DNA of 64,000 nucleotides from Rhodococcus oxybenzonivorans. GTDB taxonomy: Bacteria; Actinomycetota; Actinomycetes; Mycobacteriales; Mycobacteriaceae. Shown here in pieces: positions 1 through 64,000 of this stretch; the first letter of the stretch is position 1, and each line of letters opens with the position of its first letter. Under the pieces are notes generated by a model. It was not told where the DNA came from. It ran no database searches and worked only from the letters and a program-made list of their open reading frames with translations. The DNA lies in assembly GCF_003130705.1 (NCBI RefSeq), contig NZ_CP021354.1:992001-1056000 (forward strand), in the 5' to 3' direction. The translations under genes and the position numbers were made by a program.

Positions 1-682
1 CCACTTCGGCCAGATACTCCAGATTTCTCGCATTGCGGCGATCCGCCCGGCGCGTCAGGAGTCGCCCGAGCGCGGACGTCTTCACGAACGTCGTCCGCTG
101 CGAATGGCTGAGAGCGCCGACCATTGCCTGCACGAACGGGTGCGGACGTGAACGCTCGAACGAGTCGAACGAGTAGCTGAAGCCCGTGCGGCCGATCGTC
201 TCGAGGGTCAGCTTGGTCATGTCCGAAGACACGTCCACGGGTGTGCCGTCGGTGCGGCGGTCCCAGTACTCGGTCAACTCGCCGGCGACGTCGAGCATCG
301 TACGGTGGTACGAGCGCATCGCCGACTTCGTGAAAGCCGGCGCGAGCAGGTTGTGTGCCTTGCTCCAATTGGGCTCGTGGTTGTAGGCGGTGAACAGCCC
401 GTCTCCGCCCAACTCCCGTAACGAGGCGACGCCGGGAGCGAGGTGTTTGGCGAAACGGGACTCGTCCGATAGTTCCGCCACCATGTCGGCGCCCGAGGCG
501 AACACGAAGCGGTTACCGAGGACGTCGCGTTCGAAGATGGGCCCGAGCGTCTTTCCGATCTCCATCGAATTCTGCAATGGAGTGCGGATGTTGATGCCGA
601 GCACGTCACCGAGTACCGGTAGTCGCCAGCGCGGATGAGGAATGGCCGCGGTGTCGCGCTCGCGAAGTGATTCGACGCTCAT
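1..682 (-). CDS. CYP102-type cytochrome P450, N-terminal part (cut by window edge)
   Basis: Reverse-strand frame open from an ATG at 682 to base 1; the gene continues outside the window. The 227 visible residues align by eye with the start of P450-BM3 (CYP102A): LGPIFERDVLG, DESRFAKHLAPGV, GDGLFTAYNHEPNWSKAHN, LTLETIGRTGFSYSFDSF and HPFVQAMVGAL all follow the BM3 order and spacing. CYP102 enzymes are fatty-acid hydroxylases, usually fused to a diflavin reductase; whether this one is fused cannot be seen. The start is preceded by GGGGGCAAT and faces a divergent TetR gene, its likely regulator. Family assignment is secure; substrate is unknown. Confidence 0.85.
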   Translation of the reverse strand, partial: MSVESLRERDTAAIPHPRWRLPVLGDVLGINIRTPLQNSMEIGKTLGPIFERDVLGNRFVFASGADMVAELSDESRFAKHLAPGVASLRELGGDGLFTAYNHEPNWSKAHNLLAPAFTKSAMRSYHRTMLDVAGELTEYWDRRTDGTPVDVSSDMTKLTLETIGRTGFSYSFDSFERSRPHPFVQAMVGALSHSQRTTFVKTSALGRLLTRRADRRNARNLEYLAEV

Positions 683-705
683 ATTGCCCCCGGTGTGTCG
701 TGCAC

Positions 706-759
706 TACTGAATTGATGTCTAGTACGCAAGGTACGCCTTACTGAATCGGTGTCAAGTA
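706..759. promoter_or_regulatory. Two near-identical 20-bp repeats between P450 and TetR genes (probable operators)
   Basis: TACTGAATTGATGTCTAGTA at 706-725 and TACTGAATCGGTGTCAAGTA at 740-759 match at 17 of 20 positions. Each has inverted ends (TACT...AGTA). The minus strand of the second copy contains TTGACA, a candidate -35 box for the P450 gene. Being the only structured sequence in this divergent intergenic gap, they are the best candidate binding sites for the adjacent TetR protein. Binding is inference. Confidence 0.55.
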
Positions 760-774
760 GTAGCGTGAGTCAGC

Positions 775-1359
775 ATGACCAGTGCCCGCCGCCGCCTCGA
801 CCCCGAACAGCGGCGGTCGCAGCTACTCGACATCGGCGCGCGTTTGTTCGCCGACCGGCCGTACGAGGACGTCTGGATCGAGGAGGTCGCCGAACTCGCC
901 GAGGTGTCGCGTGGGTTGATGTATCACTACTTCCCGACGAAACGAGACTTTTTCGCGGCCATCGTCGAGCGCGAGTCCGAACGGCTCCTCGCGGCCACTG
1001 CCCCCGACCAGTCGTTACCCGTCGAAGAGCAGGTGGCGGCGGGCCTCGACGCGTATCTCGAGCATGTCGCCAGCCATCGGCACGGCGTGCGGGCGGTCAA
1101 CTTCGGTGCCCTGTCGGCGGATGCCGACATCCGGGCCATCGTCGAGCGCGAACTCGACGCGCAGCAACGCCGGATCGTCGACGCCCTCGACCCACCGGCG
1201 GACGACCGTGAGCTCATCGGTGTCGCGGTGCGCGGCTGGATCGCCTTCGTCCGGGCCGTGTGTATGGATTGGCTCGATCATCCGTCGATCCGCGAATGCG
1301 AGCTTCGGGACCTCTGTCTGCGGTCGCTGACCGGGATGCTCGGTGGGTGGCCGGAATGA
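775..1359 (+). CDS. TetR-family transcriptional regulator
   Basis: 194 aa. Residues about 10-60 form a TetR helix-turn-helix domain: RRSQLLDIGARLFADRPYEDV, then IEEVAELAEVSRGLMYHYFP. The remainder is an alpha-helical ligand-binding domain with no recognisable ligand signature. It is transcribed away from the CYP102-type gene across a gap holding two 20-bp repeats, the usual arrangement of a P450 and its repressor. Its stop codon overlaps the next start (ATGA), so it is translationally coupled to the SRPBCC gene. Ligand unknown, perhaps a fatty acid or the P450 substrate (inference). Confidence 0.88.
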   Translation: MTSARRRLDPEQRRSQLLDIGARLFADRPYEDVWIEEVAELAEVSRGLMYHYFPTKRDFFAAIVERESERLLAATAPDQSLPVEEQVAAGLDAYLEHVASHRHGVRAVNFGALSADADIRAIVERELDAQQRRIVDALDPPADDRELIGVAVRGWIAFVRAVCMDWLDHPSIRECELRDLCLRSLTGMLGGWPE

Positions 1360-1841
1360 ATCCCGTGATCATCGAGCGAGAATCGACTGTCGATGCACCC
1401 ATGGACCGGGTCTGGGACCGGGTGGTGAGCCCCGACGGCATCAACGACGAGTTGCGGCCCTGGTTGACGATGAGTCTGCCCCGCGGCGCCGGGTCGATCA
1501 CCATCGACACTGTTCCCGTGGGCGACCCCCTCGGCCGCGCCTGGCTCAAGCTGTTCGGCATTCTGCCCTTCGACTACGACGCCCTGACCATCGCCGAGCT
1601 CGATCGGGGACGACGGTTCCACGAGAAGTCGACGATGCTCAGCATGCGTCGTTGGGAGCACGAACGCACTCTGACTCCGTGCGAGGACGGCCGTACTCGG
1701 ATTTCTGACCGGATCACGCTCGAACTTCGCACTCCGATGGCCGTGATGGCGCCCTTGATCGGTCGCGTGGTGCACGCCCTCTTCGGTCACCGGCACCGTC
1801 GCCTGCGGCGTCATTTCGACCGACCGATCACCAGTCGGTGA
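1356..1841 (+). CDS. SRPBCC (START/polyketide-cyclase-like) family protein
   Basis: 161 aa, starting at the ATG that overlaps the TetR stop codon by four bases. A longer frame reaches back to 1260 but would lie inside tetR. The N-terminus IERESTVDAPMDRVWDRV is the typical first strand and helix of SRPBCC hydrophobic-ligand-binding folds; the C-terminus is Arg/His-rich ([15 protein letters not shown]). No catalytic residues can be assigned. Probably binds a hydrophobic ligand; the precise function is unknown. Its 3' end overlaps the convergent hutG 3' end by about 31 bp. Confidence 0.7.
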   Translation: MNPVIIERESTVDAPMDRVWDRVVSPDGINDELRPWLTMSLPRGAGSITIDTVPVGDPLGRAWLKLFGILPFDYDALTIAELDRGRRFHEKSTMLSMRRWEHERTLTPCEDGRTRISDRITLELRTPMAVMAPLIGRVVHALFGHRHRRLRRHFDRPITSR

Positions 1842-2764
1842 ATCAGCCGTGCCGCGGTGCGTGCGGTGCGCTGGTCTATGTCGTAGACAGGATTGAGTTC
1901 GGCCACATCGCAGACGGCGAGTTTTCCACTGACGGAAACGGTGTCGCAGATGAACTGCACCGTCTCGACCGGAATGCCGAACGCGGCGGGCGCACTCACT
2001 CCCGGCGCGACTGCAGCGGGCAGAGCGTCGAGATCGATGGTCAGGTAGACGAGGTCCACGCCCGCCAGGAATTCGAGGACAAACGCGCGCAAAGCTGCCC
2101 GGTCGAACGAGTCGTCGTCCGACAGGTAGCGCACACCGAGTCGCCGGGCGGTGTCGAACAGCGCTGTCGTGTTACTCGGCTGGGCGATGCCGATCACCGA
2201 GTACTGCACTGCGGTTCCGGCGGCACGTTCGCGCTCGAGAATTTGCCGGAACGGCGTTCCCGACGTCGCCACCGGATCGGGGCGGAGATCGAAGTGCGCG
2301 TCCACGTTGAGGATTCCGATTCGGCGATCCGGGGTTCTCAGCGCGGACCGGGCCAGACCGAGGTACGTCCCGTAGGCCATTTCGTGCCCGCCGCCGAGGA
2401 CGACCGGGAAGTGACCCGCGTCGATAACGGTGCCGACCGCCGCCGCGAGCGCCTCCTGCCCGGCCTCGAGCCGATCATCGACGACTGCGATGGTCCCGGC
2501 GTCGTACGCCCGAATCGGGTGGGGCAGCGCCATGGAGGAAAGTGCGGACCGCAACGCGTCCGGTCCGCCCGCCGCCCCCCGCCGCCCCTTGTTTCGTGCC
2601 ACCCCTTCGTCACTCGCGAAACCGAGAAGCACGGTCGCCCCCGGTTCGGCTGCGGGATCGAACGGTGTGACCACTTGATGCCAGCGCAGGTGTTCCGAGG
2701 TGGAGCCGTCCACTCGCCCCGACCAGGTCGGCGGGGGAGTGGACACCGGGATCGGCACGTTCAC
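1811..2764 (-). CDS. hutG: Formimidoylglutamase (arginase/agmatinase fold)
   Basis: 317 aa. Hydrolyses N-formimidoyl-L-glutamate to glutamate and formamide, the last step of histidine degradation. Metal-binding motifs of the arginase superfamily are visible: [15 protein letters not shown] and TIDLDALP. The GTG start at 2764 is chosen because it overlaps the hutI stop (GTGA) and begins right at the conserved part; the same frame runs much further upstream but only as a shadow of hutI. Third gene of the hutU-hutI-hutG operon. A ureohydrolase of other specificity is possible by sequence alone, but the hut context decides. Confidence 0.9.
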
Positions 2765-3966
2765 GGCCGGGGCCGGGCGGCCGAGTAGGCGAGGACGCCA
2801 CTGCGCCACACGTCGGTGATCAGGGGGACGCCCGGGCGATAGGCGAGATGAAGATGCGACGGTGCATCGAGGGCCAGGGCGTCGGCACGGGCGCCGGGAC
2901 GCAACACCCCGACGTCGTCTCGTCGCAGTGCCCGCGCGCCCCCGGCTGTGGCAGCCCAGACGGCCTCGTCCGGTGTCATGTGCATGTCCCGCACGGCGAG
3001 GGCGATGCAGAACGGCAGGCTGGTGGTGTAGCTCGTCCCGGGATTGCAGTCCGCGCCGAGTGCCACTGTCACCCCGGCGTCGATCAGGGCGCGGGCGTCG
3101 GGGTACTTGTTCCGGGTCGAGAAGTCCGCTGCCGGAAGCAGAGTCGCCACCGTGGAACTTCCGGCCAGGGCGTCGAGGTCGGACTGCGTGGTGTAGCAGA
3201 CATGGTCGACGGACGCGGCTCCCAGGTCCACTGCCAACTGGACACCCGGCCCCTGGCCGAGCTGATTTCCGTGTACCCGCGGGATCAGGCCTCTCGCCAT
3301 CCCGGCAGTGAGGACCGCGTGTGCCTGGTCCCGGTCGAATGCCCCTCTCTCGCAGAAGACGTCGATCCACTTGGCCTCGCTTGCACACGCGTCGATCATC
3401 TCCGCGCACACCATGGTGACGTAGTCGTCGGTGCGCCCGTCATATTCCGGTGGAGGCACGTGCGCGGCGAGCAACGTGACCTCGCCGGTGAGCGACGCCG
3501 CGATCCGGGTGCAGCGCAGTTCGTGTCCGACCGTCTGGCCGTACCCGGTTTTGCATTCGACGGTGGTGCTGCCCGACCGCAGCGCTTCGGCGAGAAGTCG
3601 ACGCGAATTCGCGTGTAGTTCTTCGTCGGTCGCGGAGCGTGTCGCTTCGATCGTGGTGCGGATCCCGCCCGCGGCATAGGGGTGCCCGGCCATGCGCGCG
3701 GCGAACTCCTCGGCACGTTCGCCGCCGAAGACGAGGTGCGCGTGGCTCTCGACGAAACCCGGCAGGACGGCCCGGCCGCCCAGATCGTGTCCGGCATCGG
3801 CGCTCGGGGCGGTTCCCGAGGGCCCCACCCACGCCACCGTGCCACCGTCGAATACGACGGCCGCGTCGCGGATCAGTCCGAGCGGACCGGCTCCGGCGCC
3901 CGGGTCGTTGGTCACCAGCATGCCGATGTTGGTGAGGACCGTCGAGCGGGCGGCGTCCGTCGTCAC
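2761..3966 (-). CDS. hutI: Imidazolonepropionase
   Basis: 401 aa, amidohydrolase superfamily. Opens the ring of 4-imidazolone-5-propionate to give N-formimidoyl-glutamate. Visible features: metal-binding HAH in [15 protein letters not shown] (about residues 75-85), ECKTGYGQ near residue 140, [15 protein letters not shown], and [18 protein letters not shown], a signature of HutI. Length is normal for the family. Lies 9 bp after hutU and overlaps hutG, so the three are one operon. No hutH (histidine ammonia-lyase) is seen in the window, so the first pathway step must be encoded elsewhere. Confidence 0.95.
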
Positions 3967-3975
3967 GACGCACCT

Positions 3976-5649
3976 TCACCCTTCGGACATCGGTATGCGC
4001 ACACCGCGCTTTCTGGCGATGTCGGCGGCGTGTTCGTACCCGGCGTCGACGTGCCGGACGATTCCCGTTCCGGGGTCGTTGGTGAGCACCCGCGTCAGTT
4101 TCTGCGCCGCCAGGTCGGTGCCATCCGCCACACACACCTGTCCGGCGTGGATGGACCGCCCCATCCCGACGCCGCCGCCCTGGTGGATCGACACCCACGT
4201 TGCACCGGACGCGGTGTTGAGCAGTGCGTTGAGCAGAGGCCAGTCGGCGACGGCGTCGGAGCCGTCCGCCATCGCTTCGGTTTCGCGGTACGGCGAGGCG
4301 ACCGACCCCGAATCGAGGTGGTCGCGGCCGATCACGATGGGCGCCGACACCTCACCGGAGGCCACCATCTCGTTGAACCGCACACCCGCGAGGTGCCGCT
4401 CGCCGTACCCGAGCCAGCAGATGCGGGCAGGCAGGCCCTGGAAGGCCACTCGCTGCCCGGCCAGTGTGATCCACCGGCGCAGGTGCTCGTTGTCGGGGAA
4501 GAGATCGAGGATCGCGGAGTCGGTGGCGGCGATATCTGCGGGATCACCGGACAACGCGGCCCAGCGGAACGGTCCCCGGCCCTCCTCGAACAGCGGCCGG
4601 ATATACGCGGGAACGAATCCGGGGAAGTCGAATGCGCGGTCGTAACCGGCCTTGCGCGCCTCGTCCCGGATCGAGTTGCCGTAGTCGAACACCACGGCGC
4701 CCCGATCGAGAAACCCCACCATCGCGGCCACATGGCGGGCCATCGACGCCCGGGCGTCCTCGGTGAACGTCACCGGGTCCTTCTCCGCCATCCTCTTCAT
4801 GTCGCCGAAGTCCATTCCGAGCGGCAGGTACGACAGCGGGTCGTGCGCGGAGGTCTGGTCGGTGACGATGTCGATCGGTGCCTTTCTGGCCAGCAACTCG
4901 GGGAGCACCTCGGCAGCATTGCCCTCGAGACCGATGGAGAGCGGACGCCGCCCGTCGCGGGCTTCCACCGCGAGAGTCAGCGCCTCCGAGATGTCTGCGG
5001 CCTTGGCGTCGAGGTAGTCGAGCGCGATCCTGCGATCGATGCGGGTGACGTCGCAATCGACACAGATCGCCACGCCCTCGTTCATCGTGACCGCGAGCGG
5101 TTGCGCGCCGCCCATCCCGCCGAGGCCCGCAGTCAGGGTGATCGTTCCCGCGAGCGTGCCACCGAAGCGGGAGCGTGCCACCGCGCCGAAAGTCTCGTAC
5201 GTGCCCTGCAGGATGCCCTGTGTGCCGATGTAGATCCAGGAACCCGCTGTCATCTGCCCGTACATCATCAGCCCGAGCGCCTCGAGCCGCCGGAACTCCT
5301 CCCAGTTGGCCCAGTCACCCACCAGGTTGGAGTTGGCGAGGAGCACCCGGGGCGCCCACTCGTGCGTGCGGAACACCCCGACCGGTTTCCCGGACTGCAC
5401 CAGCATCGTCTCGTCCGACTTCAGGGTCCGCAGCGTCCTGACCATCGCCTCGAAGGCGTCCCAGCTGCGCGCGGCCTTTCCGGTCCCGCCGTAGACGACG
5501 AGGGAGTCGGGGTGCTCGGCAACCTCGGGATCGAGGTTGTTCATCAGCATCCGCAACGCGGCCTCCTGCGGCCAGCCGAGCGTGGTGAGTTCCGGCCCGC
5601 GGGGCGCCGACACCCGTCGTGGCCCGGCAGTCGAAGGCGTCGTCGTCAC
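3976..5649 (-). CDS. hutU: Urocanate hydratase
   Basis: 557 aa, full length for the family. Adds water to urocanate to form 4-imidazolone-5-propionate using tightly bound NAD. Family signatures: [13 protein letters not shown] near the N-terminus, [40 protein letters not shown], the NAD-binding [13 protein letters not shown] and [15 protein letters not shown]. First gene of the minus-strand hutU-hutI-hutG operon. The roughly 220 bp upstream (5650-5869) must carry its promoter, but I see no clear HutC-like palindrome there. Confidence 0.96.
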
Positions 5650-5869
5650 TGTCCACCCTCCAGCTTTCGATGGTCTCGAGTCAGTGTGGGTCTAGAAGCA
5701 GTGTGCTCCCGCTGGGCAACGCAGGGGGCAGGTTCTACTGAGCGAGGCGGAACGCGCACGTGGCCGGAAGCGGGCATTTCGGGCGCCATCACCCTGACTT
5801 TGTCACGATTGAGTCACGGACCGCTACGGTAGGACTTTACGACGACGCCGATCATGAGAGAACAGATCC

Positions 5870-7093
5870 TTGTTACGAAGTGACTCGAAGTTCAGGACAT
5901 ATGGCTTTCACGCCGTCGCGGTCCTTGCGGCCGTCTTCTCGCTCGCGTTGGTGGCCTACCGCGAGTACGAGGCGGCGACGGGCTACCTCATGGATCTCTC
6001 CGTGTTCCGGGACGCCGGCTACGCATTCCTCAACGGCCTTCCGCTCTACTCTGCTGATTTCCCGAGCAGCTCCGGATTCCGATTCATCTACGCGCCCTTC
6101 GCCGCCATCCTCTTCGCGCCGATGGCAGAACTCGACCCGGCGGTTCTGCAGGTGCTGTGGTGCGCCCTGAACATCGCGCTCGTGTGGTGGATGCTGAGGG
6201 TGGTGTTCGGCAAGCTCGACATGCGGCGTCCGGACCTTCTCGCACTGATGTCGCTGGGTCCGGTCCTGCTGCTCGAGCCGATGCGCTCGAACTTCGGCTT
6301 CGGGCAGGTCAACATCATCCTGATGGCTTTGGTGGTCGCCGACTGCACCGGCGTGATCCCACGCCGATTCCGTGGCATCGCGATAGGTCTGGCGGCGGCT
6401 GTCAAGATCACCCCTGCGGCGTTTCTCTTGGTGCTCCTGGTCCGCCGGGATTACCGCTCCATCGCGCGTGCCTTCGCTGCAATCCTCGCGACCATCGGCC
6501 TCGGCTTCTGGCTCCTGCCCCAGTCGTCGGTGTGGTTCTGGACCACCGAGTTCTTCGCTACCGGCCGCGCCGGCCCGCCGGACTTCTTCCGCAACCAGGC
6601 CCTCACCGGTCTGATCGCCCGGCTGGGAGTCGAGGGCCGGCTCGCCAGTGTCCTGTGGATGGCATGCGTCGTCGTGGTGGTCGCAGCTGTCGCGTGGTCG
6701 GCTCACCGGTTCACCCGGTCGGGGGAACATGTGATCGCGTTGTCCATCGTCGCGTTGGGGTCTCTGCTCGCGGCGCCGTTCGCCGTCACGCATCACTGGG
6801 CGTACAGCATCCTTCTCGTCCCGATCCTCGTCGCGCCTCGCTACCGCAGCTGGCGGCCGGTGGTCGGCGCGGCAACCCTCGTCTTCTTGATCGGCCCGAA
6901 TTACGTACTGCAGTCCTCGTCGTCGGGCTGGGTGGAGTCGACCGTGCGTGAGGTGGTCGGAAGCTCGCAATGCCTCGCCGGGGTGGTCCTCCTCTGCGCC
7001 GCAGTCGTGGCGGCCCGGTCGCGTACCGCGGTCAGCACGGTCACTCCGGTCAAGCCCGCGTCCCAGGACGTGTTGGAACCCGCTCGGCCCTGA
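5870..7093 (+). CDS. GT87-like (DUF2029) polytopic membrane glycosyltransferase
   Basis: 407 aa with about ten hydrophobic segments, e.g. VAVLAAVFSLALVAY near the N-terminus. The first loop MDLSVFRDAGYAFLNGLPLY has the D/E-rich pattern of GT-C enzymes of the DUF2029/GT87 group, which in mycobacteria transfer mannose from polyprenyl-phosphate-mannose onto phosphatidylinositol mannosides or lipomannan. The start used is TTG at 5870, with GAGAG about 10 bases before it; no in-frame ATG lies near. A GTG about 27 codons later would remove part of the first membrane segment. Acceptor unknown. The 220 bp upstream contain no other gene I can support. Confidence 0.8.
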   Translation: MLRSDSKFRTYGFHAVAVLAAVFSLALVAYREYEAATGYLMDLSVFRDAGYAFLNGLPLYSADFPSSSGFRFIYAPFAAILFAPMAELDPAVLQVLWCALNIALVWWMLRVVFGKLDMRRPDLLALMSLGPVLLLEPMRSNFGFGQVNIILMALVVADCTGVIPRRFRGIAIGLAAAVKITPAAFLLVLLVRRDYRSIARAFAAILATIGLGFWLLPQSSVWFWTTEFFATGRAGPPDFFRNQALTGLIARLGVEGRLASVLWMACVVVVVAAVAWSAHRFTRSGEHVIALSIVALGSLLAAPFAVTHHWAYSILLVPILVAPRYRSWRPVVGAATLVFLIGPNYVLQSSSSGWVESTVREVVGSSQCLAGVVLLCAAVVAARSRTAVSTVTPVKPASQDVLEPARP

Positions 7094-7109
7094 AATCTCC
7101 TACCGACGG

Positions 7110-7163
7110 CGGGCAAATGTACCGTTCAGCGCCTCAGATGCGTCGAACGGTACATTCGCCCGG
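7110..7163. repeat. Hairpin repeat family A, copy 1
   Basis: An 18-bp inverted repeat (CGGGCAAATGTACCGTTC at 7110-7127, complement at 7145-7162, one mismatch) around a 17-base loop containing GCGCCTCAGATGCG. Copies 2 and 3 (42591-42644, 43699-43751) share both the stem and the loop, so this is a dispersed repeat and not only a terminator. It lies just after the GT87 stop codon and may end that transcript. Confidence 0.8.
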
Positions 7164-7192
7164 TGTCGAGGTGGCCGCGCTATCGTCGAAAC

Positions 7193-7474
7193 ATGTGCCG
7201 AAACATCACCGAACTGCGCGGACTCGAGCCGGCAGCCACCGCGGAGGAGATCGAAGCGGCGGCGCGTCAATACGTACGTAAGGTCAGCGGGATTCAGAAA
7301 GTGTCGGACGCCAACCGCGAGCCCTTCGAAGAGGCCGTGGCGATAGTCACCGCGGCCACCACCACACTGCTGGCTGCGCTGCCACCTCGGAAGCAACCGC
7401 CCCCCACCGTGCCGCCGCTGCGACGGCCGGAGGTCCGGGCGCGGATAGAGGCGAAGGCTGCGTCGGCCGGCTGA
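7193..7474 (+). CDS. DUF2277 small protein
   Basis: 93 aa, starting at the ATG at 7193 (MCRNITELRGLEP), the family's normal N-terminus; an upstream in-frame start at 7163 lies inside the hairpin repeat. DUF2277 proteins begin MCRNI and contain a conserved ARQYVRKVSG-like helix followed by a second helix ending in LL.LPPR, as here. No function is established. It is followed by a hairpin repeat and faces ipdC convergently. Confidence 0.85.
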   Translation: MCRNITELRGLEPAATAEEIEAAARQYVRKVSGIQKVSDANREPFEEAVAIVTAATTTLLAALPPRKQPPPTVPPLRRPEVRARIEAKAASAG

Positions 7475-7494
7475 TCCCTTCCCCCTTCACCTGG

Positions 7495-7541
7495 ACGAAC
7501 GGGACGTACGTTGCGTTGGATCGAACGAACGTCCCGTTCGT
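7495..7541. terminator. Hairpin repeat family B, copy 1, between convergent genes
   Basis: 18-bp arms (ACGAACGGGACGTACGTT at 7495-7512; complement at 7524-7541, one mismatch) around an 11-base loop. It sits between the stop codons of the DUF2277 gene and ipdC, so it fits a bidirectional terminator. A near copy with a perfect 22-bp stem is at 12852-12898. Confidence 0.75.
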
Positions 7542-7570
7542 GCAGGAGCAGAGGCCGCCGCGTGCCGACG

Positions 7571-8632
7571 TCAGTAGCGCAGTGCGCCCAGGGCGTCGAT
7601 GCGTTTGACGGCGTCCGCGACGATGCCGTCGATGAGGTCCTTGCAGGTGGGCAGATCGCCCAGTAGCCCCACTACCTGACCCGACGCCAGGACACCGGCG
7701 GCGGTGTTGCCGTCGACGAGCCCGGCCTTGAGCAGCATCGGCGTGTTGGCGGCCATGATGATCTGCTGCCAGGTGCGGTCGCTGGACTTCTTCATGGCGA
7801 GGCCGTCCTTGACGAGCGTTGACCATTTCATGCCGGTCATCGCCTTGAATTTGGACGCGTTGCGCGCGGCGGCAACGAGTCCGCGCACATTCCCGGAGTG
7901 CTCGAGGCTGTTGACCAGTTCGGTGTTGAGGACCCGGTGCGGCATGCCGTCGACCTTCCGCGACACGGTGGTGTCCTGCAATCCCTTCGCCAGGTACTCC
8001 TGCTTCACGGAGTCGGGCACGGTCGATTCCTGGGTGAGGAGGAAGCGGGTGCCCATCGCGACACCGGCGGCGCCATAGGCCAGTGCCGCAGCCAGCCCGC
8101 GGCCGTCGTAGAAGCCGCCCGCGGCGACGACAGGGATGTCGACGGCGTCGAGCACCGAGGGCAACAGCAGGGTGGTGGCGACCGGTCCGGTGTGGCCGCC
8201 GCCTTCACCGCCCTGCACGATTACGGCGTCGGCGCCCCAGGACGCCACCTTCTTCGCGTGCTTGGCCGCGCCGATCGACGGTATGACCACCACGCCGGCC
8301 GCTTTGAGCTTCGCGATCAGTTCCTGCTTGGGGGCGAGCGCGAACGACGCGACGCGCACCTTCTCCCGGATCAACAGGTCGATGCGTTGCGGGGCGTCGG
8401 TGGCATCGGCACGGATATTGACCCCGAAAGGCTTGTCCGTCAACGTCTTGGTCTTGGCGATGGCCGCCTCGAGTTCTTCATACGTCATGGTCGCCGACGC
8501 CAGAATTCCGAGTCCGCCCGCGTTCGCGGTACCGGCAACGAGGCGCGGTCCGGCCACCCATCCCATCCCGGTCTGGACCACCGGATGTTCGACACCGACG
8601 AGTTCCGTCAACGCCGTTCGGAGCGCGCTCAT
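7571..8632 (-). CDS. ipdC: IpdC, FMN-dependent steroid CD-ring oxidoreductase (nitronate monooxygenase family)
   Basis: 353 aa TIM-barrel flavoprotein of the 2-nitropropane dioxygenase/nitronate monooxygenase family. Seen: VQTGMGWVAGPRLVAGTANAG at the N-terminus, ADAVIVQGGEGGGHTG, and the phosphate-binding PVVAAGGFYDGRGLAAALAYGA. In actinobacterial steroid degradation IpdC oxidises the indane-derived CoA thioester to the enone (HIEC-CoA) that EchA20 then hydrolyses. The assignment rests on the gene order echA20-ipdA-ipdB-ipdC, the same as Rv3550-Rv3553. Its ATG overlaps the ipdB stop codon, so it is the last gene of a coupled operon probably controlled by KstR2. Confidence 0.9.
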   Translation of the reverse strand: MSALRTALTELVGVEHPVVQTGMGWVAGPRLVAGTANAGGLGILASATMTYEELEAAIAKTKTLTDKPFGVNIRADATDAPQRIDLLIREKVRVASFALAPKQELIAKLKAAGVVVIPSIGAAKHAKKVASWGADAVIVQGGEGGGHTGPVATTLLLPSVLDAVDIPVVAAGGFYDGRGLAAALAYGAAGVAMGTRFLLTQESTVPDSVKQEYLAKGLQDTTVSRKVDGMPHRVLNTELVNSLEHSGNVRGLVAAARNASKFKAMTGMKWSTLVKDGLAMKKSSDRTWQQIIMAANTPMLLKAGLVDGNTAAGVLASGQVVGLLGDLPTCKDLIDGIVADAVKRIDALGALRY

Positions 8633-9390
8633 GCCGACACCTCCCGGTCGCGCAGGCTGCGAGGATCGAGGACCTCGCGGATCAGGTGCAGTTCTTCTTC
8701 GGTCGGTTCGCGCGTCGCTCCGGCCTCGTCCAACCCGGCCACCTCGAACGACGTGTTCTCCGCGACCTGGTCGGCGGTGACGCCCGGGTGGAGGCTCAGC
8801 GCGCGGAACGTGTGGCCGGGTCCGCCGAAATCGAACACGCCGAGATTGCTCACCACGCGGTGCAGGTGCAGGAAGCGGAACGCCGGGTTCTCGGGATCGA
8901 CCTGGTCGTAGCCGACTCCGGACACGATGTCGACCTTGTCGCAGAACACCCGGGACGAATGCTTACCCACCCAGTAGCTCGTGGGGTGGTTGATGGTGTT
9001 GCCGGGTGCGCCGCGGACACCGAACATCTGGCGCGTGGGGTGTTGTAGCGGACCGAACGCCGACAGGTTCTGATTGCCGTGCCGGTCGATCTGGTTGGCG
9101 CCCATGACGACGTGGCGTCGTCCGGATGCGACGACGTCGAACACCTTCCGGAACGGCATCCACCCCTCGATCGGAGCCTTGGCGCCGATAGCCGGGGTGT
9201 CGGCGAAGATCAGGGCTTCACCGTCGGTGATGAGCAGGTCGGGTTCGGTGGTGAGCCGGGCGAGCCGGGCCCCGATCAGTGGCAGCGTCGCCATGGGGCT
9301 TGCCATGATCTCTCCTGCACCGGCGAAAATTTCGGCGCAGGCGACGGCGCAGTATTCTGCGCGAGTCACCTCGGTGATCGTCTCGCTCAT
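8629..9390 (-). CDS. ipdB: IpdB, beta subunit of the COCHEA-CoA ring hydrolase
   Basis: 253 aa, CoA-transferase family I beta-type fold. The ATG at 9390 (MSETITEVTRAEYC) overlaps the ipdA stop by four bases; the reading frame continuing upstream to 10086 is a shadow. With IpdA it opens the last carbon ring of cholesterol: the complex hydrolyses COCHEA-CoA (a cyclohexenone carboxyl-CoA) by a retro-Claisen type reaction instead of transferring CoA. Visible: AEIFAGAGEIMASP, TDGEALIF and SGVGYDQVDPENPAFR. Expected to form an alpha2beta2 cytosolic complex with IpdA. Confidence 0.92.
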   Translation of the reverse strand: MSETITEVTRAEYCAVACAEIFAGAGEIMASPMATLPLIGARLARLTTEPDLLITDGEALIFADTPAIGAKAPIEGWMPFRKVFDVVASGRRHVVMGANQIDRHGNQNLSAFGPLQHPTRQMFGVRGAPGNTINHPTSYWVGKHSSRVFCDKVDIVSGVGYDQVDPENPAFRFLHLHRVVSNLGVFDFGGPGHTFRALSLHPGVTADQVAENTSFEVAGLDEAGATREPTEEELHLIREVLDPRSLRDREVSA

Positions 9391-10274
9391 GCGTGTTCTC
9401 CAAACTTCTTCACGGCGGCCTGGTAGTCGTCCTCGCTGCCCGAGAGGTAGGTGTCGACGAACTTCTGCCACGACTCCGGGTCCTTCGCCGATTCGGCGTA
9501 GTGCCGCTGGAACTTCTCGTCGCGCCCGTAGCTGTCGCCGGCGAGCGTGAAGTGCGCACCGTTGGGTGCCTCGACGACGCCGTCGACCATCATGCGGTTG
9601 AGGATGAGGTTCTGCAGCGGAACAGTTTTCACCAGCTCCTCGGTTTCCACCACTCGCTCGACGGAGACGAACCGCTTCTCCGCCGCGGCGCAGTACAGGT
9701 CGTCGAAGTAGGGGTCGACGCCGGTGTACGCGGCGTTGCCGTGTTTGTCTCCGAGATTCAGATGTACCAGCGCCGCATCGAGATTCAGTGCGGGCATCGC
9801 GATGAGTGTCTCGGATTTGCCCGATGCGTCGGGGTAGGGGGAGGTGACGGTGCGTAGTTCGTCGCCCCAGAAGGCGCGAACGTCGGAACCGAGACCCGCG
9901 CGGATCGGCAGAAACGGCAACCGCGCTGCCGCGGCTTCGAGGCCACACTTGACCATGCCCTCGTCCATTTCCCGGACCTCGATCTCGCCGCCCGTGCGCG
10001 CCTTCGCGAACCAGGGGTCGTAGAACGGTGCCGAGTCGAGTGAGACGAATCCGTAGTACGCCTTCTTCACCTTGCCCGCCGAGCACAGCAGGCCGAGGTC
10101 GGGGCCGCCGTAGGTGACGACGGTGAGGTCGGTGATATCCGACCGAAGCAACGCGCGCACCAAGGCCATCGGCTTGCGCCGGGAACCCCAGCCACCGATG
10201 CCGATGGTCATTCCGCTGCGTAGTTCGCCGACGACGTCGTCCAGCGACATTCGCTTGTCACGCTTGGTGGCCAT
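9387..10274 (-). CDS. ipdA: IpdA, alpha subunit of the COCHEA-CoA ring hydrolase
   Basis: 295 aa, CoA-transferase family I alpha-type fold. N-terminal KRDKRMSLDDVVGELRSGMTI, then IGGWGSRRKPMALVRALLR, the CoA-binding loop region; VVTYGGPDLGLLCSAGKVKK follows. Partner of IpdB, with the same role in final steroid ring cleavage. Only 3 bp separate its start from the echA20 stop and its stop overlaps ipdB, giving the coupled order echA20-ipdA-ipdB-ipdC seen in M. tuberculosis (Rv3550-Rv3553). Confidence 0.92.
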   Translation of the reverse strand: MATKRDKRMSLDDVVGELRSGMTIGIGGWGSRRKPMALVRALLRSDITDLTVVTYGGPDLGLLCSAGKVKKAYYGFVSLDSAPFYDPWFAKARTGGEIEVREMDEGMVKCGLEAAAARLPFLPIRAGLGSDVRAFWGDELRTVTSPYPDASGKSETLIAMPALNLDAALVHLNLGDKHGNAAYTGVDPYFDDLYCAAAEKRFVSVERVVETEELVKTVPLQNLILNRMMVDGVVEAPNGAHFTLAGDSYGRDEKFQRHYAESAKDPESWQKFVDTYLSGSEDDYQAAVKKFGEHA

Positions 10275-10277
10275 GTA

Positions 10278-11054
10278 TCAGCCTTCCCTGTTGTTCGAGT
10301 TGGAGCGGGGCTTACCGGTCTCGACGAACTCGTCTCGATGTTCGTCGGAGACCCCCACCAGGTTGAGTTCGAAGGTGTAGCCCTGTTCGAGTCGGTAACT
10401 GGTCTTCACGTCGACGGGGTCGATCCCGTTGATCGCCTCCTTGGCGCACCGGATCACGCGGGTGTCCTTGGCGGCGATCTTGCCGGCGATGTCGCGGGCG
10501 GCGGCGTCGAGTTTCTCGCGCGGTACCACCTCGTAAACCGAGCCGAAGTGCTGCAGTTGTTGTGCTGTCACGTTCTGCGCCGTGTAGTACAGGGTGCGCA
10601 TCATGTGTTGTGGGACGAGACGAGCCAGGTGTGTGGCGGCGCCGAGTGCACCGCGGTCGACCTCCGGCAGTCCGAAGACGGCGTCGTCCGAGGCGACGAT
10701 CACGTCGGCGTTGCCGACCAGGCCGACGCCCCCACCGACGCAGAACCCGTTGACGGCGACAACGACGGGAACGGCGCAGTCGTAGACGGCGGCGAACGCG
10801 GCAGCGCACCCTCGATTGGCGTCGACGAGGGCGTCGTAGCCGTCGGTGGCCTGCATCTCCTTGATGTCGACGCCGGCGTTGAATCCGCGGCCCTCTGCTC
10901 GCAGGATCACCACGTGTGTGTTCGGGTTGCGGCCCGCAGCCAGTACCGCGTCGGCCAGTTCGAACCAGCCCCGTGACGGTATTGCGTTCACGGGCGGGTA
11001 GTCGACCGTCACTGTCGTGACGCCCCCGGGCTCGTCGTCAGTCCGGATTCCCAT
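10278..11054 (-). CDS. echA20: EchA20, crotonase-family HIEC-CoA ring hydrolase
   Basis: 258 aa. The ATG at 11054 (MGIRTDDEPGG) is preceded by GGAGG, so it is preferred to the upstream in-frame start at 11096, which overlaps the operator. Crotonase features: GRGFNAGVDIKEM forms the first oxyanion-hole element and CVGGGVGLVGNADVIVAS the second. EchA20 hydrolyses the five-membered ring of HIEC-CoA to give the IpdAB substrate. First gene of its operon, divergent from an SDR gene across an 18-bp palindrome. Confidence 0.92.
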   Translation of the reverse strand: MGIRTDDEPGGVTTVTVDYPPVNAIPSRGWFELADAVLAAGRNPNTHVVILRAEGRGFNAGVDIKEMQATDGYDALVDANRGCAAAFAAVYDCAVPVVVAVNGFCVGGGVGLVGNADVIVASDDAVFGLPEVDRGALGAATHLARLVPQHMMRTLYYTAQNVTAQQLQHFGSVYEVVPREKLDAAARDIAGKIAAKDTRVIRCAKEAINGIDPVDVKTSYRLEQGYTFELNLVGVSDEHRDEFVETGKPRSNSNNREG

Positions 11055-11087
11055 GTGTTTCCTCCATTTGAGCGGCCTCGCTACTCC

Positions 11088-11105
11088 ACCAAGCAATTGC
11101 TTGGT
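11088..11105. promoter_or_regulatory. Perfect 18-bp palindrome, probable KstR2 operator
   Basis: ACCAAGCAATTGCTTGGT is a perfect palindrome between the divergent starts of echA20 (11054) and the SDR (11117). It holds the CAAG...CTTG half-sites of the published KstR2 motif AnCAAGnnCTTGnT, though with a wider spacing as I read it. The flanking genes are KstR2-regulon members in mycobacteria, which supports the call. Confidence 0.75.
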
Positions 11106-11116
11106 AGGGTAGCACG

Positions 11117-11929
11117 ATGGAAACGCGTTTCACTATGAACGGAACGGTGGTGCTCGTGACCGGCGGCGTTCGCGGAGTAGGTGCAGGCATCAGCCGCACC
11201 TTCCTGCGCACAGGCGCCGCGGTCGTGACCTGTGCGCGGAGGCCGGCGGACGGCCCGGTCGAAGCGGACGGTCGCGTCGCGGAGTTCATCGCCTGCGACA
11301 TCCGCGACCCGGAGCAGGTACAGGGCATGGTCGACCGAATCGTCGAACGGCACGGCCGCCTCGACGTTCTGGTCAACAATGCGGGAGGTGCGCCCTACGC
11401 ACTCGCCGCGGAGGCCAGCCCGAAGTACCACTCCAAGATCGTCGAACTGAACCTGCTCGCGCCCTTGCTGGTGTCGCAGGTGGCCAACGCGGTGATGCAG
11501 AACCAGGATTCGGGCGGCGCGATCGTCAACATCTCGAGCGTCAGCGGTTCACGGCCCTCACCCGGTACGGCTGCCTATGGGGCGGCCAAGGCCGGTGTCG
11601 ATCACCTCGGCCGCAGTCTGGCGGTGGAGTGGGCGCCGAAGGTGCGGGTCAATTCGATCGTCGTCGGGATGGTCCGCACCGAGCAGGCCCATCTGCACTA
11701 CGGCGGTGAGTCGGGGCTCGCGGCCGTCGCGGAGACGATCCCGCTGGGCCGCATGGCCTGCCCCGAGGATGTCGGCAACTGTGCGGTGTTCCTGGCTTCA
11801 CCACTGGCCGCCTACGTCAGCGGATCGACCTTGACCGTGCACGGCGGCGGCGAGCGCCCGGCCTTCCTGTCAGCAGCAGACCCCGATCCCGCCGGAGCGG
11901 CGGCGAATATCAACGAGGAGAGAAAATGA
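11117..11929 (+). CDS. Short-chain dehydrogenase/reductase (Rv3549c-like)
   Basis: 270 aa classical SDR. Cofactor motif VLVTGGVRGVGAGI, NNAG in VLVNNAGGAPYAL, catalytic Ser in VNISSVSGSRP and YGAAK as the YxxxK pair. The ATG at 11117 stands 11 bases after the palindrome; another ATG at 11135 is possible but lacks a ribosome site. Divergent from echA20 and coupled to the next SDR by ATGA overlap, as in Rv3548c-Rv3549c. Probably acts on a hydroxyacyl-CoA intermediate of steroid ring C/D degradation; substrate not established. Confidence 0.85.
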   Translation: METRFTMNGTVVLVTGGVRGVGAGISRTFLRTGAAVVTCARRPADGPVEADGRVAEFIACDIRDPEQVQGMVDRIVERHGRLDVLVNNAGGAPYALAAEASPKYHSKIVELNLLAPLLVSQVANAVMQNQDSGGAIVNISSVSGSRPSPGTAAYGAAKAGVDHLGRSLAVEWAPKVRVNSIVVGMVRTEQAHLHYGGESGLAAVAETIPLGRMACPEDVGNCAVFLASPLAAYVSGSTLTVHGGGERPAFLSAADPDPAGAAANINEERK

Positions 11930-12840
11930 GTGGACTGGTCGACGATCGCGTCGTCATCGTGACGGGCGCCGGCCGCGGTATCGGACGCGCACACGCGCTG
12001 GCCTTCGCCGCGGAAGGTGCCAAGGTAGTGGTCAACGACATCGGCGCCGGACTCGACGGCTCTGCGACGGGAGAGAGTCCCGCCGAGCAGGTCGTCGCAG
12101 AGATTGTGGCCGCCGGCGGCGAGGCCGTCGTCAACGGTGACGATGTCGCGGACTGGGCCGGGGCGCAGAATCTGATCAAGGCTGCACTGGACCACTTCGG
12201 CCGCCTCGACGTGCTGGTGAACAATGCCGGCTTCCTGCGCGACCGCATGCTCGTCGGCATGAGCGAGCAGGAATGGGACGCCGTAGTGCGGGTGCACCTC
12301 AAAGGTCATTTCGCCACCCTGCGGCACGCGGCCGCGTATTGGCGCGGTGAGGCGAAAGCAGGGCGTTCCGTGGACGCCAGGATCATCAACACCAGTTCCG
12401 GTGCCGGACTGCAGGGTTCGATCGGGCAGGGCAACTACGCGGCGGCGAAGGCGGGTATCGCGGAGCTGACCATTCAGGCGGCGGCGGAACTGAAGAACTA
12501 CGGCGTCACCGTCAATGCCATCGCCCCGGCCGCCCGGACTCGGATGACCATCGGCGCCGGCGGGGCCATGGCCGAGGCGATGGCGGCGCCCGAGGACGGG
12601 TTCGATGCGATGGCCCCGGAGAATGTCTCCCCTCTGGTGGTGTGGCTGGGCAGTATCGAGTCCAAGGACGTCACCGGGCGTGTGTTCGAGGTCGAGGGCG
12701 GCAAGATCACCGTCGCCGAGGGATGGCGTCACGGTCCCACCCAGGACAAGGGCGCGCGGTGGGAGCCGAAGGAAATCGGCCCCGTCGTCGCCGGCTTGCT
12801 CGCCAAGGCCGAAACTCCGGTCCCGGTCTACGGCGCCTGA
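11926..12840 (+). CDS. Short-chain dehydrogenase, MFE-2/17beta-HSD4-like (Rv3548c-like)
   Basis: 304 aa. Cofactor motif VIVTGAGRGIGRAHALAFA, then VVVNDIGAGLDG, DVLVNNAGFLRDRM, INTSSGAGLQGSIGQGNYAAAKAG with the Ser-Tyr-Lys triad. This resembles the (3R)-hydroxyacyl-CoA dehydrogenase unit of peroxisomal multifunctional enzyme 2 and Hsd4A. It overlaps the preceding SDR by four bases and is followed by a perfect hairpin. Likely oxidises a CoA-bound steroid-derived hydroxyl group (inference from context). Confidence 0.85.
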   Translation: MSGLVDDRVVIVTGAGRGIGRAHALAFAAEGAKVVVNDIGAGLDGSATGESPAEQVVAEIVAAGGEAVVNGDDVADWAGAQNLIKAALDHFGRLDVLVNNAGFLRDRMLVGMSEQEWDAVVRVHLKGHFATLRHAAAYWRGEAKAGRSVDARIINTSSGAGLQGSIGQGNYAAAKAGIAELTIQAAAELKNYGVTVNAIAPAARTRMTIGAGGAMAEAMAAPEDGFDAMAPENVSPLVVWLGSIESKDVTGRVFEVEGGKITVAEGWRHGPTQDKGARWEPKEIGPVVAGLLAKAETPVPVYGA

Positions 12841-12851
12841 TCTGAGGCTGT

Positions 12852-12898
12852 ACGAACGGGACGCTCGTTGCGTTAGACGCAACGAGCGTCCCGTTCGT
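12852..12898. terminator. Perfect 22-bp-stem hairpin (repeat family B, copy 2)
   Basis: The arms at 12852-12873 and 12877-12898 are exact complements around the loop TAG. The arm begins ACGAACGGGACGCTCGTT and shares most of its sequence with copy 1 at 7495-7541. It lies 12 bp after the SDR stop codon and fits a terminator; there is no long T run, so it may work differently from a classical intrinsic terminator. Confidence 0.75.
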
Positions 12899-12921
12899 CC
12901 CGGTGCCAGCAGATCCGGAAT

Positions 12922-12952
12922 CCTGTTTGGACACCTTGCTAAACAGGTGTCC
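12922..12952. promoter_or_regulatory. Nested inverted repeats upstream of the F420-type oxidoreductase gene
   Basis: GGACACCT (12929-12936) and AGGTGTCC (12945-12952) form an 8-bp inverted repeat with an 8-base spacer; CCTGTTT (12922-12928) and AAACAGG (12941-12947) form a second one overlapping it. The GTGTCCAG edge resembles the operators at 22313-22330 and 25211-25228. Probable regulator-binding site; the regulator is unknown. Confidence 0.45.
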
Positions 12953-12999
12953 AGAAGTTACTCTCCAAGAAGGAAATGCCTCCCGGCTTAGGAGATTTC

Positions 13000-13863
13000 G
13001 TGAAGTTCGGCATTACGTTGTTCACCAGTGACCGCGGAATCGGACCGGCCTCCGCCGCGCGGGGGGGCGAGGCCAATGGTTTCGACTCTTTCTACGTGCC
13101 CGAGCACACTCACATTCCGGTCAAACGTGATGCGGCACATCCGCAGACGGGCGACGCCTCGCTTCCGGACGATCGCTACATGCGCACGCTGGATCCCTGG
13201 GTCGCGCTCGCGTCGGCGGCCGCGGTGACCCAGCGTATCGAGCTCGGGACTTCGGTGGCTCTACCCGTCGAGCACGACCCCATCACTCTTGCCAAGACGA
13301 TCGCCTCGCTCGACCATCTGAGCGGCGGCCGCGTCGTCCTCGGTGTCGGATACGGCTGGAATCTGGATGAACTCTCCGATCATCATGTTCCGCCGGGCCG
13401 CCGTCGCACGATGCTGCGCGAGTACCTCGAGGCCATGCGGGCCCTGTGGACGCAGGAGGAAGCGTCCTACGACGGCGAGTTCGTCACCTTCGGGCCGAGC
13501 TGGGCGTGGCCCAAGCCGACGCGTGTGCCTCCGGTCGTCGTCGGTGCGGCCGGCAACGAGAAGAACTTCAAGTGGATCGTGCGTTCGGCCGACGGCTGGA
13601 TGACCACACCGATCGAGCAGGACATCGACGACCGTGTCCGGTCTCTTCAACGAATGTGGCGTGAGGCGGGCCGGACGGGCGAACCGCGGATCGTGGTGCT
13701 CGACGGGAAGCCGGATGTCGAGAAGCTGCACCGGTGGCGAGACCTCGGCGTCAGTGAGGTCGTCTACGGAGTTCCGGACCGAAGCGAGGAGGAGGTGCTC
13801 GCGTACCTCGGGCGACTTGCCGGAAAGATCGAAGGTTTGCGCGAGTCGGCGGCGCTGCGCTGA
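13000..13863 (+). CDS. LLM-class (luciferase-like) F420-dependent oxidoreductase
   Basis: 287 aa, bacterial-luciferase fold. The GTG at 13000 (MKFGITLFTSD) has GGAG five bases upstream and gives the family's usual N-terminus; the ATG at 12976 has poor spacing. Seen: FDSFYVPEHTHIP, RIELGTSVALPVEHDP, TLAKTIASLDHLSGGRVVLGVGYGWN and PPVVVGAAGNEKN, all standard in F420-dependent LLM proteins (TIGR03619 type). Substrate unknown. It sits alone between a hairpin and the KstR-like site of the next gene. Confidence 0.82.
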   Translation: MKFGITLFTSDRGIGPASAARGGEANGFDSFYVPEHTHIPVKRDAAHPQTGDASLPDDRYMRTLDPWVALASAAAVTQRIELGTSVALPVEHDPITLAKTIASLDHLSGGRVVLGVGYGWNLDELSDHHVPPGRRRTMLREYLEAMRALWTQEEASYDGEFVTFGPSWAWPKPTRVPPVVVGAAGNEKNFKWIVRSADGWMTTPIEQDIDDRVRSLQRMWREAGRTGEPRIVVLDGKPDVEKLHRWRDLGVSEVVYGVPDRSEEEVLAYLGRLAGKIEGLRESAALR

Positions 13864-13899
13864 GTAGTGCGGTTGGATAGGACGAGGACACGCAAATGT

Positions 13900-13913
13900 G
13901 AGAACGTGTTCTA
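13900..13913. promoter_or_regulatory. KstR-like operator upstream of the GT4 gene
   Basis: GAGAACGTGTTCTA matches the KstR consensus TnnAACnnGTTnnA at every fixed position except the first. It lies 38 bp before the GTG of the glycosyltransferase gene, suggesting that the following three genes belong to the cholesterol regulon. Confidence 0.65.
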
Positions 13914-13950
13914 GTATTGCCGTCTGCTGCTCGAGGAGAGGTCGGAGTCC

Positions 13951-15198
13951 GTGCGCATCGCACTCCTGTCGTATCGAAGTAAGCCCCACTGCGGTGGGCA
14001 AGGTGTGTACGTCCGTCATCTCAGCCGTGAACTGGTCGAACTCGGACACCAGGTAGAGGTGTTCTCGGGTCAGCCGTACCCGGATGTCGACCCCCGGGTC
14101 ACCCTCACCAAGGTCCCGAGTCTCGACCTCTACCGCGAGCCCGATCCGTTCAGAACGCCGCACCTGCGGGAGTTCCGCGACAGCATCGATGTGCTGGAAG
14201 TGGCCACCATGTGGACGGCCGGCTTTCCCGAGCCGCTCACATTCAGCTTGCGTGCGGCGCGACTGCTGCGTGAGCGCGCCGACGAGTTCGACGTCGTGCA
14301 CGACAATCAGTGCCTCGGCTACGGGCTGCTCCAGCTCCAGAAGGCCGGCCTGCCCGTCGTCGCGACCATTCACCATCCGATCACCCGCGACCGCGCGCTC
14401 GACCTCGCGGCCGCCAAGTGGTGGCGCAAGGTCACAGTCCGGCGCTGGTACGGCTTCCTGAGCATGCAGAAGCGGGTGGCCCGCAGGATCCCCGCGCTGG
14501 TGACGGTGTCGCAGTCTTCGGCCGACGACATCAGCGCGGAGTTCGATGTGCCCGCTGCTCATTTGCGGACCATTCCGCTCGGCGTGGACACCGAGGTGTT
14601 CCAGCCGCGCGCCGATGCACGGGTCGCGGGGCGGATCGTGTGTGTCGCGAGCGCCGACATGCCGCTCAAGGGTGTGTCGACCTTGCTCGAAGCTGTTGCG
14701 AAGGTGCACACCGAACGCTCCGTCGAGGTGGTTCTCGTCGCCAAACTGGCGGCGGGCGGGGTCACCGAGAAGCTGATCGACGAACTCGCCATCGGTGACG
14801 TGGTGCGCACGGTCTCGGGCATCGACGACTCCGAATTGGCGTCGCTGCTGGCCTCGGCAGACGTCGCCTGTGTCCCGTCCCTGTACGAGGGTTTTTCACT
14901 GCCCGCCGTCGAAGCGATGGCCTGCGGAACTCCGCTCGTCGCGAGTCGCGCCGGTGCCATCCCCGAGGTCGTGGGAACTCAGGAAGAAGCCGGTGTCCTG
15001 GTGACGCCCGGTGATCCGCAGGAACTGGCGGACGTGCTGGGCGCGCTGCTCGACGACCCGGAGCGGCGCGTCAGGCTGGGCGACGGCGGCCGTTGCCGAG
15101 CGCTCGAGCGCTACAGCTGGTCTGCGGTGGCGGCGAAGACCGCGGAGACTTATGCCGATGCCATCCAGCAGACCCGTGGAGGAGAACGACTGTGCTGA
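13951..15198 (+). CDS. GT4-family glycosyltransferase (GT-B fold)
   Basis: 415 aa from GTG at 13951, preceded by GAGGAGAGG. N-terminal acceptor domain begins MRIALLSYRSKPHCGGQGVY, the glycine-rich loop of retaining GT4 enzymes. The C-terminal nucleotide-sugar domain has VTVSQSSADDI, IPLGVDTEVF, DMPLKGVSTLLEAV and the E-x7-E motif in YEGFSLPAVEAM. First gene of a three-gene run (GT4, methyltransferase, toroid protein) downstream of a KstR-like operator. Acceptor unknown; a lipid or terpenoid acceptor would fit the neighbours (inference). Confidence 0.85.
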   Translation: MRIALLSYRSKPHCGGQGVYVRHLSRELVELGHQVEVFSGQPYPDVDPRVTLTKVPSLDLYREPDPFRTPHLREFRDSIDVLEVATMWTAGFPEPLTFSLRAARLLRERADEFDVVHDNQCLGYGLLQLQKAGLPVVATIHHPITRDRALDLAAAKWWRKVTVRRWYGFLSMQKRVARRIPALVTVSQSSADDISAEFDVPAAHLRTIPLGVDTEVFQPRADARVAGRIVCVASADMPLKGVSTLLEAVAKVHTERSVEVVLVAKLAAGGVTEKLIDELAIGDVVRTVSGIDDSELASLLASADVACVPSLYEGFSLPAVEAMACGTPLVASRAGAIPEVVGTQEEAGVLVTPGDPQELADVLGALLDDPERRVRLGDGGRCRALERYSWSAVAAKTAETYADAIQQTRGGERLC

Positions 15199-15928
15199 CC
15201 GTGGACTTCGACCGGCTGGGCGTGAAGCCCGGCGACAAGGTGATCGACATCGGTGCGGGAGCCGGACGGCACTCGTTCGAACTGTATCGGCGGGGGGCCG
15301 ACGTCATCGCGTTCGACCAGAACGCCGACGAGCTGGCCGACGTCGAGAAGATGTTCGTGGCCATGGCCGAAGTGGGGGAGGCGCCCGCGGGCGCTGACGC
15401 GCGTATTCAGGTGGGTGACGCGCTGAACCTGCCCTATGAGGACGGCACGTTCGACGCTGTCCTCATCTCCGAGGTTCTCGAGCACGTGCCCGAGGACGAT
15501 CGCGCCATCGCCGAGTTGGTGCGCATCCTCAAGCCCGGTGGTGTTGCAGCAGTGACGGTTCCGCGGTGGTTGCCCGAAAAGGTCTGCTGGGCACTGTCCG
15601 ACGCCTACCACGAGGTGGAAGGCGGGCACGTGCGGATCTATCGGGCCGACCAGTTGGCGGGCAAACTCACTGCGGCCGGGCTGAAAGTGCAGGGCCGCGA
15701 TCATGCCCACGCCCTGCATTCACCGTACTGGTGGCTCAAATGCGCGGTGGGAGTCGAGAACAACGACAATCCCCTCACCAAGGCCTACCACCAGGTTCTG
15801 GTGTGGGACATGATGAAAGCTCCCTGGCTCACTCGCACCGCGGAGAAGGTACTCAACCCCGTGGTCGGCAAGAGCGTGGTGTTCTATCTGGAGAAGCCGA
15901 ACCGGCCGAGCGCGGTGAGGGCGCCGCG

Positions 15929-15932
<4 letters not shown>
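15192..15932 (+). CDS. Class I SAM-dependent methyltransferase
   Basis: 246 aa from GTG at 15192, which overlaps the GT4 stop by 7 bases and has GGAGGAG upstream. Motif I is KVIDIGAGAGRHSFELY, the acidic loop FDQNADEL, the motif II/III region GDALNLPYEDGTFDAVLISE followed by VLEHVPEDD, and LKPGGVAAVTVPRW. This is a Methyltransf_11-type fold. Its C-terminal third (HSPYWWLKCAVGVENNDNP) is not typical and may shape the substrate site. Translationally coupled to both neighbours, so the three products probably act in one pathway. Confidence 0.85.
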
Positions 15933-18909
<2,977 letters not shown>

Positions 18910-18913
<4 letters not shown>

Positions 18914-19662
18914 GAGCGGAAAATCTGTCCGCCGTCGACGTTGAAGATCTGCCCGGTGATCCAGCTCGCCTCGTCGGAGAGCAGGAACAAACACGCCCCG
19001 ACGAGGTCTTCCGGTGTTCCCATGCGCTTGAGGGGCAGGGTCTTGACCATGTCTGCCACCATATTTCCTGGGGTGACGGTGCGGGTGGCTTCGGTGTCGA
19101 TCGGTCCCGGCGCGATGGCGTTGACCCGAATGCTCATGCCACCCACCTCGTGGGCGAGTTGCTGGGTGAGGCCGTTGATTCCGACCTTCGCGAGCCCGTA
19201 GAAGCCGGAGTACAGCCAAGCCGCCGTGGAGGATTGGTTGACGATCGACCCGCCGCCGCCGTTGTTCATGTGCGGCCACACCGCGCGGGTCACGTTGAGG
19301 GCGCCGTCGAAGTTCACGCTCATGAACTTCTTGTAGTAGTCCCAAGGCACGGTGATGAGGAGGTCGAGTTTCATGCCCCCGTAAATGGCGGCGTTGTTGA
19401 CCAGATAGTCGATGCCGCCGAACTTCTCGACGGTGAACTCGGCGAGTTGTTTCGCCGACTCCTCGTCTGACACGTCGACATCCTTGAATACTGCCGTCCC
19501 GCCGTCCGAGGTGATCTGTTTTGCCACGGTTTCGCCGAGTTCCGCGTTGAGATCCGCGACCACCACGTTGGCGCCCTCGGTTGCCAGCGCCCGGGCATAT
19601 CTTTCGCCGATGCCCTGAGCAGCGCCGGTGACGATGGCTGTCTTTCCGTCGAACCGTCCCAT
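18910..19662 (-). CDS. Short-chain dehydrogenase/reductase (Rv0769-like)
   Basis: 250 aa classical SDR: AIVTGAAQGIGERYARALA, VVVADLNAEL, DYLVNNAAIYGGM, VNQSSTAAWLYSGFYGLAK with the Ser-Tyr-Lys residues, and VNAIAPGPIDTEATR. It lies 47 bp downstream of the aldehyde dehydrogenase and starts the coupled chain that ends with the methyltransferase at 16993. Cofactor preference is probably NAD, since an acidic residue (D in VVVADLNAEL) follows the second strand. Substrate unknown. Confidence 0.85.
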
Positions 19663-19709
19663 ATCGTCTTGTCTCCCTGAGTTGAGTGCGGTGAAAGTGT
19701 GGTGATGGA

Positions 19710-21179
19710 CTACAGGGCCGGTTCCGCGACCAGCTTGGTCTCGAGGTACTCCTCGAAGCCCGCAACACCCATTTCCCGGCCGATCCCGGATTGCTTGTAT
19801 CCGCCGAACGGCGCATCGGCCGCGTACCAGATTCCGCCGTTCACGCCCAGCGTTCCGGTGCGCACTGCCTCGACCACGTGCTGCACGCGTGCGGGATCCG
19901 TACCCCAGATCGATCCGGACAGCCCATAGGGGGAGTCGTTGGCGATGCGAATGGCGTCGTCGTCACCGTCGTGGGGGATGATCACGAGCACGGGACCGAA
20001 GATCTCTTCCCGTGCCACCCGCGCGCTGTTGTCGAGTCCGGAGATGAGGGTGGGTTCGATGAAGAAGCCGCGTTCGTGATTGCCGGGGCGTCCGCCGCCG
20101 ACCACGATGGTCCCGCCTTCCTCGACCGCGAGACGCAGATACGCCTCGACTCGCTCGCGTTGGCGTGCGGAGATGATCGGACCGCAGATGGTGTCGGGTT
20201 CGTCGGGGTCACCGGCAGGAAGACCGCGGAGGGTGCGCGCGGTGGCCTCGACTGCCTCGTCGTACCTTTCGCGCGGAACGAGTAGCCGGGTGGTGAGCGC
20301 ACAGCCCTGCCCGGCGTGGGTGCTCACGGTGAATGCCGCCATCGCGCACGCGCCCGCCAGGTCGGCGTCGTCGAGCACGATGAAGGCCGACTTGCCGCCC
20401 AATTCGAGGAACACCTTCTTGAGCGTCTGGGCGGCGGCCGTCATGACAGCCTTACCCGTTTCGGTCGAGCCCGTGAAGGACACGAGGTCCACGCGGGGGT
20501 CGGTCGACAGCTGCGCACCGAGGGAGTGGTCGCTCGACGTCACGATGTTGACCACACCGGGCGGGAAGTCGGTTTCCTGCGCGATCAGTGTGCCGACGAG
20601 TGCCGCGCACCAGGGTGTGTCGGGAGCGGGCTTGAGCACCACGGTGTTTCCCGCGGCCAGTGCGGGGCCGAGTTTGGCGAAATTGATTTGATGAGGAAAA
20701 TTCCACGGCGTGATGGCGCCCACCACACCGACTGCCTCCTTCAGGACCCGCCTGTGCGACTTGATTCCCATCGTCGTCGACTCACCCAGGTCCTGTTCCC
20801 AGGAATAGCTGTCCGCCAGGCCCGCGAAGTATCCTAGATCGGCAACGGGCCCCTCGAGCTGGGGTCCGCTGGTGAAGAATCTCGGCGCGCCGACCTCGGC
20901 GATCGTGATCTCCCGGAATTCCTCGATGTGGGCGAGCAGGGCGTCGCGCAATTGCCGCAGGCACCGTGCCCGGAAGGCGTGGTCGCGGGACCAGGTCGTA
21001 TCGTCGAATGCCCGGCGCGCAGCAGCGATCGCCACGTCCATGTCGGTGGGGGTGGCATCGGCCGCGGCACCCAGCACCTCTTCGGTGGCAGGGTTGATCA
21101 CCTCGAAGGTGCCCCCGGAACCCGGGACGAGCTTGCCGTCGATCAGCAGGAGGGAACTGTCGGTGGGACGCAGAGTCAT
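19710..21179 (-). CDS. Aldehyde dehydrogenase (Rv0768/AldA-like)
   Basis: 489 aa NAD(P)-dependent aldehyde dehydrogenase. Visible: TPWNFPHQINFAKLGPALAAG, SFTGSTETGKAVM, FLELGGKSAFIVLDDAD with the general-base Glu near residue 255, and GQGCALTTRLLV with the catalytic Cys near residue 290; EEIFGPVLVI and NSPYGLSGS complete the fold. It stands beside Rv0769-Rv0771-like genes as aldA does in M. tuberculosis. It may oxidise an aldehyde from a P450-hydroxylated substrate (inference). It begins 40 bp after the reductase gene, probably in the same transcript. Confidence 0.9.
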   Translation of the reverse strand: MTLRPTDSSLLLIDGKLVPGSGGTFEVINPATEEVLGAAADATPTDMDVAIAAARRAFDDTTWSRDHAFRARCLRQLRDALLAHIEEFREITIAEVGAPRFFTSGPQLEGPVADLGYFAGLADSYSWEQDLGESTTMGIKSHRRVLKEAVGVVGAITPWNFPHQINFAKLGPALAAGNTVVLKPAPDTPWCAALVGTLIAQETDFPPGVVNIVTSSDHSLGAQLSTDPRVDLVSFTGSTETGKAVMTAAAQTLKKVFLELGGKSAFIVLDDADLAGACAMAAFTVSTHAGQGCALTTRLLVPRERYDEAVEATARTLRGLPAGDPDEPDTICGPIISARQRERVEAYLRLAVEEGGTIVVGGGRPGNHERGFFIEPTLISGLDNSARVAREEIFGPVLVIIPHDGDDDAIRIANDSPYGLSGSIWGTDPARVQHVVEAVRTGTLGVNGGIWYAADAPFGGYKQSGIGREMGVAGFEEYLETKLVAEPAL

Positions 21180-21219
21180 GGGGTCACTTCCGGATCGGAT
21201 GGTGTGGGAGTTGTCGTCG

Positions 21220-22263
21220 TCATGAGTCGTAGGAGATTCGGACGGTGTCGGTAAGGGGCAATGCCTGGCAGGTGAGGATGTATCCGGCTTCGATGTCTTC
21301 GTCTTCCAACACCTGGTTGTTCACCATCTCCACCCGGCCCTCGGTCAGGCGGCACTCGCACGCCGCGCAGACGCCCTCACTGCAGGAGGAAGGGGCCTTC
21401 ATACCGTTGGTGGTGAGGACGTCGAGTAGGCGTTGGTCGCCCGGCCACGAGAATGTCTGGGTCGCGCCGTCCTTCTCGACGACGACGGTGGACGCACGGG
21501 GAACGGCAACCGGGTCAGTCCCCCTCGCCGCGAGCACCGACTCGAAGGGATTGCTGCCGAGGGAGTTGAAGCGCTCGATGTGCACTCGCTCGCGGGGAAA
21601 GTGTATCGCCCTCAAGGCATCTCGGGCGCAGTTCATGAAGGGGCCGGGACCGCAGACGAACACCTCGTCGAAGTGGAAAGCCGAAAAATGCTCTCGCAAC
21701 CGGTCCGAAGTGGGTAGCCCGTCGGTCGATTCGATCCAATGCGCGACGGAAAGTCGATCGGGATGGCGTGCAAGCAATTCGAGCAGCTCGGCGCGGAAGA
21801 TCACGGAGTCTTCGTCGCGGTTGGCGTAGAAGAGCACCACATCGCCGGTCCCGCGGCCGAGGACGGATTTCAGTATCGACATCACCGGAGTGATACCGCT
21901 CCCGCCGGCGATGAGGAGAAACTTCCGGTCCAGTGCCTTCGGCGTGAACACTCCGGACGGCTCGAGCACCTCGATCTCCGCGCCGGTCTGTGCATGGTCG
22001 CAGAGCCAGTTGGATCCCCGTCCGCGATCGACCCGTTTGACGGTGATCTTCAGTGCACTGTCGATGTCCGGCGCACTCGCGAGCGAGTAACAACGCGCGA
22101 GGGAGGCGCCGTCGTGGGGGATGTGCAGGGTGAGGAACTGTCCCGGCTTGTAGCTGAATCGTTCTTTTTGGTGCGGTTCGAGTGCGAATACCACCGAACG
22201 AGCATCGGCGGTCTCCTCGATGACCTCCGCAACGCGGAGGCGGTGGATCGTCGGTGCGGTCAT
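21220..22263 (-). CDS. KshB-like ferredoxin reductase (FAD, NAD and plant-type 2Fe-2S domains)
   Basis: 347 aa from ATG at 22263, which has GGGAG nine bases upstream; an in-frame ATG at 22320 lies inside the operator palindrome and is less likely. Order: FAD domain with RCYSLASAP, NAD domain with IAGGSGITPVMSILKS and FVCGPGPFM, then C-terminal 2Fe-2S domain with CSEGVCAACECRL and a later Cys in LTCQALP. This is the architecture of KshB, the reductase of 3-ketosteroid 9alpha-hydroxylase, and of phenylacetyl-CoA epoxidase reductases. No kshA oxygenase is adjacent, so it may instead serve the P450s nearby. Confidence 0.85.
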   Translation of the reverse strand: MTAPTIHRLRVAEVIEETADARSVVFALEPHQKERFSYKPGQFLTLHIPHDGASLARCYSLASAPDIDSALKITVKRVDRGRGSNWLCDHAQTGAEIEVLEPSGVFTPKALDRKFLLIAGGSGITPVMSILKSVLGRGTGDVVLFYANRDEDSVIFRAELLELLARHPDRLSVAHWIESTDGLPTSDRLREHFSAFHFDEVFVCGPGPFMNCARDALRAIHFPRERVHIERFNSLGSNPFESVLAARGTDPVAVPRASTVVVEKDGATQTFSWPGDQRLLDVLTTNGMKAPSSCSEGVCAACECRLTEGRVEMVNNQVLEDEDIEAGYILTCQALPLTDTVRISYDS

Positions 22264-22312
22264 GGGCGAACGCTCCCTGTGGGGTTCGTCGAAGAGTGGA
22301 GCCAGCGCAGAA

Positions 22313-22330
22313 CTGGACATATGTCTGGAC
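22313..22330. promoter_or_regulatory. 18-bp operator-like palindrome, copy 1
   Basis: The minus strand reads GTCCAGACATATGTCCAG. It matches 16 of 18 bases of the site at 25211-25228 in front of a TetR gene. It lies between the divergent reductase and SDR genes and overlaps the alternative reductase start at 22320. Shared sequence at two loci suggests a common repressor, most simply the TetR at 25233. Confidence 0.65.
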
Positions 22331-22411
22331 TATAGTTTGCACATCTGTACGGCGCAATGACGGGATGCGCCCGGATTGATCGCAATACGCGCCTCGAGGG
22401 AAGTGGAAGAC

Positions 22412-23335
22412 ATGAACTCACACCGAGCAAAGCACCTGAAAGGACGCGGAGCGGTGGTGACCGGCTCGAGTCGCGGAATCGGCCGATCGGTTGCCCACGC
22501 TCTGGCGGCCGAGGGCGCCGGCGTGGTGGTCAACGGTCGCGACCGGGAGGCGTCCGACTCGGTGGCACAGGAAATCGTCGACGCCGGCGGACGGGCAATC
22601 GCGGTTTCGGGCTCGGCCGCGGTGCCGGGTGTCGCGGAGGCGCTCGCGGATGCGGCGGTGAGCGCGTACGGGTCGGTCGACGTCTTGATCAACTGCGCGG
22701 GGATCGCGGAACCTCCGCAGTCGTCCATCCTGAACGTCACCGACGAGCAGTGGAGCGAACTGATCGACGCGCACCTGACCTCGACTTTTCGCACCTGCCG
22801 GGTGATCGCTCCGCTGATGGTTGCGCGGGGACGTGGCGCCATCGTGAACACGAGTTCGTTCGCGTTCCTCGGTGACTTCGGCGGTACGGGGTATCCGGCG
22901 GCAAAGGGTGCGGTCAACAGTCTCACTCTGGCAATCGCAGCCGAACTCGCAGACTCGGGTGTGCGCGCAAATGTCGTCTGTCCGGGTGCGCGCACTCGAC
23001 TGTCCGTCGGCGAAGGATACGAGCAACACATCGAAGAACTGCATCGGCGCGGCATGCTCGACGAGGCGGCGCGCTACGGTTCGCTTCATCCTGCGCCACC
23101 GGAGTACGTCGCCGCGCTCTATGCCTACCTGGCGAGCGATCGGGCCGCGGCGATCACTGGAGGCGTCTTCGTCGGATCAGGTTGTTTCGTAGGGCGATTC
23201 GAGCGGCAGACGCCGAAGTTCGTCGCCTACCGCGACCACGACACGGCGCCACCGTGGTCCCTGGACGAGCTGGCGGAACTCGTCTCCTTCACGCAGCCCA
23301 CCCCGGACAGTGCTCCCCGCAGCACGGATTCGTAG
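22412..23335 (+). CDS. Short-chain dehydrogenase/reductase
   Basis: 307 aa from ATG at 22412, with GGAAG upstream. SDR motifs: AVVTGSSRGIGRSVAHALA, VVVNGRDREA, VDVLINCAGIAEPP (NCAG in place of NNAG), VNTSSFAFLGDFGGTGYPAAKGA with Ser, Tyr and Lys. A C-terminal extension of about 50 residues beyond the usual SDR end (VGSGCFVGRFERQTPKFVAY onward) resembles that of Rv3548c/MFE-2-like SDRs. Divergent from the reductase. Its last 109 bp overlap the convergent TetR gene. Substrate unknown. Confidence 0.82.
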   Translation: MNSHRAKHLKGRGAVVTGSSRGIGRSVAHALAAEGAGVVVNGRDREASDSVAQEIVDAGGRAIAVSGSAAVPGVAEALADAAVSAYGSVDVLINCAGIAEPPQSSILNVTDEQWSELIDAHLTSTFRTCRVIAPLMVARGRGAIVNTSSFAFLGDFGGTGYPAAKGAVNSLTLAIAAELADSGVRANVVCPGARTRLSVGEGYEQHIEELHRRGMLDEAARYGSLHPAPPEYVAALYAYLASDRAAAITGGVFVGSGCFVGRFERQTPKFVAYRDHDTAPPWSLDELAELVSFTQPTPDSAPRSTDS

Positions 23336-23868
23336 ATCGAGTCCAGGTCCAGCTCGTCACCGAGGAAATCGGTATTCACCAGCATGACGAAGCCGTGCAT
23401 GGCGGCGAAGATGCTGACAGCCGCATCGAGAGTGTCTTCGGGCGGCACACCGCACGACGCCAGCATCGTACGCAGTGCCGTGTTGGCGTCCAGGGCTGCG
23501 GAGATGAAGGCGTCCCTGTCGACCGGGCTTGTGGTGAGTGTCCGGTACCGATGCGGGTGCTCGGTCGCCCAGACGCGGTGCGCGTCGACGAGCGCCCGGA
23601 GGCCGTCCACCCCGGTTCGGCCCATCGCGGTCTCGCGTAGGTGCGCGCCGAGTTCCGCCATGGTGCGCACCTGAACAGCGCCGCGGACGTCGTCGAGATT
23701 GCGGACGTGGTTGTAGAGCGACGCGGTGACGACCTCCAGTCGGGCGGAGAGGCTCGTCATCGACAGGGGGTCCCACCCGAGCTCGTCGATGATGTCGATC
23801 GCCGCATCCACGACCTTCTCGCGCGTCAGTGTGCGACGCCGGATCGGTTCTTTCTGCCCTCTCGCCAT
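23227..23868 (-). CDS. TetR-family regulator with C-terminal WHG-type domain
   Basis: 213 aa from ATG at 23868 (MARGQKEPIRRRTLTREKVV), the usual N-terminus of this subgroup; an upstream in-frame ATG at 23931 would start inside the inverted repeat. The helix-turn-helix is SMTSLSARLEVVTASLYNHV. The C-terminal part (VDAHRVWATEHPHRYRTL, AMHGFVMLVNTDF) fits the TetR_C_33/WHG group. Divergent from a P450 gene. The 109-bp overlap with the convergent SDR is unusual, although both frames look genuine to the end of their conserved parts. Confidence 0.83.
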   Translation of the reverse strand: MARGQKEPIRRRTLTREKVVDAAIDIIDELGWDPLSMTSLSARLEVVTASLYNHVRNLDDVRGAVQVRTMAELGAHLRETAMGRTGVDGLRALVDAHRVWATEHPHRYRTLTTSPVDRDAFISAALDANTALRTMLASCGVPPEDTLDAAVSIFAAMHGFVMLVNTDFLGDELDLDSIYESVLRGALSGVGCVKETSSASSSRDHGGAVSWSR

Positions 23869-23891
23869 GGGTTCAGCATAAGGGCTTCCAT

Positions 23892-23936
23892 AATAAATGA
23901 AGGTGTGTAGTTTGATACACATCACATTCATTTATT
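23892..23936. promoter_or_regulatory. Nested inverted repeats between TetR and P450 genes
   Basis: AATAAATGAA (23892-23901) pairs with TTCATTTATT (23927-23936), and inside it TGTGTA (23904-23909) pairs with TACACA (23916-23921). This AT-rich stretch stands out in the GC-rich window and lies between the divergent TetR (23868) and P450 (23954) starts. Probable promoter and operator region for both. Confidence 0.6.
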
Positions 23937-23953
23937 CGATCGAGGAGCAGTGG

Positions 23954-25168
23954 ATGACCGCGTCTCGGATTGATCTCAAATCCCCCGACCTCTACGCGGA
24001 GGGGGTGCCCTACGCATTCTTCGACCGCCTGCGTAAGAGCGAGCCCGTCTATTGGCAGCCCGAGGAGGGCGGCACCGGCTATTGGGCCGTGACGAAACAT
24101 GCTGATGTAGTTGCCGTCTCGCGGGACAGCGCCACGTTTTCCTCCGCGTTGGGCACCACGCAGATCGACGACTTCGACGACGAGACCCGGGCGAAGCAAG
24201 CGGCCATGCTCGTCAATCTGGATCCACCGGACCACACTCGGTTGCGCCAGTTGGTCAGCCGAGGATTCACGCCGCGCATGGTCAAGTCGCTGGAGGCGCA
24301 CATCCGGGACATCTGCTCGCAGATAGTCGACGACCTACTCGACGCGGGAGAGGTCGATTTCGTGCGCCGCGCCGCGGCCCCCTTACCGCTCGAGGTGATC
24401 GCGGCTCTCCTGGGCGCACCCTCGTCGGACGTCGACAGGCTCTACGACTGGTCCAACCGGATGATCGGCTTCGACGATCCCGAGTACGCCACCACTCAGG
24501 CGGACGGCGAGCTCGCGGCGATGGAGATCTTCCTGTATGCCAACGAATTAGCGGCCCAGCGCCGCGTCGAACCGCGCGACGACATCGTCACCAAGCTGGT
24601 CCAGCCGGACGAGAATGGTGACACCCTCACCGAGATGGAATTCAACATGTTCTTCGTTCTCCTCGTGGTCGCGGGGAACGAGACGACACGCAACGCCACC
24701 GCGGGCGGCATGCAAGCTTTCATCGACCATCCCGAGCAGTGGCGCCGGTTGCAGGCCGAACCGGAACTTGCCGCGACCGCGGTCGAGGAGATCCTGCGGT
24801 GGGTCACGCCGGTGATGGACTTCCGGCGCACCGCCACCCGTGATGCGATGATCGGCAATCAACCGGTGGTCGCAGGCGACAAGGTGGTCATCTACTACCC
24901 GAGCGCCAATCGTGACGAGGACGTGTTCGACGCGCCGTACTGTTTCGACATCGCCCGAACGCCCAACCCGCACGTCGCCTTCGGGGGGAGCGGAATTCAC
25001 TTCTGCCTCGGCGCGCACCTGGCACGGCTGGAATTGCGGATCCTGTTCGAGACGATGGCCGCCCGCATCGATCGCGTGGAGCCGACCGGTCCCATAACGC
25101 GGCTGCGGTCGAATTTCATCAGTGGCATCAAGGCAATGCCCGTACGTATTCACCCGCGCGGGCAGTAA
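23954..25168 (+). CDS. Cytochrome P450 (CYP125/CYP142/CYP124-like)
   Basis: 404 aa from ATG at 23954 with GAGGAGC upstream. I-helix oxygen-binding region LLVVAGNETTRNATAGGMQA, ExxR as EEILRW and heme-binding FGGSGIHFCLGAHLARLE (Cys near residue 350). NLDPPDHTRLRQLVSRGFTP is shared with the sterol-acting CYP125 in this same window. Bacterial class I P450 that needs ferredoxin and reductase; the KshB-like reductase and 3Fe-4S ferredoxin nearby are candidates. Substrate probably a steroid or branched lipid (inference). Confidence 0.85.
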   Translation: MTASRIDLKSPDLYAEGVPYAFFDRLRKSEPVYWQPEEGGTGYWAVTKHADVVAVSRDSATFSSALGTTQIDDFDDETRAKQAAMLVNLDPPDHTRLRQLVSRGFTPRMVKSLEAHIRDICSQIVDDLLDAGEVDFVRRAAAPLPLEVIAALLGAPSSDVDRLYDWSNRMIGFDDPEYATTQADGELAAMEIFLYANELAAQRRVEPRDDIVTKLVQPDENGDTLTEMEFNMFFVLLVVAGNETTRNATAGGMQAFIDHPEQWRRLQAEPELAATAVEEILRWVTPVMDFRRTATRDAMIGNQPVVAGDKVVIYYPSANRDEDVFDAPYCFDIARTPNPHVAFGGSGIHFCLGAHLARLELRILFETMAARIDRVEPTGPITRLRSNFISGIKAMPVRIHPRGQ

Positions 25169-25210
25169 ATGCAGGACTTTTCGTTGCCAGGCCGACCAAA
25201 CTGTAGTAGC

Positions 25211-25228
25211 GTCCAGACACGTGTCCAG
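25211..25228. promoter_or_regulatory. 18-bp operator-like palindrome, copy 2
   Basis: GTCCAGACACGTGTCCAG ends 4 bp before the TetR ATG at 25233. It differs at 2 of 18 bases from the site at 22313-22330. Placement fits autoregulation by this TetR together with control of the reductase/SDR pair. Confidence 0.7.
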
Positions 25229-25232
25229 TAAG

Positions 25233-25793
25233 ATGAATTTCGAGTCCACCCGCCGCCGTTTGACCGAAAAGCAGGCAGACACTGTCGAGCGTCTGACCAA
25301 GGCTGCAGTCGAGGTGTTGCGGGCAGAGGGATTCGCCGGTCTCACCGTTCGATCGGTGGCCGGACTCGCCGGCGTCGCCCCGGCAACGGCGTACACCTAC
25401 TTCTCCTCCAAGGAGCACCTCGTCGCCGAGGTGTTCTGGCGCCGCCTCGCGGCTTCACCCGAGGAGGCGGACGCGGGTCCCGACCGGACCGGACGGGTGG
25501 TGGCCGTGCTGCGGCACATCGCACTGTTGGTCGCCGACGAACCCGAGTTGGCCGGCGCCGTCACCAGCGCATTGCTCGGCCGTGACCCCGACGTGGAGCA
25601 CCTGCGCACGCGGATCGGTATCGAGATCCGGCAGCGGCTTGCCGACGCACTCGGCAGCGATCCCGATCCGGACGTACTCGAGGCGCTGGAGCTGCTGTAC
25701 GCGGGTGGGTTGGTCCGCGCGGGCATGGGCTACGGGTCGTACACCGAATTCGCAGATCGACTGGAAACTTCCGCCAAGCTGATCCTGGAGTGA
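25233..25793 (+). CDS. TetR-family regulator (Rv0767c-like)
   Basis: 186 aa from ATG at 25233; a GTG at 25221 within the operator is the alternative. Helix-turn-helix: LTVRSVAGLAGVAPATAYTYFSSKEHL. The C-terminal domain is helical without a known ligand signature. It is followed immediately by a P450 gene (RBS GGAG just before its own stop), matching Rv0767c-Rv0766c (cyp123) order. Likely represses the plus-strand operon that includes cyp51 and, by its shared operator, the reductase operon. Confidence 0.83.
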   Translation: MNFESTRRRLTEKQADTVERLTKAAVEVLRAEGFAGLTVRSVAGLAGVAPATAYTYFSSKEHLVAEVFWRRLAASPEEADAGPDRTGRVVAVLRHIALLVADEPELAGAVTSALLGRDPDVEHLRTRIGIEIRQRLADALGSDPDPDVLEALELLYAGGLVRAGMGYGSYTEFADRLETSAKLILE

Positions 25794-25799
25794 ATGCAC

Positions 25800-27026
25800 A
25801 TGACCGCAGCGTCGATCCCCGGAGCGTCACTCGATCCGGTGACGTTAAATCCCTACGATTACGACTTTCATGAGGATCCCTACGTCACCTATCGCCGACT
25901 GAGGGAAGAGGCGCCGGTCTACTACAACCCGGAACTCGATTTCTGGGCTCTTTCGCGTCACGAGGACGTCGTTGCAGCGTTTCGAGACAACACGCGGCTG
26001 TCGAGTGCCAACGGCGTGTCCCTCGATCCGGCGGCCTACGGTCCGAAGGCGTACAAGACGATGTCGTTCCTGGCCCTGGACGATCCGCGGCACATGCGGA
26101 TGCGCCAGCTGGTCTCCCGGGGATTCACCCCGCGTCGTGTCAATGAATTACACGGGCGAATCGAGGAATTGACAACGCAGTATCTTGACCCGGCCTTGGC
26201 ATCCGGGGAGTTCGATTGGATTCCGGAGTTCGCGGGCAAGCTACCCATGGACGTCATCTCGGAACTGATGGGTGTCCCCGAAACGGACCGTTCCGAATTG
26301 CGGCGACTCGCCGACCTGGTGGTGCACCGGGAGGAAGGCGTCCTGGATGTTCCCCAGGCAGCCATGGAAGCGTCGCTGTATCTCGTGGGCTACTACGCGG
26401 ACATGATCGCCGAGCGGCGCAAGAAACCCGTGGACGATCTGACCTCGGCCCTGCTCGAAGCCGAGATCGATGGCGACCGGCTCACCGACGACGAAATCAT
26501 CGCGTTCATGTTCCTCATGGTGGTTGCGGGCAACGAGACCACTACCAAGCTGCTCGGTAATGCTCTGTACTGGGGCTCACGGTTCCCGGACGAGGCGCGC
26601 AAGGTCCTCGGCGACCCGAGCCGGGTGTCGGAATGGGTAGAGGAGACTCTCCGCTACGACACCTCGAGCCAGATGGTTGCCCGCACGGCGGCCGTCGACG
26701 TCACCTTCCGCGACACGACCATTTCTGCCGGGGACAAGGTGCTGATCCTCATCGGGTCCGCGAACCGCGACCCCGCGGTATTCGAGGATGCCGACGAGTA
26801 CCGGATCGGCCGGGACAGCAGCAACAAGCTCGCCAGCTTCGGCGGCGGCACGCACTTCTGCCTGGGCGCGCACATGGCCCGCCTCGAAGCGAAGATCGCT
26901 CTGACACAACTGGTCGAGAAGGTCGAAAGCTTCGAGGTGGACGAAAAGAATTGTGTGCGAGTTCATTCCACTAACGTTCGAGGTTTCGCCTCGCTTCCAC
27001 TGAAAGTGCAGGTCCGTCATGCCTAG
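25800..27026 (+). CDS. Cytochrome P450, CYP123-like (Rv0766c-like)
   Basis: 408 aa. ATG at 25800 is chosen over 25794 because GGAG (25787-25790) is then nine bases away. I-helix FLMVVAGNETTTKLLGNAL, ExxR as EETLRY, heme loop FGGGTHFCLGAHMARLEAK. The N-terminal NPYDYDFHEDPYVTYRRLREE is typical of actinobacterial class I P450s. Position between TetR and the SDR next to cyp51 equals cyp123 in M. tuberculosis. The following SDR start overlaps its stop. Substrate unknown. Confidence 0.85.
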   Translation: MTAASIPGASLDPVTLNPYDYDFHEDPYVTYRRLREEAPVYYNPELDFWALSRHEDVVAAFRDNTRLSSANGVSLDPAAYGPKAYKTMSFLALDDPRHMRMRQLVSRGFTPRRVNELHGRIEELTTQYLDPALASGEFDWIPEFAGKLPMDVISELMGVPETDRSELRRLADLVVHREEGVLDVPQAAMEASLYLVGYYADMIAERRKKPVDDLTSALLEAEIDGDRLTDDEIIAFMFLMVVAGNETTTKLLGNALYWGSRFPDEARKVLGDPSRVSEWVEETLRYDTSSQMVARTAAVDVTFRDTTISAGDKVLILIGSANRDPAVFEDADEYRIGRDSSNKLASFGGGTHFCLGAHMARLEAKIALTQLVEKVESFEVDEKNCVRVHSTNVRGFASLPLKVQVRHA

Positions 27027-27800
27027 GTTCGAACCCCATCCGCCGCGGCGTCCTGCGATCATCAGCGGTGCCTCTTCGGGGATAGGTACCGCCACCGCCT
27101 ATGCGCTTGCAGAACTCGGTCATCCCGTGGCACTCGGGGCGCGGCGAGTGGAGGAATGCGAGGCCATCGCCGACAAGATCCGAAGTAGCGGCGGTGAGGC
27201 TTTCGCGCACTTCCTCGACGTCACGGACACGGCGTCCGTGAACGACTTCGTGACAGCGGCCGAGAGCACCTTCGGTTCGACGGAGATCGTGCTGTCCGGT
27301 GCCGGGGACCTCGAGTTTTCCACCGCCCACGAGATGGATCCGGATCAGTTCCTGAAGCAGGTCGATGTACACCTCGTCGGCGCGCAGCGCCTCGCGCATC
27401 GGATCCTCCCCGGCATGATCGAACGCAAGCGCGGTGATTTCGTGCTGATCGGATCGGATTGCGCAGACTCACCACGACCGCGGATGGGCGCCTACAACGC
27501 CGCGAAAACCGGCGTCGAGGCAATGGGCAGGCAGATGCGGATGGAACTGGAGGGTACCGGTATCCGTGCGTCGATCGTGCGTCCCGGGCCCACCCAGACC
27601 GCTATGGGTATGAACACCACCGAGGAGGTCATCGGACCCGTCCTCGAAGACTGGGCGAAATGGGGTTTCGCCCGCCACTCCTACTTCTTGCGTGCGTCCG
27701 CGATCGCTGATGCCGTCGTCGCCACCGTGAGTGCGCCCCGTGGAGCACATCTGGTGCTGATCGAGGTCCAGCCCGAGGCGCCACTGCGAAAGGATGCCTG

Positions 27801-27801
<1 letters not shown>
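27019..27801 (+). CDS. Short-chain dehydrogenase/reductase (Rv0765c-like)
   Basis: 260 aa. Cofactor motif AIISGASSGIGTATAYALAE, then LGARRVEECEAI. The usual NNAG is replaced by LSGAGDLEFS, and the active-site strand reads VLIGSDCADSPRPRMGAYNAAK, keeping Ser, Tyr and Lys. ATG overlaps the P450 stop by 8 bases and its stop overlaps the cyp51 start by one, so it is co-translated with cyp51. In M. tuberculosis Rv0765c holds the same place. Possibly acts on a sterol hydroxyl or ketone (inference). Confidence 0.84.
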
Positions 27802-29370
<1,569 letters not shown>

Positions 29371-29371
<1 letters not shown>

Positions 29372-29949
29372 TGTCACAGTTCGATCGAAGGACCGGCCCG
29401 GCCGTACAGTTCGATCGCGCCGAGCTCGATGAGATGGTGCAGCGGTGGATCGACGAGAACAAGCGCTGCGAATCGCTCGGCGACTGGAAGCCGCTCGCCG
29501 AGATGTACACCGAGGACGCGACGTACGGATGGAACTACGGCCCCAAGGACGACTTCATGGCCGTCGGACGCGACGAGATTCGAGACCTCGCGCTCGGACA
29601 GGAGATGGAGGGGTTGGAGGGCTGGGAGTACCCCTATCAGAAAGTCGTCATCGATGACCGCAGCGGCGACGTCATCGGGTTCTGGAAACAGGTCTCCGAT
29701 CGCACACGCGAGGACGGCACCCACTACCAGGTGTACGGGATCGGTGGTAGCTGGTTCCGCTACGGCGGCAACTTCCAATGGTCCTGGCAGCGTGACTTCT
29801 TCGACTTCGGCAACGTCTCCGCCCTGTTCCTCGAGATGATCACGAACAACGCGATGTCCGACGGTATGAACGCGCGGATCGCGCGCTCGACCTCCGGCCG
29901 GCTTCCGGGGTGGTATCCGGTGGGCCAGGCCCCGGTTCCGTTGTGGTGA
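29371..29949 (+). CDS. SnoaL/NTF2-like protein
   Basis: 192 aa, with AAGGAG upstream. The sequence VQRWIDENKRCESLGDWKPLAEMYTEDATYG starts a cone-shaped NTF2-like fold, read in pieces: LGDWKPLAEMYTEDATY, GPKDDFMAVGRDEIRDLAL, WKQVSDRTREDGTHYQVYG. Such folds include ketosteroid isomerases and SnoaL cyclases, but I cannot place a catalytic Asp with certainty. It is fused to the cyp51-ferredoxin operon without gaps, so a sterol-related role is likely (inference). Confidence 0.75.
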
Positions 29950-31199
29950 GTGCCGTGCGGGTTCCCACGTCGTTCGCGGACCTGTCCCGTGAAGATCTCG
30001 CTGTGCTGGTGCCGGAACTGCTGCTGTGTGGGCATCTGATCGATCGCTCCGGCATGCCGCACCTGATCGGCGCGTTCGGACGCGAGGGGATGACGCAGGT
30101 CGCGATCGAGGAGTGGATGGCGGCGAGCCCGATCTACACCAAGCGGATGCAGCGCGCGCTGGCGTTCGAGGGTGATGGCGTCGTGACCATCTTCAAGGGC
30201 CTGCAACTCGACATCGGCGCGCCGCCACAGTTCATGGATTTCCGCTACCGCGTGATCGACCACGATCACGGCGAGTTCTGGCTGGACCATTGCGGGGCCC
30301 TCATGGACGTAGAACCGATGGGCGACGAGTACGTCACGTCCATGTGCCACGACATCGAGGACCCGACCTTCGACGCGACCGCGCTGGCCACCAACCCGCA
30401 CGCGCAGGTGCGACCGGTCCACCGTCCGCCCCGGCGCCCGGCGGATCGCACTCCCCACTGCAAGTGGACCGTGACCATCGACGACGCACACACCCCACCA
30501 CCGGTGCCCGAGGGTCTGGTGACGCTGGGCAGGTCGAGGGCCGCGGCGGTCGAATTGTCGCCGATCGACACTCGTGGGCCCGGCCGCCACGACTACTCGG
30601 ATGCGCTTCTCAGCGATCTGCGGTTCTCCGACTTCTCCCATTCGGCCCTCGTCCGGATGGCCGAGGAAGTGTGCCTGCAACAGCACCTGCTCACGCTCGG
30701 ATTCCTGTTGGCAGTGCGGTCGCGCACCGACGAGGAGTCGGCGATGACCATTGCGCGCAGACAATTCACCGGTATCGCCGGACTCACCTCCGAGCGGATC
30801 CGGAACGCGCTCGGGCTGCCGGGCGACCTCGAGGGACTCGCAGCCGTGCTCGCCATCCACCCGGCGTTCAATCCTCGCCAGTACGTCGAGGTCACGACCA
30901 CCCTCGTCGATCGTCTTTTCCTCACCATTCGGCGTGCAGGCGGTTCCGACGCGGACGGTGCCTGGCCTTCGATGATCGACGGCGCACATCTGGAACCGCT
31001 CGACGCACTGCTGCGCGGGGTATCGCCGCGCTTCTCCGCACGGGTGATCGAGGAGACGGACACGGCGCTCACCGTGGAAGTTGTCACGGGGGAGGCGCCC
31101 GCGAAAGAGGCGTCGGAGGTGGCGCTCACCCGATTCAGCACGGGCGCCGACTTCGCCTTCACCGACCGCGGCATACCGCTACCCCTCAGTGTCGTCTGA
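29946..31199 (+). CDS. Conserved protein of unknown function in the cyp51 operon
   Basis: 417 aa from GTG at 29946, overlapping the previous stop (GTGA). I do not recognise a family. Visible features: an N-terminal helical part (LLLCGHLIDRSGMPHLIGAFG), a middle section dense in Asp, His and Cys (VIDHDHGEFWLDHCGALMDV and VTSMCHDIEDPTFD) that could bind metal, a Pro/Arg-rich linker (HRPPRRPADRTPHCKW), then a helical C-terminal half with AEEVCLQQHLLTLGFLLAV. No signal peptide or membrane segment. It sits between a SnoaL-like gene and an acyl-CoA ligase, so it probably belongs to the same pathway. Confidence 0.7.
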   Translation: MSAVRVPTSFADLSREDLAVLVPELLLCGHLIDRSGMPHLIGAFGREGMTQVAIEEWMAASPIYTKRMQRALAFEGDGVVTIFKGLQLDIGAPPQFMDFRYRVIDHDHGEFWLDHCGALMDVEPMGDEYVTSMCHDIEDPTFDATALATNPHAQVRPVHRPPRRPADRTPHCKWTVTIDDAHTPPPVPEGLVTLGRSRAAAVELSPIDTRGPGRHDYSDALLSDLRFSDFSHSALVRMAEEVCLQQHLLTLGFLLAVRSRTDEESAMTIARRQFTGIAGLTSERIRNALGLPGDLEGLAAVLAIHPAFNPRQYVEVTTTLVDRLFLTIRRAGGSDADGAWPSMIDGAHLEPLDALLRGVSPRFSARVIEETDTALTVEVVTGEAPAKEASEVALTRFSTGADFAFTDRGIPLPLSVV

Positions 31200-31213
31200 A
31201 AGAGGACAAGTCC

Positions 31214-32833
31214 ATGGCGTACAACCTTGCAGACCTCTTCGAACACTCCGTCGACGCCATGCCGGACCGGGTTGCGCTGATTGCGGCTGGACGGCGAATC
31301 ACCTACCGCGAACTCGAGGACCGGGCCAACCGCTTGGCGCACAACTTACTCGAGGCAGGCCTGACCACCGGCTCCCATATCGGTGTGCACCTGCACAATT
31401 CGATCGAGACGGTGGAAACACTGCTGGCCGCGTTCAAGATCCGGGCCGTTCCCATCAATATCAACTACCGCTACACCAGCGACGAACTCGCCTACGTCTA
31501 CGGCAATGCCGACTTGGAAGCCGTCGTCCATCATCGGGTCTACTCGCCGCGGATCGCCGAAGTCCTGCCCTCGCTGCCGAAGATCCGGTACACCGTGGTC
31601 GTCGAGGACGACCTCGGCGGCGTCGGGTTGCACAGCGACTCGGTGCCGTACGAAGAAGCGCTGTCCGGCAGCGGCCGTAGGGACTTCGGCGAGCGCAGCA
31701 ACGACGATGTGTTCATCATGTACACCGGCGGCACCACGGGACGTCCGAAAGGTGTCGTGTGGACGCATGAGTCGATCTGGCGAGTGCTCGCCGGCGGCCT
31801 CGACTTCTATACCGGTGAGGCCATCGAAGACGAATACCAGCAGTCGCAGGTGGGGTCCGAGGGCGAGCCGACGTTGTGGTTCGCGTTGCCGCCGCTGATC
31901 CACGCCGCGGCGATGATGCCCACCCTCACCGCGCTGTTCAGCGGCAACACCGTGCTCTTGGAGTCGAAATTCGATCCGCACCGGACCTGGGAACTGGTGG
32001 AGCGACACCGGGTGCAGATCCTCATCATCACCGGAGATGCGATGGGGCGTCCCCTGATCGAGGCTCGTCAGTCCTCGCGCACCGACACGTCGAGCCTTGC
32101 GGTGGTCGCGTCGGGTGCGGCGCTGTTCTCTCCGGTGATCAAGGATGCGTTTCTCGACGCATTCCCGAACCTGGTGGTGTCGGATTCCATCGGCGCCTCC
32201 GAAACCGGCTTCGGCGGAATCGGGTTCGCGACCAAGGGGCAGAAACAAGTAGGTGGGCCGCGGGTACCCGCCGGCCGGTATGCCATGGTGATCGGCGACG
32301 ACGATCGCCCCATCGAGCCCGGATCCGGTAATGATGGCTGGTTCGCCAAGGGCGGCTACGTCCCGCTCGGTTACTACAACGATCCCGAGAAGACGAAGGA
32401 GATATTCCGGGAGGTCGACGGCAAGCCCGTCGTGGTCACAGGTGACCGTGCGCGCATCGAGGAGGACGGTTCGATCACCCTCCTCGGGCGCGGCAACATG
32501 GTGATCAACACCGGCGGTGAGAAGGTGTTCGCCGAAGAGGTCGAGAGCGCGGTGAAGGCGTACCGCGACATCTACGACGCCATCGTCGTCGGTGTGCCGG
32601 ACGAACGCTGGGGGCATCGCGTCTCCGCGGTCGTGCAGCCGCGGGACGGTGCCGGAATCGACTTCGACGGCCTCGAACACCACGTGCGGCAGAGCCTCGC
32701 CGGGTACAAGATTCCGCGGCTCCTGTGGGTGGAAGACGCTGTGCAGCGAACACCCAGCGGCAAGCCGGACTACCGCTGGGCGCAGGGCGTCACCAAGCAG
32801 CGGGACCCCGACTACCGCGTCATATCCGGCTGA
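31214..32833 (+). CDS. FadD19-like acyl-CoA synthetase
   Basis: 539 aa ANL-superfamily adenylating enzyme from ATG at 31214 (AGAGGA upstream). P-loop IMYTGGTTGRPKGVVWTHES, VVASGAALFSP, SIGASETGFGG, LGRGNMVINTGGEKVF and C-terminal Lys region TPSGKPDYRW. It is a clear paralogue of FadD19 at 44705 in this window, sharing IKIRAV-type and GGEKVF/EEVE blocks. FadD19 activates C24-branched sterol side chains; this paralogue's substrate is unknown. Last gene of the plus-strand cyp51 operon, followed by a strong hairpin. Confidence 0.88.
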   Translation: MAYNLADLFEHSVDAMPDRVALIAAGRRITYRELEDRANRLAHNLLEAGLTTGSHIGVHLHNSIETVETLLAAFKIRAVPININYRYTSDELAYVYGNADLEAVVHHRVYSPRIAEVLPSLPKIRYTVVVEDDLGGVGLHSDSVPYEEALSGSGRRDFGERSNDDVFIMYTGGTTGRPKGVVWTHESIWRVLAGGLDFYTGEAIEDEYQQSQVGSEGEPTLWFALPPLIHAAAMMPTLTALFSGNTVLLESKFDPHRTWELVERHRVQILIITGDAMGRPLIEARQSSRTDTSSLAVVASGAALFSPVIKDAFLDAFPNLVVSDSIGASETGFGGIGFATKGQKQVGGPRVPAGRYAMVIGDDDRPIEPGSGNDGWFAKGGYVPLGYYNDPEKTKEIFREVDGKPVVVTGDRARIEEDGSITLLGRGNMVINTGGEKVFAEEVESAVKAYRDIYDAIVVGVPDERWGHRVSAVVQPRDGAGIDFDGLEHHVRQSLAGYKIPRLLWVEDAVQRTPSGKPDYRWAQGVTKQRDPDYRVISG

Positions 32834-32852
32834 CCAGGCGTTCGTACCGCAA

Positions 32853-32892
32853 CGTGGTGGCGCAGCGCGCGCGTGCGCGCCGTGCCACCACG
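32853..32892. terminator. Bidirectional terminator hairpin
   Basis: CGTGGTGGC (32853-32861) pairs with GCCACCACG (32884-32892), and GCGCGC runs pair inside. It lies between the convergent stop codons of the FadD19-like gene (32833) and the GNAT gene (32901). Confidence 0.75.
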
Positions 32893-32900
32893 GTGCAGGG

Positions 32901-33563
32901 TCAGGCCGGTGCGCGAACGACCAGAACCGTGCCGGGGAACTCGGCGGCCAGTTCCTGCCTGCTGTGCTTCACGGCGGCGGTGCCGTACCCCTTCTTGCGG
33001 CACTCGGGTGCTACCCAGATGGCTACGTCGACTTCGCGTCCGGTGAGCTCACCGAAGACCAACCCGACGGAGCTGTTCTCGGCGGTGTCCTCGCAGACGA
33101 ACCACGCTGCGGACTCGTCGTCGATTCGCTTCAAACCCTCCGCGCGTTCCTTCTCGATCCGCTCCTGCGACCACGGAGTGCCGTCTTCCTCCTGTTCGGC
33201 GCAGCGGCGGCGGAACAACTCGGCGTCCTCGTCGGTGGGTGTGAACGGACGCAGACGGAAATTGCGCCCGGTGCTCGCCGGGCGGTCGGACGCCGTCCAC
33301 TCCAACTTCGCGTCGAGGTCTTCGAGTTCCGACTGGATGCGGAGGCGTTCATCCTTGGTGAGGCGACGGAACGTCAGATTGAGGACGGCTTCCGCGTACG
33401 CCTCGGATGTGTCCAGGAGGCCGGCGACGGTGGTGAGCGCCTCGGCATGATCCTTGCTGTCGACGATCGCATCGAGGACTTCGTGTCGCCGTTCGAGCGC
33501 GCGCAGAAGTGCTGCCGTGAGCTCCCGACGGTCGTGTATCCGATCTTGAACCTGTGTCGTCAT
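32901..33563 (-). CDS. GNAT acetyltransferase with an N-terminal GyrA/ParC-like helical segment
   Basis: 220 aa from ATG at 33563. Residues about 10-85 (RRELTAALLRALERRHEVLD, AEALTTVAGLLDTSEAYAEA, VLNLTFRRLTKDERLRIQSE) follow the sequence pattern of the helical gate region of DNA gyrase A and topoisomerase IV, where LRRLT-ER-KIE-E is conserved. Residues about 105-220 are a GNAT-like domain, with VGLVFGELTGREVDVAIWV and ECRKKGYGTAAVKHS as the acetyl-CoA loop. Longer upstream readings are shadows. Substrate unknown; it seems unrelated to the steroid genes. Confidence 0.75.
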   Translation of the reverse strand: MTTQVQDRIHDRRELTAALLRALERRHEVLDAIVDSKDHAEALTTVAGLLDTSEAYAEAVLNLTFRRLTKDERLRIQSELEDLDAKLEWTASDRPASTGRNFRLRPFTPTDEDAELFRRRCAEQEEDGTPWSQERIEKERAEGLKRIDDESAAWFVCEDTAENSSVGLVFGELTGREVDVAIWVAPECRKKGYGTAAVKHSRQELAAEFPGTVLVVRAPA

Positions 33564-33664
33564 ATCTGCTTTCCTCGCCTCGGCCGTCGTACATCTTCCG
33601 TACGGGGTCAATACTGCAAGAAGTCTCCGGACATGGCATCCGTTACCCGGCGGTACATACAGTT

Positions 33665-35371
<1,707 letters not shown>

Positions 35372-35435
35372 CTATGGTGGCAAGGACCGGACCAGCTTTC
35401 CTTTGCTAGTCGCCTGGCTTGTGTTTCAATGTTAG

Positions 35436-35449
35436 TAGAACGTGTTCCA
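35436..35449. promoter_or_regulatory. KstR operator for cyp125
   Basis: TAGAACGTGTTCCA fits TnnAACnnGTTnnA at every fixed base and lies 39 bp before the cyp125 GTG. Confidence 0.85.
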
Positions 35450-35488
35450 CATCACGAAGTGGTGTATGGCCTAGGGCAGGAGACAGCA

Positions 35489-36745
35489 GTGGCGCAGCCC
35501 AATCTTCCAGAGGGTTTCGACTTCACCGACCCGGACATCTACGCAGAGCGCATCCCCTACCAGGAGTTCGCCGAGCTGCGTAAGACTGCGCCGATCTGGT
35601 GGAACCCGCAGCCGCCGGAGATCGGTGGCTTCCACGACGACGGCTACTGGGTGGTCAGCAAACTCGACGACGTCAAGGAGGTCTCACGGCGCAGTGACGT
35701 GTTCTCCACGCACGAGAACACCGCGATCGTCCGCTTCGCCGACGACATCCCTCGCGAGAACATCGATATGCAGCGGTTCATCCTCATCAACAAGGACGCA
35801 CCCGAGCACACCAAGCTCCGCAAGCTGGTTGCCCGAGGATTCACGCCCCGCGCCATCAACAGCCTCCGGGACGAACTCACCGAGCGCGCCGAGAAGATCG
35901 TCAAGGAAGCCGCAGAATCGGGAGCCGGTGATTTCGTCACTCAGATCGCCTGTGAACTTCCCCTGCAGGCCATTGCGGAGCTTCTCGGCGTGCCGCAGGA
36001 AGATCGGCTCAAGGTATTCGACTGGTCGAACCAGATGACCGGATACGACGATCCCGAACTGGACATCGATCCCCAGGCAGCGTCGATGGAAATCCTCGGC
36101 TACGCCTATCAGATGGCCGATGAGCGCAAGAAGTGCCCGGCCAATGACATCGTCACGACGCTGATCGAAGCGGACATCGACGGAAACGAACTCTCGCCCG
36201 AGGAATTCGGGTTCTTCGTCATTCTCCTGGCGGTGGCAGGCAACGAGACCACGCGCAACGCCATCACGCACGGCATGATCGCTTTCCTCGACCATCCCGA
36301 TCAGTGGGAGCTCTACAAGAAGGAACGCCCGAAGACGGCAGCCGACGAGATCGTTCGCTGGGCCACCCCGGTCAACTCCTTCCAGCGCACCGCACTCGAA
36401 GACACCGAGCTGGGCGGCGTGCAGATCAAGAAGGGGCAGCGAGTCGTGATGCTTTACGGCTCAGCGAATTTCGACGAGGACGCCTTTGACAATCCCGAGA
36501 AGTTCGACATCCTGCGGGAGAACAATCCGCACGTCGGTTTCGGCGGAACGGGCGCACACTTCTGCCTGGGCGCGAACCTCGCTCGGCTCGAAATCGACCT
36601 GATCTTCAATGCCATCGCAGACCACTTGCCCGACATCAGTAGGCTTGGAGATCCGCGGCGACTGCGCTCGGGTTGGCTCAACGGAATCAAGGAGTTCCCA
36701 GTGGACTACAAGACGACGTCTGGCGGCTGCCCGGTCAAGCACTGA
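35489..36745 (+). CDS. cyp125: CYP125, steroid C26/C27 monooxygenase
   Basis: 418 aa from GTG at 35489, with GCAGGAGA upstream. An in-frame ATG at 35429 would place the KstR operator inside the gene, so it is rejected. Seen: GFDFTDPDIYAERIPYQEFAELRKTAP, read as the CYP125 N-terminus; ILINKDAPEHTKLRKLVARG; VAGNETTRNAITHGM in the I-helix; ExxR as DEIVRW; heme loop FGGTGAHFCLGANLARLE; and the end GGCPVKH. It hydroxylates and oxidises the terminal methyl of cholest-4-en-3-one, starting side-chain degradation. Divergent from fadA5. Confidence 0.96.
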   Translation: MAQPNLPEGFDFTDPDIYAERIPYQEFAELRKTAPIWWNPQPPEIGGFHDDGYWVVSKLDDVKEVSRRSDVFSTHENTAIVRFADDIPRENIDMQRFILINKDAPEHTKLRKLVARGFTPRAINSLRDELTERAEKIVKEAAESGAGDFVTQIACELPLQAIAELLGVPQEDRLKVFDWSNQMTGYDDPELDIDPQAASMEILGYAYQMADERKKCPANDIVTTLIEADIDGNELSPEEFGFFVILLAVAGNETTRNAITHGMIAFLDHPDQWELYKKERPKTAADEIVRWATPVNSFQRTALEDTELGGVQIKKGQRVVMLYGSANFDEDAFDNPEKFDILRENNPHVGFGGTGAHFCLGANLARLEIDLIFNAIADHLPDISRLGDPRRLRSGWLNGIKEFPVDYKTTSGGCPVKH

Positions 36746-36757
36746 CCCCCAAAAATT

Positions 36758-36799
36758 CAGCGGCGTCGGAGGGCACCCTCATCCTCTCCGACGCCGCTG
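36758..36799. terminator. cyp125 terminator hairpin
   Basis: CAGCGGCGTCGGAG (36758-36771) pairs exactly with 36786-36799 and is followed by TTCTAT. It begins 13 bp after the cyp125 stop codon. Confidence 0.85.
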
Positions 36800-36841
36800 T
36801 TCTATGTCCTGCTGTTTCCAAATTCGAATCGACGCACGACG

Positions 36842-36873
36842 AAGGCCCCGGTCCGCTGGTAAACCGGGGCCTT
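36842..36873. terminator. Second hairpin between convergent cyp125 and SnoaL-like genes
   Basis: AAGGCCCCGGT (36842-36852) pairs exactly with ACCGGGGCCTT (36863-36873). It stands 22 bp beyond the stop codon of the minus-strand gene at 36895 and probably ends that operon. Confidence 0.75.
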
Positions 36874-36894
36874 ACGCGCGGGAAGTTCGCGGCG

Positions 36895-37311
36895 TCAGAG
36901 TGTACGCACAGTCTTCATCGCCCGCTCAACCTCCCAGAAGGCGCGGAGAGATGCGATCTTGCCTTCCTCGTTCACCCGGTAGATGATCACGCCCTCGGCG
37001 TCGATCTGTGCTCCGCCGACGACTGACCGTATCGTCCCGATGGTCACATTCTCGTTGCCGCACACCAGCGAGTCGGTGATGAGGAATTCGAGCGACTCGG
37101 TGGTCGCGATCGTCATGTCGTAGAACCGTGAGATCGCCTCGAGTCCGCGATGACCCTTGCCTTCGGGGTCGAAATGCGAGGGACCGACAGGGTCTTCCAC
37201 ACAGGCGTCGTCGGCGAACAAGGCGAGCCACTCGTCCTTGCGTCTCCCGCTGGCGGCCTCTCGTGACGCCTGCCCCGCAAGGCGTGCCGGATGGTCGGTG
37301 GTGGTGGTCAT
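36895..37311 (-). CDS. SnoaL/ketosteroid-isomerase-like NTF2-fold protein
   Basis: 138 aa from ATG at 37311 (GTG at 37317 is the alternative). ASREAASGRRKDEWLALFADD and DPVGPSHFDPEGKGHRGLEAI are typical of the SnoaL-like steroid delta-isomerase family, with FYDMTIATTESLEF and VIIYRVNEEGKIASLRAFWE completing the sheet. The D38/D99 residues of classic KSI cannot be confidently placed. It is the last gene of the KstR-controlled operon DUF35-ltp4-ltp3-LLM-SnoaL and may act on steroid enones or CoA esters (inference). Confidence 0.78.
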   Translation of the reverse strand: MTTTTDHPARLAGQASREAASGRRKDEWLALFADDACVEDPVGPSHFDPEGKGHRGLEAISRFYDMTIATTESLEFLITDSLVCGNENVTIGTIRSVVGGAQIDAEGVIIYRVNEEGKIASLRAFWEVERAMKTVRTL

Positions 37312-37319
37312 GTGCACCC

Positions 37320-38183
37320 CTAGTCGATGTACTGGTCGGCGAACTTACGCATGGAGTCCTGCTTGGCTTCGAGGGGTCCGTCGAACCCGATGCCGTCGAA
37401 GATCCACGGGACGACGATGGTGTCGGTCACTCCCGCCTCGGCCAGTTCCGCGTATCCCTCCTTGCCGAAGCGGTCGATGCAGACGGTCTGTATTTCGTAC
37501 GGCAGCTCGGCCCGCCCGTACTCCTCGCGGAGTTCACGGAGGCGTGCGATCACCTGGACGAGATCGTCGAATTTGATCATTGCCGACGTCCAGCCGTCGC
37601 CCACCCTGGCGGCCCGGCGAAGTGCCACGTCGGTGTGCCCGCCGACGTAGAACGGCACCGGTTTCGTGGGGGCCGGGCTCATCTGCAGGCGGTCGAAGTC
37701 GTAGAAGGTGCCGTGGTACTCGACCATTCCGCCACCGAGAATCAGTTTGATGACCTCGATCATCTCGTCGACCCGGGCGCCCCGTTTTGCATACGGAACC
37801 CCGCACCATTCGAATTCCTCCGGAGCCCAGCCGATGCCGACCCCGAAGCCGAACCGATTTCCGGTCAGATTCGCCACCGATCCCACTTGGCGGGCGAGGA
37901 GTACCGGATTGCGCGATCCGAGTTTGAGTACCTGGGTGTAGAACTCGATCTTGGAGGTGACAGCGCCCATCGCCGCGGCGGCGATCAGTGGATCCACCCA
38001 GGGCGTTTCCTCGTTCCACATCCGCGAACCGTCCGGGGTGTACGGGTAGTCGGTGCTCTGCTTCTCCATGAAGAACAGCGAGTCGGGAAGCGCGATGGAC
38101 GAGAAGCCGCACTCCTCGGCGGTTTTCGCGAGGGCAGGTAGTTGGTCGAGGGGATTCATGGCAATGCCGACGGTGAATTTCAT
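37320..38183 (-). CDS. LLM-class F420-dependent oxidoreductase
   Basis: 287 aa from ATG at 38183 (MKFTVGIAMNPLDQLPALAK). Luciferase-like barrel: ECGFSSIALPDSLFFME, SKIEFYTQVLKLGSRNPVLLA, TGNRFGFGVGIGWAPEEFEW, VPFYVGGHTDVALRRAARVGDGW read in parts. Lies 13 bp after ltp3 and 8 bp before the SnoaL-like gene in the ltp operon. Probably uses F420 to reduce or oxidise a steroid intermediate; no experimental role known to me. Confidence 0.83.
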   Translation of the reverse strand: MKFTVGIAMNPLDQLPALAKTAEECGFSSIALPDSLFFMEKQSTDYPYTPDGSRMWNEETPWVDPLIAAAAMGAVTSKIEFYTQVLKLGSRNPVLLARQVGSVANLTGNRFGFGVGIGWAPEEFEWCGVPYAKRGARVDEMIEVIKLILGGGMVEYHGTFYDFDRLQMSPAPTKPVPFYVGGHTDVALRRAARVGDGWTSAMIKFDDLVQVIARLRELREEYGRAELPYEIQTVCIDRFGKEGYAELAEAGVTDTIVVPWIFDGIGFDGPLEAKQDSMRKFADQYID

Positions 38184-38196
38184 GATGGCGACCCCG

Positions 38197-39375
38197 CTAT
38201 TGGTTGTCCGGCCGGTCGGATCCGACCACCCACATCGAGAAGTATTGAGAGCCGCCACCGTAGGCGTGGCCCATAGCCTTGCGTGCGTCTTTCACCTGGT
38301 GATCACCGGCACGGTGCATCACCTGCATGGCCGACTCTGCGAACCGGATCATTCCCGAGGCGCCGATCGGATTGGACGAGAGGACACCACCGGACGCATT
38401 GAGCGGAAGGCGTCCACCGATGGCCGTCTCGCCCGCTTCGGTCAGCTTCCACCCCTCACCTTCGGACACGAAGCCGAGGTTCTCGAGCCACATCGGTTCG
38501 AACCACGAGAAGGGGACATAGATTTCGGCGACGTCGATCTCGTCGAGAGGATCCTTGATTCCGGCGGCCTCCCACAGGGCGGCGGCAGCATCCCTGCCCG
38601 CCTGCGGGTTCACCTGATCCCGCCCGGAGAACGTGGTGGGTTCGGTACGCATGGCCGTGGCGTGAATCCAGGCGACCTCGCGACCCTCTGCCGTCACCCG
38701 CTCCGCCGCTTCCTCGTTGCCGATCACCATGGCGCAGGCGCCGTCCGAAGACGGGCAGGTCTCGTCGTATCGGATCGGATCCCACAACATCTGGGAAGCC
38801 TGCACGGACTCCAGGGTGATATCGGGTTGCTGCAGATGGGCGTACGGGTTGAGGCTGCCGTTGAGGCGGTCCTTCACCGCCACCATCGCGCCGATGTGCT
38901 CGGGCGCTCCCGACCGCCGAATGTAGGACCGGACGTGCGGAGCGAAATAGCCTCCCGCGCCGGCACCCACTGGCATGTTGAACGGGATGGGGGTCGACAG
39001 CGCCCACATGGCATTCGATTCGGACTGCTTTTCCCAGGCCACCGTCAGCACTCGCTTGTGTACACCCGCCTTCACGAGGCTCGACGCCACGACAGCCGTG
39101 GATCCGCCGACCGACCCCGCGGTGTGCACACGGAGAAGCGGTTTACCGTTGGCACCCAACGCATCCGACATCGCGAGTTCAGGCATCATCGAACCCTCGA
39201 ACAGGTCGGGTGCCTTGCCGATCACGACGGCGTCGATGTCATCCCAACCAACGCGCGCGTCTTCCATGGCGCGGTCGATGGCCTCGCGGACCAGGCCGGC
39301 CATCGAGACGTCGTGCCGCTTCGCCACATAGTGAGTCTGGCCGGTGCCGAGTACAGCGGCTAGTTGATTCGCCAT
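38197..39375 (-). CDS. ltp3: Ltp3-like thiolase/lipid-transfer protein (Rv3523-like)
   Basis: 392 aa thiolase-fold protein of the SCPx/acetyl-CoA acetyltransferase group. Start MANQLAAVLGTGQTHYVAKR; HTAGSVGGSTAVVASSLVKAG stands where thiolases carry the nucleophile Cys, but a His-Thr-Ala-Gly-Ser replaces it, so it is unlikely to be a normal thiolase. GNEEAAERV, NASGGVLSSNPIGASGMIR and GHAYGGGSQYF follow. Ltp3 and Ltp4 of Rhodococcus are needed for C24-branched sterol side chains. Coupled to ltp4 by a one-base overlap (TGATG). Confidence 0.87.
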   Translation of the reverse strand: MANQLAAVLGTGQTHYVAKRHDVSMAGLVREAIDRAMEDARVGWDDIDAVVIGKAPDLFEGSMMPELAMSDALGANGKPLLRVHTAGSVGGSTAVVASSLVKAGVHKRVLTVAWEKQSESNAMWALSTPIPFNMPVGAGAGGYFAPHVRSYIRRSGAPEHIGAMVAVKDRLNGSLNPYAHLQQPDITLESVQASQMLWDPIRYDETCPSSDGACAMVIGNEEAAERVTAEGREVAWIHATAMRTEPTTFSGRDQVNPQAGRDAAAALWEAAGIKDPLDEIDVAEIYVPFSWFEPMWLENLGFVSEGEGWKLTEAGETAIGGRLPLNASGGVLSSNPIGASGMIRFAESAMQVMHRAGDHQVKDARKAMGHAYGGGSQYFSMWVVGSDRPDNQ

Positions 39376-40439
39376 CAGTTGCGTCCCTCCAAGACTGCGA
39401 CCAGATTCTGTTGCAGCACAGCGCCACTCGTGGCGTGTGCCAGCGTGCGCCCGGCGTTGCCGTCCATGATGGCCCTGGCTGCGTAACCTATGCGCTCCAG
39501 GCCCGCCGCGAACATCGGGTTCCCGCTGAGCGGACCTCCCGAGGGATTGATCGTCGTCGAATCGGGCAGTCCGATGGCCTCGCGCAGGATCAGCTCCTGG
39601 TGGGTGAAGGGACCGTGCAGTTCGGCCACGTCTATTGCGCCGACGTCGCCTCCGGTGGCGGCCCGGGCCGCCGACGTCGTGGAGGGCGACACCGTCAGGT
39701 CGCGGGCACCGAAGTTCGGGGAGTCGATCCGGTGTTCGATCCCGGTGATCCACGCCGGACGTTCACACAGCTCACGGGCACGGTCGCCGGCTGCCAGTAC
39801 CACCGCGGCAGCCCCGTCGGTGATCGGTGCGCAGTCGTGGGCGCGCAGCGGATCGGCGACGAACGGTGAGGCCAGCAACGTCTCGATGTCGACGTGGCCG
39901 GACAGTTGGGTGTTCGGGTTGCTCTCGGCTGCCGCTCGGCTGCGGGCCGCCACGGCTGCCATCTCCTCGGTCGTCCACTTTCCGGCATCGAGCCCGAGAC
40001 GGGCCTGTAAGCCCGCGATCGACACCGAGTCGAGGGCGAGAGGCGTCACCAGATAGGGGTCGAGTTGCATCGACAGGACCTTGCGGAGATTGCCCGCCGA
40101 CGACTTGCCGAAGCCGTAGACGAGGGCGGTGTCGACCTCCCCGGTCATGATCTTGACCCAGGCTTCGTAGAAGGCCCATGCTGCATCCATCTCGACGTGA
40201 GATTCGTTGATCGGCGGAACCGCACCGATCGAGTCGACCGCGGAGATGAACGAGAACGCCCGACCCGCCAGATAGTCGGACGAGCCGGAACACCAGAAGC
40301 CGATGTCCGACTTCGTGATCCCGAGTTGGTCGTACAGCTGCTGAAAGCAGGGGACCAGCATTTCGACGCCGTTGGTGGTGCCGGTGGTCTGACGCACGTG
40401 CGGTGCGTGCGCGAACCCGACGACTGCGATATCTGTCAT
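39375..40439 (-). CDS. ltp4: Ltp4-like thiolase-fold lipid-transfer protein (Rv3522-like)
   Basis: 354 aa. MTDIAVVGFAHAPHVRQT, GFWCSGSSDYLAGRAFSFIS, INESHVEMDAAWAFYEAWVK, DCAPITDGAAAVVLAAGDRA, ELHGPFTHQELILREA and NPSGGPLSGNPMFAAGLERI place it with the SCPx-like thiolases. The reactive-Cys region again reads HVEMDAAWA without Cys. Works with Ltp3 and the DUF35 protein in branched sterol side-chain removal, by analogy with retro-aldol Ltp2-ChsH2 systems (inference). Lies 12 bp after the DUF35 gene. Confidence 0.87.
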   Translation of the reverse strand: MTDIAVVGFAHAPHVRQTTGTTNGVEMLVPCFQQLYDQLGITKSDIGFWCSGSSDYLAGRAFSFISAVDSIGAVPPINESHVEMDAAWAFYEAWVKIMTGEVDTALVYGFGKSSAGNLRKVLSMQLDPYLVTPLALDSVSIAGLQARLGLDAGKWTTEEMAAVAARSRAAAESNPNTQLSGHVDIETLLASPFVADPLRAHDCAPITDGAAAVVLAAGDRARELCERPAWITGIEHRIDSPNFGARDLTVSPSTTSAARAATGGDVGAIDVAELHGPFTHQELILREAIGLPDSTTINPSGGPLSGNPMFAAGLERIGYAARAIMDGNAGRTLAHATSGAVLQQNLVAVLEGRN

Positions 40440-40451
40440 TGTGCCGCGCCC

Positions 40452-41432
40452 TTACAGGTGGTGTTTGAAGGTGTCGTACTCGGCGTCGGGCTCACCCGTC
40501 GGCCTGAAGTATTCGATGTTCTCGAGGGTGTAACCCCACTCCTCGCGTGGTTTCCACTTGGCTTCCACGCGCATGCCCATCCGGACGTCGGCGGCGTCGC
40601 ACTCGAGAATGAGGTGCAGGAATGCGATGTCGGCGCCGTCGAGCAGCACATACGCCGCGACGTACGGCGGCTTGATGCGCTGACCGAGGAACGGGACGTT
40701 GACGATGCAGAAGGTGGTGACGATGCCCCGGTCCGGCAGCTCCACCTGCTCCTTCGTCGGGATGCCGTCGGTGGGATTGGCGCTGCGGGGCGGGATGTAC
40801 ACCTTGCCGTCCGCGCCGGTGCGGCCGCCGATGAGCTTGCCTTCCTTCAACCCTCGAAGGTAGTAGCTCTCCTCGGCCGACGCCGAATGCATGTAGTCGA
40901 GGTCGACCGGCGTCGTCACCATCGTGACCGGCTCCGAGTTCTCGGGCGTCCCGGCGTCGCCGGCCGACTCACCCGGTTCGAAGCACACGATGTCCTGAAT
41001 GCGTCCGACGCGCTGCTCCGCCCACCGCGCCCGCACACGCATTCCCGTGCTCATCGCGGCGACGGAAGGCACGTCCACCGCGTGCACCAAGGCGGTGTCG
41101 GCGCCGTCCAACTTGATCAACGCCCACGCGAACGGCTGGGTGAGCGGCTGTCCGGCAATAGGATCCGGCATCCATGTCCAACTCACCACGGTTCCGGCGT
41201 CGGATACGCCGACGAAGTCGGTGAGCGGTTCCGCCGTGTCGGGGTCGAATTCGGGCGGCGGAACGTAGACGCGTCCGTCCGATCCGCGCGCGCCGATGAC
41301 CTTGCGGTCGCGCAGCGCAGTCACGAAGGCTCCGATGGTCGGGCCCACCGACCGGGTGTAGTCGAATTGAAGTTTCAGCGGGGCGCTCAATGGAGTGTTC
41401 GAGAACTTTTCGGCCACCGCGCTCTTTCCCAT
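40452..41432 (-). CDS. Tandem DUF35/OB-fold protein (Rv3521-like)
   Basis: 326 aa containing two DUF35-like units in series: residues about 20-160 (TRSVGPTIGAFVTALRDRKV, GTVVSWTWMPDPI, ALIKLDGADTALVHAV) and about 190-320 (YYLRGLKEGKLIGGR, GIVTTFCIVNVPF, YVLLDGADIAFLHLI). The N-terminal zinc-ribbon Cys pairs normal in DUF35 proteins are not seen in either unit. DUF35 partners of thiolase-like aldolases channel acyl-CoA. First gene of the ltp operon; the KstR site ends 15 bp before its ATG. Confidence 0.85.
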   Translation of the reverse strand: MGKSAVAEKFSNTPLSAPLKLQFDYTRSVGPTIGAFVTALRDRKVIGARGSDGRVYVPPPEFDPDTAEPLTDFVGVSDAGTVVSWTWMPDPIAGQPLTQPFAWALIKLDGADTALVHAVDVPSVAAMSTGMRVRARWAEQRVGRIQDIVCFEPGESAGDAGTPENSEPVTMVTTPVDLDYMHSASAEESYYLRGLKEGKLIGGRTGADGKVYIPPRSANPTDGIPTKEQVELPDRGIVTTFCIVNVPFLGQRIKPPYVAAYVLLDGADIAFLHLILECDAADVRMGMRVEAKWKPREEWGYTLENIEYFRPTGEPDAEYDTFKHHL

Positions 41433-41447
41433 GGTCACAACTTCGAG

Positions 41448-41461
41448 TAGAACAGGTTCTA
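41448..41461. promoter_or_regulatory. KstR operator between the ltp operon and the LLM gene
   Basis: TAGAACAGGTTCTA is a match at every fixed base of TnnAACnnGTTnnA. It lies between the divergent starts at 41432 and 41512 and can control both. Confidence 0.88.
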
Positions 41462-41511
41462 GTGTTTGTGGCAAGGGTCACTTCTGACGACGGTCGATGC
41501 GGAGGCACACG

Positions 41512-42549
41512 ATGAAGCTCGGGTTGCAACTCGGATACTGGGGCGCGCAGCCGCCTGCGAATGTCCCGGAGCTGATCGCCGCCGCCGAAGCCGAAGGATT
41601 CGACGCCGTCTTCGCCGCCGAATCATGGGGGTCCGACGCCTTCACCCCCCTCGCGTGGTGGGGGTCGAGCACCGAACGTGTCCGCCTCGGCACCTCGGTC
41701 GTGCAGATCTCGGCGCGTACCCCGACGAGCTGCGCGATGCACGCGCTCACCCTCGACCACCTCAGCGGTGGTCGGGCGATCCTCGGGCTCGGGGTGTCGG
41801 GCCCGCAGGTGGTCGAGGGGTGGTACGGCCAGCCCTTCGAGAAACCCCTGGCGCGCACCCGTGAATACGTGTCGATCGTGCGCCAGGTGCTCGACCGCCG
41901 AGAGCCCGTCACCAATGCCGGGCCGCACTACCCACTGCCGTACACCGGGCCGGGCAGCACCGGCCTGGGAAAGCCCCTCAAACCGATCACCCACCCCCTC
42001 CGGGCAGACATCCCGATCTGGCTCGGCGCCGAGGGTCCGAAGAACGTGGCGCTCACCGCCGAAATCGCCGACGGCTGGCTCGCGATCTACTACTCGCCTC
42101 GCCTCGCCCCCATGTACAACGCATGGCTCGACGAGGGTTTCGCGCGGCAGGGTGCCCGTCGTACCCGGGAAGACTTCGAGGTGGCGGCCACCTGTCAGGT
42201 GATCATCACCGACGACCGTGCCGCAGCCATCGACGGGCTCAAACCGATGACAGCGCTCTACGTCGGCGGCATGGGCGCACCCGAACTGAACTTCCACGCC
42301 CAGGTGTACACGCGCATGGGCTACGGCGAACAGGTCGAAGAAATCGGCCGGCTCTTCCGTGCGGGCCGCAAGGACGACGCCGCCGCCGTCGTCCCCGACG
42401 ACATGGTCACCGAGACCATGATCATCGGCAACGTCGACGAAGTCCGGGCCGACGTCAAACGCTGGGCCGACGCCGGAGTCACCACACTCCTCGTCTCGTG
42501 CCGCGACGCCCCGCACGTGCGGCAGCTCGCCTCCGCGGTCCTGGGCTGA
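41512..42549 (+). CDS. LLM-class F420-dependent oxidoreductase (Rv3520c-like)
   Basis: 345 aa from ATG at 41512 with GGAGG seven bases upstream. MKLGLQLGYWGAQPPANVPE, DAVFAAESWGSDAFTPLAWW, RVRLGTSVVQISARTP, LDHLSGGRAILGLGVSGPQV, PIWLGAEGPKNVALTAEIADGW; the final VGGMGAPELNFHAQV and DDMVTETMIIGNVDEVR are typical of this F420 group. It matches Rv3520c, which is divergent from Rv3521 in M. tuberculosis too. Steroid-related but unassigned reaction. Confidence 0.87.
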   Translation: MKLGLQLGYWGAQPPANVPELIAAAEAEGFDAVFAAESWGSDAFTPLAWWGSSTERVRLGTSVVQISARTPTSCAMHALTLDHLSGGRAILGLGVSGPQVVEGWYGQPFEKPLARTREYVSIVRQVLDRREPVTNAGPHYPLPYTGPGSTGLGKPLKPITHPLRADIPIWLGAEGPKNVALTAEIADGWLAIYYSPRLAPMYNAWLDEGFARQGARRTREDFEVAATCQVIITDDRAAAIDGLKPMTALYVGGMGAPELNFHAQVYTRMGYGEQVEEIGRLFRAGRKDDAAAVVPDDMVTETMIIGNVDEVRADVKRWADAGVTTLLVSCRDAPHVRQLASAVLG

Positions 42550-42590
42550 CCTCCCCGCCCCTACCCCTGCCCCCCGTCCCCCCCTTCCGC

Positions 42591-42644
42591 CGGGCGAATG
42601 TACCTTTCGGCGCCTCAGGTGCGTCGAAAGGTACATTCATCCGG
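42591..42644. repeat. Hairpin repeat family A, copy 2
   Basis: CGGGCGAATGTACCTTTCG opens a stem that closes at 42626-42644, around a loop with GCGCCTCAGGTGCG. Stem and loop both match copies 1 and 3. The stop codon of the minus-strand gene at 42637 lies in its right arm, so the repeat contributes the end of that gene. Confidence 0.8.
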
Positions 42645-43641
42645 CCGCTGTTTGCATCCGGACCTCCGGTCGGGGGCGGGACGACGCCAACTGGTAGTGG
42701 CTGCGGAGGTCGTCGATCACGCGGTCGGGGTGGTCGCGGACGGCACTAGGGAGCGTCGGAAGCACGATGATGCCGTGGTTCTGCATCCGGGTTCGGCGCT
42801 CGACGGTCGATTTGTAGGCCTTGGGCGCGAGATGCCAGTCGAGCGAGTCGATGTCCCAGGCGAACGCGACCTCGTCGATCCAACCGTCCGGCATGGCGAT
42901 GAACTGCCCGTCGGCGTCGACGATCCTGCGGTTGAACACCATTCGGGGTAGTCCGCTCCGCGTCCACAAGCGACGGGCTTCTGCTTCGGACACCGAGTGG
43001 ACGTCGGCGCTCACCTCGCGCAGCACGGCACGGGGGAGTGCTGCGCCGCGGCCACTGCCCGCGTCCAACTCCGCGATGAGCTCCGGGACTCTCGCCCCGC
43101 CTCGCTGGATCACCTCGGCGATGAGGGATCGAGTGCTGTCCAGAGTGCGGCACCGTCGCGCCGCGTCGAGCAACGCGCGCGGAAGCGGGGCGCAGGGAAG
43201 CCCGTTGCGCATCACCGGCGCCGGCATCCGCGTCGTGCGTTCGACGAGGACGAAGCCCGTGGACTGGACACGCCGGTGCGTGGCGATCAGGACGTGGGCG
43301 TCGCCGGAGTACGACGTTCCGTGCCCGTATTCGTGTAACGCTGCGCGCCCGCTGAGGACCGCGTTGTCGCCGCTGAGCACGATCGCGGCCACAGCACGCT
43401 GACGTGCGGTCGGGTGGCCGTTGCCGAGCATCACGACGCCGGGAAGGATCCGTTGCCACGGCCCGCCCGGACGGCATCGAGCGTCGATTGCCGAGTTCGA
43501 CACTCCCCAATGCCTCAGTTCGGCGGTGCGGATGATCCCTGACCGGCTGATTCCGTACAAGTCTTCGAGCCGATGCCCCCATTGTCCCCGTCGCATGGAC
43601 TCGATGATGACGCACCCGTTGTCGGCAGCAGGGTTGTTCAC
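42637..43641 (-). CDS. AbiEi-antitoxin-like protein with C-terminal DUF559/Vsr-like domain
   Basis: 334 aa from GTG at 43641. The N-terminal half (LEDLYGISRSGIIRTAELRHWG, PGGPWQRILPGVVMLGNGHP, AVLSGRAALHEYG) resembles AbiEi-type winged-helix proteins: a helix-turn-helix, then the GvWrrv/LPGVY-like strand. The C-terminal part (SVSEAEARRLWTRSGLP, DADGQFIAMPDGWIDEVAFA, ERRTRMQNHGIIVLPTLP) follows the DUF559/Vsr-like nuclease fold. No AbiEii-type toxin gene is adjacent. It is flanked by two hairpin repeats, with two DnaA boxes just upstream, and is unrelated to the steroid genes. Function unknown. Confidence 0.7.
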   Translation of the reverse strand: MNNPAADNGCVIIESMRRGQWGHRLEDLYGISRSGIIRTAELRHWGVSNSAIDARCRPGGPWQRILPGVVMLGNGHPTARQRAVAAIVLSGDNAVLSGRAALHEYGHGTSYSGDAHVLIATHRRVQSTGFVLVERTTRMPAPVMRNGLPCAPLPRALLDAARRCRTLDSTRSLIAEVIQRGGARVPELIAELDAGSGRGAALPRAVLREVSADVHSVSEAEARRLWTRSGLPRMVFNRRIVDADGQFIAMPDGWIDEVAFAWDIDSLDWHLAPKAYKSTVERRTRMQNHGIIVLPTLPSAVRDHPDRVIDDLRSHYQLASSRPRPEVRMQTAAG

Positions 43642-43660
43642 CAGGCGTTTTGGTAAGGCC

Positions 43661-43686
43661 TGTGGATAACTGGGGGTTGTGGATAA
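43661..43686. promoter_or_regulatory. Two DnaA boxes in direct repeat
   Basis: TGTGGATAA occurs at 43661-43669 and again at 43678-43686, 17 bp apart. Each is the complement of TTATCCACA, the perfect DnaA box. They lie 20-45 bp upstream of the AbiEi-like GTG and just before hairpin repeat A3. Confidence 0.75.
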
Positions 43687-43698
43687 GCCTCACACCCT

Positions 43699-43751
43699 GG
43701 GCGAATGTACCTTTCGGCGCCTCAGATGCGCCGAAAGGTACATTCGCCCGG
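43699..43751. repeat. Hairpin repeat family A, copy 3
   Basis: GGGCGAATGTACCTTTCGGC pairs with the right arm ending GTACATTCGCCC, around a short loop in GCGCCTCAGATGCGCC. It is the most regular copy. It lies 31 bp beyond the echA19 stop and may terminate echA19; with copy 2 it brackets the AbiEi-like gene. Confidence 0.82.
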
Positions 43752-43782
43752 CTGGGATGGGAGAGGGGGCGGTGGGGCAGAG

Positions 43783-44625
43783 TCAGCGGCCCTCGAAGTT
43801 CGGCGCGCGCTTTTCGGCGAAGGCGCGGGGGCCCTCCTTCGCGTCGCCGCTGGTGAACACGGCGGTGCCGAGTGCGGCGTCGATCTGGAAGGCGTCTTCC
43901 TCGTGCATGCCTTCGGTGTCGCGGATGGTCTTCAGGATGGCCTGGACGGCGAGGGGTCCGTTGGCGGAGATGAGGTCGGCGAGTTCGAGGGCCTTGTCGA
44001 GGGCATGACCGTCGGGAACGACGTGTCCGATGAGGCCGATCTCCTTGGCTTCGGCGGCGGTGATGTGGCGTCCGGTCAGGAGAATGTCCGCAGCGATGGT
44101 GTACGGGATCTGCCGGACGAGGCGCACCGCCGAACCGCCGAGCGGGAAGAGCCCCCATTTCGCCTCGGACACACCGAATTTGGCGCTCTCGCCCGCGACG
44201 CGGATGTCGGTGCCCTGAAGGATCTCGGTTCCGCCTGCGATGGCCGGTCCCTCGACCGCTGCGATGAGGGGTTTGGTGAGGCGACGGCCCTTGAGGAGAG
44301 CCTCGATTCTCGACAGGTCCCACGCCGGCTGGTTTCCCTCACCCCCGCCCGAGAAGGAGTCGCCAGGGTGCTGCACTGTCATGGCCTTGAGGTCTGCTCC
44401 CGCGCAGAAGGCTCCGCCGGCACCGGTGAGGATGGCGACGCGGATGTCCGGGTCGGCGTCGACCTGATCCCATGCGTCGCGCATGATCGCCATCATTTCG
44501 CCGGACAGCGCGTTCTTCGCCTCGGGGCGGTTCATCGTGACGATCAGGACGTGCCCGCGCTTCTCGACGAGGCAGTGCGGCGACTGTGCTGAAACGTCGG
44601 TTTTCTCGGTGGTGGTAGAGGACAC
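43783..44625 (-). CDS. echA19: EchA19, steroid side-chain enoyl-CoA hydratase
   Basis: 280 aa from GTG at 44625, with GGGAGA upstream; the longer frame from 44688 would cross the KstR site. Crotonase core: [57 protein letters not shown] (first oxyanion and the catalytic-Glu region), [14 protein letters not shown] with the second catalytic Glu region altered to a Gly-rich loop. EchA19 hydrates steroid enoyl-CoA with a 5-carbon side chain. Divergent from fadD19 across a KstR site, as in Rv3515c-Rv3516. Confidence 0.92.
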
Positions 44626-44680
44626 TGAAGTCTCCCGAAGGGTGTGTGAGCTGGCTCTCAAATTGGGTCTTGCCAGAAAC

Positions 44681-44694
44681 GGTAACACGTTCTA
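44681..44694. promoter_or_regulatory. KstR operator between echA19 and fadD19
   Basis: GGTAACACGTTCTA matches TnnAACnnGTTnnA except the first T. It ends 10 bp before the fadD19 GTG and 55 bp before the echA19 start. Confidence 0.78.
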
Positions 44695-44704
44695 CTTTGT
44701 TGAC

Positions 44705-46381
44705 GTGGCCCTTAATATCGCAGACCTCGTAGAGCACGCAATCGACCTCGTTCCGGACCGCGTCGCGTTGGTGTCCGACGACAGGGAGGTGACGTACGCG
44801 CAGATGGAGGAAAGGGCCAATCGACTAGGCCATTACCTGCGCGAACAGGGTGTCCGGCCGGGTGACAAGGTGGGCATCTACAGCCGCAACACCCTCGAGG
44901 CCATCGAGGCCATGGTGGCGGTGTTCAAGATCCGGGCCGTGATGGTCAACGTCAACTATCGGTACGTCGAGAACGAGTTGCAGTACATCTTCGAAAATTC
45001 GGACATGGTCGCGCTCGTGCACGAGCGTCGGTACGTCGACAAGGTTGCCGCTGTGCTGCCCCGCACGCCTCTGGTGAAGACCGTCGTCGTCATCGAGGAC
45101 GGAACCGATCTCGACTACTCGTCGTACGGCGGCGTCGAGTACGAGACCGCGTTGGCGCAGGGTTCCCCTGAGCGCGACTTCGAGGAGCGCAGCAACGACG
45201 ACATCTACATGCTCTACACCGGCGGCACCACCGGTAAGCCGAAGGGCGTCATGTGGCGTCAGGAGGACGTCTGGCGAGTGCTCGGTGGCGGTATCAACTT
45301 CATGACCGGTGAGTACGTCGAGGACGAGTGGGACCTTGCCAAGCAGGGTGCCGAGACCGCCGGCATGACCCGCTTCCCCATCCCGCCGATGATTCACGGC
45401 GGCAGCCAGTGGGCCACTTTCCAAAGCTTGTTCGGTGGCGGCAAATGCGTGATGCACCCGGAGTTCGACGGACACGACGTCTGGCGCATCGTCGACCAGC
45501 ACAAGGTCAATCTCGTCTTCATCACGGGCGATGCGATGGCGCGACCCATGCTCGACGCCCTGATCGAGGGCAACCCGGCCACCGGTGAGCCGTACGACCT
45601 GTCGTCGCTGTTTCTGATGGCCAGTTCGGCGGCGCTGTTCTCGCCCAGTATCAAGGAAAAGTTCCTGGAACTGCTGCCCAATCGGATGATCACCGATTCC
45701 ATCGGCTCGTCCGAAACCGGGTTCGGCGGATTGAGTGTGGTGGAGAAGGGTAAATCGCACGGCGGCGGACCGACGGTGAAGATCGACGCCTCCACCTCGG
45801 TCATCGACGACGACGGGAACCCGGTGGAGCCCGGCTCGGGCAAGGTCGGCATCCTCGCGCGCAAAGGGCATATCCCGATCGGTTACTACAAGGACGAAGA
45901 GAAGACCAAGGCGACGTTCCGGGAGTATCACGGTGTCCGCTACTCGATCCCCGGCGACTTCGCACAGGTGGAGGCGGACGGCACCGTCACAATGCTCGGA
46001 CGTGGTTCGGTCTGTATCAACAGCGGCGGCGAGAAGATCTTCCCCGAAGAGGTGGAAGGCGCGCTGAAGTCGCACCCCGACGTGTTCGACGCCCTGGTGG
46101 TCGGTGTGCCCGACGAGCGATTCGGCCAGCGCGTCGCTGCCGTCGTCCAGACGCGCGGCGGGGCGCGTCCTGCCCTACACGAGATCGCATCAGCCGCGCG
46201 TAAGGAAATCGCCGGATACAAGGTGCCGCGCAGCCTGTGGTTCGTGGACGAGATCAAACGTTCGCCTGCAGGTAAGCCCGACTACCGCTGGGCCAAGGAA
46301 CAAACAGAATCCCGACCCGCCGACGACCACAACGGCAACGGTTCGGCCCAGAGCGACACCGTGACGAGCAAAGGCGCGTAA
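44705..46381 (+). CDS. fadD19: FadD19, steroid side-chain acyl-CoA ligase
   Basis: 558 aa from GTG at 44705 (MALNIADLVEHAIDLVPDRV). The open frame goes back to 44483, but that part overlaps echA19 and the operator. Adenylation motifs: YMLYTGGTTGKPKGVMW, MASSAALFSP, DSIGSSETGFGG, LGRGSVCINSGGEKIFPEEVE and the C-terminal Lys in SPAGKPDYRW. FadD19 makes the CoA thioester of C26-oxidised sterols and is essential for C24-branched sterols in Rhodococcus. I see no Shine-Dalgarno sequence in the 10 bp after the operator; the transcript may be leaderless. Overlaps the next gene by one base. Confidence 0.93.
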   Translation: MALNIADLVEHAIDLVPDRVALVSDDREVTYAQMEERANRLGHYLREQGVRPGDKVGIYSRNTLEAIEAMVAVFKIRAVMVNVNYRYVENELQYIFENSDMVALVHERRYVDKVAAVLPRTPLVKTVVVIEDGTDLDYSSYGGVEYETALAQGSPERDFEERSNDDIYMLYTGGTTGKPKGVMWRQEDVWRVLGGGINFMTGEYVEDEWDLAKQGAETAGMTRFPIPPMIHGGSQWATFQSLFGGGKCVMHPEFDGHDVWRIVDQHKVNLVFITGDAMARPMLDALIEGNPATGEPYDLSSLFLMASSAALFSPSIKEKFLELLPNRMITDSIGSSETGFGGLSVVEKGKSHGGGPTVKIDASTSVIDDDGNPVEPGSGKVGILARKGHIPIGYYKDEEKTKATFREYHGVRYSIPGDFAQVEADGTVTMLGRGSVCINSGGEKIFPEEVEGALKSHPDVFDALVVGVPDERFGQRVAAVVQTRGGARPALHEIASAARKEIAGYKVPRSLWFVDEIKRSPAGKPDYRWAKEQTESRPADDHNGNGSAQSDTVTSKGA

Positions 46382-47496
46382 TGCACACAGCTTTGAGTGA
46401 GAAGTTCGGCATCGAGTACCCCATCTTCGGGTTCACGCCGTCCGAACATGTGGCCGCGGCTATTTCGCGAGCCGGCGGCCTGGGCGTGCTCGGTTGTGTC
46501 CGGTTCAACGATCCGGAGGAACTCGAGGCCGTCCTGACGTGGATGGACGAGAACACCGACGGGAAACCGTACGGCGTCGACATCGTGATGCCGGCCAAGA
46601 TCCCGACGGAGGGCACGTCGGTGGACCTGGAGTCGCTGATTCCGGCGGAACATCGTGCCTTCGTCAACCGCACCCTGGACGAGCTGGGTGTGCCGCCGTT
46701 GGAAACGGGCACCGAGCATGCGACGGGGGTGCTCGGCTGGCTTCACTCGGTGGCCCGCTCGCATGTCGATGTCGCGCTCAATCACCGTATCGCCCTGATC
46801 GCCAACGCCCTGGGCTCGCCGCCCAAGGATGTCATCGATCAGGCCCACGCGAAGGGTGTTCCCGTGGCGGCGCTCGCCGGGGCGGTCGAGCATGCGCGCA
46901 GGCACGTTGCGAACGGCGTCGACATCGTCATCGCGCAGGGCTATGAAGCTGGTGGGCACACCGGTGAGATCGCGTCGATGGTGCTGGTTCCGGAGATCGT
47001 CGACGCGGTAGGCGATTCCGCTGCAGTGCTGGCCGCCGGCGGCATCGGAAGCGGCCGTCAGGTGGCGGCCGCCCTGTCGCTCGGGGCATCCGGTGTCTGG
47101 ATGGGGTCGTACTGGCTCACGACGTCGGAGTACAAGCTCGGCAGTGCGTCGGCAGACGGACCATCCGCCATCCAACGGGCCTTGCTCGGTGCGACCTCGG
47201 CCGACACGGTGCGGTCCCGCATCTACTCGGGTAAGCCCGCGCGCCTACTGAAGACCAAGTGGACCGATGCGTGGTCGAAGCCGGAAGCGCCTGCGCCGCT
47301 GCCGATGCCGTTGCAGAATCTGCTGGTCAGCGACGCTCATCAGCGGATTGCCGCTTCGGAGAATCCGGACGTCGTCGCGATGCCGGTAGGGCAGATCGTC
47401 GGCCGGATGAACGAAATCCGGCCCGTGTCCGAGGTGATGGACGAGCTCGTGTCCGGCTTCGAGGCGGCGGTGTCCCGGCTCGTTTCGTACAAGTAG
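46381..47496 (+). CDS. Nitronate monooxygenase/2-nitropropane dioxygenase family flavoprotein
   Basis: 371 aa, starting with the A of the fadD19 TAA (TAATG). TIM-barrel FMN protein: LSEKFGIEYPIFGFTPSEHV, SRAGGLGVLGCVRFNDPEEL, DIVIAQGYEAGGHTGEIASM (the His typical of the active site) and VLAAGGIGSGRQVAAALSLGAS. A remote relative of IpdC at 7571 but with a different C-terminal part. Co-transcribed with fadD19, so it probably acts on a steroid CoA ester or its enone. Exact reaction unknown. Confidence 0.85.
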   Translation: MHTALSEKFGIEYPIFGFTPSEHVAAAISRAGGLGVLGCVRFNDPEELEAVLTWMDENTDGKPYGVDIVMPAKIPTEGTSVDLESLIPAEHRAFVNRTLDELGVPPLETGTEHATGVLGWLHSVARSHVDVALNHRIALIANALGSPPKDVIDQAHAKGVPVAALAGAVEHARRHVANGVDIVIAQGYEAGGHTGEIASMVLVPEIVDAVGDSAAVLAAGGIGSGRQVAAALSLGASGVWMGSYWLTTSEYKLGSASADGPSAIQRALLGATSADTVRSRIYSGKPARLLKTKWTDAWSKPEAPAPLPMPLQNLLVSDAHQRIAASENPDVVAMPVGQIVGRMNEIRPVSEVMDELVSGFEAAVSRLVSYK

Positions 47497-47503
47497 CGGT
47501 CTG

Positions 47504-47539
47504 GGGTGGCGAAGTAGGCGGGAGCGTACTTCGCCACCC
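47504..47539. terminator. Bidirectional terminator hairpin
   Basis: GGGTGGCGAAGTA (47504-47516) pairs exactly with TACTTCGCCACCC (47527-47539). It lies between the convergent stop codons at 47496 and 47555. Confidence 0.82.
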
Positions 47540-47554
47540 ATCATTCACAGGCAT

Positions 47555-49126
47555 TCACAGGCGGGAGTAGCCGGTACCTTCGCGGACCCACACAGGATCC
47601 GCGCAGTTCCATCGCTGCGCGCTGAGTGTGCGCGTGAGTACCTTGAACGTGGCCGTGCGGGGAAACTCGGTGCACACCCGCACCAAGGTCGGGCGCTGTT
47701 TCGGACCGAGATCGGTCTGGGCGTCGAGGAATTCCGCGAAGTCGACGGGGTCGAATTCGCGGGTCGGCACGACTGCGGCCATCACCCGGTCGCCGACCTC
47801 GGCGTCGGGTACCGCATACACCGACACCTCCGCGAACCCGTCGTAGCGCAGCAGGATTCGTTCGATGGGCGCGGAGCCGAGGTTTTCGCCGTCCACGCGC
47901 AACCATCCAGTGCTGCGGCCGGCGAAGTACACGAATCCGTCGGCATCGCGGTAGGCCAGGTCGCCACTCCAGTACTTTCCGTCCCGGATTCTCTCCGCGT
48001 CGGCCTCCGGATTGTCGTAGTAGCCGGCGAAGGCACCGGGACCGTTGACGTTGACGAGTTCCCCGGTAGCGGCCTCGGCGTTGACCAGGCGACCGGATGC
48101 ATCGAATTCGGCAGGGGGACAGGGCAGACCCGACTCCGGGTCGAGGATCGCGATTCCGGCGGGGAGCCGCCCGAGTGCGCCCGGCGGTGAGCCGGGCGTA
48201 GCGGAGATGGCCACTCCGCCTTCGGTGGAACCGAATCCGTCGACGACCTGCGTGCCGAAACGCCGGGAGAATGCGGCAACCGCGGGAGCGGATCCCTCGT
48301 TGCCGTACATCACCCGCAGCGTGTTGTCGGCGTCGTCGGGCTCCTCGGGAGTTGCCAGCACGTACGACAGCGGCTTTCCCACATAGTTTGCGTAGGTGAC
48401 CCCGTACCGCCGGACATCGGCGAGGAAGTGGGACGCGGAGAACCTGCGGCGCAACACGATCGAGCTACGGGCCGCGAGCGCCACAGACCAGGCGGCCATC
48501 ATGGCGTTGGAGTGGAACATCGGCATCGACAGGTACACGACGTCGTCCGGGTACAGCGAGAACCGCTCGGCGAGCATCAGGCCGGGCCCGGTGATCTTCG
48601 CGTGCGTACAGCGCACGGCTTTGGGGTCGCCGCTCGTCCCGGACGTGAAGATGAGCATGAAGAGATCGTCGGGCTCGGGCGTTACCTGCTCGAAAGATGG
48701 CCGCTGTACAGACAGCATGTCGGCCCACTCCACGGAGTCCACGTTGATCACCGGGACCCCGAGTAGCAGTCCGTCGAGCAGATCCGAACGACTGTTCTCG
48801 GTGAAGATGACCTGGCAGTCGGCGAGCGCCGCATCGCGGGCCAGGGCGTCGCCGCGCCGGGTGGTGTTGAGGCCGACGAGGACTGCGCCGGAAAGCGCCG
48901 CCGCACCCGCGAGGAGTGAGAACTCGGGCACGTTGTCCATCAGCACACCGAAATGCCGCGGGCGTTCGGGATCGAGAAGATCATCGAGAACCGCGGCGCG
49001 CTGCAGGCTCGCCCGCAGGTGGTCTGACCAGGACAGGAAACGGTCCTCGAAGTACAGCCCCTCGGAGTGGCTGTGGGTGACACCGCGCAGCAGGTCTGCC
49101 ACTGTGCGTGCGAGTGTGGCCGTCAT
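47555..49126 (-). CDS. fadD17: FadD17, acyl-CoA synthetase
   Basis: 523 aa from ATG at 49126, which overlaps the fadE27 stop (ATGA). AMP-binding motif LIFTSGTSGDPKAVRCTHAK, YLSMPMFHSNAMMAAW, MYGNEGSAP, DGFGSTEGGVAI, YWSGDLAYRDADGFVYFAGR, WLRVDGENLGSAPIE and C-terminal TATFKVLTRTL with the catalytic Lys. FadD17 activates sterol side-chain acids; in M. tuberculosis it follows fadE26-fadE27 (Rv3504-Rv3506), as here. A 10-bp tandem repeat (CATTCACAGG twice, 47542-47561) covers its last codons. Confidence 0.92.
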   Translation of the reverse strand: MTATLARTVADLLRGVTHSHSEGLYFEDRFLSWSDHLRASLQRAAVLDDLLDPERPRHFGVLMDNVPEFSLLAGAAALSGAVLVGLNTTRRGDALARDAALADCQVIFTENSRSDLLDGLLLGVPVINVDSVEWADMLSVQRPSFEQVTPEPDDLFMLIFTSGTSGDPKAVRCTHAKITGPGLMLAERFSLYPDDVVYLSMPMFHSNAMMAAWSVALAARSSIVLRRRFSASHFLADVRRYGVTYANYVGKPLSYVLATPEEPDDADNTLRVMYGNEGSAPAVAAFSRRFGTQVVDGFGSTEGGVAISATPGSPPGALGRLPAGIAILDPESGLPCPPAEFDASGRLVNAEAATGELVNVNGPGAFAGYYDNPEADAERIRDGKYWSGDLAYRDADGFVYFAGRSTGWLRVDGENLGSAPIERILLRYDGFAEVSVYAVPDAEVGDRVMAAVVPTREFDPVDFAEFLDAQTDLGPKQRPTLVRVCTEFPRTATFKVLTRTLSAQRWNCADPVWVREGTGYSRL

Positions 49127-50244
49127 GCGGGGACGGTGGCCAGTTCGGCGCCGAGGGTCCGGAGCTGCCGGGTGGCGGAGCCGAGCCGGAACTCGAGGGC
49201 CTTTGCCGCGAGGAAGTACCGGTGCACGGGATGATCCTGGTCGAGCCCGACACCGCCGTGAATGTGAACCGCCGTGTGGGCCACCCGGTGACCGGCGTCG
49301 GACGCCCAGAACTTGGCGGTCTGGATGTCGCCCTCGCCGGGCAGTCCTTCGCTGAGCCGCCATGCTGCCTGTCACAGAGTGAGCCGGACGCCCTTGACGT
49401 CGATGTACGCGTCGGCGAGTCGCTGAGCCACGGCCTGGAAGCTGCCGATGGGCCTGCCGAACTGCACGCGTTCGCGGGCATAGGCGGCGGTCAGTGTCAG
49501 AGCCTGATCGAGCACGCCGTACTGGTACGCGCAGGCGCCGAGAGATCCTCGTTCGACGAGCCGATCGACGATCTCGCTGCCCTGCTCGACGGTGCCCAGG
49601 AGTCGATCGGCACCGAGGACGACTCCGTGCAGCGCCACCTCGCCGGTGGAGGCGAAATCGACGGTCTGCTGCCTGGTGACGGTCACCCCTTCGTCGTCGG
49701 GGCGGACGAGGAACACTGCCACGCCGTCCGGGGTCGTCGCCGGCACCAGGAACAACTCTGCCGACGGCGCCGCGTCGACGACGATCTTCGTGCCGTCGAG
49801 GGTCCAGCCGCTGGGCCCGGGGTCGGCGTGGGTGACCGGAGCGCCCGGGTCGTCGTTGAGTTCCTCGTCGAGGGCGCCGGTGAGAATTTTCGCACCGGTC
49901 GCTGCGGGCGCGGCCCACTCCGCACGCTGTTGTTCGTTGCCGTATCGCGCGAGCGCATCCGCCGCCATGACGATGGACGAGAGGTAGGGGACCGGTGCGA
50001 CGGCCCTGCCCAATTCGACGAGGATGCTGCACTGCTCGAGAACGCCGAAGCCGTCGCCGCCCACCGACTCCGGTAGTGCGGCGCCCAGGACGCCGGACGA
50101 GCCGAGTGTCGACCACAGTTCGCGATCGAGGCGGTCTTCGGCCACGTCGAGCTCCCGCAGGCGGTCGTTCGTGACGAGATCCGTGACGATGCTCCGGGTG
50201 AGACCGGCCAGATCCTGTTGCGCCTCGGTGAGGGTGAAATCCAT
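49123..50244 (-). pseudogene. fadE27: FadE27-type acyl-CoA dehydrogenase, interrupted by an in-frame TGA
   Basis: Reading from ATG at 50244 gives 290 codons ending DVKGVRLTL, then TGA at 49374-49372, then 82 more codons in the same frame (QAAWRLSEGLPGEG, FWASDAGHRVAHTAVHIHGG, VHRYFLAAKALEFRLG) to a TGA that overlaps the fadD17 ATG. The whole frame would make 373 aa, the family length; the interrupting codon is where Trp (TGG) is expected. FadE27 pairs with FadE26 (ChsE4-ChsE5 heterotetramer) to dehydrogenate steroid side-chain CoA esters. The lost part includes the C-terminal helices of the bundle, so the product is likely non-functional unless the base is a sequencing error. Confidence 0.85.
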
Positions 50245-50253
50245 GGTCGTGTC

Positions 50254-51465
50254 CTAACGCTTCGCAGGGGGCAGGCCGAGGGCCGTCATACCGATGATGT
50301 CGCGCTGCACCTCGTTGGTTCCGCCACCGAAAGTGAGGATGAGGGAAGAACGGTGCATCCGTTCGATGCGCCCGCGCAGCAGGACGCCGGGGGAGTTCTG
50401 CCGAAGCGTGGCCGACGGGCCGAGGACTTCCATGAGCAGTCGGTAGGCCTCGGTGGCGAACTCGGTTCCGTAGACCTTGTTGGCCGACGCCGCCTCCGGG
50501 CCCGGGGCGTGTGCTGAATCATCTCCCGTCGCTTCGTCTGCCCCGGTCGACGAGGCGATCTCCCAGTTCATCAACTTGAGGTACTCGGCCTTGGCATGGA
50601 CCCGGGCCAGATTGATCTGAACCCATTCCTGGTCGATGACGCGGCGGCCGTCCGGCAACTTGGTGTTCTGCGCCCACTCCCGCACTTCCCGCTGTGCGGT
50701 GAGGATCGGTCCGGCCGAGGTGAGCGCGACACGCTCATGGTTGAGCTGGTTGGTGATCAACGCCCAACCACCGTGTTCGGGACCCACGAGTGCGGAGGAC
50801 GGTACGCGCACGTCCTGGTAGTAGGTGGCGCTGGTGTCGGGACCGGCCATCGTGTGGACGGGTGTGTACGAGAATCCTTCGGCCGTGGTGGGCACGATCA
50901 GCATGCTGATGCCCTTGTGCTTCTTCGCCTCGGGGTCGGTCCGGCAGGCCAACCACACGTAGTCGGCGTATGCGATCAGGCTCGTCCACATCTTCTGGCC
51001 GTTGATCACATAGTCGTCGCCGTCCTTGACGGCGGTGGTGCGCAGGCTTGCAAGGTCCGTCCCTGCCTCGGGCTCGGAGTATCCGATGGAGAAGTGCAGT
51101 TCGCCCGCGGATATCTTCGGCAAGAAGAACGACTTCTGCTCGGGTGTACCGAAGTGCATGATCGTGGGGGCTACGGAGTTGATCGTGAGGAATGGCACGG
51201 GGGCACCGGCGATGGCGGCCTCGTCGGTGAAGATCAGCTGCTCCATCGCCGAACGCTCCTGGCCGCCGTATTCCTTCGGCCACCCGAGCGTCAACCAGCC
51301 GTCCTTGCCCATCTGCGCGACGACGTCGCGGTAGACGTTGCCCTCGCCGTACTCGCCGGTGGTGGCGGCGAGAGCCTCCCGCCGGTCCGGCGTCATCAAC
51401 TGCGCGAAGTAGGCGCGCAGTTCTTCGCGCAGCGCCTGCTGTTGTGGCGTGTAGGTGATGTGCAT
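50254..51465 (-). CDS. fadE26: FadE26, steroid side-chain acyl-CoA dehydrogenase subunit
   Basis: 403 aa from ATG at 51465 (MHITYTPQQQALREELRAYF), with GGAGAGG upstream. Acyl-CoA dehydrogenase features: GWLTLGWPKEYGGQERSAME, HFSIGYSEPEAGTDLASLRT, NGQKMWTSLIAYADYVWLAC, QLNHERVALTSAGP, RMHRSSLILTFGGGTNEVQR. Obligate partner of FadE27 in an alpha2beta2 enzyme. It is intact while its partner gene, 9 bp downstream, carries a stop. KstR-like site 42 bp upstream of the start. Confidence 0.92.
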   Translation of the reverse strand: MHITYTPQQQALREELRAYFAQLMTPDRREALAATTGEYGEGNVYRDVVAQMGKDGWLTLGWPKEYGGQERSAMEQLIFTDEAAIAGAPVPFLTINSVAPTIMHFGTPEQKSFFLPKISAGELHFSIGYSEPEAGTDLASLRTTAVKDGDDYVINGQKMWTSLIAYADYVWLACRTDPEAKKHKGISMLIVPTTAEGFSYTPVHTMAGPDTSATYYQDVRVPSSALVGPEHGGWALITNQLNHERVALTSAGPILTAQREVREWAQNTKLPDGRRVIDQEWVQINLARVHAKAEYLKLMNWEIASSTGADEATGDDSAHAPGPEAASANKVYGTEFATEAYRLLMEVLGPSATLRQNSPGVLLRGRIERMHRSSLILTFGGGTNEVQRDIIGMTALGLPPAKR

Positions 51466-51507
51466 CGAAATACCTCTCCAGTCCGAAGGCCCGGAACTCG
51501 TCTTAAC

Positions 51508-51521
51508 TGGCACACGTTCCA
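51508..51521. promoter_or_regulatory. KstR-like operator for fadE26
   Basis: TGGCACACGTTCCA fits TnnAACnnGTTnnA except that AAC reads CAC. It is 42 bp upstream of the fadE26 start. Confidence 0.65.
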
Positions 51522-51618
51522 GTCTCTACGGTGCGATGGCGGGGAGTCGGGCCCGACCGGCTGGGGAGCGCGCTCGGTGGGCCTGCTCGCAGTCGTGGAA
51601 CGAATCATTGCACAGGAC

Positions 51619-51632
51619 TGGAACAGGTTCTA
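51619..51632. promoter_or_regulatory. KstR operator for fdxD
   Basis: TGGAACAGGTTCTA matches every fixed base of TnnAACnnGTTnnA and lies 83 bp before the ferredoxin start. Confidence 0.82.
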
Positions 51633-51715
51633 GTGTTATCGCAGGAACGGTGTGCGCCGCAGCCCGGCGGCGCCCGGGCCGACGAGCGACGTGACGAGGA
51701 GAAGTGAGGGTTGCC

Positions 51716-51907
51716 ATGGAGGTCAGAGTCGATTTCGACCGGTGTGAGGCCAACGGTGTGTGCGTAGGGATTGCCCCCGACATCTTCGACCTCGACGACG
51801 ACGATAATCTGCACATTTCGACCGCTCACCCACCCGCTGACCGGGAGGAAGACGTGCGGACTGCCATCGCGCAGTGTCCGAGGGCGGCGCTCACCGAACA
51901 CCCTTGA
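51716..51907 (+). CDS. fdxD: FdxD-type 3Fe-4S ferredoxin (Rv3503c-like)
   Basis: 63 aa from ATG at 51716 (MEVRVDFDRCEANGVCVGIA); the GTG at 51704 is an alternative. Ligand pattern C-x5-C in RCEANGVCVG and CP in AQCPRAALTEHP, with the position of the fourth ligand of 4Fe-4S proteins taken by Gly/Asn-type residues. APDIFDLDDDDNLHI is very close to mycobacterial FdxD. Likely electron donor to CYP125 or another sterol P450. Between fadE26 (divergent) and hsd4A, as in Rv3502c-Rv3504. Confidence 0.9.
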   Translation: MEVRVDFDRCEANGVCVGIAPDIFDLDDDDNLHISTAHPPADREEDVRTAIAQCPRAALTEHP

Positions 51908-51924
51908 CCGTCGTTGCCCAGAAC

Positions 51925-51938
51925 AAGAACACGTTCTA
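51925..51938. promoter_or_regulatory. KstR operator for hsd4A
   Basis: AAGAACACGTTCTA matches TnnAACnnGTTnnA except the first base. It lies 72 bp before the hsd4A ATG. Confidence 0.78.
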
Positions 51939-52010
51939 CAGTGACGACGTCCACCGTGGCGCCGGGTGTGGAACCCGGCGGCGATTGCAGACGACCAGGA
52001 GTGCCGCTTC

Positions 52011-52928
52011 ATGACTGATGTTGCTGACCGCGATGTGAACTTGGACGGCAAGGTAGGCGTCGTCACCGGCGCCGGATCCGGACTGGGAAAGTCCGAGGCG
52101 ATCGGTCTGGCACGAGCGGGTGCGTCCGTCGTAGTCAACGACCTGGTGGCCTCCGACGCCGTCGAGGAAACACTCGAAGAGATCCGAGGTCTGGGCGCCA
52201 AGGCCGAATTCGTCGCCGGCGACATCGGTGAACGGTCCACTGCCGACGCGATCATGGAAGCGGCGCAGGGCCAATTCGGCAGCCTCGACATCCTCGTCAA
52301 CAATGCCGGGATCACGCGGGACCGCATGCTGTTCAACATGTCGGACGAGGACTGGGATCTGGTACTGAAGGTGCATCTGCGCGGGCACTTTCTGCTCTGC
52401 CGCTCCGCCGCCTCCTATTGGCGCGGAAAATCCAAGGAGGCGGGTGCGCCCGTGTACGGCCGCATCATCAACACGTCCTCGGAGGCAGGCCTGCTAGGGC
52501 CCGAGGGGCAGGCCAACTACGGTGCGGCCAAGGCGGGCATCACGGCTCTGACCCTCTCCGCCGCTCGCGGGCTGTCTCGCTACGGAGTACGGGCCAACGC
52601 GATCTGTCCCCGTGCGCGCACGTCGATGACGGAAAACGTCTTCGGTGAGGCGCCGGCCGAGGGGATCGACCCACTGTCGCCGGAGCATGTGGCGGCGTTG
52701 GTCACCTACCTCGCCTCGCCCGCGGCCGACACCGTCAACGGGCAGCTCTTCGTGGTCTATGGCCCGATGGTCGCGTTGATGGCGGCTCCGGTCGTCGAGC
52801 GCCGGTTCGACGCGACAGACTCTCAATGGACGCCGGCGAGGCTGGCCGAGAGCCTCGGCAGCTACTTCGGTGAACGCGATCCGGCCGCGACCTTCTCGGC
52901 GTCGGCTGCCCTGCGTGAGCTGGGCTGA
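52011..52928 (+). CDS. hsd4A: Hsd4A, 17beta-hydroxysteroid / side-chain hydroxyacyl-CoA dehydrogenase
   Basis: 305 aa from ATG at 52011 (AGGAG ten bases upstream). SDR of the MFE-2 dehydrogenase type: VGVVTGAGSGLGKSEAIGLA, VVVNDLVASDAV, LVNNAGITRDRMLFNMSDED, NTSSEAGLLGPEGQANYGAAK. Hsd4A oxidises the beta-hydroxyacyl-CoA of the side chain and can also act as a 17beta-HSD. The C-terminal part YFGERDPAATFSASAALREL is shared with Rv3502c. Gene order fadE26-fdxD-hsd4A-(mce4) equals M. tuberculosis. Confidence 0.92.
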   Translation: MTDVADRDVNLDGKVGVVTGAGSGLGKSEAIGLARAGASVVVNDLVASDAVEETLEEIRGLGAKAEFVAGDIGERSTADAIMEAAQGQFGSLDILVNNAGITRDRMLFNMSDEDWDLVLKVHLRGHFLLCRSAASYWRGKSKEAGAPVYGRIINTSSEAGLLGPEGQANYGAAKAGITALTLSAARGLSRYGVRANAICPRARTSMTENVFGEAPAEGIDPLSPEHVAALVTYLASPAADTVNGQLFVVYGPMVALMAAPVVERRFDATDSQWTPARLAESLGSYFGERDPAATFSASAALRELG

Positions 52929-53084
52929 ACGAGCCGTCGCGGCGCAGTCGACGACACATCCGGCGTTACCGCCCGTTTTCCCAGGTGATACCCGCGTGAT
53001 GGGCGATACTGGGTGAAAATTCACAGCGACCGGCTGGGATCGAGACGGTGCGACGCGGGTAGGCAGCGATGTGCCTACACGCAC

Positions 53085-53098
53085 TAGATCCTGTTCTA
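53085..53098. promoter_or_regulatory. Distal KstR-like operator of mce4
   Basis: TAGATCCTGTTCTA fits TnnAACnnGTTnnA except one base in the left AAC (ATC). It is 357 bp before the yrbE4A start. Confidence 0.65.
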
Positions 53099-53354
53099 GT
53101 TTTGCCGCCGGTTCCGGTCGTCGACGCCTGCACGGAGAGGGGCAGTGACGTCCACGCAGCGGCGTGCAGGCGGTCCGGTCCGGGTTCGATAGGGAGACGA
53201 CATGTCGTGGCCAAACCTACTGTGTGCTAACGCTTTAGACGTACTCGGTCGACGTTCGACGTGGACGCATCGCGGCTCTTCTTTTGGACGAAACGCCCTC
53301 CTCAGAGTGCTCGATGTGGGACGATTCTTGCTGATGAATGACTCTTTTTGACAG

Positions 53355-53368
53355 GTGAACACGTTCTA
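53355..53368. promoter_or_regulatory. Proximal KstR operator of mce4
   Basis: GTGAACACGTTCTA matches TnnAACnnGTTnnA except the first base and lies 87 bp before the yrbE4A ATG. Confidence 0.78.
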
Positions 53369-53454
53369 GTTAATATGACCTGAGTCACAGGCCGTTGGGG
53401 GGCTGGGCTCAATCAACAGTCGGTGCTGGGTGCGATCAGGGACGAGGAGGACGA

Positions 53455-54219
53455 ATGGTAGACCTCCTCGAGGTGCCATTGCGCGCTGTCGGCGGGTTTT
53501 TCACGATGTCGGCCGAGACGCTCAGGGCGGTGTTCTCGAGGCCCTTCCAGCGTCGCGAGTTCGTGGACCAGGCGTGGTTCGTTGCCCGGGTATCGATGGT
53601 TCCCACGGTGCTGGTAGCCATCCCGTTCACCGTTCTGGTGAGCTTCACCATCAACATCCTCCTCCGGGAGATAGGTGCCGCGGATCTCAGTGGCGCGGGT
53701 GCGGCGCTGGGCACCGTGACCCAGGTCGGTCCCATCGTGACAGTGCTCATCGTGGCCGGGGCGGGCGCCACCGCGATCTGCGCAGACCTCTCGGCCCGCA
53801 CGATCCGCGAAGAGATCGACGCGATGCGGGTGCTCGGTATCAACCCGATTCATCGGCTGGTCGTACCCCGGGTGCTCGCCTCGACCGTCGTGGCCCTGCT
53901 GCTGAACGGCCTGGTCTGCACTATCGGGATTCTCGGTGGGTTCGTCTTCTCGGTGTACATCCAGGATGTGAATCCGGGGGCCTTCGTCAACGGCATCACC
54001 CTTCTCACTGGGTTCGGTGAGCTCGTGATCTCGGAGGTCAAAGCCGGTCTGTTCGGCATGATCGCGGGTCTTGTCGCGTCCTATCTCGGCCTCAACGTGA
54101 AAGGTGGCGCCAAGAGTGTCGGTGACGCCGTCAATCAGACCGTCGTGTTCTCGTTCATGGCGCTGTTCGTGGTCAACGTTCTCGTCACCGCCGTCGGCAT
54201 CAAGCTGACGGCAGGGTGA
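53455..54219 (+). CDS. yrbE4A: YrbE4A (MlaE-type permease of the Mce4 sterol importer)
   Basis: 254 aa from ATG at 53455 with GAGGAGG upstream. MlaE/YrbE permease fold with about five membrane segments, e.g. VLVAIPFTVLVSFTINILL, VTVLIVAGAGATAICADLSA, VVALLLNGLVCTIGILGG. The loop EEIDAMRVLGINPIHRLVVP is the signature interacting with the ATPase. Called SupA in the Rhodococcus mce4 cluster. First gene of the mce4 operon; no MceG ATPase is encoded in the window, so that subunit comes from elsewhere. Confidence 0.94.
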   Translation: MVDLLEVPLRAVGGFFTMSAETLRAVFSRPFQRREFVDQAWFVARVSMVPTVLVAIPFTVLVSFTINILLREIGAADLSGAGAALGTVTQVGPIVTVLIVAGAGATAICADLSARTIREEIDAMRVLGINPIHRLVVPRVLASTVVALLLNGLVCTIGILGGFVFSVYIQDVNPGAFVNGITLLTGFGELVISEVKAGLFGMIAGLVASYLGLNVKGGAKSVGDAVNQTVVFSFMALFVVNVLVTAVGIKLTAG

Positions 54220-54239
54220 TCGACATGGTGGTGGAGTAG

Positions 54240-55091
54240 ATGGCTCTCGCAGCGGCCGGGCGGTTTCCCCGCACACGCCGGCAATTCGCGTCGACGTCCC
54301 GTTCGATAGACCGGCTCGGCGAGCAGGCGCTGTTCTTTGCGCGCGCCATCGCCTGGGCCCCTCGTGCGGTGAGGCGGTACCCGAAGGAAACTCTGCGGCT
54401 CATCGCCGAGATCAGCATGGGCACGGGTGCGCTGGCGGTGATCGGTGGAACCGTGGTGATCGTCGGATTTCTGACGCTCTTCACCGGAGGCACCATCGCC
54501 GTGCAGGGTTACAGCTCGCTCGGCAACATCGGTGTCGAGGCGCTCACCGGCTTCTTCGCCGCGTTCATCAACGTACGCATCGCGGCCCCGGTCATCGCGG
54601 GTATCGGACTCGCGGCCACGATCGGGGCAGGCTCGACCGCCCAGCTCGGTGCCATGCGCGTGTCCGAGGAGATCGATGCCCTCGAGACGATGGCGATCCC
54701 CTCGATCCCGTACCTGGTCAGCACTCGGGTGATGGCCGGAATGATCGCGATCGTTCCGCTCTATGCCCTCGCAGTGATCGCATCCTTCATCGCCAGCCGA
54801 TTCGCCACCGTGGTTCTCTACGACCAGTCCGCCGGCGTGTACGACCACTACTTCTCGACCTTCCTGATACCGACGGACATTCTGTGGTCGTTCGCGCAGG
54901 CCATCGTCATGGCGATCGCCATCATGCTCATCCACACCTACTACGGCTTCACCGCGTCGGGTGGTCCCGTCGGAGTCGGCGTTGCCGTGGGGAACGCGGT
55001 GCGGTCGTCACTGATTGCGGTCGTCACGGTTACCCTCCTCATCTCCCTCGCCATATACGGCGGTTCCGGCAACTTCAACCTTTCGGGATAG
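54240..55091 (+). CDS. yrbE4B: YrbE4B (second MlaE-type permease of Mce4)
   Basis: 283 aa. Same permease fold as YrbE4A with a longer basic N-terminus (RFPRTRRQFASTSRSIDRLG). LAVIGGTVVIVGFLTLFTGG, GLAATIGAGSTAQLGAMRVS, EEIDALETMAIPSIPYLVST (EExDA loop) and a last segment near TVTLLISLAIYGGSGNFN. It lies 20 bp after yrbE4A and 12 bp before mce4A. Forms the membrane channel with YrbE4A. Confidence 0.94.
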   Translation: MALAAAGRFPRTRRQFASTSRSIDRLGEQALFFARAIAWAPRAVRRYPKETLRLIAEISMGTGALAVIGGTVVIVGFLTLFTGGTIAVQGYSSLGNIGVEALTGFFAAFINVRIAAPVIAGIGLAATIGAGSTAQLGAMRVSEEIDALETMAIPSIPYLVSTRVMAGMIAIVPLYALAVIASFIASRFATVVLYDQSAGVYDHYFSTFLIPTDILWSFAQAIVMAIAIMLIHTYYGFTASGGPVGVGVAVGNAVRSSLIAVVTVTLLISLAIYGGSGNFNLSG

Positions 55092-55103
55092 GAGTGCCGG
55101 TAG

Positions 55104-56279
55104 ATGACTGATTCGGGCGGAAAGAAGAAGCTCGCGGCTCTCGTCCTCGTCGCGGGTCTGCTGGCGATCATCGCCTTCTCGCTTGCCATGTTTAACGGCG
55201 CTTTCACGGAATCGACACCGGTCACGGTCACCTCCGACCGGGCGGGCCTGGTCATGGAACCGGACGCGAAGGTGAAGCTGCTCGGCGTCGAGGTCGGTCG
55301 CGTCGGCTCCGTCGAGCATGTCACCGGCGGTGCCGAACTGAAGCTCGACATGTACCCCGACATGATGTCGCTGATCCCTTCCAACGCCGCGGTGGAGATC
55401 AAGTCGACTACCGTATTCGGCGCCAAATATGTCAACTTCGTCATGCCGGAAGATCCCGCCACCACGCATCTCGAACCGGGCGCCGTCATCGCCTCCGACA
55501 ACGTCACCGTAGAGTTCAACTCGGTCTTCCAGCATCTGACGGATGTGCTCGATCAAATCGAACCCGAGAAGCTCAACGCGACGCTGGGGGCTATCGCCTC
55601 CGCGCTGCGCGGTCGCGGCGACGAACTCGGTGCACTGCTCGAACAGAGCGACCGCTACCTCGCCAAGGTGAACCCCAGTCTCCCTCAGTTGCAGGAGGAT
55701 CTGGCGAAGGCGGCCGTGGTCACGAACGTCTACGCCGACACCGCCCCGGAACTGCTGCAAACGCTCGACAACGTGACCGCTACCAGCCGCACGGTGGTCG
55801 AGGAACAGGACAATCTCGACGCAGTGCTGTTGAACGCCACGGGATTGGCCGATACGGCGAATACGGTGCTGACCGACAACGAGCAGGGCCTGACGGACAC
55901 CCTCGACCTCCTGCTCCCCACCACGGACCTACTCGCGGAATACTCGCCGGAGATCTCCTGCTTCCTCGTCGGCCTCAACAACGTCATTCCCCTTGCCGAA
56001 CAACTCATCGGCGGCAATCAGCCGGGAATCGCGTTGAGTGCGAGCTTCATGTATGGCCAGGAGCCCTACAGTTACCCGGAGGATCTGCCGAAGGTGAATG
56101 CGTCCGGAGGACCGAACTGCGCCGGCCTCCCGAATCCTGATCCGAACGTGCACGCCAAGTTCCTCGTCGCTGACACGGGTACTGTGCCGTTCGTGCCGTC
56201 GACCGAAGTACAGGTACACATGCCGAAGGTCTTCCAGATTTTGTTCGCCGGTGTCTACCCGGAGCCGGGTGGGCAGTGA
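55104..56279 (+). CDS. mce4A: Mce4A, MlaD-domain substrate-binding protein
   Basis: 391 aa. N-terminal membrane anchor AALVLVAGLLAIIAFSLAMF (residues about 9-28), then the MlaD/MCE beta-barrel domain with MEPDAKVKLLGVEVGRVGSV, KSTTVFGAKYVNFVMPEDP and DNVTVEFNSVFQHLTDVLD, followed by a long helical segment (LDQIEPEKLNATLGAIASAL). One of six MCE proteins thought to assemble a tunnel across the periplasm for sterol uptake. Preceded by GGAG. Overlaps mce4B by four bases. Confidence 0.94.
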   Translation: MTDSGGKKKLAALVLVAGLLAIIAFSLAMFNGAFTESTPVTVTSDRAGLVMEPDAKVKLLGVEVGRVGSVEHVTGGAELKLDMYPDMMSLIPSNAAVEIKSTTVFGAKYVNFVMPEDPATTHLEPGAVIASDNVTVEFNSVFQHLTDVLDQIEPEKLNATLGAIASALRGRGDELGALLEQSDRYLAKVNPSLPQLQEDLAKAAVVTNVYADTAPELLQTLDNVTATSRTVVEEQDNLDAVLLNATGLADTANTVLTDNEQGLTDTLDLLLPTTDLLAEYSPEISCFLVGLNNVIPLAEQLIGGNQPGIALSASFMYGQEPYSYPEDLPKVNASGGPNCAGLPNPDPNVHAKFLVADTGTVPFVPSTEVQVHMPKVFQILFAGVYPEPGGQ

Positions 56280-57298
56280 CCGTGAGAAGCACAACCGTCA
56301 AGCTCGCGATCTTCGCGACCGTGATGACCCTGATCTTCGTTGGTCTCGCAGTGGTGTTCAGCCAGTACCGTTTCAGCACGTCCAAGGACTACTCGGCGAC
56401 CTTCGTCGATGTGTCCGGCCTCAAACCGGGTGACAAGGTACGCATTGCGGGTGTGCCGGTCGGCGCGGTCAAGGACGTGAAGATCGACGACGACAACCTT
56501 GCCGACGTGGAGTTCGACGTGGAGTCGAAGTACTCGTTGTTCGAGGGAACGAAGGCTACCGTCCGATACGAGAACCTCGTCGGTGACCGCTACATGGAAC
56601 TCCTCGAGGGTGCGGGGTCGGTGGAGCCGCTTCCGGAGGGCGGGTCCATCCCGGTGGATCAGACATCGCCCGCACTCGACCTGGACCTCTTGCTCGGTGG
56701 GTTCAAGCCGCTCCTGCGTGCGTTGAATCCGCAGCAGGTCAATGATCTCTCGGCGGCGTTGGTGCAGGTCTTCCAGGGGCAGGGCGGCACACTCGTGTCA
56801 CTGCTGGGCAGTACCAGTTCGTTCACCAACACACTCGCGGACCGCGACCAGTTGATCGGTGAGGTCATCACCAACCTCAACGAGGTTCTCGGAACCATCA
56901 ACAACCGCGGTGATCAGTTCAGGTCCACTCTCGATCAACTGCAGCAATTGGTGAGCGGCCTCGCGCAGGACCGCGATCCGATCGGTGACGCCATCCCGAG
57001 GATCGCCGGCGGCACCGGCGACCTTGCGGAGTTGCTCGAAGGCGTCCGCCCGCCGCTGCAGAGCACCGTTGCGGAGGCGAATCGCACTGCGACGCAGCTG
57101 CAGATGGGCGAAGAGACTCTCGATTGGGTGCTCCAGAACCTGCCGGACGCCTATCGCCGACTCATCCGAATCGGCACGTACGGCAGCTTCTTCCAGATGT
57201 ACGTGTGCACGGTCAAGTTCAAGTTCACCGGACCGGAGGGATCGGATCTGCTTCTCAACATGCCAGGCGGACAGACAGCGGGGAGGTGTGCACCGTAA
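56276..57298 (+). CDS. mce4B: Mce4B
   Basis: 340 aa from GTG at 56276 (GTGA overlap with mce4A). Single N-terminal membrane segment (LAIFATVMTLIFVGLAVVFS), MCE domain with SGLKPGDKVRIAGVPVGAVK and VRYENLVGDRYMELLEG, then a helical half (LSAALVQVFQGQGGTLVSLL, LNEVLGTINNRGDQFRSTLD). Component of the Mce4 steroid transporter. The stop is 2 bp before mce4C. Confidence 0.94.
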   Translation: MTVRSTTVKLAIFATVMTLIFVGLAVVFSQYRFSTSKDYSATFVDVSGLKPGDKVRIAGVPVGAVKDVKIDDDNLADVEFDVESKYSLFEGTKATVRYENLVGDRYMELLEGAGSVEPLPEGGSIPVDQTSPALDLDLLLGGFKPLLRALNPQQVNDLSAALVQVFQGQGGTLVSLLGSTSSFTNTLADRDQLIGEVITNLNEVLGTINNRGDQFRSTLDQLQQLVSGLAQDRDPIGDAIPRIAGGTGDLAELLEGVRPPLQSTVAEANRTATQLQMGEETLDWVLQNLPDAYRRLIRIGTYGSFFQMYVCTVKFKFTGPEGSDLLLNMPGGQTAGRCAP

Positions 57299-57300
57299 CC

Positions 57301-58350
57301 ATGAGACAAGAACGCAATCCCGTCCAGGTCGGGCTGATCGGAGTGGCAGTCTCCGCCATGATCGTGATCGCCACCCTCCAGTACGACCAGCTCCAGTTCC
57401 TGTCGGGCGGAACACATTACAATGCCATGTTCGAGGACGCCGGTGGCCTGATGGCAGGTGACACGGTCACCCTGGCGGGGGTCGACGTGGGCAAGGTCTC
57501 CGACGTCGAGCTGGACGGGCAGCATGTGCTCGTCACCTTCACTGTCGAGGACGGCATAGCACTCGGTGATGTGACCGAGGCGGATATCAAGACAAATACC
57601 ATTCTCGGCCGCAAGTCGCTTGCGGTCACTCCGCGAGGAACGGAGACGCTGCCGGTGGGATCGACAATCCCGCTGGACCGCACCAATTCGCCCTACTCGC
57701 TCAACGATGCACTCGGCGACCTCACCACGACGGTGTCCGAGCTCGATACCGATCAGGTCAACGACGCGCTGAACGCGATGTCGGGTGCGCTCGAGAACAC
57801 CCCTCCGGAGCTGCGCACCGCGCTCGACGGGCTGACCCGGTTGTCGGAAAGCATCAATTCACGCGACGAAACGCTGAAGCAGTTGCTCTCTCGCGCCGAG
57901 AACGTGACGGGCATACTCGCCGAGCGCAGCGGCCAGATCAACTCGCTGATCGTCGACGGCAACGAACTGCTGGGTGAACTCGACCGTCGCCGGGCCGCGA
58001 TCAGCCAATTGATCGTGAACATCTCGGCGGTGTCGAGACAACTGACGGGCCTGGTGCAGGACAACCAGGAGCAGATGAAGCCGACGCTCGACAAACTGAA
58101 CTCTGTGGTCGACATCCTCCAACGCAACAAGGACAACATTTCGCAGGCGCTCGACGGCCTCGCACCGTACGCGACGCAGCTGGGTGAATCTGTGGGGAGC
58201 GGGCCCTTCTTCATGGCGTACGTCTACAACATCGGTATCGGCAACCTGCTGCAGGGGCTGAACGACGCGATCCTGTGGCCGGAGCATCTGCCGAACGACC
58301 TGCAGGCATACCTGCAAACCGGGCCGTCCCTCGAGCTGAGGCCGCGATGA
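57301..58350 (+). CDS. mce4C: Mce4C
   Basis: 349 aa from ATG at 57301; an in-frame GTG at 57286 lies inside mce4B. Membrane anchor VGLIGVAVSAMIVIATLQYD, MCE domain AGGLMAGDTVTLAGVDVGKV and TNTILGRKSLAVTPRGTETL, then a long coiled helical region (LLSRAENVTGILAERSGQIN, LDRRRAAISQLIVNISAVSR). C-terminal GSGPFFMAYVYNIGIGNLLQ is a conserved Mce ending. Overlaps mce4D by four bases. Confidence 0.94.
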   Translation: MRQERNPVQVGLIGVAVSAMIVIATLQYDQLQFLSGGTHYNAMFEDAGGLMAGDTVTLAGVDVGKVSDVELDGQHVLVTFTVEDGIALGDVTEADIKTNTILGRKSLAVTPRGTETLPVGSTIPLDRTNSPYSLNDALGDLTTTVSELDTDQVNDALNAMSGALENTPPELRTALDGLTRLSESINSRDETLKQLLSRAENVTGILAERSGQINSLIVDGNELLGELDRRRAAISQLIVNISAVSRQLTGLVQDNQEQMKPTLDKLNSVVDILQRNKDNISQALDGLAPYATQLGESVGSGPFFMAYVYNIGIGNLLQGLNDAILWPEHLPNDLQAYLQTGPSLELRPR

Positions 58351-59636
58351 CACACACAGAAGAAACCGGTGCGCGGAAGAAGTGGTGGATTCGCGGTGCG
58401 ATCGCCGGCGTCGTGGTGGCCCTGATCGTCGGCGGCCTGGTCGTCTTTCTGCCGCGACTGTTCGAGAACACCATCACCGCGTACTTTCCGACCACGACCG
58501 GCCTCTATTCCGGGGACGACGTGCGGGTGTTGGGCGTCAAGGTGGGCAGCGTCGGCGAGATCGAGCCGGGACCCGACTTCGCCAAGGTCACCATGAGCGT
58601 CGACAAGAGTGTGGATATCCCCGCCGACGCCAAGGCGATCATCGTTGCGCCGAGCCTGGTGTCCGGTCGGTTCGTCCAGTTGACGCCCGTCTATGCCGGG
58701 GGCCCGACCATGCAGGACGGTGCAGATATTCCGGTGGAGCGCACCGCGGTGCCGGTGGAGTGGGACGAGATCAAGTCGGAGCTGAACAAACTGTCCGAAG
58801 CGCTCGGACCGCAGGGCGCCGACCCGCAGGGATCGCTGGGAACCTTCATCGACACCGCAGCGGACAACCTCGACGGCAACGGTGAATCCCTGCGCAACAC
58901 TCTGCGTGAACTGTCGGAGACCATGCGGACGCTGTCCGACGGACGGACCGATCTGTTCTCCACCATCCGGAACCTGCAAACATTCGTAGCAGCCCTGTCG
59001 TCGAGCAACGAGCAGATCGTGCAGTTCGAGGGACGGCTCGCCTCGGTGTCGAACTTGCTCGCCACCAATTCGGACGAACTCGGCACCGCCCTGATCGACC
59101 TGGATCTCGCACTGGGCGACGTCAACCGGTTCGTCGTCGAGAACAGGGCCGCGCTCACCGAGCAGGTCGGTCGCCTGGCCGATGCTACCCAGGTGCTCGC
59201 CGACAAGCGACCGCAGCTGGAACAGACGCTGCACGTCGCCCCCACGGCACTGGCCAACTTCAGCAACATCTACAAGCCGGCGCAGGGGTCCTTGGTCGGA
59301 GCCGTGGCATTCGCGAACTTCGGCAACCCCGTCAACTTCATGTGTGGGGCGATCCAAAGTTTGCAAGCCAACGATTCCCAGCGCAGCGCCGATCTGTGCA
59401 CGCAATACCTGTCGCCGGTGCTGAACTCGCTCACGATGAACTACCTGCCCATTCTCAGCAATCCCACGACAGGCGTGAACGCGTTCCCGGATCAGCTTCA
59501 GTACAGTCCGCCGAGCCTGGCCGGATCGGTACCCCCGCGGTCCGCACCTCCGGCGACGGGTGCGCTGGCCGGAATACCGACGGTCGCGGTGCCGAGGGAC
59601 TTGAACGACCTGCTGCAGCCGGGAGGTGGACGATGA
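58347..59636 (+). CDS. mce4D: Mce4D
   Basis: 429 aa from ATG at 58347; the longer frame from 58275 overlaps mce4C and is not used. Short basic cytosolic start (TGARKKWWIRG), membrane segment AGVVVALIVGGLVVFLPRLF, MCE domain TTGLYSGDDVRVLGVKVGSV and VAPSLVSGRFVQLTPVYAGG, helical region, then two Cys (FMCGAIQSL, DLCTQYLSP) and a Pro-rich tail (SLAGSVPPRSAPPATGALAG). Part of Mce4; coupled to mce4E by a four-base overlap. Confidence 0.94.
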   Translation: MTHTEETGARKKWWIRGAIAGVVVALIVGGLVVFLPRLFENTITAYFPTTTGLYSGDDVRVLGVKVGSVGEIEPGPDFAKVTMSVDKSVDIPADAKAIIVAPSLVSGRFVQLTPVYAGGPTMQDGADIPVERTAVPVEWDEIKSELNKLSEALGPQGADPQGSLGTFIDTAADNLDGNGESLRNTLRELSETMRTLSDGRTDLFSTIRNLQTFVAALSSSNEQIVQFEGRLASVSNLLATNSDELGTALIDLDLALGDVNRFVVENRAALTEQVGRLADATQVLADKRPQLEQTLHVAPTALANFSNIYKPAQGSLVGAVAFANFGNPVNFMCGAIQSLQANDSQRSADLCTQYLSPVLNSLTMNYLPILSNPTTGVNAFPDQLQYSPPSLAGSVPPRSAPPATGALAGIPTVAVPRDLNDLLQPGGGR

Positions 59637-60877
59637 CCGGGTTCGGGAGCAGACGCGTGCGGGGTGGCGGGATCGCGGCCGGGGTGCTCGCCTTGTCGCT
59701 GACCATGACCGGCTGTGAGTGGGAGGGTCTCAATTCGCTTCCCCTTCCGGGAACGGAAGGCACCGGCGGTGACGCGTACACCGTCGAGATCGAGATGCCC
59801 AATGTCACCACTCTCTCGCAGAATTCACCGGTCCGCGTCAATGACGTCACCGTGGGCACCGTCACGGGAATCGACGTGAAGGACTGGCACGCGCAGGTCA
59901 CCGTCTCGTTGAACAACGACGTCGAACTGCCCGCCAATGCGACCGCCAAGATCGGCCAGACCAGTCTCCTCGGCTCGCAGCATCTCGAGTTGGCGCCGCC
60001 CACCGACGCGGAGCCCCAGGGCCGGTTGGCGGAAGGGGACGTGATCCCGATCGAGCGTGCCGGGGCATACCCGACGACGGAGCAGACGCTGTCGTCCTTG
60101 TCTGTGGTTCTGAACGGCGGAGGTATCGCCCAGATCCGGGACATCACCGAAGAATTGAACGCTGCACTCGGCGGGCGAGAGGCCGAGGTCCGTGACCTGC
60201 TTCCACGACTCGACCGGTTGGTCACGAGCCTGGACCGACAGCGCGGCGACATCATCGGTGCCATGGAGGGGCTCGATCGACTCTCCATCACCGTCAACCA
60301 GCAGAAGCCCACGCTCGAGGCAGCGCTCGACGACATCCCACCTGGCTTGGAAGTGCTTGTGGCGCAGCGTCAGAATCTGACGATGGCGCTGGTGGAACTC
60401 GGCAAACTCAGCGACACCGCGACCCGTCTCGTCGACAGCAGCGGGGAAGAGCTGGAACAAAACTTGCGTAACCTCACACCGGTGCTCGCGGAACTCGCCA
60501 ATTCGGGCAGCGCACTCACCGACGTCCTGACCCTGATGCTCACCTACCCGTTCCCGATGAGGACGATGGACAAGGCCATTCGAGGCGACTACGCGAACCT
60601 GATGATGACCGTCGACCTGAGTGCGGCGAGGGTCGACAGCAACTTCCTGACCGGTACGGCCCTGGGTGGATCACTCGGTGGAGTGGAGGGAGCTGTCGGT
60701 TCGCTCGCCGGTGTCGCCGGACAGTCCGGCGACCCGCTGCAGATTCCGCTGCTGCCCGCCCCGCCGCCGGCACCGAAGCCCCCGCAGGCACCCGCTCTCC
60801 CCGGACTGCCGCAGATTCCCGGTCTCCCGCAGATTCCCGGCCTTCCGCCGCAACTGGGAGGGGCCCCGGCACCATGA
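59633..60877 (+). CDS. mce4E: Mce4E, lipoprotein subunit (LprN-like)
   Basis: 414 aa. N-terminal lipoprotein signal: basic RRVRGGG, hydrophobic IAAGVLALSLTMTGC with the lipobox TMTGC (Cys near residue 28). MCE domain: LSQNSPVRVNDVTVGTVTGI and IGQTSLLGSQHLELAPPTDA. Helical region follows. The tail is a Pro/Gly-rich repeat, PGLPQIPGLPQIPGLPPQ. In Mce systems the E subunit is lipid-anchored. Overlaps mce4F by four bases. Confidence 0.94.
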   Translation: MTGFGSRRVRGGGIAAGVLALSLTMTGCEWEGLNSLPLPGTEGTGGDAYTVEIEMPNVTTLSQNSPVRVNDVTVGTVTGIDVKDWHAQVTVSLNNDVELPANATAKIGQTSLLGSQHLELAPPTDAEPQGRLAEGDVIPIERAGAYPTTEQTLSSLSVVLNGGGIAQIRDITEELNAALGGREAEVRDLLPRLDRLVTSLDRQRGDIIGAMEGLDRLSITVNQQKPTLEAALDDIPPGLEVLVAQRQNLTMALVELGKLSDTATRLVDSSGEELEQNLRNLTPVLAELANSGSALTDVLTLMLTYPFPMRTMDKAIRGDYANLMMTVDLSAARVDSNFLTGTALGGSLGGVEGAVGSLAGVAGQSGDPLQIPLLPAPPPAPKPPQAPALPGLPQIPGLPQIPGLPPQLGGAPAP

Positions 60878-62286
60878 GGAAATTCGTACGTATCCAGCTG
60901 ATCATCTTCTCGATCCTCACAGTGATCGGCCTCGCGGTGATGTCGATCCAGTATGTGAAGGTGCCGGTCATGTTCGGCATCGGGCGCTACGACATCGTGG
61001 TGCAACTGCCGTCCACCGGAGGGCTGTACTCCCACGCCAACGTTGCCTATCGGGGAACCAACGTCGGTGTCGTCGATCGTGTCGCGCTCACCGACGACGG
61101 GGTCGAGGCCCAGCTGTCGCTCGACAGCAGCTACAAGATTCCAGCCGACGTCGACGCAGTGGTAAAGAGTGTGTCGGCCATCGGCGAGCAGTACGTCGAC
61201 CTGATTCCGCGGTCGTCGGAGGGCCCGGATCTCGCGGCTGGTGACGTCATTCCACTGGATCGGTCCGCCGTACCGCAGGATGTCGGCGAGATGCTCGATC
61301 AAGCCGACGTGCTGTTGGCCAGCATCTCCGATACTCGGTTACGTACCGTGATCGACGAGGCGTTCACCGCGTTCAACGGTTCCGGCCCCGACCTGCAGCG
61401 GCTCATCGACTCGGCCCGTCTGTTCGTCGAAGAGGCGGATGCCAACAGCGACGCGACGATAGACCTGATCGATCAGATCGGCCCTCTGCTCGATACGCAG
61501 ACCGTCAGCAGTGACGCCATCCGGTCCTGGACCCAGGACCTCGTCACCTTCACCGATCAGCTCCGGGCCAGCGACTCCGATATCAGGGGAGTGCTCGAGA
61601 AGGGTCCCGGGACGGCCGTCGAAGCCACCCAGCTTTTCCAGGAGTTGCAGCCCACCCTGCCGATCCTGCTGAGCAACCTGGTGAGCGTCGGGCAGGTCGG
61701 CGTCATCTACAACAAGAGCATCGAGCAAGTTCTCGTCATCTACCCACCGTTGACCGCCGCGCTCGTCACCGCCGCCAAAGGCGGACCGGTCGAGGACGGC
61801 GCGATCGTCGACTTCGCCCTGGAACTCCACGATCCGCCGGCGTGCACCACAGGGTTTCTGCCGCCGGATCAGCGGCGCACTGGCGATCAGACCGAACCCA
61901 TCGCGACGCCGAACGATCTGTATTGCAAAGCGGCGCAGGATGATCCGTCGGTCGTCCGTGGTGCACGCAACCTGCCCTGCATGGAATACCCCGGCCGCCG
62001 GGCGCCGACCGTGCAGGCGTGCCGGGACGGGTGGGAGGCCGCGGGTAACAACCCGCCATACGGGCCGATCATGCCGCCGGATGTACCCTCGTATACGGCC
62101 GTTCCTGTTATCCCCAGTTCCTACGAAGGATCACCGAGTGGGCCGGTCGCGGCCGTCCCGTACGACCCGGGAACGGGTAGCTTTGTCGGTTCGGATGGTA
62201 AGACGTACACCCAACCGGATCTGGCGTCAGGATCGCCGAGAAAGGACTCGACGTGGCAGACGATGATGACAGGTCAGCAGATTTGA
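60874..62286 (+). CDS. mce4F: Mce4F
   Basis: 470 aa. Membrane anchor IQLIIFSILTVIGLAVMSIQ, MCE domain TGGLYSHANVAYRGTNVGVV and VKSVSAIGEQYVDLIPRSSE, helical part to about residue 300, then a Cys-containing extension (PPACTTGFLPPDQRR, NDLYCKAAQDDPSV, NLPCMEYPGRRAPTVQACRD) and a Pro-rich tail. The longest of the six. Its last 34 bases overlap the first Mce-associated gene. Confidence 0.94.
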   Translation: MRKFVRIQLIIFSILTVIGLAVMSIQYVKVPVMFGIGRYDIVVQLPSTGGLYSHANVAYRGTNVGVVDRVALTDDGVEAQLSLDSSYKIPADVDAVVKSVSAIGEQYVDLIPRSSEGPDLAAGDVIPLDRSAVPQDVGEMLDQADVLLASISDTRLRTVIDEAFTAFNGSGPDLQRLIDSARLFVEEADANSDATIDLIDQIGPLLDTQTVSSDAIRSWTQDLVTFTDQLRASDSDIRGVLEKGPGTAVEATQLFQELQPTLPILLSNLVSVGQVGVIYNKSIEQVLVIYPPLTAALVTAAKGGPVEDGAIVDFALELHDPPACTTGFLPPDQRRTGDQTEPIATPNDLYCKAAQDDPSVVRGARNLPCMEYPGRRAPTVQACRDGWEAAGNNPPYGPIMPPDVPSYTAVPVIPSSYEGSPSGPVAAVPYDPGTGSFVGSDGKTYTQPDLASGSPRKDSTWQTMMTGQQI

Positions 62287-63059
62287 GTTCATCGACACAG
62301 GAGCGTGCCGCTGACGCGGTGGGGGAGGCCTCCCCGGCACGGAAGGAGCGCAGCAGGCGGCGAGCGGTACGTCACGCGGGTCCACCGGTCGGTGAGAGCG
62401 GAACGCCGCAACCGGTCGTGTTGGCGAAGTCCAGCGAGGCGCACCCTGCTACAGCGCCCCAGCCCGAGCGTGAACCGGTTGCAGAGACGATCTCGACGAA
62501 GAAGGCGGCCGCCGAAGGCGGCGTCAAGTCGGGCGGGGCGTCGCCACCGCCCGAAGACGAAAAGAGAACGCGTCGTTCGTGGAAGTCGCTGATCGGCTAC
62601 GGTGCGGTCGCGGTCGTCGTTCTCGCCTTGGTCGTGGCCGCCGTCGTCCTGTTGCTCGACCAACGGTCGGCGCGCGAACGAGACGACCGGCGCCAGGCCT
62701 TCATCGACACGGCGCGACAGACCGTACTGAACCTGACAACGATTCATCCGGAGACCGCGAAAGAAGATGTCGACCGAATTCTTGCGGGTGCGTCAGGGGC
62801 CTTCCTGGCCGAATTCAAGGGCAGGGAAGACCCGTTCGTCGGTGTGGTCCGCGACGCCAACGTCACCACCGAGGGAGAAGTCCTCGAAGCGGGAATTCAG
62901 AGCGAGACAGACATTTCGGCCGACGTGCTCGTCGCGGCGCGCACCATGGTCACCAGCACCGAACAGCCGGAGCCGTCGCCGCGTGACTTCCGGATGCGGG
63001 TGACCGTCAGTGACGACAACGGGAAGTTGACCGCATCGAAGGTGGAGTTCGTCCCATGA
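62253..63059 (+). CDS. Mce-associated membrane protein (Rv3493c-like)
   Basis: 268 aa from GTG at 62253 with AAAGGA upstream, inside the 3' end of mce4F. About 110 residues of basic, Pro/Ala/Glu-rich cytosolic segment (RKERSRRRAVRHAG), one membrane helix (GYGAVAVVVLALVVAAVVLL) and an extracytoplasmic domain ending FRMRVTVSDDNGKLTASKVE, the mammoth-like Mas fold. Mas proteins are thought to stabilise Mce complexes. Its stop overlaps the next start. Confidence 0.86.
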   Translation: MADDDDRSADLSSSTQERAADAVGEASPARKERSRRRAVRHAGPPVGESGTPQPVVLAKSSEAHPATAPQPEREPVAETISTKKAAAEGGVKSGGASPPPEDEKRTRRSWKSLIGYGAVAVVVLALVVAAVVLLLDQRSARERDDRRQAFIDTARQTVLNLTTIHPETAKEDVDRILAGASGAFLAEFKGREDPFVGVVRDANVTTEGEVLEAGIQSETDISADVLVAARTMVTSTEQPEPSPRDFRMRVTVSDDNGKLTASKVEFVP

Positions 63060-63592
63060 CCGACAACGACGTCGACACGTCCGCAGAACAACGGCGAAAG
63101 CTCCCGGTCGTCACCAAGGCGACAGCGTTGAAGGTCGTGACGGCGCTTGTGATCGTCGCCCTCGCTGTCGCTGTGGGATTCCTCTGGTACGGCCATCGCC
63201 AGGACCAATTGGCCGAACAGGCCCGCTCCGAGGCGGTCGACGCGGCGAGCAGGCAGGCCGTTGCGATGTTGGCGTACGACTTCGCCAATGTCGACAGCCA
63301 ATTAGCTGCTGCGGCAGACGGAATCACCGGCTCGTTCCGCGACGACTACACCGCCCTGGTGGAGGAAACCATCGCCCCGGGGGCCAAGGAGAAGCAACTG
63401 ACGGTTCAGGTGACCGTGCAAGCCGCCGCACCGGTGTCGACCACTCCCACCGAGGCGGTGGTCCTGCTCTACCTGAACCAAACCACTACCAGTGCCGAAG
63501 CACCGGATGCTCGCACGTCGGGTAGTCGGGTGCGGGTCTCGCTGCAGAAGGTCGACGACCGCTGGCTCGTCGATCAGCTCACCCCTGTGTAG
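63056..63592 (+). CDS. Mce-associated membrane protein (Rv3492c-like)
   Basis: 178 aa. Short cytosolic start (EQRRKLPVVTKATALK), membrane helix VVTALVIVALAVAVGFLWYG, then an extracytoplasmic domain with AMLAYDFANVDSQLAAAADG and VRVSLQKVDDRWLVDQLTPV, typical of Mce-associated proteins. Last gene of the mce4 operon (ten genes, nearly all overlapping). Confidence 0.88.
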   Translation: MTDNDVDTSAEQRRKLPVVTKATALKVVTALVIVALAVAVGFLWYGHRQDQLAEQARSEAVDAASRQAVAMLAYDFANVDSQLAAAADGITGSFRDDYTALVEETIAPGAKEKQLTVQVTVQAAAPVSTTPTEAVVLLYLNQTTTSAEAPDARTSGSRVRVSLQKVDDRWLVDQLTPV

Positions 63593-63647
63593 CGGTGTCG
63601 ACTGTATAGCGGTGATCCGCACACGAGTCGCGCGGACCTTCACAAAG

Positions 63648-63661
63648 TGAAACATGTTCTA
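63648..63661. promoter_or_regulatory. KstR operator upstream of the epimerase gene
   Basis: TGAAACATGTTCTA fits every fixed base of TnnAACnnGTTnnA and lies 77 bp before the start at 63739, so the epimerase gene is probably KstR-regulated and separately promoted from mce4. Confidence 0.8.
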
Positions 63662-63738
63662 GTACTGTCGGGGCTTCCGGGCCGACTGCCGACGCATCAC
63701 GTTGTGTCGCAGGGCCACAACCGAACGGGGAGTCGTCG

Positions 63739-64000
63739 ATGAAAGTTGCTGTAACCGGGGCCGCGGGATTCGTGGGCACCAATCTGCTCGATCTCCTGGT
63801 CCGATCCGGGCACGAGGTGACCGCCATCGACCGCATCCGTTCCGAGCACGCTCCCGAGGGAGTCACGTGGGTGAACGGCGACGTGCTCGACGTGGAATCG
63901 ATGAAGAGGGCCCTGGACGGTGTCGAGGTGGTCTATCACCTCGTCGCCATGATCACCCTCGCGCAGAAGGACGACCTGGCGTGGACCGTCAACACCAAGG
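63739..64000 (+). CDS. NAD-dependent epimerase/dehydratase-family protein, N-terminal part (cut by window edge)
   Basis: Frame open from ATG at 63739 to the window end; 87 residues are visible. VAVTGAAGFVGTNLLDLLVR is the NAD-binding GxxGxxG of extended SDRs; VTAIDRIRSEHAPEGVTWVN and GDVLDVESMKRALDGVEVVY with HLVA follow the 3beta-HSD/dihydroflavonol-reductase pattern. With a KstR operator upstream, a 3beta-hydroxysteroid or sterol-related dehydrogenase role is plausible. The family is clear; substrate is inference. Confidence 0.82.
   Translation, partial: MKVAVTGAAGFVGTNLLDLLVRSGHEVTAIDRIRSEHAPEGVTWVNGDVLDVESMKRALDGVEVVYHLVAMITLAQKDDLAWTVNTK

Follow-up and report, generated by a model that had tools for sequence, protein, structure and literature searches.

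The gene fadE27 of this Rhodococcus oxybenzonivorans genome is interrupted by an in-frame TGA, which probably arose recently in this strain as a nonsense mutation and would abolish the function of the ChsE5-type subunit. ORF analysis of the window (the whole stretch of 64,000 nucleotides that was analyzed) placed this TGA on the minus strand at 49374-49372, as codon 291, and so upheld the coordinates at which the first-pass annotation had ended the FadE27 frame. The truncated frame (49372..50244, minus strand) runs from an ATG start at 50244 through 290 amino acids to the early stop (49372..49374, minus strand), which was recognized by reading the frame and by comparison with relatives. Codons 292-373 are open beyond it. 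These 82 codons, the stranded 3′ part of the gene (49123..49371, minus strand), encode the second half of PF00441 and end at the natural stop TGA (49125-49123), which overlaps the fadD17 ATG (49126-49124) as ATGA. The motifs that had been quoted from these 82 codons were present, as was the overlap with fadD17 in which they had been said to end.

Among solved acyl-CoA dehydrogenases, ChsE5 was the nearest to the part of FadE27 before the stop (residues 1-290 with 4x28_D, E 3.4e-74), and fadE26/ChsE4 adjoins it. The 81 residues from beyond the early stop also had ChsE5 (4x28) as their best solved match on their own (E 8.3e-29), and because they match it independently, chance is excluded as an explanation of the open frame past the stop. 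ChsE5, or FadE27 (Rv3505), forms the beta subunit of the ChsE4-ChsE5 enzyme, a 3-oxocholest-4-en-26-oyl-CoA dehydrogenase. The neighboring fadE26 (50254..51465, minus strand), for a ChsE4-type alpha subunit, matched 4x28_A (E 2e-206) and is intact, as had been claimed, with 403 amino acids in this genome and in R. tibetensis. The proteins here thus resemble ChsE4-ChsE5 in best solved match and in fold, and a fadD17-like gene adjoins as at that locus; the difference from ChsE5 is that the frame here ends at codon 291 of 373. Excerpts from PMC6678751 state that ChsE4-ChsE5 places the alpha,beta double bond in 3-oxocholest-4-en-26-oyl-CoA.

The fadD17-like gene (47555..49126, minus strand) encodes an acyl-CoA ligase with AMP-binding domains, whose top NCBIfam match was FadD17 at 698 bits, below the model cut-off of 850. 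Also in the neighborhood are EchA19 (437 bits against a cut-off of 400) and an MCE-family protein (230 bits against 140.5), and the gene content fits a sterol cluster. A motif search found an exact match to TNNAACNNGTTNNA, which is presumably a KstR-like motif, upstream of fadE26 on the plus strand (51619..51632). It is one of four exact matches in the window (35436-35449, 41448-41461, 51619-51632, and 63648-63661), where 0.16 were expected. These four matches would identify the window as a sterol cluster of KstR type, with the one upstream of the fadE26-fadE27 operon as a predicted KstR-type operator.

The first-pass annotation had proposed comparing fadE27 across Rhodococcus genomes, and this comparison located an internal stop in the present genome only. 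The gene was matched at E <= 1e-100 in 26 of 28 genus genomes (the two others being G009, 75% complete, and G013, 99% complete); 25 of these 26 were without an internal stop, and the remaining one, with a single TGA, was this genome. At the stop site itself, the 109 relative loci located by tblastn, in which some genomes are counted twice, once per collection, encoded Trp (66), Thr (27), Gln (14), or Leu (2) and in no case a stop; the 80 named loci alone gave 39 Trp, 26 Thr, 14 Gln, and 1 Leu. An internal stop that is missing from the orthologs in this way is what a nonsense pseudogene would show. Trp had been expected at the site, and was found in all 29 loci titled Rhodococcus, Prescottella, or Rhodococcoides; the single exception within the genus set is a Thr (genome G022, locus L034). 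Whereas related Rhodococcus have Trp, most of the mycobacterial loci examined have Thr, and most of the Nocardia loci have Gln. As Thr and Gln are tolerated there, Trp is not essential at this site, and the decisive loss is not the Trp residue itself but the 82 codons downstream of it.

The closest named loci to the window were from Rhodococcus. A protein search scored 8000 candidates and gave 5009 matches; among the best 120 of these, the nearest relative protein (P0001, from R. oxybenzonivorans) is full length at 373 amino acids, identical at 283 of 290 positions before the stop and at 80 of 81 after it. A protein search with the stranded 81 residues returned 117 proteins whose length was suitable. 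The top-scoring one was 74% identical, and no near-identical protein was found among those 117, nor any separate fragment like the stranded piece. In the titles and abstract openings that made up the literature searched, we found no mention of a nonsense mutation affecting fadE27 in Rhodococcus. Strain-level nonsense pseudogenes are familiar in bacterial genomes, and fadE27 is like them in having one stop, a gene otherwise constrained and sister genomes that are whole. The stop is best read as an ordinary nonsense change at the level of the strain, in a gene that is well known, with nothing unusual when set beside such pseudogenes.

Sequence constraint was compared on the two sides of the stop. 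In the comparison with R. tibetensis, the stranded 82 codons showed 18.0 synonymous and 2.0 non-synonymous differences (dN/dS 0.033), in agreement with the claim that fadE27 bears no other decay, and the 290 codons before it showed 69.5 and 35.5, respectively (dN/dS 0.158). For seven further relatives dN/dS was 0.066-0.130 after the stop and 0.116-0.163 before. The part after the stop was therefore the more conserved in 8 of the 8 relatives compared, which makes the contrast a property of the domain and not of the strain. Since dN/dS sums both lineages back to their common ancestor, these values cannot date the stop. Against the same eight relatives there was no excess of amino-acid changes in the post-stop part of this genome, so the stop is recent, or not real; the relaxed constraint that would be expected only of an old inactivation was not seen, which fits a recent origin or an error. 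No second lesion was seen in fadE27 on either side of the stop. This supports the earlier statement that the stop is either a very recent event or a sequence error, both of which remain, and a base error would explain the absence of further lesions just as well.

The stop divides the C-terminal acyl-CoA dehydrogenase domain. Profile positions 3-70 of the 150 in PF00441 were matched before the stop and 73-148 by the stranded piece, and so the truncated FadE27 has no complete copy of this domain. A predicted model of a whole relative (mean pLDDT 91.7, 32 sequences) had 4x28 as its top structural match (TM 0.94) and placed residue 291 inside a helix of residues 270-298, with helices 304-329, 339-354, and 357-369 beyond. 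According to this model the 290-residue product retains the N-terminal and middle domains, and loses the last eight residues of one predicted helix, the three later helices and, with them, the invariant HxHGGxG stretch. Residues past the stop that are invariant in the 32-sequence alignment include H327, H329, G330, G331, G333, H341, R342, Y343, and F344. According to excerpts from PMC11153573, the alpha subunit of ChsE4-ChsE5 carries the catalytic Glu, and the beta subunit interacts with FAD at its ADP-ribose. Given the lost helices, the invariant residues and the role of the beta subunit at the FAD, loss of function is likely. PMC10018825 lists an M. fortuitum strain from which fadE26-27 had been deleted.

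The assembly comprises 8.01 Mb in 4 contigs, with completeness 100 and contamination 1.53. To judge its quality, a 400-kb stretch, about 5% of the genome, was compared with 400 kb of R. tibetensis. Genes were called by codon-usage scoring, and orthologs were taken as best matches with at least 70% identity and at least 60% coverage. Orthologs were found for 189 of 344 R. tibetensis genes, 185 of them without a fault, 3 interrupted by a stop and 1 with a frame change. Two of the three stops lay within the last 11 residues, leaving fadE27 with the only interior nonsense codon in the 189 ortholog pairs, and the sampled 400 kb is therefore not riddled with faults. The reverse comparison (189 of 347 genes with an ortholog) gave 184 clean genes, 5 stops and 1 frame change; three of these stops were within the last 6 residues, one was near the N-terminus, and one fell in a giant gene, which also carried the frame change. 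In the window, 61 R. tibetensis genes had an ortholog, with a stop or frame change in fadE27 alone. The giant ORF lies outside the window (G000:C1:1064271-1080946) and changes frame near 1067144 and again near 1067480, so that it occupies three frames; its counterpart in R. tibetensis (G020:C1:234365-251080) is a single frame of 5571 amino acids. Over its first 20 kb, the smallest contig is a 99.9% match to plasmid NZ_CP058642.1 of Rhodococcus sp. ZPP, in three pieces across about 31 kb of that plasmid.

The main competitor of a real mutation is a wrongly substituted base in the consensus sequence of the assembly, with fadE27 whole in the living strain; we regard this as a minority prospect, though a serious one. 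It would account for a single lesion in a gene constrained on both sides and for the near-identical whole protein from R. oxybenzonivorans among the best 120 of 5009 matches, and the splitting of the giant ORF over three frames means that there is at least one more odd spot in the assembly or the strain. These points are countered by the finding of just one interior nonsense codon and one frame-broken gene in 189 ortholog pairs, and by an assembly with so few contigs at that completeness and contamination. Long-read errors are mostly indels rather than substitutions, which would also speak against a consensus error if the genome was sequenced in that way. For general reasons, and because the 400-kb sample was clean, a recent mutation is favored over a sequence error. 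We also considered that the stop might be functional, with read-through or recoding yielding full-length FadE27 under regulation. The conserved frame follows directly, the TGA is followed by C, and near-cognate insertion of Trp at UGA would restore the usual residue of the genus. In this genome, however, TGA ends 237 of 310 sampled genes of at least 150 amino acids, with TGAC as the commonest context (105), and so is an ordinary stop. As the stop was absent from every relative examined (none of 109 loci, and 25 of 26 genus genomes without one), programmed read-through is very unlikely. Recoding of the early TGA as selenocysteine was ruled out, for the genome had no tRNA-Sec above the family cut-off in a search that, among 14 control genomes, was positive at this cut-off in 5, and the five weaker hits were ordinary tRNAs (Gly, Tyr, Ser, Cys, and Ser by ARAGORN).

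An older loss, in which fadE27 was kept as a pseudogene after a paralogous pair took over, is the least probable of the explanations weighed. A FadE26-like/FadE27-like pair does exist intact near 261.6-264.8 kb (G000:C1), its members 51% and 39% identical to the pair in the window, but fadE27 has no second lesion, dN/dS stays low past its stop, and the nearest relative, among the best 120 of 5009 matches, is whole. The beta-like paralog, at 39% identity, moreover scores 420 bits with Tcur3481 against 210 bits with ChsE5, and so lies nearer the former. Tcur3481-Tcur3483 (PDB 6wy8, titled steroid ACAD) is a heteromeric acyl-CoA dehydrogenase, and its beta-like chain is the solved protein that the second locus matches best; unlike fadE26-fadE27, this Tcur3481-like pair stands at a separate locus and has diverged from the window pair to the extent given above. 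Another open frame lies between its two genes, which are at about 7.6-10.8 kb within G000:C1:254001-272000. Genome-wide, acyl-CoA dehydrogenase-like stretches gave 87 matches to truncated FadE27 and 28 to FadE26 (E <= 1e-30). A paralog serving as a second whole fadE27 was rejected, the next best match in the genome being only 39% identical over the whole query; one short FadE27-like stretch elsewhere has 43 residues at 49% identity. Two acyl-CoA dehydrogenase matches flagged with an internal stop are not broken, as they are full-length ORFs of 378 and 421 amino acids, and the flagged codon in each is its natural stop, reached just where the match ends.

The early stop may also affect fadD17. 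By eye, no clear Shine-Dalgarno sequence was seen in the 29 bases preceding the fadD17 ATG, and because the ATG also overlaps the natural fadE27 stop, coupled translation is likely. The early stop may uncouple fadD17 translation, as the overlap suggests, and should then weaken it. Two possible starts in the fadD17 frame lie at the early stop: a GTG (49373..49375, minus strand) that overlaps it as GTGA and is open into fadD17, and an ATG (49361..49363, minus strand), 8 bases past it, which may be a re-initiation point. The fadD17 frame is open backwards across most of fadE27 (49124-50116, minus strand), giving a mechanical ORF of 853 amino acids. That the early UGA acts as a switch, allowing low read-through FadE27 together with FadD17 re-initiated at the GTG (49375) or the ATG (49363), is a far-fetched reading: the frame is open, and FadD17 would gain a foreign N-terminal extension of 83 (GTG) or 79 (ATG) residues.

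If the stop is a recent nonsense mutation, as we favor, ribosomes on the fadE26-fadE27-fadD17 transcript would halt at codon 291, and FadE26, lacking the beta subunit with which it would form an alpha2beta2 dehydrogenase, would be left without a working partner. Breakdown of the C8 sterol side chain would then have a weak first beta-oxidation cycle or none, and fadD17 translation would be reduced, or begun at a misplaced start. Low-rate read-through of TGA usually inserts Trp, so some full-length FadE27 may form. The diverged intact FadE26/27-like pair may supply partial backup and may thereby soften the effect of the stop. Sterol side-chain blocks are useful in steroid production, and no general idea is changed by the finding. 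If real, it would mean that a single strain has naturally lost one enzyme of the steroid side chain, and would provide a ready-made test of how far the second FadE26/27-like pair substitutes for the first.
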